DNA of 32,588 nucleotides from a virus: positions 1 through 32,588 of the IMG/VR virus record IMGVR_UViG_3300021185_000469. One strand, given 5' to 3'. The notes under the pieces are model-generated. The model worked only from the letters and a program-made list of their open reading frames with translations, did not search any database and was not told the DNA's origin. Made by a program: the position numbers and the translations under genes. Positions 1 through 32,588 of the stretch are shown piece after piece. Every line of letters starts with the position of its first letter. The first letter of the stretch is position 1.

Positions 1-449
1 ACATTTGAGTAAGTGAAAGTAGTATCTGCCGACATAGTTTTAGTAAACACTTGTGCAGCACTAAAATCTAATGCTGTTGTTACTGCTGAACTTGTTGTAA
101 ATTCCGCTCCTAGTTTATCAAAATCTATTACATCATTTGCAATAGTTAAAGCGGTAGCTCCAGTCACATCTCCTGTGTGAGTTGCATTTGTTACTTTTGC
201 GGTATTTGCTGTTACGCTTGTATTTGCTGATACCTTTGCTTCTGTATAATACTCGTTAGTAGTACCTTCTGCAATATCATCTGAATCTAATACTACTGTT
301 CCTGTTGCACCATTTACCGAATTAACATCACCTGCATCATCACTATACAATTCCGTAAAATTGTCGTTGATCTTATCAAATGCTGTTCTTAACGGATCAC
401 CTGTTCCATCGTTTGCTGCACTCCCAATTCCTATTACTTGTTTAGCCAT
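1..449 (-). CDS. Tail fibre/adhesin N-terminal part (3' end cut by window edge)
   Basis: This frame is open from the ATG at 449-447 to the left edge, giving 149 visible codons with no stop. The N-terminus (MAKQVIGIGSAANDGTGDPL, then RTAFDKINDNFTELY) is the widespread phage module in which a GTGDPLRxAFxKINxNFxELY motif starts fibre, collar or other surface proteins. A beta-rich, Thr/Ala-rich segment follows, ending near an ADTTFTYSN motif typical of fibre stalks. It is the last gene of the late operon, 16 bp after the 34-aa gene. The virion-anchoring role is inferred from family knowledge. The receptor-binding end is outside the window; it may be the partial adhesin at the right edge if the genome is circular. 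Confidence 0.8.
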   Translation of the reverse strand, partial: MAKQVIGIGSAANDGTGDPLRTAFDKINDNFTELYSDDAGDVNSVNGATGTVVLDSDDIAEGTTNEYYTEAKVSANTSVTANTAKVTNATHTGDVTGATALTIANDVIDFDKLGAEFTTSSAVTTALDFSAAQVFTKTMSADTTFTYSN

Positions 450-465
450 CTCTTATTGTTATTGA

Positions 466-570
466 TTATAGACAGGGAGGTTTAGAATTTATGTTTATAG
501 TAGACTGATTAGAGTTATTACCCCACCAGCTACCACAATACGAAACCGCCCAATTTATTGTATTTGCCAT
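466..570 (-). CDS. Small hypothetical protein, 34 aa
   Basis: A 34-residue frame starting MANTINWAVSYCGSWWGNNS and ending KPPCL. Its ATG (570-568) overlaps the TAA of the preceding gene (572-570) in a TAATG junction, which supports translational coupling. The Trp-rich W/G-W-W-G pattern resembles the next upstream small protein (WGKIYETTHFG, GWGDIY). The two may be sister virion-associated peptides beside the fibre gene. The function is unknown. The length is so short that coding is supported only by the junction and position. Confidence 0.5.
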   Translation of the reverse strand: MANTINWAVSYCGSWWGNNSNQSTININSKPPCL

Positions 571-743
571 TATTCACTGTAAAAATTACTCGCTAGATAG
601 TTGATAGTATCGGCAAATATATTTGTCGTACTAGCTAAAGACCTAGCAGAGGTAGTTACGATATTTTGATAAATATCTCCCCAACCTATACTGTTATTTA
701 TTTCTCCGAAATGTGTTGTTTCGTATATCTTTCCCCAACTCAT
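570..743 (-). CDS. Small WGxIY-motif protein, 57 aa
   Basis: The protein starts MSWGKIYETTHFGEINNSIG and repeats the idea as GWGDIYQNIVTT, so a WGxIY motif occurs twice in the first 27 residues. Short proteins of this look are often found next to connector or fibre genes in flavophages. A minor virion role is therefore an inference, not a demonstrated function. The stop overlaps the next start as TAATG. The start overlaps the tail of the 43-aa gene by 50 bp in another frame, so either that gene or this start could be revised. Confidence 0.55.
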   Translation of the reverse strand: MSWGKIYETTHFGEINNSIGWGDIYQNIVTTSARSLASTTNIFADTINYLASNFYSE

Positions 744-825
744 CGTCGTTCTTTATTAAATAACTATTTAATTTAATTTCGTTCTCTTTCTTAGGCTTAT
801 AGCCTATTCTTTTCTTTTTCGCCAT
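694..825 (-). CDS. Small basic protein, 43 aa
   Basis: A lysine-rich frame (MAKKKRIGYKPKKENEIKLN, ending FRRNK) whose ATG overlaps the TAA of the connector gene at 827-825 (TAATG). That junction is the main argument that it is translated. The C-terminal 50 bp overlap the start of the WGxIY gene in a different frame. There is no recognisable domain. A nucleic-acid- or capsid-binding peptide is possible from its charge, but this is speculation. It could also be a chance frame, since it is short and AT-rich. Confidence 0.45.
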   Translation of the reverse strand: MAKKKRIGYKPKKENEIKLNSYLIKNDDELGKDIRNNTFRRNK

Positions 826-1322
826 TATAAAACCCAACCTGTGAAATTAACATCCTTCTCAGGATACATACCATCATTTTGATTTGATATGTATTCAGGG
901 TATAGATTACTGTTATAATTCATATGGTCCATAAATCTTTGAGTATAAAACTCAGCAGTTTCTGTAGCGTGACTAGCCAGAGAATTTATCTCAGATTGAT
1001 CTACAGAGGTGGCGTTCTCTGAATTATGCTTATATATACCACCATTAGATATCTGATAAGCTGCATAAGGAATAAATGCAGCTTGAGTATACCAAATAAG
1101 CATTGGCTTTATATAATCGTCTACTAATGTTTTATAGTCACCTGTTAAAGTGTCTCCTATAATATCAGCCTGTAGTTTGTTATATAGTTTTGTGCCTAGA
1201 TATGTCTGTATCTCTGTATCTTGAGCCACTTCAATAAACTGAATTATCTTGTCAGCATCAAGGTTTCCATCAAATATAGATTTCCTTTTTAATTCCTTTA
1301 ATGTTATAAATAATGCCTTCAT
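825..1322 (-). CDS. Probable head-tail connector / head completion protein
   Basis: A 165-aa, mostly helical protein starting MKALFITLKELKRKSIFDGN, with an EIQTYLGTKLYNKLQ segment near residues 37-51 and a YIKPMLIWYTQAAFIPYAAY helix near 70-89. The length, the start pattern and the place directly after the portal match the head-completion (DUF6712-like) connectors seen in Bacteroidota phages. In that role it would extend the portal and receive the tail. The assignment rests on remembered family look and on synteny, not on a catalytic motif. It starts 5 bp after the portal stop, so the two are co-transcribed. Confidence 0.6.
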   Translation of the reverse strand: MKALFITLKELKRKSIFDGNLDADKIIQFIEVAQDTEIQTYLGTKLYNKLQADIIGDTLTGDYKTLVDDYIKPMLIWYTQAAFIPYAAYQISNGGIYKHNSENATSVDQSEINSLASHATETAEFYTQRFMDHMNYNSNLYPEYISNQNDGMYPEKDVNFTGWVL

Positions 1323-1327
1323 AGTAA

Positions 1328-2611
1328 CTATTCTTCTTTGTTTTCAGTTGGTTGAATTACCTCAACATCTACCTCTATATCTTCTATTTCTAAATCTTCT
1401 ACCTTATCTGAAGATAGTTTTTCACCAGTTTCTTCCTCTCTCTTAACCTTAGTAGATATGTTTTCTAGTTCTGTAAACTCTATCGGTTGTAAAGTGGTAA
1501 AGTATAGATCAAGAAATATTCCATTAAATGACAAAAGCTCCTTAAATGCATCAATAAGTAATGTCTGGAACGGTCTGATAACAATATTATCCATAAGAAT
1601 AGATGCTGTTCTAAGTTCTTCAGCATTATTACCAAAGCCTGTGTTATCCTTTATACCTAACAATATAGGTGATACAACACCGTGACCAATCATAATCTTT
1701 TCTCTACTCTCTTTAGCTAGGAAGTCGTATTGAGCGTGAGCATCAGGAAGATGTATAGGCTCTATATTGGCCTGTGTCTCTGTGCTTTCGTTGAAAGCTA
1801 ATATAAACCTACCAGCATTAGAAGACCCACTGAATTTATCATATATCTTTCTTTCAATAAGTTCTTGTATCTCATCTGTAGGTATACCATTATTGAAGTT
1901 TAATAATAAAGAAGGTTGCAATCCATTCTTTATATTATTGATATGATAGTTAGATACCTCTTCTTCTAGAGAACAATATTGTAAACACCCTTGATAGTCT
2001 ACAGGGCTATAGTAATAAAACCCTGCTCTATATGGTTTAATACAATAAATTTCTATTTTTTCACTTTTACTACCATTTCTAAATGATGGTATTTTCTTTG
2101 GCTTATCACTTGGCTTTATATTTACCCAATCAGGATGATAATAGTAAGCCTGCACTTTTCCATCTTTTGCCTTTTCCGCTCTTAATGTTTCTGTTGGGAA
2201 GTGATGTAGTCCTGTTATTTCTTTCTTACCTGCTTTGTAAACAACCTGAATTGTAGCTTGACCAAGCATCTTAATGTCATTAACTATCCTTTTTATATCT
2301 GTAGGCTTCAACAAAGCCTGCATCTTACCAAACATCTCAGGTTTATCCGTAGAATCTGTTGCATTCAAGCCTCTACCATAAATCATATCAACGATACCAT
2401 TGATACACCTAGAGTTTGTGGGACTTCCTAGATATCTTTCAATAAGCTCATAAAAGTAGTTATTGTCATCTCCATATTCAACCCATTCTTTTCTAGTATT
2501 CTCTTTTACCTTGGGTATTTCATAACCAGACAGGTTAATAACCCTCATATTAGGGTCTATATTTCTAGGCCTTTGGATATTTCTATTCGCTTTTATACTT
2601 TTTCGACTCAT
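1328..2611 (-). CDS. Phage portal protein
   Basis: A 427-aa protein of normal portal length. The N-terminal part has an EYGDDNNYFYELIERYLGSP segment (about 46-65) and SRCINGIVDMIYGRGL (about 68-83), typical of portals that begin with a clip/wing region. The middle has a conserved HLPDAHAQYDFLAKESREKI stretch followed by VVSPILLGIKDNTGFGNNAE (about 310-330), the usual portal stem pattern. The C-terminus is acidic and probably disordered. Twelve copies should form the DNA-entry vertex, bind the terminase and meet the connector encoded next. The start overlaps the stop of the 118-aa gene as ATGA. The gene lies after the capsid and tail genes, which is unusual. Confidence 0.88.
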   Translation of the reverse strand: MSRKSIKANRNIQRPRNIDPNMRVINLSGYEIPKVKENTRKEWVEYGDDNNYFYELIERYLGSPTNSRCINGIVDMIYGRGLNATDSTDKPEMFGKMQALLKPTDIKRIVNDIKMLGQATIQVVYKAGKKEITGLHHFPTETLRAEKAKDGKVQAYYYHPDWVNIKPSDKPKKIPSFRNGSKSEKIEIYCIKPYRAGFYYYSPVDYQGCLQYCSLEEEVSNYHINNIKNGLQPSLLLNFNNGIPTDEIQELIERKIYDKFSGSSNAGRFILAFNESTETQANIEPIHLPDAHAQYDFLAKESREKIMIGHGVVSPILLGIKDNTGFGNNAEELRTASILMDNIVIRPFQTLLIDAFKELLSFNGIFLDLYFTTLQPIEFTELENISTKVKREEETGEKLSSDKVEDLEIEDIEVDVEVIQPTENKEE

Positions 2612-2964
2612 ATTATCATATATTGTTTCTCATCAGTTTCAGCATCATAATTATTATACTGACCGGTATTTAATGTGTGAGATACTGTAGTATCTGTTTT
2701 AGACGTAACGTAAACCTTATCTCTGTAAAGTAATGTTGAATCCTGCTTCACTTCTATAGAATAAACCGAATCATCAGATAGTATACTAAAAGTACAAGGG
2801 ATATCTAAGAAATTGCCATTAACTGTTGAGGTTAAGTCGGTTAGTGTCTCATTCTTTTTTGTGCCATCTTCAACAATCTTTAATGTTAAATCACTAGCAG
2901 CGGTATATGACCTAGGTATTATACTTAGTGTTTGTGAATTTGTGTTTGGCAAAAGTCTTATCAT
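2608..2964 (-). CDS. Hypothetical beta-rich protein, 118 aa
   Basis: A 118-aa protein rich in short alternating hydrophobic/polar stretches (DLTLKIVEDGTKKNETLTDL; YSIEVKQDSTLLYRDKVYVT) that suggest a small beta sandwich, with YNNYDAETDEKQYMII at the end. It lies between the tube-like gene, separated by a terminator, and the portal, overlapped by 4 bp. A minor head or neck structural role is likely from context only. No named domain is recognised, and no signal peptide or membrane segment is visible. Confidence 0.65.
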   Translation of the reverse strand: MIRLLPNTNSQTLSIIPRSYTAASDLTLKIVEDGTKKNETLTDLTSTVNGNFLDIPCTFSILSDDSVYSIEVKQDSTLLYRDKVYVTSKTDTTVSHTLNTGQYNNYDAETDEKQYMII

Positions 2965-2996
2965 ATAAGTATAACTAAATACTTTTGATTTTGTTC

Positions 2997-3025
2997 AAAA
3001 AAAAAGGGTGACCATAAAGCCACCC
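2997..3025 (-). terminator. Intrinsic terminator after the tail-tube-like gene
   Basis: On the minus strand GGGTG and CACCC arms (3025-3021 and 3010-3006) enclose a 10-nt loop and are followed by nine T. It sits 27 bp past the tube-like gene stop and before the 118-aa gene. It could reduce, but need not stop, readthrough into the portal. Confidence 0.75.
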
Positions 3026-3051
3026 CATCTTCTTATCAAAATGAACTCTTA

Positions 3052-3612
3052 TTAGTTTGTACCTTCTGTAATTGTAGCAGTAGCTGAAGCCATTCCTGCG
3101 AAAGGACTACCATCAGTTGGTGCATCTACAAAGTTTGCAGGTCTTCTCTCCATACCTGTGAAGGTAAGGCTATATCCACTTAAATCACCCATTGATGCTC
3201 CTGTAGCAATTGTACCTCCAGATAATTCAGCACCGTGTTCCGTACCCATCAAGAATACATTTCCATTATAGTCTTCCACAGCAATATGTGGTCTACCATA
3301 AGATAGCAACTTCAATTCTTTGTGGTCCTCTTTACTTAGTTGTTTTAATGTAACATTTAAAGATTGTTCAAAGAATGTAGTTCCATTTTCTAGGTTTGCA
3401 GTAATCGTTTGCTCGAAGTTACTATTCCCTTTTAATTCATATTTGTAGGCAGTAAAAGTGCCCGAAAGGTCAGTTATTTGGTAATCCTCATTTGCTGTAT
3501 CAGCATATGAAATAGTACCTAAATCACCGAAATCAGTGAAGTAGATAGCTTTTAGACCACCAACCTGATCTTTACAGCCTTCTTTACGCCCTCTAGTTAA
3601 ATCACAAGCCAT
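3052..3612 (-). CDS. Probable major tail tube protein
   Basis: A 186-aa beta-rich protein. The N-terminus MACDLTRGRKEGCKDQVGGL and the C-terminal GDLSGYSLTFTGMERRPANF are typical of an abundant flavophage structural protein. The closing SGYxLTFxGxExxPAxF pattern resembles tail-tube monomers, hence the call. An alternative is a capsid-associated protein. The ATG at 3612 was chosen over the upstream ATG at 3645 because the intervening sequence is the capsid-gene terminator hairpin. The gene is bracketed by two terminators, as expected for a high-dosage structural gene. Confidence 0.55.
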   Translation of the reverse strand: MACDLTRGRKEGCKDQVGGLKAIYFTDFGDLGTISYADTANEDYQITDLSGTFTAYKYELKGNSNFEQTITANLENGTTFFEQSLNVTLKQLSKEDHKELKLLSYGRPHIAVEDYNGNVFLMGTEHGAELSGGTIATGASMGDLSGYSLTFTGMERRPANFVDAPTDGSPFAGMASATATITEGTN

Positions 3613-3625
3613 ATTTTTTAGTATT

Positions 3626-3664
3626 AAAAAAGGGTGAGTAGGCACTTTGGCTTACCCACCCTTT
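3626..3664 (-). terminator. Intrinsic terminator after the major capsid gene
   Basis: The minus strand reads AAAGGGTGGGTAAGCC, loop, then TACTCACCCTTTTTT, an imperfect but long stem with six T. It lies 20 bp past the capsid stop codon. It also decides the start of the next gene, because the longer frame would read through the hairpin. Confidence 0.78.
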
Positions 3665-3683
3665 ATAGTTATTTAATTATTTA

Positions 3684-4637
3684 TTAGTTCGCAGCGTTTG
3701 TAATACCGTATGTTACAATATCTTCAACGACACCATACTGTACACCTGCTGTAAATCTCATTACAACTCTCACGTTTTGAGAACCGTCTAAGTCAGCCAT
3801 ATCAATAACTTTTACTTCGTTATGATCAGAAATCAATCCTGTACCGAAGAATAAGTTAGATTTTTCTGCTGCCATAGCTGTGTTGTCAGCTAGTCCGTTT
3901 GCAACAAATAGTTTAACTCCGTCAAAAGATAAACTTCCGTTGTTCCACCACTGAGTTCCCATAGCGTTTGTACCTGCTGCACCTAATCCTGCTGCACCAA
4001 ATCCACCTAAAGCTCTTACGTAAGCTCTTGCGATATTCTGAGATACATACACATTAAGGTCTTCGCTTCCATAAAGAGAAGAAGGAATAGCGTCTACAAT
4101 TTTACCAAGCTCTGTGATTACGTTTGAAGACGTTACAGTTGCTCCTGCAACTTCTTGCGCTGTTGGCAATCCTGCATCTGCTGCTACGATAGTAGAAAGA
4201 CCATCAAATTGTCCGTTTGTTGCTGTATCACCTGCCCAGATAGACTGCTCAGTTCTTTGTGCTACTTTAGCAGCAACGTGTCCGATTAAGAAATCAGCAA
4301 AACTAGGAGGTAAGCTATCGAATGCAGAGTATCCCATTTGAATAGCTTCCCAGTCTGAATGGAAATCTTTCTTACACAATTGTAAGTTTACTTGTTGCTC
4401 TTCTGGAGTTAAAATTCTCTCAGTAAGAGTGATTGTAGAAGTTGCGTCAAAGTCACAAGTTGCATCTTTAACTAAATCGTTAGTAGATACTTTCTTGATT
4501 ACTTCTTTTAACTTTACATTAGGTTTAACGGTAATACCACCGCTAGAGATAGTAGAACCTTCTAACAATGCAGCAGAAATGTACTTTCCAGCAAATTCAC
4601 CTGCATAAGTAGTAGAGATTGAAGTTGTAGTTGCCAT
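3684..4637 (-). CDS. Major capsid protein
   Basis: A 317-aa protein with HK97-fold capsid features. It has a flexible Thr/Ser-rich N-arm (MATTTSISTTYAGEFAGKYI), a mid-protein helix (about 115-140, SFADFLIGHVAAKVAQRTEQ), and a Gly/Ala-rich region followed by beta strands ending VVMRFTAGVQYGVVEDIVTY. It lies downstream of an acidic scaffold-like gene and a maturation protease, the usual head-assembly neighbours. It carries its own terminator. A few hundred copies should form the icosahedral shell. No linker domain is evident between arm and core. The call is confident from composition and neighbours together. Confidence 0.87.
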   Translation of the reverse strand: MATTTSISTTYAGEFAGKYISAALLEGSTISSGGITVKPNVKLKEVIKKVSTNDLVKDATCDFDATSTITLTERILTPEEQQVNLQLCKKDFHSDWEAIQMGYSAFDSLPPSFADFLIGHVAAKVAQRTEQSIWAGDTATNGQFDGLSTIVAADAGLPTAQEVAGATVTSSNVITELGKIVDAIPSSLYGSEDLNVYVSQNIARAYVRALGGFGAAGLGAAGTNAMGTQWWNNGSLSFDGVKLFVANGLADNTAMAAEKSNLFFGTGLISDHNEVKVIDMADLDGSQNVRVVMRFTAGVQYGVVEDIVTYGITNAAN

Positions 4638-4660
4638 AATTTAAATTTGATTTTTGTGTT

Positions 4661-5113
4661 TTATTTACTAATTCTTTGAAGAACACGATCTAAAGTAGTC
4701 GTAGCTCTATTTTGTGCGTAAAGGTTTAATGGAGCATTCTCTGATACATTCTCAGGAGAGTGCATTAAAGGTTGTTCAGGAGCTTCGTCAGCAGAAAGTT
4801 CTTGAGGAACATCTACTTTCGATTCTTCTTTAGCCTCTAATTGACCCATCATCTTTTCAACTAAAGCTCTAACTTCCGCTAGTTCTTCTTTTGTTGCGTA
4901 AGACATTTCAGCAGGTTCTTCTGCTAAATCATCTTCAGAAACCTCACCTTCGGGAGTTTCCTCTAATTGTACTTCTTCTTGTACTTCCTCTTTAACTTCT
5001 GGAGTAGATTCTTCAAGTTGTACTTCTTCTTGTATTGTATCTTGAGTTTCCACATCTTCTGTTGAAGATAAAAGCACTTCTTTCAGTTTTGAAACGATTT
5101 CACTTGCTTTCAT
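4661..5113 (-). CDS. Probable capsid scaffolding protein
   Basis: A 150-aa, very acidic, low-complexity protein (repeated EEVQLEE around residues 28-55), with a predicted coiled coil near 75-95 (YATKEELAEVRALVEKMMGQ) and a small polar C-terminus ending LDRVLQRISK. An acidic helical protein directly before the major capsid gene is the standard picture of a scaffold that fills the procapsid and is removed by the protease encoded upstream. The basic C-terminal helix would be the capsid-binding end by analogy. It could also be a fused delta domain, but the separate frame argues against that. Confidence 0.75.
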   Translation of the reverse strand: MKASEIVSKLKEVLLSSTEDVETQDTIQEEVQLEESTPEVKEEVQEEVQLEETPEGEVSEDDLAEEPAEMSYATKEELAEVRALVEKMMGQLEAKEESKVDVPQELSADEAPEQPLMHSPENVSENAPLNLYAQNRATTTLDRVLQRISK

Positions 5114-5164
5114 AAAATTTAATATTTATAAATATTACTGACTAACCCTCAAAGTGTTGCATTT

Positions 5165-5620
5165 TTAGGCTTTTTTCTGAACAATAAACCATTCTATACC
5201 ATCACTCCAGACGGCTATACCTTCATAGGCTTTATTTATTTCATATGAGGATGTAGCACCATCCAGATTCTGGCCACTAGCAGGAGTTATATCAACCCTT
5301 GTACTAGCAGAAAATGTACTATCTGTTATAAATCTTAATACCCTATTTGTTGAGTTAGATGAGGTTGCATCTGGTAATGTGTATGTTGCAGTTCCTGAAG
5401 CGCCATCCCAAGTTAATTTTATCATCATAGCGTTTTCGTATGTAGAAGAATCTAAATCAACAACCTCATCTGCTGAAGCTGTTTTAGCTACAGTTATAAT
5501 ATGATTTGTTATGTCGTTTATAGTGGCCTTCTTTGTCGTACTACTTTGTACTAAAGGGATTTGCTCTGTACCTGTAAGTGTAGTAGCGTCTGTTAGTTCT
5601 GATATTTTATGATCTGCCAT
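5165..5620 (-). CDS. Virion surface/decoration-type protein with KISELT motif
   Basis: A 151-aa beta-rich protein that starts MADHKISELTDATTLTGTEQ and continues IPLVQSSTTKKATINDI. This ISELxxAxxLTGxExxPxVQxxxTKKxT motif is very common at the N-terminus of phage fibres and decoration proteins. Here the protein is short and ends after a single beta domain (VLRFITDSTFSAS to EWFIVQKKA). The position between protease and scaffold suggests a head decoration or stabilising protein rather than a tail fibre. That assignment is inferred from context. Confidence 0.5.
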   Translation of the reverse strand: MADHKISELTDATTLTGTEQIPLVQSSTTKKATINDITNHIITVAKTASADEVVDLDSSTYENAMMIKLTWDGASGTATYTLPDATSSNSTNRVLRFITDSTFSASTRVDITPASGQNLDGATSSYEINKAYEGIAVWSDGIEWFIVQKKA

Positions 5621-5835
5621 TATTGATATAATTTATGTGTGTTTTCTTGCATTAACTTTTTCCCGTCTTCAGTGTATAGGTGAAACAAATATCTAGTAAC
5701 ACTACCCACACCTTGACCTCTTAATGTGCCGTTGCAACATTTTCTTGAGTATGTTCTTCCATCCTTACAAAGACATCCTCTCTTGCTGCTTTTAGGAGAA
5801 GAATAGCTTGGAGTTTCTTTCATCTTATTTATCAT
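5620..5835 (-). CDS. Small cysteine-motif virion-region protein, 71 aa
   Basis: The protein has a compact cysteine cluster: SKRGCLCKDGRTYSRKCCNG (CxC then CC), followed by RGQGVGSVTR. This arrangement is recurrent in small proteins of flavobacterial phages and prophages located near head genes; the function is unknown. Four cysteines could bind one zinc. The start at 5835 overlaps the protease stop as ATGA. The internal ATG at 5823 (MKETPSYSS) is an equally good start and may match homologues better. The stop overlaps the start of the next gene by 1 bp. Confidence 0.65.
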   Translation of the reverse strand: MINKMKETPSYSSPKSSKRGCLCKDGRTYSRKCCNGTLRGQGVGSVTRYLFHLYTEDGKKLMQENTHKLYQ

Positions 5836-6851
5836 TTTTTAGGTACGCAATTAGGTACTTTTCTACCGTTCTTATTCTTAAACCCAACCATCTCATAACC
5901 TTCTTGGCAAGGGTTCACATCCTCTAGTTTCTCTAATCCTTTTAATTTAGATTCAGTCCAGTTTAACATACTTTTGCCTCCCCAAAGAAGATAACTTATA
6001 GTCCCACAAGCCTCAGGCTTACTAGGGTTATAGTATTCAGCAGCTCTACTTAAATAAGAGTATATTCTCTTTAAGGTAGATACTGTAAACTTCTCTTTTC
6101 TCTCTAGCTGTCTAGCTCTAACCTTGCCAACCTGGGTAGCGCACTTATTGCCTAATTCTTTATTTCTTTTTATCCCTAGCTTAGCATTATTAGATGCAGA
6201 TTCAGGATAACCTCCATAAGATTCTAATTCAACCTCTTCAGATAGGCTTTCTAAGGCCTCTAGGAGTTCATATTCAGCGTTTAATTCTTCTAGACACTCA
6301 GAACACATCTGTTCAGGTAAAGACTCCTTAGGTCCATCCATTTTATCCGCAAAGTAACCCTCTATAGAGAAACCTTTTACTTCACCCGCTTTTACCTGAT
6401 CCCAAATATCATCATTATTGACCTTTACAGATACCATCCAAGTGCCAATAGGTAGATTAAAGTCATACTTTCTTGATTTATCCTTGTCTTCATCCTCTAT
6501 AATCCAAGATTCGACCACAGACATACCCTCTAGCTCTACTTGATGTTCTAAAGTACTGTTGTTTTGATTACCCTTCATTAAAAACAATTCTGAAGCTCTT
6601 CTAACGGTATCTTCAGAGAAGAAGATGTAATATTCCTCTTCTCCACTGTTTCTATATATCTTTTTATTGGGAATTAGGGCTGCACCCATCAAAATCCTCT
6701 TCTCTTTATCTACTTCGGCAAGTTTAACCTCTTTATGCTCCTTTAAAGCAACGAAATCCTCTTCGATAGCAGGGTTTTCAACGACAGAGATAGCTTCTAT
6801 CCCACTAAATTCGTTTTCCTCGTCTATAATAAGTTCTATAATACGTTCCAT
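5832..6851 (-). CDS. XkdF-like prohead protease with extra C-terminal domains
   Basis: A 339-aa protein. Residues about 50-168 fit the phage serine protease XkdF family: RILMGAALIPNKKIYR, YYIFFSEDTVRRASELFL, a likely catalytic His103 in NSTLEHQVELEG, and a likely catalytic Ser162 in VKGFSIEGYF. A Cys/Glu-rich linker leads to a second domain (about 222-310, NAKLGIKRNKELGNKCATQV ... CGTISYLLWGGKSMLNW) known from many phage head genes but of unknown role. The last 27 residues form a CxxGYExVGFKxKNGRKVPNCVP tail motif. It probably trims the scaffold and capsid arm during maturation. It begins the head-gene block and lies upstream of the scaffold and capsid genes. Confidence 0.8.
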   Translation of the reverse strand: MERIIELIIDEENEFSGIEAISVVENPAIEEDFVALKEHKEVKLAEVDKEKRILMGAALIPNKKIYRNSGEEEYYIFFSEDTVRRASELFLMKGNQNNSTLEHQVELEGMSVVESWIIEDEDKDKSRKYDFNLPIGTWMVSVKVNNDDIWDQVKAGEVKGFSIEGYFADKMDGPKESLPEQMCSECLEELNAEYELLEALESLSEEVELESYGGYPESASNNAKLGIKRNKELGNKCATQVGKVRARQLERKEKFTVSTLKRIYSYLSRAAEYYNPSKPEACGTISYLLWGGKSMLNWTESKLKGLEKLEDVNPCQEGYEMVGFKNKNGRKVPNCVPKK

Positions 6852-6888
6852 ATATAATTAACTATTTTGATTCTATTCGTTTTATATC

Positions 6889-8829
6889 TTATAATCCAGT
6901 TGGCTCTGTTATCTTCCTGTCAAGCTCATTAGCATTCTTAATATCTTTATGAACTACAAATGCCCTCAGCGGTTGTTGTTGCTGTTGCGATACTGATTGA
7001 GCTAATTGAGACTCAGGTGATGCACCTACTACATTAAAGTCTGGAGCTTCTATACCTGCTCCGCCTCCTACTCCACCTACAGAGGGTGCGCCTAAACTAG
7101 CTAGTGATGTTTGAGCTTTCTTTCTAGCTGCTAATATTGATGCTACAAGTCCCCCAATAGTGACAGCGTATGTAGCTATACCAATAGGACCTAATTGCTT
7201 AACATATTCACCTAATGAGAATTGAGCTGAAGCAATAGATTCCACAGAACCCGCTATTATCCGAACTTGAGCATTTTCAAATATTCTTTTTCTTTCAGCG
7301 AAATCAGCCTTGATTTTCAGAATTTCTTCAGCTATCAATAATGATTGTTTTATAGTGAATAAATCTCTTTCTGCTTTTATTTTTCTCTCTTGAGCCTTTA
7401 TCTCTCTTTTTTCAATGTCAGCTAATGCTTGTCTTCTAGCATCACCAGTCAATTTACCAGAATTAAGCGCATAATCCCTTTCTCTTTTTAATGCTTCCAT
7501 TCTAGCATCGTGATAAGACATAATAACTGAATTAACATATCCTAAAGACTTTTGACTTTCTCTAAACAATTTAGACACGTCTTTTGCCTGTTCTTTTATG
7601 AACGCCAATCCTGCTTTAAGACTTGCTTGATTTCTATCTTGAAAGTCTTTAAAGTCTTCACCTAGCCTTTTTAAATCCTCAGAAGTCTTTTTAGCACTTT
7701 CAAATAATGGTTTATATATATTCTGGACTCTTTCGATACCTTTTACTAGTATTCCCTCAACACCATTTTTATCTATATCTAAAAAGAAATTCTTTAATTC
7801 ATTATCAAAATCTAATAGTCTAGCCCTTGCTCTTTTTCCTAGTCCTTTACCTCCTTTTGGGTCTTTAAATATTTCGTCTACTAAATCTTCATCAACTAGA
7901 ATGTCCGTTAATGCGCTTAATTCCTTGATTAATTCTTTTCTTGTCTCAATAAAACCATCTTTAACGTTTTGTATTGCTTCATCTGTAGAAACCACTATCC
8001 CTTTAAAAAAAGCACTCTGAGCTGCTTGTGTTTTGTTTTGAGAAGCTAATAATCTTTGCTCTTCCCTCTTTTCCCTACCTTCCTCTATTTTAGCAATCTG
8101 CTTACGCTCTTCTACTTGAGTTTTTACTATTTCAGTAAAAACTTTTTCTATTTCGCCTTGTACAGCAGCAGCTTTTGCCAATCTCTCAAGCGCTAGTATC
8201 TTTAAATTAATTTGTCTTCTTGACTCTTCAGTTACCCTACCGTTTTCGTCAATTTGTATGTTTAAGTCCTTATATTCTGAATTAGCTTTATTAACAGCTC
8301 TTTCCAATTCTTCTGTAGACAAACTGGTATCATCCATAACATCCATAAGTATTTTAAGGTTAGAACCTGCTGCTGCTGAAGCAGTTCCAATACTATCAAC
8401 ACCTTTTTTAGTCTTACTAGCTTGCATATCGAACCTCTCAAGAAGCATCACTATAGTTTGAAAAATAAGGATCAGGCCTAAAGGACCCATTAACTGAGCC
8501 TTTAAAATACTAATTGCTTTGCCAAGAGAGCCTGCTTTTGCTACTAAAGTTATAAAGAGTGACGATAATTGAGATAAGTTGTTTGCTACACCTCTAATTC
8601 CGTAGTTAAAATCAGATATAGTTCTACCAACTTCTGTTAATGTTGCACCTGCTAATCCAGAGGTTGCAATCATATCTACATTGGTCTTGCTGAATTGTTT
8701 AGTCGCTTTTGTTGCTGAATTCACCTTTTGCTCTAAGTCTGAAAACGAGGACTTAATACCATCTACTTTAATCTTCCCCTTATCATTTACCTCTACGGTA
8801 TATATTATCTTTTTATTATTATCAGCCAT
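6889..8829 (-). CDS. Tail tape measure protein
   Basis: A 646-aa, mostly helical protein. The N-terminal part (VEVNDKGKIKVDGIKSSFSD) leads to long coiled coils (about 225-260 and 440-500). Hydrophobic segments lie near 113-133 (MGPLGLILIFQTIVMLLERF) and 545-570 (GPIGIATYAVTIGGLVASIL). A Gly/Gln-rich C-terminus (QSVSQQQQQPLR) follows. Such a build sets tail length and is ejected with DNA. At about 0.15 nm per residue it would give a tail near 100 nm, so a siphovirus fits; no sheath gene is visible. It follows the large tail proteins instead of following the chaperones directly. Its start overlaps a 47-aa gene by 8 bp. Confidence 0.85.
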   Translation of the reverse strand: MADNNKKIIYTVEVNDKGKIKVDGIKSSFSDLEQKVNSATKATKQFSKTNVDMIATSGLAGATLTEVGRTISDFNYGIRGVANNLSQLSSLFITLVAKAGSLGKAISILKAQLMGPLGLILIFQTIVMLLERFDMQASKTKKGVDSIGTASAAAGSNLKILMDVMDDTSLSTEELERAVNKANSEYKDLNIQIDENGRVTEESRRQINLKILALERLAKAAAVQGEIEKVFTEIVKTQVEERKQIAKIEEGREKREEQRLLASQNKTQAAQSAFFKGIVVSTDEAIQNVKDGFIETRKELIKELSALTDILVDEDLVDEIFKDPKGGKGLGKRARARLLDFDNELKNFFLDIDKNGVEGILVKGIERVQNIYKPLFESAKKTSEDLKRLGEDFKDFQDRNQASLKAGLAFIKEQAKDVSKLFRESQKSLGYVNSVIMSYHDARMEALKRERDYALNSGKLTGDARRQALADIEKREIKAQERKIKAERDLFTIKQSLLIAEEILKIKADFAERKRIFENAQVRIIAGSVESIASAQFSLGEYVKQLGPIGIATYAVTIGGLVASILAARKKAQTSLASLGAPSVGGVGGGAGIEAPDFNVVGASPESQLAQSVSQQQQQPLRAFVVHKDIKNANELDRKITEPTGL

Positions 8830-8965
8830 TACTTCTTCTCTTTACGGATTCTTTTAATTCTTTTACAGTTACAGGAGCTTTATATTTACCCTTAGCGATA
8901 TCGATGATTGGATCAACACCATAAAAATCTCTTGCCTTTAATAAGTCTACTATTTCTCTAATCAT
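8822..8965 (-). CDS. Small protein ahead of the tape measure gene, 47 aa
   Basis: The frame reads MIREIVDLLKARDFYGVDPI and ends VKRRSNG. It begins with an ATGA overlap on the stop of the 748-aa tail gene and ends 8 bp inside the tape-measure gene, so it fills the gap exactly. It is helical and basic at the end. No family is recognised. The tight coupling on both sides suggests a real gene. A tape-measure partner or a tail assembly factor is a guess from position. Confidence 0.6.
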   Translation of the reverse strand: MIREIVDLLKARDFYGVDPIIDIAKGKYKAPVTVKELKESVKRRSNG

Positions 8966-11208
8966 TCTACTATCTCGTTTGAAAATATATTTAACAACTC
9001 CATCTCCGACTCTCCAGTCATTAGGTTTGTTGTTATTGAATTAATCCTAAAAATCTTGTCTTGTATTTTTATTTGGTCATTTAATCTGTAATTAACCACA
9101 ATATTAGTAGGTAGGAATGCTCTAATCTTAAACATTCTCTTGAGTGGATTGAAAACGCTTTCTACGTAAGATTTATAAAAAACATTATACAGAGAATTAC
9201 TGTCTGAACCATAATTTACGGATTGCCATTCATCAACCTCTTGATCAAAATTCAAAGAATATGAAGGTGCAGTTGTAGGGTTACCATCCTCATTACTATT
9301 AGAAGGTCTCCAGTAGTTAGTTAGTCCAGTTGGTGGCGAGGTAGATATCCAGTTTATCTTACCGCCTCTATTGGAGTTGGCTGGACTTGATGCGGGTAAA
9401 CCTGATTCATTTATTGCGTAAAACAACAATGGTTGTATATCCATAGTATCATAGTCACCTGTATTTTCTGCTGTATCAGCATCAAATTCACCACCTGCAC
9501 AATAACCCCATTGAATAGATGTGTCTGGTGTAGCATTAGGGCCTAAGTTCTCACCCAAATCAATCAATCTTTCGTATTTTATATGAGAGAAGGGTAGATT
9601 TATTTCATATTTATTGCCCCGATCTATATCAGGAAAGTTCCTTCTTACATTGAATTCAGAGTCACCAAACACTTCGTTGAATTTCTCAAAATGATGCTCC
9701 ATAACAACAGTGTTTGTTTCTTGATATTTGAATTCTATATCTGTAAAAGGCAATATAGCGTCTACTGTATGTTCAGTTATATCTACATACTTATCTAAAT
9801 CTATAAGCCCACCTAACTTATTATTTACAGCATCAGCATAATAATTATCTAAAGTGTCAACATATATATATCCATATTCAGGGTCACCGTAATCATCTAT
9901 AAAATATGCGGTGAGATTAAACATCTTAAACAACCCAGTCAAGAAGTCTATAACTTTCATCTTAGGTAACCTATCTAAGATGAATAAATCTGCTTCAGTG
10001 TTTTGACCAACTGAACCTGAGGCTGAATAATTATACACCGTTGGTTGACCGCTTATAGTGCTAGTGAATGTTATATCTAAATCAGCACCATTTATTGTAA
10101 ATTCACTTTTTGATTGTATCTCTACCTCAAAAACTACATCACCACTATAACCAAAGTCATTTAAGTCAAAATCAAATGTTCCATCACCTAGACCACTCTC
10201 CACTCTTTCATTACCTCTAGTTTTATCCCTAAATATCACTTTGTAAGGAATGCCTTGATTTGATACTGTTAAACCTAATGAAAAGCTATGGTAACCAAAC
10301 AAACTACCCAAAGTAATCTCGCTACCATTAAAGTCGGCACTAGCCAATGGAGTCCCTGTAGTAGTGTAACCAGTTAGTTTATGTGAGAACAAATAGCTTT
10401 CATCATCATCAATATCATCCAATTCCCCCTTCTTGCTATTAATCCACATATATAAATTACCGAACACATCTGAATCAAAAAAATCTCTCGTAAATGATAA
10501 GCTATATTTATTTTCTATAGCCTCTATTATATGAATAGCTTTTATTGCAGGTTTTAAATCTGTATATTCTAAACCTCTTGTAGGATCACCTGGATCAGGT
10601 GTTAATGACTCGTCGTGATAAACATTACCAGACGAATTGTAAAAGCCAATAGCGGTAGGATTATCTGAGTTAAAGAATAATCTTTTCTTAGACGTTATTA
10701 ATGGATAGATAATTGAATTGGTCTGACTGTTTAAATTTAATCCAGTGGTAAGTCCATTTCTTACATTAACCTCACTATAAACGTGGTCGTAACTAGATAG
10801 GTAAGCTAAATCCGTCAACTCATCATCACCTATCAAGTCTTTTAGTGACACAGTGTTCCCATAGAATATAAGCTCATAAGAATAGGCCTTGTTATTCTTC
10901 ATTTTTACACTGTTTAGGTATATTTTACCTTCTCGAAATGGTGTATAGTTTATATATAATTTAGCTTTCTTCTTTTTTCTTGGGTCAAAAGCATTACCTG
11001 TTATATGAAAGTTATAAAAGTGTCTAAATATCTTATTATTCCTTTCAGAGGCAGGAACGGTGAATGTCTGAGAGTAATCAGTGAACACCTTGCCTATATC
11101 TCTTATGTCTTGTATTGTTGATGTAAGCTGAACTGTTTCGTCATCAAACATATCGACCAATGGATAGTTACCATCATTATCCTCAATATATAACTGAAGT
11201 CTCTGCAT
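8962..11208 (-). CDS. Large tail/baseplate structural protein, 748 aa
   Basis: The protein starts MQRLQLYIEDNDGNYPLVDM. It contains FTDYSQTFTVPASERNNKIF (about 42-61) and a FREGKIYLNSVKMKNNKAYS stretch, followed by ELIFYGNTVSLKDLIGDDEL. These patterns recur in a large tail protein of Bacteroidota phages located near the tape measure. The rest is beta-rich with many Asp/Gly loops and ends in a beta barrel-like region (ILNVVNYRL-type strands, MTGESEMELLN). By position it is likely the distal tail or tail-tip protein. No enzymatic motif is visible, so the exact role remains open. It shares one base with the preceding gene's stop. Confidence 0.62.
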   Translation of the reverse strand: MQRLQLYIEDNDGNYPLVDMFDDETVQLTSTIQDIRDIGKVFTDYSQTFTVPASERNNKIFRHFYNFHITGNAFDPRKKKKAKLYINYTPFREGKIYLNSVKMKNNKAYSYELIFYGNTVSLKDLIGDDELTDLAYLSSYDHVYSEVNVRNGLTTGLNLNSQTNSIIYPLITSKKRLFFNSDNPTAIGFYNSSGNVYHDESLTPDPGDPTRGLEYTDLKPAIKAIHIIEAIENKYSLSFTRDFFDSDVFGNLYMWINSKKGELDDIDDDESYLFSHKLTGYTTTGTPLASADFNGSEITLGSLFGYHSFSLGLTVSNQGIPYKVIFRDKTRGNERVESGLGDGTFDFDLNDFGYSGDVVFEVEIQSKSEFTINGADLDITFTSTISGQPTVYNYSASGSVGQNTEADLFILDRLPKMKVIDFLTGLFKMFNLTAYFIDDYGDPEYGYIYVDTLDNYYADAVNNKLGGLIDLDKYVDITEHTVDAILPFTDIEFKYQETNTVVMEHHFEKFNEVFGDSEFNVRRNFPDIDRGNKYEINLPFSHIKYERLIDLGENLGPNATPDTSIQWGYCAGGEFDADTAENTGDYDTMDIQPLLFYAINESGLPASSPANSNRGGKINWISTSPPTGLTNYWRPSNSNEDGNPTTAPSYSLNFDQEVDEWQSVNYGSDSNSLYNVFYKSYVESVFNPLKRMFKIRAFLPTNIVVNYRLNDQIKIQDKIFRINSITTNLMTGESEMELLNIFSNEIVE

Positions 11209-12281
11209 TATCTAACTGAATTTAGTTCGTCATAAGCATATTCAAACTTAACAGTGAAGTTCAATAGCTTATCGTATCTTTCATCTTTATATGATATTTG
11301 ATTATCCGTAGGGTTTACAGGATATGCTTTATTGTTCTCGTGAATCCAAACATATTCAGATTGCATCATCTGCTGAACAACTTCATTATATTGCTCACAA
11401 ACAAATCCTGTGTTTAATGTCATTGATTTCTTAGAGTTCACGTTATAAAATTTGTTTGTACCGTTGGTCGTTTTATAGAATACAGACGTCGCTGATGTTT
11501 GTACAGTGTTCACCTTATATTGATCTCTGTTTACATTTGCCTCATCTAATCTTCTGCCAAAGAACCAAACATCTTGTAGACTACCGAATTTGTTTATAAA
11601 TGTCACTTTATAAGGCGTGTTTTTACACTCCTCTATAAAATTAACATCAAGTTCTATCGTCTCACCTTCTTCTGTTGTTATAGTTATTGCATCAGTTGTT
11701 ACTGAAGGTGGTTTAGTGTCACTAGGTTCACCAGGTAAATCAATCTTATTCATATCAGAAGTCAATAACTCAGTGTCGACTCTGTATGTTGTATTATCAG
11801 CCTTAAGAGGGAATGCTACACCATCATAAGTTTCGGGTGGACTGTAACCATCATCTTCAGAGAAAGACACACTATACAACCCGTCATCTCTGTATAGAGG
11901 CACTCTAACAGGTTCCCCTTTCTTCCAATAAATACAAGTATTTGATTGTTGTAATGGGGAAATGAATTGAGGGTTTATCTCATCCAAGAAATAACCGTAG
12001 GCTAATGTGGCAAGTCTAGTATCTTTAATTAAATTTGTTGTAGCGTCATCAAAAGTGTTTGTTATCTCCCAAGACGCCCAAGCGGTCAATTTAGCTGTGC
12101 TATAATCACCGTCAAAATAAACATCAATATAATCCTTCACTAATTCGGCTGTTTCGAATAATATCTTATCTTCTCCAGGTATTAATGTTTTGTTTAGTGT
12201 ATAGTTAGGGGTACCGCTGTAGGTTAAAGGCTGCCCTTCGTATATCCATAATTTCAATTCAGCACTTACTATTGTTGCCAT
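11208..12281 (-). CDS. Tail structural protein, 357 aa
   Basis: A 357-aa protein with an N-terminal beta domain (MATIVSAELKLWIYEGQPLT; ELVKDYIDVYFDGDYSTAKL), a negatively charged central part with a TDAITITTEEGETIELDVNF strand pair, and a C-terminal domain (NKFGSLQDVWFFGRRLDEAN to LLNFTVKFEYAYDELNSVR). Comparable proteins sit next to the large tail protein in flavophages. It is presumed to be a tail-tip or baseplate component from this pairing. The stop overlaps the next start by one base, indicating co-translation. No catalytic motif is seen. Confidence 0.6.
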   Translation of the reverse strand: MATIVSAELKLWIYEGQPLTYSGTPNYTLNKTLIPGEDKILFETAELVKDYIDVYFDGDYSTAKLTAWASWEITNTFDDATTNLIKDTRLATLAYGYFLDEINPQFISPLQQSNTCIYWKKGEPVRVPLYRDDGLYSVSFSEDDGYSPPETYDGVAFPLKADNTTYRVDTELLTSDMNKIDLPGEPSDTKPPSVTTDAITITTEEGETIELDVNFIEECKNTPYKVTFINKFGSLQDVWFFGRRLDEANVNRDQYKVNTVQTSATSVFYKTTNGTNKFYNVNSKKSMTLNTGFVCEQYNEVVQQMMQSEYVWIHENNKAYPVNPTDNQISYKDERYDKLLNFTVKFEYAYDELNSVR

Positions 12282-12290
12282 AACTATATT

Positions 12291-12764
12291 TTATATATAT
12301 AACTTATTTATCAAAGGATAATATATCTGCTTTGCTTTGTATTTCTTGTTTAATTCTAATTGCAACTCTTCAGTGATTTGTTCTTTATCAAACCAAATAT
12401 CAAATACAATTAAATCATATTCTTTTTTCTGTTCGTAACTAAAAGCATTATCAACGCTTAATGTGATGTTATTGGATAGATAGTCTAATATGTTTATTAC
12501 CTCAACTAATTCACTATCTTTCTCTATCGCATCCACCATAGTTCCTTTCTCGTTAGCCAACCATTGAGGTATAAGACCTAACCCTAATCCAAAGACTAGG
12601 GCTGTCTTATATTCTCCTGTTAACTTCTTCACCATAAAATCTAAATATCTCTTCTCCGAATAAAACCCATCTATACAGAAAAACAATATGTCATCACATT
12701 TCTTTTCTATTGTGAAGTTAACCCCTTCATAGGATTTTATAAGGTCATAGTCTAGATATTTCAT
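12291..12764 (-). CDS. SAM-methyltransferase-like protein in the tail operon
   Basis: A 157-aa protein with a Rossmann signature. A strand and glycine loop, TALVFGLGLGLIPQWLA (about 54-70; GLGLG at 59-63), is followed by a second strand ending in an acidic residue, GTMVDAIEKDSELVEVI (E81), and later KEYDLIVFDIWFDK (about 114-127). This order resembles spermidine-synthase-like class I methyltransferases, which bind S-adenosylmethionine or a decarboxylated form. The protein is short, with little room for a substrate domain. Lying between two tail genes, it may modify a virion protein, or it may have lost catalysis. The substrate is unknown. Confidence 0.55.
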   Translation of the reverse strand: MKYLDYDLIKSYEGVNFTIEKKCDDILFFCIDGFYSEKRYLDFMVKKLTGEYKTALVFGLGLGLIPQWLANEKGTMVDAIEKDSELVEVINILDYLSNNITLSVDNAFSYEQKKEYDLIVFDIWFDKEQITEELQLELNKKYKAKQIYYPLINKLYI

Positions 12765-12767
12765 AAT

Positions 12768-14261
12768 TTATGGGCAGGTTGGGCATAATGTTGGTCCTGC
12801 TGTCTTAATTCCGTTTACGAATGTATAATAGTATCCCGGATTGTTTCCATCCATTATATAAGCTGTACCTGAATGTAATGTGGTACAACTATTGTCGAAT
12901 GCATAGAATCTACTTGATGTTTCTACTGTTGTGTTGTTGAAGTATTGTACCCCACCTTTAGCCGAACAACAAGCACCCTCTGCCGATGTAAGGCTTCTAA
13001 ATATAGCAATACCTGTACATACTGGAGGACATCCTGTATTCCCTGTATCCGTTACAGTACCTACACTAGTACCTGTTGTAGCAGTACCTGTTACAGTGTA
13101 ATATGTTGAACCAACAACTACCCTATCGTTTACGTTTAGTGTAATCTCAGTTGTTGTTTGCCCACTTATAAACCCACTCTGCTCAGGATTACATCTTGTA
13201 AGCGTATAATAATATACATCTGGTGAAGTACATCCACCTGCTCCACCTACTTTATCACAGCAATCAGCACAATCGCTATAAGGTGAAGTAATATCATTTG
13301 TGTTTGGACTACCATATCCCGCTACCTCATAACAGTCCCCATTATAAAGTACACTTGAATATACTCCTATAATTGGTACTGTAGAACGAACCTGGGTTAC
13401 GCTTCCGCCATCACACCTTTCGACTAGTGTATAGTAATATGTTATAGCAGGGCTACCAGATGCAGTGTTCGTACAAGTTGTTAATGTCGCTCCTGCGTTG
13501 CTGTAAGTGGCAGGTGCCGTAATATTTGCTGTATAAGTTGCAGTTCCTGATTGATAAGTTGAAGGACTTACACTGTTCAATATACCATTTGAAGTAGCGT
13601 CAGAGCCAATAACAATAGTAGTTCCTACTGTTCCGTTTGAAACTTGGAAGTTTGCCTCGTAACAGGTAAATAACACTGCATCTGGCGCTCCTGGATCAGG
13701 GTCCGTAGGTTCACCTGAAGGAGGGAAGTCTACAGGAGCTGCTTGTCCTACAGCTGCACCTGTACAGGTGGTTAATGTTGCCCCTGCATTAGAATATCCT
13801 GAAGGCACAGTTATATTAGCTGTATATGTGGTGGTCCCTGACTGATATGTTGTAGGGCTAACTGAATTTAATATAAATCCGTTTTGTGCACTAGCTGAAA
13901 CAGTTTGTCCAACAACACCGTCAGCTACAGCAAAAGATGCCTCTGTACAAGTCCCCTCTGATAAAGCCTCAGAACCTATTGCATTATCTGTACATAATGT
14001 TATTGTCTCTCCTTCATTCTCATAACCCGCAGGGGCTAATATACTAGCGTAATATGTGGTCTCTCCACTTTGATAGGTTGTAGGGAAAATATCAGTTAAT
14101 GTCCCCTCCTGAACAGTTGCATCTGTACCCAAAACAATATTATCTCCTGTAATACCGTTAACAACGTGAAAGGCTGCATTTGCACAAGTGAATACATTCG
14201 GTTGCGGTGGATTAGAATCGATATAATAAGGACTTCTTACGTTTAGTCTTTTATCAGCCAT
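12768..14261 (-). CDS. Repetitive cysteine-rich virion surface protein
   Basis: A 497-aa protein built of repeats. Three beta-type units (about 24-98, 99-172, 197-272) share the pattern C-x-A/E-A-x-F, TTYQSGxxTYxANI, Y-x-N-x-G-x-T-LTTCT. They are followed by Cys-rich units beginning YYYTL (about 275-420) and a last YYYTFVNG segment near the C-terminus ending LCPTCP. No signal peptide is present, so it is probably a virion surface or receptor-binding protein and not a secreted one. The Cys pairs could stabilise it outside the cell. Its place just after the neck-type genes fits a tail or neck appendage. The three units probably arose by internal duplication. Confidence 0.65.
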   Translation of the reverse strand: MADKRLNVRSPYYIDSNPPQPNVFTCANAAFHVVNGITGDNIVLGTDATVQEGTLTDIFPTTYQSGETTYYASILAPAGYENEGETITLCTDNAIGSEALSEGTCTEASFAVADGVVGQTVSASAQNGFILNSVSPTTYQSGTTTYTANITVPSGYSNAGATLTTCTGAAVGQAAPVDFPPSGEPTDPDPGAPDAVLFTCYEANFQVSNGTVGTTIVIGSDATSNGILNSVSPSTYQSGTATYTANITAPATYSNAGATLTTCTNTASGSPAITYYYTLVERCDGGSVTQVRSTVPIIGVYSSVLYNGDCYEVAGYGSPNTNDITSPYSDCADCCDKVGGAGGCTSPDVYYYTLTRCNPEQSGFISGQTTTEITLNVNDRVVVGSTYYTVTGTATTGTSVGTVTDTGNTGCPPVCTGIAIFRSLTSAEGACCSAKGGVQYFNNTTVETSSRFYAFDNSCTTLHSGTAYIMDGNNPGYYYTFVNGIKTAGPTLCPTCP

Positions 14262-14317
14262 TTTTTAATATAATTTACTTCCTTTATAATATAACTCAGT
14301 TTTCGTAAAGTGTAACT

Positions 14318-14785
14318 CTAGCTCTTCTTAGCTGAAGGAGTGGCTTTATCTAACTCTTCTTGTATCTCTCTTCTGTAAGCATCCGATAAGTCCATCGTCA
14401 ATCTAGGTTCAAACTTATCTCTTACTATATCTATAAATCTATGTGGCTTAATACCTTTGTTTTTGATGGACCTGTTGATTAAATAACCAACTTGCTTAAT
14501 AGTTGATGGTTTAGTATCTTTTAATTTTAGTATTGTACTATTCCTTCTAACCCATTCATCTATTTTTTGAGGTGGGACTCCTTTACCCGCACTACGACCT
14601 TGATTTACATTTAAACCGTATTCGTTCATAGATATGGTAAACCCACTTCTATTCTTAATCTCTTCACCGACAATACTCTTTTCTAAGTAACTCTTAGGCT
14701 TATTTAATTCTTTCTTGAATTCATTAACTAATATCTTCTTGTAGTTATCAAGAACCTTCTCTGTATACTTTTTCTTCTTTGCCAT
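14318..14785 (-). CDS. HK97 gp10-like neck / tail-completion protein
   Basis: A 155-aa basic protein. Helices at the start (VLDNYKKILVNEFKKELNKP) are followed by a short beta region (SGFTISMNEYGLNVNQGRSA) and then GKGVPPQKIDEWVRRNST, YLINRSIKNKGIKPHRFIDI. The last motif, rSIKxKGIkPhrFi, is typical of gp10-like proteins that join head and tail (often in place of the Pxx-stem seen elsewhere). It is a good fit to a neck protein, adjacent to a tail-terminator candidate with a 1-bp overlap. The assignment is from motif look and context. Confidence 0.6.
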   Translation of the reverse strand: MAKKKKYTEKVLDNYKKILVNEFKKELNKPKSYLEKSIVGEEIKNRSGFTISMNEYGLNVNQGRSAGKGVPPQKIDEWVRRNSTILKLKDTKPSTIKQVGYLINRSIKNKGIKPHRFIDIVRDKFEPRLTMDLSDAYRREIQEELDKATPSAKKS

Positions 14786-15246
14786 TAACAGATAGTGTGT
14801 TCTGTGTTAGGCATCTCTATACTAATTGTTGCAGCCCACCCAGCTAATTGATTCTCAAAGTTGTCTAGAAATGGTGATGCAGTTATATCTGTAGTAAGTT
14901 GTAGTCTATCGCTAAATAACTCACCCCTCCTCAATTCCTGCTGTACATCATTAACTACTTGAAGCTGAGTGTTTAACACGTCTTGTAAGTTGTCATTTCC
15001 ATAAATTGACTCCTCATCTGTTAATTCGTTGTTCTTATCAACTACATCTAAACAGAACAATTGTATTGTAGCCGTTATTATTCTATCCGAGAAGACAACA
15101 TCCCCCATTGATATATGGGATAATGGATAAATAGTTGTTTTGTCCAAATCAACCTCCAGTATATCCCCGAAGGTGACTGTATTAGTAATTCCATTCTCCT
15201 TTAGCTTTTCATTCAACTTGTCTATTACAGTATATACTTGTCTCAT
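14785..15246 (-). CDS. Probable tail terminator / tail completion protein
   Basis: A 153-aa protein starting MRQVYTVIDKLNEKLKENGI with a later IITATIQLFCLDVVDKNNEL strand and GWAATISIEMPNTEHTIC at the end. The pattern of an N-terminal helix, an alpha/beta body and a final beta strand is that of tail terminator proteins (gpU-like) in siphophages. The start ATGA overlaps the stop of the frameshifted chaperone product, and the stop shares a base with the gp10-like gene. Tail terminator next to neck protein is the usual neighbourhood, which supports the call. It could instead be a minor head-tail joining protein. Confidence 0.5.
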   Translation of the reverse strand: MRQVYTVIDKLNEKLKENGITNTVTFGDILEVDLDKTTIYPLSHISMGDVVFSDRIITATIQLFCLDVVDKNNELTDEESIYGNDNLQDVLNTQLQVVNDVQQELRRGELFSDRLQLTTDITASPFLDNFENQLAGWAATISIEMPNTEHTIC

Positions 15247-16015
15247 TTAGTTTTCTGTTTTAACATCTTTGTCTCTAATTCGTTCTTCTCCTTTTCAAAC
15301 TCTAACCAAGTTAGACATTCGGAAGCTGATAGTTTTGTAATCTCTTTAAACTTTGTGATATCTCCTTTAGCGATTGCATATATTGATTGATACCATCCCC
15401 ATTTGCTTCCAAATGATCCTTCAGCTCCTGATCCTCCATCAACTCCTTGGTTAAAGAGTCCGCTAAATATCCCGACAAAACGTTCCCTAAACGATAAAAA
15501 AAAACAATCGCACCTAAAGCTACGTTTACAGGTGAATCCTTCATTATCTCCGAGTACTTGTCTGTACCTTCATAATCCTCTATCAAGTACAAATCACCCT
15601 TACGGAAGGTTATAGGTCTATACAATACAGCCATAGCCTTATGCATATTATCCCAATCACCTATATAATTATCTAAGTCAATAAACTCCCCTAGTGTTAT
15701 ATCATCTAACTTTGGTATAAAACCAAACGTTACACTGTCACCTTTAGGGTCTGTTAAAGTAAAGTCTCTTTGTAGAGGTGTACTCTCTTTAAATATGTCT
15801 ACAATATGGTTTATGATAAAACTAAATTTAGCTAAAGGTAAATTATAAGCCTCTTTCATAGTTACACCACAAAATATCTCTAGCACCTTAAGATTCATAA
15901 ATTCCATATCTTCCGAATCTTCTTTACCCTCCATAACTTTAAGATACTTCTGGTACTGTTGTAGTGTGATAGCGGACAGGTCTTTTGGTATTTCTAATGT
16001 AAATTTCTGACTCAT
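15243..16015 (-). CDS. Tail assembly chaperone, -1 frameshift product (gpGT-like)
   Basis: If ribosomes slip one base back at 15497, the shared 173 residues are joined to 84 more: LSFRERFVGIFSGLFNQGVD, then GSKWGWYQSIYAIAKGDITK and LTWLEFEKEKNELETK. The KWGWYxSIYxIAxGDITKF motif is the classic GT (T-domain) part of siphophage tail chaperones, and the frame ends with a TGA overlapping the terminator start by ATGA. The fusion would be 257 aa. Together with the in-phase slippery run this is strong evidence for programmed -1 frameshifting. The alternative is a sequence error in the homopolymer, with only one true frame. Confidence 0.72.
15311..16015 (-). CDS. Tail assembly chaperone, zero-frame product (gpG-like)
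   Basis: A 234-aa zero-frame product. The start MSQKFTLEIPKDLSAITLQQ at 16015 is preferred to the in-frame ATG at 16036 (MFSGYIG), because it begins the conserved-looking EIPKDL strand. The region LGEFIDLDNYIGDWDNMHKA (about 110-129) and a C-terminal helical part are typical of phage tail assembly chaperones. At residues 171-173 the message has nine U, where part of the ribosomes can slip to frame -1 to make the longer GT-type form. After the slip the zero frame continues 61 residues to 15311. It assists tape-measure and tube assembly. It is the first gene of the late operon after a non-coding gap. Confidence 0.68.
   Translation of the reverse strand: MSQKFTLEIPKDLSAITLQQYQKYLKVMEGKEDSEDMEFMNLKVLEIFCGVTMKEAYNLPLAKFSFIINHIVDIFKESTPLQRDFTLTDPKGDSVTFGFIPKLDDITLGEFIDLDNYIGDWDNMHKAMAVLYRPITFRKGDLYLIEDYEGTDKYSEIMKDSPVNVALGAIVFFYRLGNVLSGYLADSLTKELMEDQELKDHLEANGDGINQYMQSLKEISQSLKRLQNYQLPNV
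15496..15504 (-). promoter_or_regulatory. Slippery U9 site for -1 ribosomal frameshift
   Basis: The minus strand reads GCG ATT GTT TTT TTT TAT CGT. The in-phase heptamer U UUU UUU lies at 15503-15497, after the codon for Ile. Slipping there by -1 leads from VFF to LSFRER in the extension frame. No downstream pseudoknot was modelled. Confidence 0.7.
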
Positions 16016-16574
16016 ACCTATATAACCACTAAACATATATTCTGTATTTAGCTAGAAAATAAAACACTTTGCATAAAAGTCAGTTATATCCACAGATAAC
16101 CAATAGACCACAACAAGTGGGCTATTAAATCTATAGCAAACTATATCTTTAGAGAACTCTAGGTTATCATACACCCCAAGTCAGAAAAGCCCTAACTATA
16201 TTCTTTTCTCAAGCCTCCCTTATATTTAAATTATTATTACTATATTTGAAATGTACCCTCATATGTGGTGCATTTTTTTAGATTTTAGTTTTTATAGTTA
16301 ATTGATTAGACCCTCCCTTAATATTAGGAGGGTTTTTTCGTTTATTCCAAAAGTGTCTGATTTTCCAAAACCTGATACCTCAACCCCACCGTTATTCATT
16401 TTACGTCAATTTAAGCAATTTAGCCTCAAAATGGACCTTAGGTATTAAAATATCTTTAGAGTCTCTTAGGAGCGCTGTGAGGGGGCTTAAATAGAGGGTG
16501 AAAAAGGGAAGATCGAGCGCACCTAGTAAAATTAACCTATTTGTAAATCAACAAATTAACTTTAAAATAAATCC
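16016..16574. other. Non-coding gap before the late operon
   Basis: About 560 bp without a convincing gene lie between the terminator of the GP88 cassette and the late tail genes. It must contain the late promoter, but no clear minus-strand TAnnTTTG box was found; the nearest are TAtagTTTG with one base too many near 16135. It holds a plus-strand TATATTTG box at 16241, a plus-strand terminator at 16310-16338, a near-match to a DnaA box (ATATCCACA, near 16089), and short inverted repeats. The late promoter may be recognised by the phage sigma-like factor. Confidence 0.55.
16310..16338 (+). terminator. Plus-strand intrinsic terminator without a plus-strand gene
   Basis: ACCCTCC (16310-16316) pairs with GGAGGGT (16327-16333) and runs into six T on the plus strand. 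No T run follows in the other direction, so it acts on rightward transcripts. A plus-strand TATATTTG box 62 bp before the stem may start a short RNA. Confidence 0.65.
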
Positions 16575-16612
16575 AAAAAAATACCCCTGTAAAAATTAAT
16601 CTACAAGGGTAT
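16575..16612 (-). terminator. Intrinsic terminator closing the GP88 cassette
   Basis: The minus strand reads ATACCCTTGTA, a 10-nt loop, TACAGGGGTAT, then a run of seven T starting in the last stem base. It is an eleven-base stem with one mismatch pair. It sits 23 bp after the 29-aa gene and separates this module from the late operon. Confidence 0.8.
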
Positions 16613-16634
16613 CCAAACAAAACAAAAAAAGGTG

Positions 16635-16724
16635 TTATTCTATTTCTTCGTAATATTCTAAAATTTGATTATATATATTCGGAAAGTCTCTGTTTAATAT
16701 ATATACTATTTCGTTGTCGGTCAT
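16635..16724 (-). CDS. Very small acidic protein, 29 aa
   Basis: The frame MTDNEIVYILNRDFPNIYNQ ending ILEYYEEIE lies between the 48-aa gene and a good terminator. It is the last candidate in the cassette. It is acidic and helical. Coding is supported only by its position and the clean distance to the terminator. No family is known. Confidence 0.4.
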   Translation of the reverse strand: MTDNEIVYILNRDFPNIYNQILEYYEEIE

Positions 16725-16730
16725 AATTTT

Positions 16731-16877
16731 TTAATTAGTTTCTATTAGTTTAAAATATTGTTTTTCTGATATTCTTTTTTCTATTGTCAAGCAAAGACTA
16801 TTGAGATAATACTTGTGATTAAATTCATATATATAAAAGTCTTTATTAATCTTTTGTATTTCTTTATTCTGTTTCAT
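16731..16877 (-). CDS. Small hypothetical protein, 48 aa
   Basis: The frame begins MKQNKEIQKINKDFYIYEFN and ends KQYFKLIETN, with alternating charged and aromatic residues that suggest a small alpha/beta fold. It overlaps the end of the 110-aa gene by 14 bp and lies 6 bp before the 29-aa frame. It resembles the 50-aa product upstream in the same cassette in size and look (both begin MxxxxLKQNK or MKQNKE). Function unknown. Confidence 0.5.
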   Translation of the reverse strand: MKQNKEIQKINKDFYIYEFNHKYYLNSLCLTIEKRISEKQYFKLIETN

Positions 16878-17196
16878 CCCAAACGCTTTTTAAAATTATT
16901 GTGCTCTCTATGTTACTTTCATAATCCTGATAAATATGCTCTAGATTATTAGTAACGTTTTTTAATTCGTCTATTCTCAGCCCGTGTGGATTCGTATCTT
17001 CATTAAAATTTAAGGTTTGCAATATAGCCCCACCTTTACTTATTAATATTGTGGCTTTTCCGTAGTGATCAAGCTCCCAATTTAAACGCCTGTATTTTTT
17101 TTCTGCTTCATTAAGCCTGTCTATTAATTCCGCTTTAGTTTCTTTATTCATTTGTTTAATTTGGTATTCTGTCAGGTATTCGTATTTCTTTTCCAT
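16864..17196 (-). CDS. Hypothetical protein, 110 aa
   Basis: A 110-aa charged protein with an N-terminal helical, coiled-coil-like half (IKQMNKETKAELIDRLNEAE, KKYRRLNWEL) and a second half containing TILISKGGAILQTLNFNEDT and a final helix ending VWDETE. No domain is recognised. It belongs to the cassette controlled by the promoter at 18823-18855. Early host- or replication-directed roles are common for such genes, but nothing in the sequence proves one. Confidence 0.65.
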   Translation of the reverse strand: MEKKYEYLTEYQIKQMNKETKAELIDRLNEAEKKYRRLNWELDHYGKATILISKGGAILQTLNFNEDTNPHGLRIDELKNVTNNLEHIYQDYESNIESTIILKSVWDETE

Positions 17197-17201
17197 TATA
17201 T

Positions 17202-17354
17202 TTAAATTTTATTAATTTTCTCTTGATGTTTAATAGCTTCTTTGTAGTTACAAAATATCTTTTCTTTAAACAAATATTGATCCTGTACTTTGTTAAGTAC
17301 AATTAATTTAAATGAAGTGCGATCTTTATTTTGTTTCAATATTGTTTTTATCAT
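17202..17354 (-). CDS. Small basic protein, 50 aa
   Basis: The frame MIKTILKQNKDRTSFKLIVL ends EAIKHQEKINKI. Its ATG overlaps the TAA of the GP88 gene as TAATG, supporting translation by coupling. It has about ten lysines, short strands and a C-terminal helix. No family is recognised. Confidence 0.55.
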   Translation of the reverse strand: MIKTILKQNKDRTSFKLIVLNKVQDQYLFKEKIFCNYKEAIKHQEKINKI

Positions 17355-18106
17355 TATATTGTTTTTAATTGTTTAGTTAATATGTCTTTTTTACTTTCTA
17401 TCACAAAACCGCTATCATCTTTTTTTGCGTCACCTTTTGCCTTGAGTCCCAATACTACATTTTTATAGTATAACATTTCAAGGTCGCTCTTATCACCGTC
17501 AATAACTTTAAAGCCCCGCCAAAAATTAGGTAAACTATTAGAGAAAACCACGGCAACACTACCGCCCATATTCAAAACACTTAAAGCGGTGCTTTCGTTA
17601 TTTTCAGCCCTTGAAAAGGTTACAAAATAATTTGGATGGTTTAAATATTTTTGAGTTTTACCTATCAATTTAGTATAATCATAAAAGGTAGAATGATCTT
17701 TTAAGGTACTAATATCTAACCCCGCATATTTTTGAAGCAAGTAAACGAAATCAAGATCGGATGTACCATTTAAACGAAAAGCAATTTTAATATTTTTCTT
17801 TTTTGCTTTGGTATATTCCCTTAGGATTTCAGTAGCTAATTTTTTAATAAACAAACTCTTATTAGATATATAAAAATTGGTTTTGTTTATTCTTGACTTT
17901 TGCACGTTCGAAAACTTACCACGTCCCGCACTATATAAACAAGCAGCGACACAACCAACAGAAGCAGCAGGGCAAACGTTTACACCTTTGGCGTTTTGTT
18001 TGTGTGGTGCTAGATATAGAATAAAAGTATCTAGATTATTTTTTGCCGTTTTGGCGTTTGTCATTCCTTTACTTAAAAGGTTTTTCGGTATTGTGTAATT
18101 TTTCAT
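17354..18106 (-). CDS. GP88 family protein
   Basis: A 250-aa protein with the characteristic N-terminal cysteine region VNVCPAASVGCVAACLYSAG (Cys45, Cys52, Cys56), followed by RGKFSNVQKSRINKTNFY and IKIAFRLNGTSDLDF (about 106-120). This is the gene product 88 family, found in phages of actinobacteria and Bacteroidota and of unknown biochemical function. The three close cysteines might bind a metal or Fe-S cluster. It is the largest gene of a small-gene cassette and starts 4 bp after the 83-aa gene. No membrane segment is visible. The family assignment is fairly sure; the role is not. Confidence 0.75.
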   Translation of the reverse strand: MKNYTIPKNLLSKGMTNAKTAKNNLDTFILYLAPHKQNAKGVNVCPAASVGCVAACLYSAGRGKFSNVQKSRINKTNFYISNKSLFIKKLATEILREYTKAKKKNIKIAFRLNGTSDLDFVYLLQKYAGLDISTLKDHSTFYDYTKLIGKTQKYLNHPNYFVTFSRAENNESTALSVLNMGGSVAVVFSNSLPNFWRGFKVIDGDKSDLEMLYYKNVVLGLKAKGDAKKDDSGFVIESKKDILTKQLKTI

Positions 18107-18110
18107 TCTT

Positions 18111-18362
18111 TTAATATGTTAGATTTTTTTTATCAGCTAAAATGTCAAGTAATATCTTTACTATTTTGTTTTTAGTTTCTTCAGGTAATTTGTGAAAAAT
18201 ATTTTCTTCTGTTTGTTTATTAATACATTCAATATCTTCTAATCCTGAACCGTTATAACATACGCCAAAAATCCTGTATTCTATATCTTTAATTTTTGTT
18301 TCAAATTGTGGATAGGTTAAAACGACATAGTTTTCAATATTATCTATTTTTTGTATCTCCAT
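18111..18362 (-). CDS. Hypothetical protein, 83 aa
   Basis: An 83-aa acidic protein (MEIQKIDNIENYVVLTYPQF, IEYRIFGVCYNGSGLEDIEC) with an alpha/beta look and a C-terminal helix that ends KILLDILADKKNLTY. It stands 2 bp after the SH3-barrel gene and 4 bp before GP88. Nothing is recognised. The positions suggest that it is co-expressed with them. Confidence 0.65.
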   Translation of the reverse strand: MEIQKIDNIENYVVLTYPQFETKIKDIEYRIFGVCYNGSGLEDIECINKQTEENIFHKLPEETKNKIVKILLDILADKKNLTY

Positions 18363-18364
18363 AA

Positions 18365-18679
18365 TTAAAGGCTTTTATTAATTTGTTTAATATTGTTTAT
18401 ACTTTCATTTATTATAAGATCATTAATAAAGTGTTCCTTTCCTTTAATCTTTACACTTATCAAAGTTGATAAATTTATAAAACGATAATCTTTAGCTTTT
18501 AGATCGTAAACAGGTAGCAAGTTTCTGGCTATTGGATCAAAACTTAACCCTTTACCATTAGTAAACTTCTTTACATTAGTTCGGCAATTGATTAAACGCC
18601 TTGACCCGTCTTTTTTGATAAATTGAGCTGTAAATATTTTACCGCTTGTAATTTCCTGGAATAATTGTTCTTTGTTCAT
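18365..18679 (-). CDS. SH3 beta-barrel protein (DUF2693-like)
   Basis: A 104-aa protein in which residues about 15-85 read IFTAQFIKKDGSRRLINCRT, then KGLSFDPIARNLLPVYDLKA and YRFINLSTLISVKIKGKEH. This F-x-V-x-FIKKDGxxRxxNCR plus YxxINLxTL pattern is that of the small SH3-fold proteins (DUF2693) often found in Bacteroidota mobile elements and phages. The role is unknown; a nucleic-acid-binding or host-modulating function is a guess. The helical C-terminus adds about 15 residues. Confidence 0.65.
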   Translation of the reverse strand: MNKEQLFQEITSGKIFTAQFIKKDGSRRLINCRTNVKKFTNGKGLSFDPIARNLLPVYDLKAKDYRFINLSTLISVKIKGKEHFINDLIINESINNIKQINKSL

Positions 18680-18698
18680 TTCTTTAGTTTTTAATAGA

Positions 18699-18794
18699 TT
18701 AAATAATAGCTCTTATAATTTGCCCAATAATATAGGCTAAAAATAAAATTGTAAAGATTAAAGTAAATTGATTAAGTAGTTTTAGTAGTTTCAT
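18699..18794 (-). CDS. Tiny membrane protein, 31 aa
   Basis: The frame MKLLKLLNQFTLIFTILFLA continuing YIIGQIIRAII is a single hydrophobic helix with a basic N-end. It is the first gene after the promoter at 18823-18855, with a leader of about 23 nt. Phage membrane peptides in early cassettes often act on the host envelope, but the role here is unknown. The clear promoter spacing supports translation. Confidence 0.5.
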   Translation of the reverse strand: MKLLKLLNQFTLIFTILFLAYIIGQIIRAII

Positions 18795-18822
18795 TTGTTT
18801 TGTGTTATTGGTTAAACTTAAT

Positions 18823-18855
18823 CAAAGATAATAAATTTTTTTAATTAACTAACAA
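18823..18855 (-). promoter_or_regulatory. Bacteroidota-type promoter of the GP88 cassette
   Basis: On the minus strand TTG (18855-18853), a 22-bp spacer and TATCTTTG (18830-18823) match TTG-N17-23-TAnnTTTG. The start of transcription would be near 18817, just ahead of the 31-aa gene. The cassette ends at the terminator at 16575-16612. Confidence 0.65.
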
Positions 18856-19116
18856 TTAACTAACAAATATTAAAATATTTTTTTCCCTATAATTAAGGAA
18901 CGCACACGAATAACAAAAACTTTTTTATTGTGCAAGGGAAATGAAACTTTTTTAACCTATCAATTATAACTTTTTTTGTGTACTAATAAAAACAACGTGA
19001 AACCTATTTTAAGACGTTTTAAGAGATTCTATACCTTTTTAGGTATAACCCTACATAAAAGAAATTTGAGGGGCTTAAATCGTTTACTTGTAAAATGCAA
19101 TCAAAGGGCAAAAAAA
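18856..19116. other. AT-rich non-coding stretch
   Basis: This AT-rich interval lies between the cassette promoter and the iteron array. It contains several direct copies of AACTAACAA-like words near 18848-18866, long T runs near 18951-18977, a hairpin TATACC/GGTATA at 19030-19047, and a degenerate repeat unit around 19003-19025 (TTTAAGACGTTTTAAGAG). No coding frame is convincing. Together with the array it looks like a possible replication origin, but this is unproven. Confidence 0.45.
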
Positions 19117-19222
19117 CCTACTGCGTTTAAGAGCCTACTGCGTTTAACGATACCTACTGCGTTTAAGAAGACCCACTATGTTTAAGAACCTACTGCGTTC
19201 AAGAGGGTACTGCGTTTAAGAG
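19117..19222. repeat. Six iteron-like direct repeats (CCTACTGCGTTTAAGA)
   Basis: Six copies of CCTACTGCGTTTAAGA stand in a row, with starts near 19117, 19134, 19153, 19172, 19189 and 19206, a period of 16-20 bp. Copies four (CCCACTATGTTTAAGA) and five (GCGTTCAAGA) have changes. The array ends exactly at the terminase stop codon. Such arrays bind initiator or terminase proteins in other replicons. It is not a CRISPR array: the spacers are only 1-4 bp and the units are short. Confidence 0.85.
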
Positions 19223-20431
19223 TTATCGAATGACGTAACTTCCTTTATTTATATTCTTTAAGTAATACTGAATACCATACCTCATACTATCAAGATGGTG
19301 ATTCCATTTATCGATTGGTCTTTCGTTGCGACTGTGCCAAACATAATTGTTAAGCTCCTTAATTAACTCTGTAGATTCAGGGTCAACAACCAAATCGTAA
19401 TCCTGTATCAAGGCTATACCAGTTAGTATGCTACCTTGCTTCTTTATTGTAGGTTTAATATTACAATATATCTTCAGCTCCTGTATAAGTCTAGGCTCTG
19501 CACTATCACAAATAATAAGATTCTCACCAGCATATCTCCTATTTAGCTCACCTATCTCTTTTGTAGACAAACCTACTTTACAGTACTGTGTCTTTAAATA
19601 TATCTTCTTCCTATCCTTATCTATAGCCATCTTCAGAAGGACCGTAGGATCGACTGAAAACCCAAAATCTTGACCATATATATAAGGTAAATACTCATTA
19701 AAAGCATCAATACTCCATCTCGTAAAAACAACTCCCTCTGCTTTATCTAACCAACCACCTAATATCTGGTGATTATACCTATCAGGTCTACGTCTACGAA
19801 TATCCTCTATCTGTTCTAGAAAAGAGTCTGACAGGTGATCTAAGTTATCTTTAAAGGTAGTATGTATATAAGTTACATTATCCTTCCAACCATTATAACC
19901 TCCATTAATACCTTTAGCTGCAAAGAACCTCTGGTATATCCAGTGTTCCTTAGTAGTAGGGTTAAGTATTAAAATAACCCTGTTCTGCTTAGACTTAGAA
20001 CGTACAGACTGATCAATCTTATCAAAGTCATCTTCATTAATAAGTTCCTCTGCTTCATCCAATACAAAGGTAGTAACCCCTTGTAGGGACTTTAGAGCAG
20101 CAGTCTGGTTACCTGCTGAAGTTTTGATACCCCTAAACATTATAGAGCTTCCTGTAGAGATATTTATAATCTCATCTTTGGTTATTCTGAAATGCTGAGC
20201 AATACCATAAAGCTCAATCTTTTCTATAAACTCAGGGATAATAGAATTAGCTGTAGAGGTCATAGTATATCGAGTAAACAATATCTTATGACCTTTCTCC
20301 ATAGTAAGCAGTGCAAGGAAAGACGTAACTCCAAAAGACTTACCACTACCCCTCCCACCAGTAGTTACAAAATACCTACTGTCATTACCTAGTGCTTGAT
20401 ATTTATCGTTTAACTGAGGTGTTTTCAACAC
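19223..20431 (-). CDS. terL: Terminase large subunit
   Basis: A 402-aa packaging ATPase/nuclease. Walker A is GGRGSGKS (25-32), Walker B TFVLDEAEE (121-129), and the RNase-H-like nuclease triad is visible as Asp255 in GQDFGFSVDPT, Asp309 in IICDSAEP and Asp381 in HHLDSMRY. The length and motif order fit Terminase_3 (PBSX-type). The protein pumps DNA into the prohead at the portal and makes the end cut. The start is a GTG at 20431 just after a TAA in the same frame; a TTG follows at once (20428). The 5' end overlaps the 45-aa gene by 29 bp. The iteron array follows directly on the stop. Confidence 0.92.
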   Translation of the reverse strand: MLKTPQLNDKYQALGNDSRYFVTTGGRGSGKSFGVTSFLALLTMEKGHKILFTRYTMTSTANSIIPEFIEKIELYGIAQHFRITKDEIINISTGSSIMFRGIKTSAGNQTAALKSLQGVTTFVLDEAEELINEDDFDKIDQSVRSKSKQNRVILILNPTTKEHWIYQRFFAAKGINGGYNGWKDNVTYIHTTFKDNLDHLSDSFLEQIEDIRRRRPDRYNHQILGGWLDKAEGVVFTRWSIDAFNEYLPYIYGQDFGFSVDPTVLLKMAIDKDRKKIYLKTQYCKVGLSTKEIGELNRRYAGENLIICDSAEPRLIQELKIYCNIKPTIKKQGSILTGIALIQDYDLVVDPESTELIKELNNYVWHSRNERPIDKWNHHLDSMRYGIQYYLKNINKGSYVIR

Positions 20432-20540
20432 TTAACTTTCTAAATTTAACAGGTAACCCCTTACCGTCTGGATTGTATCTATAACCTAGTATAGGGTTTA
20501 GTCCATAATCCCACCAATTCTCTGGAAATTCCTTATTCAT
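20403..20540 (-). CDS. Small protein between terminase subunits, 45 aa
   Basis: The frame MNKEFPENWWDYGLNPILGY ends RKLSVENTSVKR. It starts 8 bp inside the terS-like gene and runs 29 bp into terL, so translation from one gene to the next would be linked. A WWDYGLNP motif suggests a specific fold or binding site, but no family is known. The two-sided overlap with terminase genes suggests co-expression. Confidence 0.6.
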   Translation of the reverse strand: MNKEFPENWWDYGLNPILGYRYNPDGKGLPVKFRKLSVENTSVKR

Positions 20541-20919
20541 CTGTAATGTCTATTATATCGTTATTGTTATCTTCTTGGTTTCCTGCGAACAGGTTTTTTA
20601 TATTTATATTTACTTTAGGCTTATCTCCACTTAGTCTAGCTTCGTCAGGCTTTCCATACTTATATTCAAACAAGAGCTTCATATGTGGAAAAGAATCCTT
20701 TGCTTGTTCAGCAAGAGACTCCCAAGCCTCTGTCTCAGAGCCAAATACTTTCTGCATAGCGTTCAAAGCATATATCCCTACCCTATCCTTCTTCGCCTTG
20801 TTAATAGCACTAGGAGTGGCTACAACAGGTTTATTTACCTTGTCTCCTTTCTTCCTACCATTATTACGTCTGCCATCTGTGGCCTTTACGAACTTCCTTT
20901 CTTTTGGTTTTCTACCCAT
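20533..20919 (-). CDS. Probable terminase small subunit
   Basis: A 128-aa protein from the ATG at 20919 (MGRKPKERKFVKATDGRRNN). The longer upstream frame (ATG-like at 21021) overlaps the previous gene fully and looks spurious. A basic N-terminus (DNA binding) is followed by a helical core (AMQKVFGSETEAWESLAEQA, KLLFEYKYGKPDEARL) and an acidic tail DNNNDIIDITDE that could contact TerL. The architecture and the place just ahead of terL fit a small terminase that recognises pac or cos. There is no diagnostic HTH, so the call is moderate. Confidence 0.6.
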   Translation of the reverse strand: MGRKPKERKFVKATDGRRNNGRKKGDKVNKPVVATPSAINKAKKDRVGIYALNAMQKVFGSETEAWESLAEQAKDSFPHMKLLFEYKYGKPDEARLSGDKPKVNINIKNLFAGNQEDNNNDIIDITDE

Positions 20920-21178
20920 TACTTCCGTGCTTATTATATAGGTAACTGTAAACAGACCAGATCGCATTGGACCACTCAACATCTTCATAAAGTTTACTGC
21001 CCACCTTCTTGTCTCCTGCAAACTCTACAACCAACCTAAACTTAACACCTAACCTTTGTTTATACTTAAGTTCCTTAAATTCAACTGGTATAGGATATAT
21101 CTTATAACCCCTGTTTATACACCATTTCGCTGCTTCTTGATTTATGACTGAATAGTCTACTGGAATCTTCTTTGCCAT
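20912..21178 (-). CDS. Hypothetical protein, 88 aa
   Basis: The protein starts MAKKIPVDYSVINQEAAKWC with YKIYPIPVEFKELKYKQRLG, and ends SVYSYLYNKHGSNG. It is a small alpha/beta protein common beside terminase genes of flavophages (remembered, not verified). It overlaps the terS-like start by 8 bp and follows the DnaA-C gene by 2 bp. No catalytic motif is visible. Confidence 0.65.
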   Translation of the reverse strand: MAKKIPVDYSVINQEAAKWCINRGYKIYPIPVEFKELKYKQRLGVKFRLVVEFAGDKKVGSKLYEDVEWSNAIWSVYSYLYNKHGSNG

Positions 21179-21180
21179 AA

Positions 21181-21705
21181 CTACACTAAATCAAATTCAC
21201 CACTTTTTATTCTCTTAGGATCAACACGAAGCACTCTTGACTTCAAGAAGTTATATTTGTTGAGTAACGTGTCTAATGCTTCAAATGTAGTTCTAGGCTC
21301 AAGAATAGAACCATCCTCTTCTTCAATCTTTGATAAGATATCATTAAGTCTAGATTCCAACCTCTTATACTGCTTCTCATAAAACCCTTCTGCTGATACT
21401 GACTTCTCAGCCAGTTCCTTATCTAAGGATATTGCGTGTTTAAATCTACTCTCTAAGGTTTCGTAATCCCTTTTCATTTGAGCATCAAACTCAAGCCATT
21501 CAGATAGCTTTCTTTGAGCGTAAAGAACAGTGGCGTGATCTCTCCCTACACTTCTTCCTATAGACTCTAAGCTCATTTTTGTGTTATCTCTAAGTATCTT
21601 GAAATAAATAGCCCTAGCCTCAACGTGAGTTCTTAGTCTAGTATTCTTATTCAATTCTACCTTGTAGTAGTCCTCTACTAATCCTTTTACTAAATCTGTA
21701 ATCAT
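21181..21705 (-). CDS. Stand-alone DnaA domain IV-like DNA-binding protein
   Basis: A 174-aa protein whose first 70 residues match DnaA domain IV: VKGLVEDYYKVELNKNTRLR, then VEARAIYFKILRDNTKMSLE and SIGRSVGRDHATVLYAQRKL. The GRDHxTVLxA sequence is the DnaA signature that contacts the DnaA box. The AAA+ part of DnaA is absent; the remaining 100 residues are helical/coiled. It may recruit host replication proteins to a phage origin, compete with host DnaA or regulate transcription. It lies in the replication/packaging transition, upstream of terminase genes. The domain call is sure; the role is inference. Confidence 0.85.
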   Translation of the reverse strand: MITDLVKGLVEDYYKVELNKNTRLRTHVEARAIYFKILRDNTKMSLESIGRSVGRDHATVLYAQRKLSEWLEFDAQMKRDYETLESRFKHAISLDKELAEKSVSAEGFYEKQYKRLESRLNDILSKIEEEDGSILEPRTTFEALDTLLNKYNFLKSRVLRVDPKRIKSGEFDLV

Positions 21706-21716
21706 TATAATTGGTT

Positions 21717-21989
21717 TTAATTATTATCATAAACTGCATCAAAATTGTACTTTTCCTGTACCTCTAATGCAATAAGTTTAATCTCTTTAAAGGTTTTATG
21801 TTGAGCAATATCCACTGCCTTCTTAATCCCTGCACAAGCCTCGTAGGACTCTATTTGTTCGTATATTTTTATATCCTCTTCTAGTTGCCTTATATCAACT
21901 CCATAAAGTAAATCTATAAGTGAGAGGTAAAAGTATAGCATCTTCTCTTCTTCAAATTTACTAAAGAAATCCTCTGATTGTAAAGTCAT
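21717..21989 (-). CDS. Hypothetical protein, 90 aa
   Basis: A 90-aa acidic, helical protein (MTLQSEDFFSKFEEEKMLYF; YEQIESYEACAGIKKAVDIA) overlapping the RecE-like gene by 29 bp and placed 11 bp before the DnaA-C gene. Helical bundles of this size are common in phage replication modules. No function can be inferred. Confidence 0.6.
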   Translation of the reverse strand: MTLQSEDFFSKFEEEKMLYFYLSLIDLLYGVDIRQLEEDIKIYEQIESYEACAGIKKAVDIAQHKTFKEIKLIALEVQEKYNFDAVYDNN

Positions 21990-22749
21990 TTACCTTGCTT
22001 CTTTTTTCAATAAAGTATTCCTTATAAGTATTGACAGCTTGTTTAACCTTGTCTCCACCTATCTCTTTTGTATTCTTAGTGAGTTCAAATATTCCTATAT
22101 CACCAGAACCTTTCTCTATAACTACATAGGTAAACCTCTCAACTCCAAAGAGTTCACAATAAATCCAACCCTGCATATCATAATGCCAACTATATTTAGC
22201 AGCTCTCTCCCATCCATCTAGCTTAGCTGTAGTCTTTAAGTCTATTAAGTGTCCATCTTTCAAGTAATCAGCCTTTCCCCTAAAAGGAATACCAAACAAA
22301 TTACCAATAGCAGGGACCTCAGCAGAACCTCCTGTGAATAGTTCATTGGCATCACTGTTGAATCTAATGGAGTTACAAAGCTCGTTAGCTTTATTAAGTT
22401 CACTAACCAGCATAATCTCTTTGCCTTTGCTAGTAGCCTCTTCTTTAGCTGCTTTGAAGGTCTTAGTATTTCTGCTACCTATATCAACAAAGTCGTATTT
22501 ATTGTTTATTTTCTCCTCCTCAAGAACAACAGTATGAATCAGTCTACCCTCTCTTAGAGCAGGAACATCACCATTAACTTGCTGAGTCTTATTGAAATAA
22601 CTTTTAGGAGATTTGTAAAGGTCCTTAGAAGATGAAGATGATAACGCATACTTTCCTAAGTAACCATAATAAAAGGAGTCATCCTCCATCTTATCTAAGA
22701 TTTCAGAAACATCCCACTCTTTATTGTCTAGTAGTTTAATTGTTTTCAT
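21961..22749 (-). CDS. RecE-like PD-(D/E)XK exonuclease
   Basis: A 262-aa protein like the exodeoxyribonuclease VIII PDDEXK domain. The leading motif is ALREGRLIHTVVLEEE (His72), then FRGKADYLKDGHLIDLKTTA (Asp161, Asp170, Lys172) and YDMQGWIYCELFGVERF (Gln193). These are the catalytic signatures of RecE-type and lambda-exonuclease-like resection enzymes. With the ERF annealing protein encoded upstream it makes a recombination pair. A 29-bp overlap joins it to the next gene. Confidence 0.82.
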   Translation of the reverse strand: MKTIKLLDNKEWDVSEILDKMEDDSFYYGYLGKYALSSSSSKDLYKSPKSYFNKTQQVNGDVPALREGRLIHTVVLEEEKINNKYDFVDIGSRNTKTFKAAKEEATSKGKEIMLVSELNKANELCNSIRFNSDANELFTGGSAEVPAIGNLFGIPFRGKADYLKDGHLIDLKTTAKLDGWERAAKYSWHYDMQGWIYCELFGVERFTYVVIEKGSGDIGIFELTKNTKEIGGDKVKQAVNTYKEYFIEKRSKVNDFTIRGFL

Positions 22750-22777
22750 ACTGCTAATATAAACAATTTTTAAACAA

Positions 22778-22897
22778 CTACTCTTTTTCTTCTATATTTT
22801 TTTCCTCTAATTTCTTTATTCTTTCTAAAGCAACAACTAAGGCCTGTTGTGCTATTTTAAGATCATACTGCATCTTAACCAGTGTAGACTCTTTCAT
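22778..22897 (-). CDS. Tiny helical protein, 39 aa
   Basis: The frame MKESTLVKMQYDLKIAQQAL is followed by a helix (VVALERIKKLEEKNIEEKE). It stands between the 28-aa membrane peptide and the RecE-like gene and looks like a coiled coil of five heptads. It is supported by the even packing of this region. The function is unknown. Confidence 0.45.
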   Translation of the reverse strand: MKESTLVKMQYDLKIAQQALVVALERIKKLEEKNIEEKE

Positions 22898-22899
22898 AT

Positions 22900-22986
22900 T
22901 TAATTTTCTATTATATATTTAATCACAAAGAACCAGAGGACCAATCCTACTATCACAGTAATAACATCAATCAATAAGACTAACAT
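22900..22986 (-). CDS. Tiny membrane protein, 28 aa
   Basis: The frame MLVLLIDVITVIVGLVLWFF continuing VIKYIIEN is one transmembrane helix. The ATG follows directly on the TAG of the 85-aa gene. Several similar single-helix peptides occur in this operon (25168, 25712, 18699), which supports them collectively. The function is unknown. Confidence 0.42.
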   Translation of the reverse strand: MLVLLIDVITVIVGLVLWFFVIKYIIEN

Positions 22987-23244
22987 CTATTGATCTATTG
23001 CTTTAGTTAGGTCCTTCTCATTCATATGGGCCTCTAGGATATATCCATCCAAGGGGTTTATAATTGATATAGCTCTATATATCTTTCTACTAATATCCTT
23101 AACAGCTTTCTTCTCTGCCTTAGTAGAATCAATCCCTAGATTAGTGTAATTGTGAGCATCAATCTCAAGAAGTTCATCAACCTTCCTTTTAATAGACCAA
23201 GTCCTGTATCCTTGTATTTTTCTTATTCGTTCCTCTATTTTCAT
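22987..23244 (-). CDS. Hypothetical protein, 85 aa
   Basis: An 85-aa charged helical protein starting MKIEERIRKIQGYRTWSIKR, with AEKKAVKDISRKIYRAISII in the middle. The many lysines and arginines suggest nucleic-acid contact, but no motif is identified. It follows the MazG-like gene by 4 bp in the same operon. Confidence 0.6.
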   Translation of the reverse strand: MKIEERIRKIQGYRTWSIKRKVDELLEIDAHNYTNLGIDSTKAEKKAVKDISRKIYRAISIINPLDGYILEAHMNEKDLTKAIDQ

Positions 23245-23248
23245 TTCT

Positions 23249-23518
23249 TTATTTTTGCTTTTTAATTGTCTCTATGTAAAGACAGGCATCCATCAATTCC
23301 TCCTGTAAATGATTTAAGAAAGCATAGAAATCATCTGGACTATCGTACAAAGTAGTTCCATACTTTAATATACCATCTCTTGAACGTGAATGGAACTTAT
23401 TAACGACCTTTTGCACTATTGGGTCTTTAGGTAAATTACTGTAGGAGTAACCTGTACTATCTGTTGACCACTTACCATCTTCCATCATTTCTTGGTATTT
23501 CTTTTTACTATCACTCAT
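23249..23518 (-). CDS. MazG-like / all-alpha NTP-PPase-like protein
   Basis: An 89-aa protein with KDPIVQKVVNKFHSRSRDGI, KYGTTLYDSPDDFYAFLNHL and EELMDACLYIETIKKQ. The last piece, EELxDACxYI, is like the metal-binding helix (ExxE...D) of MazG-type nucleotide pyrophosphohydrolases, and KYGTTL is common in phage relatives. It may clean up nucleotide pools or alter ppGpp, but a second acidic pair is not evident, so activity is uncertain. Confidence 0.5.
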   Translation of the reverse strand: MSDSKKKYQEMMEDGKWSTDSTGYSYSNLPKDPIVQKVVNKFHSRSRDGILKYGTTLYDSPDDFYAFLNHLQEELMDACLYIETIKKQK

Positions 23519-23904
23519 AATATCTCTGCGTCTTTTACATCCAAGTAAGCAACCTCTTTAGGCACTTTATTGTTATTTGCAAATTGGGTTGTTTTGTTGA
23601 AATAATCAGTCACCCATTCAGGTTTCACATTATATAGATTAAACCTGAAAACCCCAGTAGGAGTTGAGTTAATATAAATGGGTATGTCTAAATTGTCGTG
23701 GCACTTTTCTATTAGCGCATCAAACTTCTTCTTCTCTATTAAGAGTCCATCAAAATGCTTAGTCCTGCATTTCAACTCTATTCTGTGGAATGTTTGAGGG
23801 CTATAGCAATCCCACTTACTCATTTGTTTTTCAGCTTTAACTAAATCAATATAGCAACACTCTACGAGGTGATCGAATAATCTCTGTTCATTCCACATAT
23901 CCAT
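23515..23904 (-). CDS. Possible PD-(D/E)XK nuclease-fold protein
   Basis: A 129-aa protein with a candidate catalytic core. Asp32 (KWDCYSPQTF) is followed by a strand with an ExK motif (HRIELKCRT, E43-K45) and a helix (FDGLLIEKKKFDALIEKC). This spacing fits small PD-(D/E)XK folds such as resolvases or nicking enzymes. The rest (VFRFNLYNVKPEWVTDYFNK) forms further strands. The overall likeness is moderate, so an inactive or unrelated fold is possible. It overlaps the next gene by 4 bp. Confidence 0.4.
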   Translation of the reverse strand: MDMWNEQRLFDHLVECCYIDLVKAEKQMSKWDCYSPQTFHRIELKCRTKHFDGLLIEKKKFDALIEKCHDNLDIPIYINSTPTGVFRFNLYNVKPEWVTDYFNKTTQFANNNKVPKEVAYLDVKDAEIL

Positions 23905-24338
23905 TATAAATACTCTTTGTATAAACGCTCTAGCTTGTTCAGCCTACCTGTAACACAATTACCACATCCACTAGGAACGTCAGAAGTATTCATAACCCTA
24001 TTGTATATAACATAAAGAGCTTTTATCTCCTCACCTAACAGAGTCCTTAATCTCCAATTAGGATTAGAGAATAACTCATCTAAAACTTCAAATTCCTGCT
24101 CTGTAAAGCAGTTAGGTTTATTATAAGGAAATAGGTGATTTAGAGTATCTTTACGATCATCACACCCACAGTCCTCACCAGCTAAGAATTTCACAGCCTT
24201 ATCTATTCCTGTAGCTTTAGTGATCTTAGCTACTGTGTCTCCAACTCCCTCTGAGGCAGTCTCATACTTAGCAACCCATTCCTTGTATTGCTTAGTTCTT
24301 TTATCCTTTGGTTTTTGTGGTAATTTTTCTTCACTCAT
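23904..24338 (-). CDS. Cysteine-containing hypothetical protein, 144 aa
   Basis: A protein starting MSEEKLPQKPKDKRTKQYKE with a helical ETASEGVGDTVAKITKATGI and KAVKFLAGEDCGCDDRKDTL, plus a later VPSGCGNC cluster. The CxC and CxxC pairs could bind zinc. Proteins with GEDCGCDxRKxxLN occur widely in Bacteroidota phages, with unknown role (from memory). The start shares one base with the preceding gene, and the stop-to-start junctions are tight. Confidence 0.6.
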   Translation of the reverse strand: MSEEKLPQKPKDKRTKQYKEWVAKYETASEGVGDTVAKITKATGIDKAVKFLAGEDCGCDDRKDTLNHLFPYNKPNCFTEQEFEVLDELFSNPNWRLRTLLGEEIKALYVIYNRVMNTSDVPSGCGNCVTGRLNKLERLYKEYL

Positions 24339-24454
24339 ATCTTATTATTTAAAAAATACATATACATATTAATTATCTCCCTAGAAGTCTTACCTTCTAT
24401 GTTATGGCACATAACGTTGTACCAATCTAAAAAATCTAATAATTCATCTTCCAT
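24335..24454 (-). CDS. Small acidic protein, 39 aa
   Basis: The frame MEDELLDFLDWYNVMCHNIE ends IINMYMYFLNNKI. It is joined by TAATG to the sigma-like gene and by ATGA to the 144-aa gene, so both ends are coupled. It is helical. The role is unknown, but position next to the sigma-like gene makes a regulatory partner possible. Confidence 0.58.
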   Translation of the reverse strand: MEDELLDFLDWYNVMCHNIEGKTSREIINMYMYFLNNKI

Positions 24455-25026
24455 TAGTCCTCATATATTAACTCAAAATCTCCATTTAAATAATCCTCAA
24501 AGTCTTCTCCAAATTTACTTCTAATAATATCTTTATAGTTTTTACAGCTATTAAAAATAGAAGTGACTGAGATATTAGTTTCGTTAGCCAGCTTCCTAAG
24601 ACTTAAATCCGTATTGTAATATAACTTAAACAGTTTTTTGTCATACCAGTAATCCCAAGACTCTACCTCTTCGTTTATCTTAGCTAAAATATACTCCTGA
24701 GCCTTTTCCTTATCGTAGCTTACCTCTTCATACAAGGCCCAATCTGGAGTATTGAAATTATATTCACCGTCATAGTCATCCATCTTATAAACGACATACT
24801 TGGACTTAGCTTTGTTGTAATCAGTCCATAAATTCTTTAAGGTTATGTAGACGTAAAACCTATTAACTTCAGTTTCATTATACATTATCTTCTCAGGATT
24901 TCCAACATACTTGTTTAATCTAAGATAAGTCTCGTGAACAAAGTCCTCCACGATACTATTGGGGATGCCGATAGACAACCCCATAGATACCCAAATGCTG
25001 TGGTTTTTACTTAGAATCTCTAGCAT
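24454..25026 (-). CDS. Sigma-70-like transcription factor
   Basis: A 190-aa protein with ECF-like regions. Region 2 is at about 22-72 (PNSIVEDFVHETYLRLNKY, then FYVYITLKNLWTDYNKAK). Region 4, a helix-turn-helix, is at about 131-170 (KLFKLYYNTDLSLRKLANET, NISVTSIFNSCKNYKD). It probably redirects host RNA polymerase to middle or late phage promoters, which would explain the lack of a Bacteroidota consensus box in front of the late operon. The linker is acidic. A DNA-binding protein that is not a sigma factor remains possible. Confidence 0.62.
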   Translation of the reverse strand: MLEILSKNHSIWVSMGLSIGIPNSIVEDFVHETYLRLNKYVGNPEKIMYNETEVNRFYVYITLKNLWTDYNKAKSKYVVYKMDDYDGEYNFNTPDWALYEEVSYDKEKAQEYILAKINEEVESWDYWYDKKLFKLYYNTDLSLRKLANETNISVTSIFNSCKNYKDIIRSKFGEDFEDYLNGDFELIYED

Positions 25027-25171
25027 TCAACATAATGTGTATAAAGAAAAATCCTACACTTATCCGAAGTAGATCAAAAGTAACAACACCGTAAACATCT
25101 TCCTGTTCGATATCAGTCAAATAATCTATTCCTAATAGGAATCCTTTTATTAATTCAAATTGTACATTCAT
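25007..25171 (-). CDS. Small protein with IKGFLLGIDY motif, 54 aa
   Basis: The ATG at 25171 (MNVQFELIKGFLLGIDYLTD) is supported by an ATGA overlap with the preceding 30-aa frame; longer starts to 25219 lie within that frame. A DIEQEDVYGVVTFDLLRISV segment and a hydrophobic IGFFFIHIML-like end suggest a membrane-peripheral protein. Related short proteins occur in flavophages. Function unknown. It overlaps the sigma-like gene by 20 bp. Confidence 0.6.
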   Translation of the reverse strand: MNVQFELIKGFLLGIDYLTDIEQEDVYGVVTFDLLRISVGFFFIHIMLNARDSK

Positions 25172-25260
25172 ATCATATATCTTAATTTTTTTAATACAAC
25201 CAAACCAATATACCCCCAAAGTGTACTAGTTACCATAAATCCGATAAAAACAAAAAACAT
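25168..25260 (-). CDS. Tiny membrane protein, 30 aa
   Basis: The frame MFFVFIGFMVTSTLWGYIGL continues VVLKKLRYMI. It is one hydrophobic helix with a basic end. The TGA overlaps the next ATG (ATGA), and it lies 1 bp after the nuclease gene. The coupling is the main support. The function is unknown. Confidence 0.5.
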   Translation of the reverse strand: MFFVFIGFMVTSTLWGYIGLVVLKKLRYMI

Positions 25261-25261
25261 T

Positions 25262-25711
25262 TTAATAAATTTCATACTTGTTTAAAATTAATTTAATTAC
25301 CCTATCACATTCTCTTTGGTTTTGAGGTTTATATAGGGTGTAAGCAGGAAACTGTTCTGTAATCAATTTTTTGAACAATTTCCATCTGATAGGGAACGAT
25401 TCATTCGCCCTACCTTTGGTCTCAATTATAAAGTCTTCACCGATAAAATCAGGTGTGTACTTTATAGGTAATATTCTTTTTGAGCCTCTATTAACTAGCT
25501 CTCCTTTTCCGTTGGCCTGTCTCTCATAAGACTCATTCTCAAAGTGAAAACCATTAATAAGTACAAACGTTTCCCCTTCATACTTACATTTAATGTTATG
25601 CTTCTTTAAAGCCATATACATATACTTCTCAAGTCCAGACGCAAAATTAATTCCATCATAAGACATCTTCTTCGATTGTACTGGTCCTCTCTTTTTGCTT
25701 CTTCTTCTCAA
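25262..25711 (-). CDS. T7 endonuclease I-like PD-(D/E)XK nuclease
   Basis: A 149-aa protein with FASGLEKYMYMALKKHNIKC (Glu28), then PIKYTPDFIGEDFIIETKGR (Asp88, Glu97, Lys99) and a helix WKLFKKLITEQFPAYTLYKP. This E...D-x8-ExK order is that of T7 endonuclease I, a Holliday junction resolvase. It can debranch recombination or replication intermediates before packaging. The frame has no ATG at its N-end: TTG at 25711 directly follows the TAA of the 27-aa gene, and the first in-frame ATG is residue 16 (MSYDGINF). The TTG start keeps the basic N-tail. Confidence 0.68.
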   Translation of the reverse strand: MRRRSKKRGPVQSKKMSYDGINFASGLEKYMYMALKKHNIKCKYEGETFVLINGFHFENESYERQANGKGELVNRGSKRILPIKYTPDFIGEDFIIETKGRANESFPIRWKLFKKLITEQFPAYTLYKPQNQRECDRVIKLILNKYEIY

Positions 25712-25795
25712 TTAATCTCTATTTGATTCTTTATGTTGCACTAAGTTAAACAAAATAACTAACACAATTATAAAAAAAACTATATATATAATCAT
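25712..25795 (-). CDS. Tiny membrane protein, 27 aa
   Basis: The frame MIIYIVFFIIVLVILFNLVQ ends HKESNRD. It begins in an ATGA overlap with the ATPase stop and ends right against the TTG of the nuclease. It is a single transmembrane helix with a polar end. It resembles other small membrane frames in the operon. The function is unknown. Confidence 0.48.
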   Translation of the reverse strand: MIIYIVFFIIVLVILFNLVQHKESNRD

Positions 25796-26619
25796 ACCTT
25801 TAAGTATTTATCTTTATCTATCTGATCAGGGATCGATTCTAATATAGAAGGTAAACCGCTTGTGTCTACTTTAAACGCAAAATCATCAAACGAATAACCC
25901 CTACTTCTTTTACATTTAGCTACTGCTATACTTTTATCCTCTGTTAACTCTAAGGCTATTTGTGTTTCAGCCTTTTTCTCTAAAAAAGAACCCAAGTGTC
26001 CCGTAGGCTTTTCAGAGTTCCAATTAGAATGGATTGCTGTTATTATATGAATATTTAACTCCTGTGTCCACTTCATAAGATATTGAACGAGCTTGCTTGA
26101 TTGTATCAAATCATTACTGTCTAAAACTAAATCAGCAATACCGTCTATTATTACTAACCCAATATTGTCAGTATTGTATAAATGCCAATCTATAAAGTCT
26201 AATCGTTCAGGTGCAGAGTAAGCTCTTAAAGCGTAAGTATAGTAATCTTCTGTAGTGCCACAGATATCATTAACCCTACGAAAAACCTTCTGAGCGTGGA
26301 ATGTACTTTGCTCTGTATCGTAGTGTATTAACTTCTTACCTTCTCTGTGTCCTAACATATCGCCTGTTCTCTGTGTCTTACCCCCAACATAAGCCGAAGC
26401 TATAAGTGAAAGGAAGAACGTCTTTTTCGATTTCGGAGGAGCCTGTACAAAGCTGAAATTCCCGTAAGTGGCAATACCAGTGGGGAGAGGATTATAACCA
26501 CCACTAAGGCCATAAGAAAGGGCAAGGGGCGGTTGCGATACATTTCCAAGAGGATCGACGTAGCTACTTTCCAAGATTGCTTTATATTTCTGCTCATAAT
26601 CTATCTTTAATTGGTTCAT
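25792..26619 (-). CDS. RecA/RepA-like ATPase, probable replicative helicase or loader
   Basis: A 275-aa protein with a RecA-like fold. A strand and loop, TYGNFSFVQAPPKSKKTFFL (50s-70), stand at the Walker A place; Walker B is NIGLVIIDGIADL (152-164); HIITAIHSNWN and GHLGSFLEKKAE follow as in RepA/AAA_25 ATPases. The loop APPKSKKT lacks the two glycines of a standard GxxxxGKT. It probably unwinds DNA or loads the helicase as part of the replication group with SSB-like and ERF proteins. The start ATG overlaps the 146-aa gene by 26 bp. Confidence 0.7.
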   Translation of the reverse strand: MNQLKIDYEQKYKAILESSYVDPLGNVSQPPLALSYGLSGGYNPLPTGIATYGNFSFVQAPPKSKKTFFLSLIASAYVGGKTQRTGDMLGHREGKKLIHYDTEQSTFHAQKVFRRVNDICGTTEDYYTYALRAYSAPERLDFIDWHLYNTDNIGLVIIDGIADLVLDSNDLIQSSKLVQYLMKWTQELNIHIITAIHSNWNSEKPTGHLGSFLEKKAETQIALELTEDKSIAVAKCKRSRGYSFDDFAFKVDTSGLPSILESIPDQIDKDKYLKV

Positions 26620-27034
26620 ATTTGTCTTTGGTATTATTTACTATAACATCTTTAATAAGTAGCTTAGAGGCTCTTAAAACGCTTCCGTAGGGCTTTATCT
26701 TGTTATTATTTTGTATGTCTAAACCTAGTATGTTATTTTCTAGGCTTGTATAGTAATATTCTGAAGGAGTATTTAATATTATTGCCAACTTATCTAATAA
26801 TATATGCTTAAAAAACCCCCAACTAACTTCTTTTATATGCTCTTGATTCAACTCAAATATATGGTCAATATACCAAGAGGCTAATCTTTCTAAGTACAAA
26901 GTTTTATCCTTGTAGTTCTTATCTAACATTTCACAGTGATTAACCAAATCGTTGAAAGCCTTTTTTTCTCTCCAGGTTGTGTTATTCTGTTTTGAAATAT
27001 AATCTGATAATATTCTTATTTGACGTTCTATCAT
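26594..27034 (-). CDS. Hypothetical replication-region protein, 146 aa
   Basis: A 146-aa helical protein beginning MIERQIRILSDYISKQNNTT. The longer frame from 27070 is rejected because its first 36 bases overlap the terminator at 27046-27074. Inside are YLERLASWYIDHIFELNQEH and SEYYYTSLENNILGLDIQNN. It immediately precedes the RecA-like ATPase with a 26-bp overlap. It may be a loader or partner, but there is no motif to prove it. Confidence 0.6.
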   Translation of the reverse strand: MIERQIRILSDYISKQNNTTWREKKAFNDLVNHCEMLDKNYKDKTLYLERLASWYIDHIFELNQEHIKEVSWGFFKHILLDKLAIILNTPSEYYYTSLENNILGLDIQNNNKIKPYGSVLRASKLLIKDVIVNNTKDKYEPIKDRL

Positions 27035-27045
27035 AATCGGAAAAT

Positions 27046-27074
27046 AAAAAGGGGGCAACATCTCTGCCACCCCC
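27046..27074 (-). terminator. Possible terminator after the SSB-like gene
   Basis: The minus strand reads GGGGGTGGCA, a short loop, TGTTGCCCCC, then five T. It lies 8 bp past the SSB-like stop. It could lower transcription of the helicase genes relative to the SSB-like and ERF genes. Confidence 0.6.
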
Positions 27075-27081
27075 TGTTAAA

Positions 27082-27345
27082 TTAAAATGCTAAATCATCC
27101 AACCCAACTTCCTCAGCAGGAGCAGGAGTATTAATGGTGTTTGTTTTACCATTACCTAAATAAACTCTAGGTGTCTTAACCTCTCTCTCTTCTTTACTTT
27201 GAGAAACAATAATTGAAACATTATTGCCATACTGGTCAAGTTCATCATTAACAAAACCTGTAATGTTTAAATAACTACCTTTCTTACCTTTGATAATCTT
27301 AGACTTCTCAATTTTAGATAAGTCAATACTTGCATTAAAAATCAT
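27082..27345 (-). CDS. Probable single-strand DNA-binding protein
   Basis: An 87-aa protein: IDLSKIEKSKIIKGKKGSYL, then NITGFVNDELDQYGNNVSII and VYLGNGKTNTIN, finishing with an acidic EEVGLDDLAF. The last residues resemble the protein-binding tip of SSB (DDLPF type). A short OB-like beta core with Lys-rich strands and this tip suggest an ssDNA-binding role next to ERF. Its small size is unusual for SSB, but comparable proteins occur in flavophages. It starts 10 bp after the ERF gene. Confidence 0.6.
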   Translation of the reverse strand: MIFNASIDLSKIEKSKIIKGKKGSYLNITGFVNDELDQYGNNVSIIVSQSKEEREVKTPRVYLGNGKTNTINTPAPAEEVGLDDLAF

Positions 27346-27355
27346 AATATATATA

Positions 27356-27907
27356 TTAATTAGTTAAACTTTGTAGCTCTTTTTTTAGTGTAGAACTAAC
27401 ACTATACTTTTGAATAACTTTGTTCAAGTCTCCACCTTCCTGTAAATACTTAACAACCTTAGACCAATTTGTTGAGCCTTTCATTAAGGCAGGTATAGCA
27501 CTTGTAGTACTGTGGTCATTAGTAGCATCAGAATCTTTAGTATCGTCTATAAGTAATAAGTTACCTAAAGCATACTTCTTGGCATAAGAGGAAGCAGAAC
27601 CTGTTTGTTGAGGTGCTTGCATTCCCTTAGCACCAAAGTCTATAAACGCAGTTGCGTCAGACTCTATAGAGGAAGCAGGATCAGTGGCATCAATCATCTT
27701 AGCGGTTGATACTACACAAACCCTATCTTTCATCTTTTCAACTTTCTCTGTAATCTTAAACAACACTTTGTGTTTAGCAGCTAAAGGTTTAATAGCCTCT
27801 AGGATGTCTTCAGCACTTCGGTAATTATACTTACCAAATGCGTTTCGTTGATTCTTAGGAGCTTTAAGCTCTGTCTGAATTTTTAGTAGTTTTTCAGTAA
27901 TGTTCAT
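27356..27907 (-). CDS. erf: ERF family single-strand annealing protein
   Basis: A 183-aa recombinase with the ERF signature. FGKYNYRSAEDILEAIKPL lies near residues 24-42, and MQAPQQTGSASSYAKKYALG with NLLLIDDTKDSDA lies near 95-129. ERF proteins anneal complementary strands during phage recombination and circularisation. The C-terminus (SSTLKKELQSLTN) is small and polar. Together with the RecE-like nuclease and the SSB-like protein it gives a complete recombination set. It follows the 64-aa gene by 10 bp. Confidence 0.85.
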   Translation of the reverse strand: MNITEKLLKIQTELKAPKNQRNAFGKYNYRSAEDILEAIKPLAAKHKVLFKITEKVEKMKDRVCVVSTAKMIDATDPASSIESDATAFIDFGAKGMQAPQQTGSASSYAKKYALGNLLLIDDTKDSDATNDHSTTSAIPALMKGSTNWSKVVKYLQEGGDLNKVIQKYSVSSTLKKELQSLTN

Positions 27908-27917
27908 AATAAATAAA

Positions 27918-28112
27918 TTAATCGGTTAAACTTTCATCTTTGACAATTTCTTTTCTGACAATATCCTTATACTCTTTAGGACAATCAGAATCAGTAACCT
28001 CGAATAAGAATGTTCTTAATCGATCTAATTCATACTCTAGCTTGGCGTTTCTGGACTGTAAAGTTTCTATACGAATCTTTAAGTAAGAGGACAGGTCATA
28101 AAAGTGTTTCAT
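27918..28112 (-). CDS. Hypothetical protein, 64 aa (first early gene)
   Basis: The protein starts MKHFYDLSSYLKIRIETLQS with a coiled-coil core RNAKLEYELDRLRTFLFEVT and an acidic C-terminus. It is the first gene after a candidate promoter at 28136-28168, heading the replication operon. It could be a small regulator or dimeric partner; no motif proves this. Confidence 0.6.
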   Translation of the reverse strand: MKHFYDLSSYLKIRIETLQSRNAKLEYELDRLRTFLFEVTDSDCPKEYKDIVRKEIVKDESLTD

Positions 28113-28135
28113 CTTTGATATTTTTAGCTAAGGTA

Positions 28136-28168
28136 CAAAAAATACTTTACTAACAACAATTTTAACAA
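28136..28168 (-). promoter_or_regulatory. Candidate promoter of the early replication operon
   Basis: On the minus strand TTG (28168-28166), 21 bp, then TATTTTTTG (28144-28136), one base longer than TAnnTTTG. The leader to the ATG at 28112 would be about 18 nt. The position ahead of a long operon makes a promoter likely, but the box is imperfect. Confidence 0.4.
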
Positions 28169-28185
28169 AAATTTAACATATGAGC

Positions 28186-28218
28186 AAAAAAAAGAGGGCT
28201 ACTTAACTTCACCCTCTT
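28186..28218 (-). terminator. Intrinsic terminator after the second M15 gene
   Basis: The minus strand AAGAGGG, a 13-nt loop, CCCTCTT is followed by eight T, overlapping the stem by two. It is 47 bp past the stop codon at 28266 and separates the lysis-type genes from the early operon. Confidence 0.8.
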
Positions 28219-28265
28219 AATTACCAAAGAAATAATGTCCGATTACAACACAAAGATATATAAGG

Positions 28266-28631
28266 TTACGATATTAACCAAATAGATGGTGGTTTTAAAT
28301 CATCATTATCAACGTGTATATAATCCCTGTGTATACCTATCCTCCTAAATCCTACCATAGATAGAGCTTCAACAATTCTTAATCTGAACTTAGAGTTTAA
28401 ACATCTTATGTGAGCAGCCCTACCAATCAGGTGTGAACTTGTAGTTGCAGCAGAGAATATATTAGTGTTAGCATACTTTGTCCTATATCCACTAAGTATC
28501 TTGAACTCTAGCTTTGCTATATCACGAGCTTCATCTAACATCTCTATAAACTCCCTATCCATATACCTGTATCCACTACCTATTTTATCAGGGGAATCAA
28601 ATTCATCAAAAGTAAAATATTTGTAATCCAT
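28266..28631 (-). CDS. Divergent M15-type peptidase-like protein
   Basis: A 121-aa protein with an M15A layout: FKILSGYRT (43-51), SSHLIGRAAHIR (65-76), GFRRIGIHRDYIHVDND (94-110). The canonical metal triad of SxHxxGxAxD and a later His would be His67, Asp74 and His106, but here residue 74 is His. This is a clear change at a metal ligand, so the enzyme may have altered metal use or be inactive. It is a paralogue of the endolysin at 29410-29766. It has its own terminator and a possible start-proximal promoter. A role as a regulator of the other enzyme or a structural peptidase is open. Confidence 0.7.
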   Translation of the reverse strand: MDYKYFTFDEFDSPDKIGSGYRYMDREFIEMLDEARDIAKLEFKILSGYRTKYANTNIFSAATTSSHLIGRAAHIRCLNSKFRLRIVEALSMVGFRRIGIHRDYIHVDNDDLKPPSIWLIS

Positions 28632-28632
28632 A

Positions 28633-28662
28633 TTGCAAAATTAAATAAATCTTATATATTTG
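28633..28662 (+). promoter_or_regulatory. Candidate plus-strand promoter
   Basis: TTG (28633-28635), 19 bp and TATATTTG (28655-28662) match the Bacteroidota consensus exactly on the plus strand. Transcription would start near 28669 and move away from the second M15 gene, antisense to the lysis genes. No plus-strand gene follows, so an RNA is the only possible product. Confidence 0.45.
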
Positions 28663-28665
28663 CAA
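28636..28665 (-). promoter_or_regulatory. Candidate minus-strand promoter for the second M15 gene
   Basis: On the minus strand TTG (28665-28663), 19 bp, TAATTTTG (28643-28636). Transcription would start at about 28630, at the ATG itself, so the message would be leaderless or the start differs. It overlaps the plus-strand candidate almost fully. Confidence 0.4.
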
Positions 28666-28840
28666 AACAGTAGCAGTAAATCTACTATAAAAATTACAAT
28701 ACTTCAGTTGAGATAGCCTGTTGGATCAGATAGTTTTAGATCGTTTGTTTTTCTAGGGGGCTTTTTCTTTTCTTTCTTTTTTCTTCTTTGTAGTTGTTCT
28801 GCTTTCTTTCTTTTCTTTTAAAGCTATTTAACTACTGTGT
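28666..28840. other. Non-coding gap with a polypyrimidine tract
   Basis: This gap lies between the 44-aa basic gene and the second M15 gene. The plus strand has AGTAG/CTACT (hairpin near 28671), a GATC-containing stretch near 28724-28742, GGGGGCTTTTTC, and then about 60 bases of nearly pure pyrimidine up to 28820. No minus-strand frame with a normal start is visible. If the plus-strand promoter works, this is where its RNA would lie. Confidence 0.45.
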
Positions 28841-28975
28841 TTAACGACCCTGTCCTCTATATGTCTTAGAATAGTTCTTAGAGGTCTTTAGAGAGCTTGT
28901 TTTAGACTTAGAGTGTACTCCCTTACGTTTAACTTTATTACTCTTGTTATAATTGTTTATTTGAAGTTTTGCCAT
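28841..28975 (-). CDS. Small basic protein (KRKGVHSKSKTSS / YRGQGR motif), 44 aa
   Basis: The frame MAKLQINNYNKSNKVKRKGV ends KTSKNYSKTYRGQGR. The patterns KRKGVHSKxKxSxLKxSKNY and YRGQGR are recurrent in small proteins of Bacteroidota phages near lysis or structural genes, with unknown role. It is very basic and probably binds nucleic acid or packs in the virion. The ATG overlaps the holin TAA by one base, supporting the start. Confidence 0.65.
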   Translation of the reverse strand: MAKLQINNYNKSNKVKRKGVHSKSKTSSLKTSKNYSKTYRGQGR

Positions 28976-29391
28976 TATTTATGTTTTGAATTACCAAAGA
29001 CTTTCTCCACTCCTCTTGAACCGAAATATCCACCAATAACGATTGATAATAAACCTGTGATAGAATCTAAAGGATAGTTAAGATACCATCCTATAATGTA
29101 ACTTACAGTTAAAAATACTAATACTAATGGTCTTACATTAGAAGCTAACCAAGAACCACTACGAGCATCAGCAACCCATCTACGAGTAGTACCATCTATT
29201 TCAGCACGTTCTAAATCAAGTTTCTTTAGTGCTACGGACTTATCTTCCTCTGACATTCCAGAACCCCCTATAATAGCCTGTATAACACTTCCTGCTAAAG
29301 TATCTCCTGCTACTGCTTCTACAACATTAGGTATTTTGTTTAAGAGGAATTGTCCTACTTGGGTATCTTTAAATTTCTTTTTGTCAGACAT
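28975..29391 (-). CDS. Holin (3TM superfamily)
   Basis: A 138-aa protein with a soluble, Lys-rich N-half (DKKKFKDTQVGQFLLNKIPN) and a membrane half: RRWVADARSGSWLASNVRPL, VLVFLTVSYIIGWYLNYPLD, ITGLLSIVIGGYFGSRGVEK. The RRWxADxxSgsWLaxxxRPl motif before the helices is the signature of Holin_3TMs. It makes the membrane hole that releases the endolysin encoded just upstream. The C-terminus FGNSKHK is charged, as usual for holins. Confidence 0.8.
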   Translation of the reverse strand: MSDKKKFKDTQVGQFLLNKIPNVVEAVAGDTLAGSVIQAIIGGSGMSEEDKSVALKKLDLERAEIDGTTRRWVADARSGSWLASNVRPLVLVFLTVSYIIGWYLNYPLDSITGLLSIVIGGYFGSRGVEKVFGNSKHK

Positions 29392-29409
29392 AAGGTAGTG
29401 CCTACGGTA

Positions 29410-29766
29410 TTAGTAAGTCCAAACAGAGTTTGACTTGGAGTCATCTGTATCTGCGTGTATAAACCCTTTTGCAACTCCAATACGTTTAAATCCTGCTCTA
29501 ATAAGGGCGTTAAGTATAACGTATCTTTCGTTTCCGCTTCCAACAGCAATATCTGCTGCGACTCCGATAAGGTGGCTTGAGTTAGGCACACCTCCAACTG
29601 TTTCGTTATGGTCTGCTGTTCTGTAACCACTTGTGATTTTAAATGGTATTCCTGCGAGTTCTCTTGCGTGTTCAAGTTTATAAAGAAAGTTAGTATCCAT
29701 ATTCTTGCCTGAATTAGGTAAGCTAGGACAATCAAACTCTGATAAGGAAAAGTAATTAAGATTCAT
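29410..29766 (-). CDS. M15 peptidase endolysin
   Basis: A 118-aa enzyme: ITSGYRTADHNETVGGVPNS, then SHLIGVAADIAVGSGN and FKRIGVAKGFIHADTD. Zinc ligands are His65, Asp72 (SxHxxGxAxD) and His104, all intact. The M15A family cuts L-Ala-D-Glu or D-Ala-D-Ala type bonds in peptidoglycan, so this is the likely lysis enzyme. The start at 29766 is set by an ATGA overlap with the 52-aa membrane gene; the longer frame to 29793 runs into that gene. No signal peptide is visible, so it depends on the holin. Confidence 0.85.
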   Translation of the reverse strand: MNLNYFSLSEFDCPSLPNSGKNMDTNFLYKLEHARELAGIPFKITSGYRTADHNETVGGVPNSSHLIGVAADIAVGSGNERYVILNALIRAGFKRIGVAKGFIHADTDDSKSNSVWTY

Positions 29767-29921
29767 ACAAATATATCGTAAATTAATTTCCAAAGAATAA
29801 AGAACAGTACAACACCTACAAAGATAACTTTACCTTTCTGAAATATACTTTCGCTATTCCATCCACCAAATACCCATTTAGTAACTTCTGCTTTTGCTAT
29901 ATCGTAATACTTTTTTATCAT
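29763..29921 (-). CDS. Small membrane protein of the lysis cassette, 52 aa
   Basis: The protein starts MIKKYYDIAKAEVTKWVFGG and has one helix (VIFVGVVLFFILWKLIYDIF). It ends with TGA overlapping the endolysin ATG. A single transmembrane segment beside an endolysin suggests a second holin, an antiholin or a spanin-like part, but its class cannot be set. It follows the 134-aa gene by 3 bp. Confidence 0.6.
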   Translation of the reverse strand: MIKKYYDIAKAEVTKWVFGGWNSESIFQKGKVIFVGVVLFFILWKLIYDIFV

Positions 29922-29924
29922 AAT

Positions 29925-30329
29925 TTATTTTTTAGTTGGGTTATTCTTATCATCAAATTCCATAGCAGCTTTAAGGATTATTTTATCCATCATATTATCT
30001 TGGTTTTGTAACATTTCCTTTTGCAAGTTAATTACCATTTCTTCAAGATTATCTTTAGCTGCTACTAACATTTCTATTTGATGGTCTTTCTTCTCTAGGG
30101 ACTGTTTAAGAGCGTTTATATCGTCTGGCTTACTTCCTGTTATAGTAGCTACCGTTATTCCAATAGAGGCGCTTATAGTACCTATCAGCATCATTACAAC
30201 CTCTTTATTTGTATCTAGTACAGGGAATTGTATCAAAGCTATAATAAGTCCAATAACAAAAAGGAATATTAGTAACGAACCTACATAACTTCTTATCTCT
30301 CTCGCTACTCCGTTTCTAGGTAATTTCAT
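29925..30329 (-). CDS. Membrane-coiled-coil protein of the lysis cassette
   Basis: A 134-aa protein with two hydrophobic helices (VGSLLIFLFVIGLIIALIQF and VVMMLIGTISASIGITVATI) followed by a coiled coil (INALKQSLEKKDHQIEMLVA; KDNLEEMVINLQKEMLQ). Such a build is found in holin-associated or antiholin proteins of phage lysis modules. The coiled-coil end would lie in the cytoplasm and may bind a partner. It overlaps the 46-aa gene by ATGA. Confidence 0.6.
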   Translation of the reverse strand: MKLPRNGVAREIRSYVGSLLIFLFVIGLIIALIQFPVLDTNKEVVMMLIGTISASIGITVATITGSKPDDINALKQSLEKKDHQIEMLVAAKDNLEEMVINLQKEMLQNQDNMMDKIILKAAMEFDDKNNPTKK

Positions 30330-30466
30330 TTAAGTTTTTTATATATTGATATTATAGTATATCCGATAGCTAATAAAAGGGATACCGTTTGTAATACTGG
30401 GTTTGCCTCTGAAACACTTAACCCAAGTGCGAATATATTAGTAAAAGCTATCTTCAAATCTTCCAT
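30326..30466 (-). CDS. Small membrane protein after the fibre gene, 46 aa
   Basis: The frame MEDLKIAFTNIFALGLSVSE continues ANPVLQTVSLLLAIGYTIIS. Its ATG overlaps the fibre TAA as TAATG and its TGA overlaps the next ATG as ATGA, so it is coupled on both sides. It holds one or two hydrophobic helices and a basic end KKLK. It may be a holin partner. Confidence 0.62.
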   Translation of the reverse strand: MEDLKIAFTNIFALGLSVSEANPVLQTVSLLLAIGYTIISIYKKLK

Positions 30467-32375
30467 TATGCTATTGCTAAATAAATTCCTGTTCCTCCGT
30501 TGTGATTATTTCCCGTAGAACCCCAATTGATGTTAAAAGTATTTCCAATAAATTGAATTTGTTGTCCAGTACTTTCAGCACTAGTTGAGTGTGGATATAA
30601 TCTTGCTTTATAATTTCCACTTAAATTTCTTTCATTATCAACAATTATCCATCCTGCATCTCTCGTTGTTTCTTTTAATAAGACAAATCTCGGCACAAAA
30701 CCAACATCAACAGATACAGCACTTCCAGAAGTCATACTATAACTCCCTACCTTCTGATAACCATCTACTGAATGGAAGCAGTAGGCGATAACACTACCTA
30801 CGCTATTAAAAGCACTTGTAAAAACACTTGAAGTAGGAGTAGTGTTACTCCAAATTCCTGATGTAGATGCTGCTGCGGTTGAATTTAAAAGTAGTTTTTT
30901 AGTGTTTCCTGTTTCCGAAGAATACACTTGCCAATCTCCTGTATTAGTAGTTGATTTTAAAATAATTAGTTCAGGAACATCATCCAAACCGTGACCAATT
31001 GTTGAGGTTGAAGAAGTGGATGTATACTTCACAATACTAAAACCACTTGCAGGATTCGCACTAACCACACTTGTTATACTACCGTCATTATTGATAGTAC
31101 TATCATTAGATGCTTTCCAAGCCCAAGCGACGTGGTTATCTCCGTTAGCATTCACATCTGTATCTGCACCTAAAGTGAATCCGTCTGTATCAAATGATTG
31201 CAAACTTGCAGCGTAATAACTTTGGGCATTAGTTGCATTAGAAAATAATCTATTACCAACACCTCTAATACTATCGTGTAAAATATGCCAGTGACTTCCA
31301 TCTGTCCTTGACTTTATCCATACTAAATCTGGTTGGAATCCTAATCCAGTTACAGCTTGTGTACTACCATTCCCTGTATAAGTAACTACGTTAAAGCTAT
31401 TAGCTAACTCTGGTTCTGGTTGTACGTTCTCTTCTGCTATTGCTAAATAAATGTGTGTTTCGTTTGTATCGTTAATGGCATCATCTGTTCCTTGTATTAC
31501 AAAGCCATTTGAAGCGAAATCAATATCTATAGATGAATTTGTATATTCTGCACCTGATGTGTTGGGAGATAATTTTGAGCTATTAGGATTTGTTGTATCC
31601 CTTTTATTGTCAAATATTACCCAATCGTGAGCGCTATCTGTATTTTTAATCAATAAAAAAGCAGGTCTAAACCCTGTTACAATACTAATCCCACTTGCTC
31701 CAGTTCCTGTGTAAGAACCGAATTTAGAATATCCATCTACTGAATTGAAGCAGTAGGCGATATAAGTCCCTGTAGTATTTGTTGTATAAGAAGTCCAAGT
31801 GGTATCCGTAACGCTTGAAAAACCACCAGCGTCTGTGGTTGCTGCTGCTGTAGAGGCAAGTTGTAAATACTTACCTGTTCCTACGTCTTTATGATAAACC
31901 TCCCAAGCGTTTGAAAAACTTGTCATTTTAGATATTATCATTTCAGGGGCGGTATCTAACCCGTGTCCCACATTCCAAGAAGCTGCGGCAGTGGTTGTCC
32001 ATTTAACAATACTAAACCCTGCATCTGTATTCGCTGATACTTGACTCGTAATAGTTCCATCTGTGTTTGATACTGCTGTACCTCCTGCTTTCCAGTTCCA
32101 AGCAACGTAAGTATCATTATTTCCATTAACTCCACCATCTGTCCCAACAGAAAATCCATTACTGTCAAAGGAACTTAATGTAGCTAATTGAGGCGCTGGG
32201 TCATTACTAGCTAGGTTAGACCTTTGGTAAACTCCTGCACCTCTAACAACGTCAAATAATAAATGGTCAATAGGATTATTTCTTTCTTTTATCCAAGTAA
32301 AATCTGGTTGAAAATCTAAAGAAGTTATTGATTGAGTAGTACCATTACCAGTATATAAAACAGGTTCAAAATGGT
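30466..32375 (-). repeat. Tandem duplication inside the adhesin gene
   Basis: Two units of about 930-950 bp (about 32375-31440 and 31410-30466) share protein motifs and short DNA matches. One is ATCTACTGAATKGAAGCAGT, followed by AGGCGAT, found near 30764-30790 and 31731-31758, about 967 bp apart. The unit repeats once; the DNA is otherwise diverged. Confidence 0.7.
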
Positions 32376-32588
32376 CTGTAGGTACAATAGTAGGTTGACA
32401 ATAAACCTCGTCATAAAGTGTAGTTACTTCGTCTGATGTTATTGCTCGGTCAAAGATGCGAACTTGGTCTATTGAGCCTAAATAAAAACCATTAAATGCA
32501 CCAACTTGACCTAAAATAAGATTTGTTGAGTGTGATATGCCATTTACTGTTGCTACTGAGCCAACTTGAGAACCATCTATATATAAGT
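30466..32588 (-). CDS. Large adhesin/tail fibre with LamG and DUF7483-like repeats (5' end cut)
   Basis: The frame is open from the right edge to the TAA at 30468-30466, giving 706 visible residues. The first part (LYIDGSQVGSVATVNGISHS, IDQVRIFDRAITSDEVTTLY) is the end of a LamG/concanavalin-like domain. Two tandem ~310-residue units follow, each with GFQPDLVWIKSR-like and YVAWxWKA motifs (DUF7483-type) and an AYCFxSVDGYxKxGSY core. Both domain types suggest glycan or surface binding, so this is likely a receptor-binding protein. The GTG at 31971 is only an internal codon in the middle of the protein, not its start. The N-terminus lies outside the window. Confidence 0.82.
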   Translation of the reverse strand, partial: LYIDGSQVGSVATVNGISHSTNLILGQVGAFNGFYLGSIDQVRIFDRAITSDEVTTLYDEVYCQPTIVPTDHFEPVLYTGNGTTQSITSLDFQPDFTWIKERNNPIDHLLFDVVRGAGVYQRSNLASNDPAPQLATLSSFDSNGFSVGTDGGVNGNNDTYVAWNWKAGGTAVSNTDGTITSQVSANTDAGFSIVKWTTTAAASWNVGHGLDTAPEMIISKMTSFSNAWEVYHKDVGTGKYLQLASTAAATTDAGGFSSVTDTTWTSYTTNTTGTYIAYCFNSVDGYSKFGSYTGTGASGISIVTGFRPAFLLIKNTDSAHDWVIFDNKRDTTNPNSSKLSPNTSGAEYTNSSIDIDFASNGFVIQGTDDAINDTNETHIYLAIAEENVQPEPELANSFNVVTYTGNGSTQAVTGLGFQPDLVWIKSRTDGSHWHILHDSIRGVGNRLFSNATNAQSYYAASLQSFDTDGFTLGADTDVNANGDNHVAWAWKASNDSTINNDGSITSVVSANPASGFSIVKYTSTSSTSTIGHGLDDVPELIILKSTTNTGDWQVYSSETGNTKKLLLNSTAAASTSGIWSNTTPTSSVFTSAFNSVGSVIAYCFHSVDGYQKVGSYSMTSGSAVSVDVGFVPRFVLLKETTRDAGWIIVDNERNLSGNYKARLYPHSTSAESTGQQIQFIGNTFNINWGSTGNNHNGGTGIYLAIA

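Follow-up and report, generated by a model that had tools for sequence, protein, structure and literature searches.

The direct repeats beside the large terminase gene (terL) belong to a strongly conserved, one-directional family of sites that lie at gene ends in an uncultured lineage of marine Bacteroidota phages. Across the relatives the array keeps its position and orientation, occurs at several loci in most genomes, diverges in concert within a genome and is associated with promoter-bearing gaps, and a gene for a stand-alone DnaA domain IV protein (hereafter DnaA-IV protein) is present in every record checked. Judged from these sequence patterns, the arrays are more suggestive of regulatory sites at which a phage DNA-binding protein acts than of an origin of replication or a packaging signal. 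We tentatively favour the view that these oriented arrays are bound by a protein, probably the DnaA-IV protein, and serve to separate or control operons.

The array in the window and its surroundings

The window, that is, the whole stretch of DNA analysed, is a complete IMG/VR record of 32588 bases with nearly all genes on the - strand. It comes from a tailed phage with a PBSX-family TerL, whose nearest annotated cultured relatives are the Nonlabens phages P12024L and P12024S (54% amino-acid identity); its Bacteroidota relatives and promoter type point to a Bacteroidota host. The array occupies 19117-19221 and consists of six units of CCTACTGCGTTTAAGA as read on the + strand, or TCTTAAACGCAGTAGG in the direction of transcription. 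The units start at 19117, 19134, 19153, 19172, 19189 and 19206, with start-to-start steps of 17, 19, 19, 17 and 17, in agreement with the 16-20 bp spacing given in the earlier note. The TRF score of the array (122-136) was the top value in the window, and ACTGCGTTTAAGA with up to two mismatches matched six times, always inside the array, while 100 dinucleotide shuffles gave a mean of 1.0 match and never reached six; the six units of about 16 bp claimed beside the terL stop are thus present far above chance. The terL stop codon lies at 19223-19225 and the nearest unit ends at 19221, leaving a gap of 3 nt in the direction of transcription. All six units, which are closely spaced direct repeats in a single orientation as in an iteron-type origin, are kept in the close relative G005. 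A degenerate seventh unit proposed near 19003 did not hold up, as it scored below the threshold and ACGTCTTAAAATAGG at that place is altered to TCGTCTCCAAATAGC in G005.

19206-19221, - strand: unit 1 (counted in the direction of transcription), TCTTAAACGCAGTACC, a variant with a CC tail, 3 nt past the terL stop
19189-19204, - strand: unit 2, TCTTGAACGCAGTAGG
19172-19187, - strand: unit 3, TCTTAAACATAGTGGG
19153-19168, - strand: unit 4, TCTTAAACGCAGTAGG
19134-19149, - strand: unit 5, CGTTAAACGCAGTAGG
19117-19132, - strand: unit 6, TCTTAAACGCAGTAGG
19223-20431, - strand: terL, PBSX-family large terminase subunit (phrog_2, E 2e-49)
18680-19116, no strand: AT-rich gap from the array to the next listed gene (18365-18679), from base composition
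18823-18855, - strand: candidate Bacteroidota-type promoter (TTG, spacer, TATCTTTG), a consensus match only
18843-18866, no strand: 11-bp direct repeat AATTAACTAAC overlapping the promoter candidate, from a repeat search
28831-28847, - strand: one degenerate site, TTAAACACAGTAG, coinciding with the stop codon of a small ORF that precedes gene 28266-28631

The G+C content was 24-30% in 1-kb windows around the gap, compared to about 34% overall, which bears out the AT-rich non-coding neighbour described previously; an AT-rich region adjoining the repeats is likewise a feature of iteron-type origins. The promoter candidate (18855-18823) is located about 286 nt downstream of the array, ahead of a 31-codon ORF, and the repeat that overlaps it may be regarded as Pho-box-like by its 11-bp period. 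No intrinsic terminator (hairpin followed by a U run) was found at 18680-19220 on either strand, and this identity was rejected for the window array. The junction that holds the degenerate site at 28831-28847 carries strong sites in some relatives. The small ORF there (28831-28975) ends in YRGQGR with its stop coinciding with the site, and a similar ORF end together with strong sites was observed in G023.

Conservation and divergence of the site family

The exact 16-mer was found in at least 120 IMG/VR stretches, where some of the single matches will be due to chance, and the tandem form was also found in at least 120. Among the bacterial and archaeal genomes of 84,980 species the tandem form occurred in only two stretches, at one place in each genome, and an element of host chromosomes was rejected on this ground. 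One of the two lies in a Segatella copri contig (L246:3700-4090), where a 22-bp repeat that includes TTAAACGCAATAGG is present about 18 times between convergent genes. This is the sole such place in that genome and may be a chance minisatellite. In the other (L247:3543-3576, a Flavobacteriaceae MAG), genes for a tyrosine integrase and a small HTH protein lie near two phage-like units, possibly the remnant of a prophage or satellite.

Among the 71 TerL relatives with enough sequence, 65 had at least two generic units within 900 nt downstream of terL, compared to 2 of 71 on the other strand, and the commonest distances from the terL stop to the array were 3 and 4 nt. The recurrence of the same array in relatives, as raised in the earlier note, was thus confirmed beside terL, but most relatives carry one to three extra arrays and isolated sites elsewhere. 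Two exceptions (L050 and L053) have a diverged array (TTTAACATATTAGG or TTTAACATAGGGG, with steps of about 17 bp) further downstream of terL. A gene for a small Cys-rich, HNH-like protein was observed between terL and the array in L007, L012, L018, L021, L028 and L077. All array-bearing relatives are metagenomic contigs.

The genome-wide distribution was determined in 21 genomes, comprising the window and twenty relatives at full length and oriented like the window. With a position weight matrix, the transcription strand yielded 199 sites and the opposite strand 3, where controls lead one to expect 1.5, and 147 of 203 sites fell in non-coding DNA, which makes up 11.6% of the genomes. Since the genes all run one way, transcription orientation is inseparable from genome orientation, and the strand bias alone decides for none of the readings considered below. 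The genomes of the window's subgroup have a single strong array each, while most of the others have two to four, mainly in the stretch from terL to the counterpart of window gene 15311-16036 (w15311), an interval that leads toward the tail genes; further sites lie before gene w28266 and between w3052 and w2608. The median distance was 4 nt from the upstream stop codon to the array and 178 nt to the next ATG, and in many arrays the TAA of the unit itself serves as the stop codon.

Considering gaps of at least 120 bp, units were present in 36 of the 70 that lie within the terL-to-w15311 interval, compared to 4 of 71 outside it. The promoter consensus TTG-N17-23-TAnnTTTG occurred in 12 of 40 unit-bearing gaps versus 9 of 101 others (p 0.003). 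For an 11-bp TTAAC repeat the corresponding counts were 14 of 40 and 5 of 101 (p 1e-5); these p-values overstate independence because the genomes are related. More generally, the ORF calls are mechanical, several tests drew on overlapping or related genomes, and the thresholds and generic motif patterns were set after the data were looked at. In relatives, TTAAC direct repeats with an 11-bp period, resembling a Pho box, were seen in the stretch from the array to the following gene. Some arrays in G011, G006, G023, G025 and G012 are followed by a palindrome of the type TTTAGAATNATTCTAAA that resembles a Fur-family box.

In the direction of transcription the site family reads TTAAACGCAGTAGG, with TT[ACT]AA[CT][GA][CT]N[AG]T[AG] tolerated, followed by GG or CC. 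Where the common motif is missing, relatives carry an altered one at the same place, namely TTCAACATAATGGG in G009 and G010 and TTTAATATNATGGGG after terL in G015 and its allies. The change extends to other loci: G015 has sites of the TTTAATATNATGGGG type after terL, in two more gaps and, as a pair, ahead of the lysis gene. In G009 and G010, too, the altered motif type recurs at a second locus. Such concerted divergence of arrays is expected of one trans-acting reader, but it could instead stem from recombination between arrays. One site lies inside terL, 224 nt before the stop, where the codons AAA CGC AGT GGG are fixed in many genomes while other genomes encode different residues at the same position; this internal site therefore appears to be conserved at the DNA level. 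A family of 14-17 bp sites so conserved and so strictly oriented across a lineage is very probably read by something.

Over all relatives, the unit ended in GG (434) or CC (50), seldom in a mixed pair, and arrays of the G015 type alternate GG and CC units, so that GGGG/CCCC stems are possible. Unit steps were mostly odd (17, 19, 21, 23, 25, 27 and 37) in all relatives; among unique spacers 146 were odd and 23 even, with none of 20, a bias that may come from shared ancestry.

Candidate readers and competing explanations

Two proteins encoded upstream of terL were considered as readers of the array.

21181-21705, - strand: stand-alone DnaA domain IV (Bac_DnaA_C) protein of 174 aa, candidate reader
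20533-20916, - strand: TerS-like protein, encoded where a small terminase subunit would be expected, with weak likeness to DUF5681 and no HTH in its model

The window DnaA-IV protein scored 46.1 bits against PF08299 (curated cut-off 31.5), and its gene was found in 31 of 31 records (the window and 30 relatives), about 1-2.5 kb upstream of terL where mapped. Its AlphaFold model (pLDDT 82, above 90 in the domain) is predicted to have the DnaA domain IV fold, aligning with the DnaA-DNA complexes 3PVP and 1J1V with Z scores of 16.7 and 15.8 (rmsd 1.2 over 90-93 residues). The near-invariant R23, R31 and H57 align with R399, R407 and H434 of Escherichia coli DnaA, and R23 and H57 are kept in at least 90% of 72 sequences; R399 and H434 are base-contacting residues of DnaA (PMC7561715; see also PMC5043019). 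These results agree with the previous suggestion that the DnaA-IV protein is a plausible reader. The gene is absent from P12024L, P12024S, Riemerella phage RAP44 and Bacteroides phage BS-TP2; these four show no array where examined, in that none was seen in P12024L and that the overlap of terL with the following gene in P12024S leaves an array no space. The literature searched for phage DnaA domain IV proteins or for such arrays yielded nothing relevant.

Motif distance did not follow the distance of the DnaA-IV protein or of its recognition helix (partial Mantel r about -0.1, p 0.6-0.9; 20 genomes, low power). It weakly followed that of the TerS-like protein (r 0.26, p 0.012, uncorrected for 13 proteins and with few independent events). 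The latter has a mean column identity of 46%, and its model (pLDDT 71) gave no fold match with Z of 2 or more among the six chains aligned, which says little. The unit matches 7 of 9 positions of the DnaA box TTWTNCACA, a level reached by 11% of shuffles. The DnaA-IV protein is a candidate reader, the best one on sequence and model grounds, even though its recognition helix shows no covariation with the motif and the likeness of the unit to the DnaA box is not significant.

Reading the array as an origin of replication is unlikely in our judgement. The units would then be iterons to which the DnaA-IV protein binds as initiator, the adjoining AT-rich DNA would melt, the AAA_25 helicase or the host replisome would be loaded, and the extra arrays would be secondary origins. 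The iteron-like layout next to AT-rich DNA and the near-universal terL-side array (65/71) fit this reading. So does the co-occurrence of the DnaA-IV protein with an AAA_25 ATPase, both in the lineage and in Olleya phage Harreka_1, together with the absence of both from P12024L and P12024S. This RepA/RadA-like ATPase (25792-26619, just under Pfam's cut-off) also makes incomplete the statement that no initiator other than the DnaA-IV protein is visible. Against an origin, gene ends bear two to four arrays and additional single sites in most relatives outside the window's subgroup, which fits a single origin poorly. The GC skew keeps its sign across the array, and in Harreka_1 and Arctus_1, which encode DnaA-IV proteins, no such array was found, the repeats detected there lying in or near replication genes. 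The origin function proposed in the earlier note was therefore not supported, and neither was its alternative of a packaging site, where a pac- or cosB-like array would be bound by the small terminase subunit and packaging would start beside terL. The one-directional repeats are indeed directly beside the terminase genes, as such a site would be (65 of 71 relatives), and the TerS-like protein is well conserved, its divergence tracking the motif best of the proteins compared, at the uncorrected p given above. However, a pac or cos site is a single recognition region per genome, while most relatives have several arrays and single sites distant from terL. Moreover, the 21 long contigs mapped share no common end at the array, many of them breaking in the tail-fibre-to-portal region, and contig G029 overlaps itself around the array and terL, with 3 versus 4 units, as expected of a circular-map assembly. 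Packaging is accordingly rated as very improbable.

Slightly less improbable is that the units are module-boundary repeats, that is, gene-end homologies used for cassette exchange by Erf-type annealing and homogenised by recombination, with no dedicated reader. Units abut stop codons and often supply them, arrays flank variable genes (including the Cys-rich, HNH-like gene between terL and the array in six loci), an Erf protein is present, and the divergence is concerted; but the exact codons kept at the terL-internal site across genomes and the location of arrays in promoter-bearing gaps point to a reader of the sequence. The lowest probability is given to sites in the 3' untranslated RNA for an RNA-binding protein acting in stability or antitermination. 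The orientation fixed with transcription, the start of the array at the stop codon and an array RNA less structured than its shuffles (z +2.2) would suit such an element, while a terminator-like hairpin lies between terL and the array in G021 and no Rfam match was found for the array. Two related candidates were rejected, a known RNA because of the missing Rfam match and an RNA hairpin element formed by the GG/CC tails because the window array folds worse than shuffles.

The gene-end position, the fixed orientation, the repetition and the promoter-bearing gaps favour a role at operon boundaries. In this model the arrays would stand at the 3' end of one gene and before the regulated promoter of the next, mainly in the terL-to-tail-genes interval. 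A trans-acting protein, most likely the DnaA-IV protein from the operon just upstream of terS/terL, would coat the array. The bound array would then act on transcription as a polar roadblock or insulator, keeping transcription of the terL operon from running on into genes under separate control; alternatively, it would switch the downstream promoter. We infer three steps of this model: a protein as the reader, DnaA-IV as that protein and a transcriptional outcome. The distance from array to promoter is not fixed, and no second element was found at a fixed distance, with no information beyond the unit and 3-4 flanking bases (75 nt downstream and 60 nt upstream covered), which together argue against classical activation. 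Terminator-like hairpins before or after the arrays of some relatives indicate that a terminator role is not uniform. The window also encodes a sigma-factor-like protein (24454-25026), whose region-4-like helix TSIFNSCKNY is strongly conserved in the lineage and changed in G015. A bipartite promoter for this protein was rejected, given that there is no conserved second element and that the steps range from 17 to over 40. A bolder form of the operon-boundary model, about which we are doubtful, is that the DnaA-IV protein and oriented, DnaA-box-like gene-end arrays form polar transcription barriers or switches throughout the lineage, unlike known phage terminators and late activators.

Comparison with known systems

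Knowing the reader would help to explain how transcription, replication or packaging is ordered in these phages, and what purpose is served by stand-alone DnaA domain IV proteins, which are also present in other flavobacterial phages. Fragments of the lineage can moreover be identified by the site family, which serves as their DNA signature.

Iteron arrays of plasmid and phage origins, such as lambda ori and RSF1010 oriV, consist of direct repeats of about 17-20 bp with an AT-rich neighbour and the gene of the binding protein nearby. The phage arrays share the one-orientation direct repeats, the AT-rich neighbour and a DNA-binding protein encoded nearby. They differ in occurring two to four times per genome at gene ends, with single sites in addition, in most relatives, in lying neither inside nor beside a helicase gene, and in being at most putative sites of replication. 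The candidate reader resembles DnaA domain IV in fold (Z about 16 to 1J1V and 3PVP) and in its equivalents of R399, R407 and H434, but lacks the AAA+ domain III and has Ala at the position of T435; the unit, alike to the DnaA box at a non-significant 7 of 9 positions, is 14 bp long with a GG/CC tail.

The Sal-box arrays of rDNA terminators, bound by TTF-I, are oriented repeats of about 18 bp directly after the gene end. The phage arrays are similar in having several oriented copies after a gene end and ahead of the next promoter, whereas they belong to phage DNA transcribed by a bacterial RNA polymerase, with no known relative of TTF-I, and are no more than putative terminators. Late regulators of the RinA/ArpU type in phages of Gram-positive bacteria are small DNA-binding proteins encoded just before terS/terL. 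The DnaA-IV gene, which also encodes a small protein of DNA-binding type, has the same position; its product has a different fold as assigned here, and a role in late regulation would be by analogy only.
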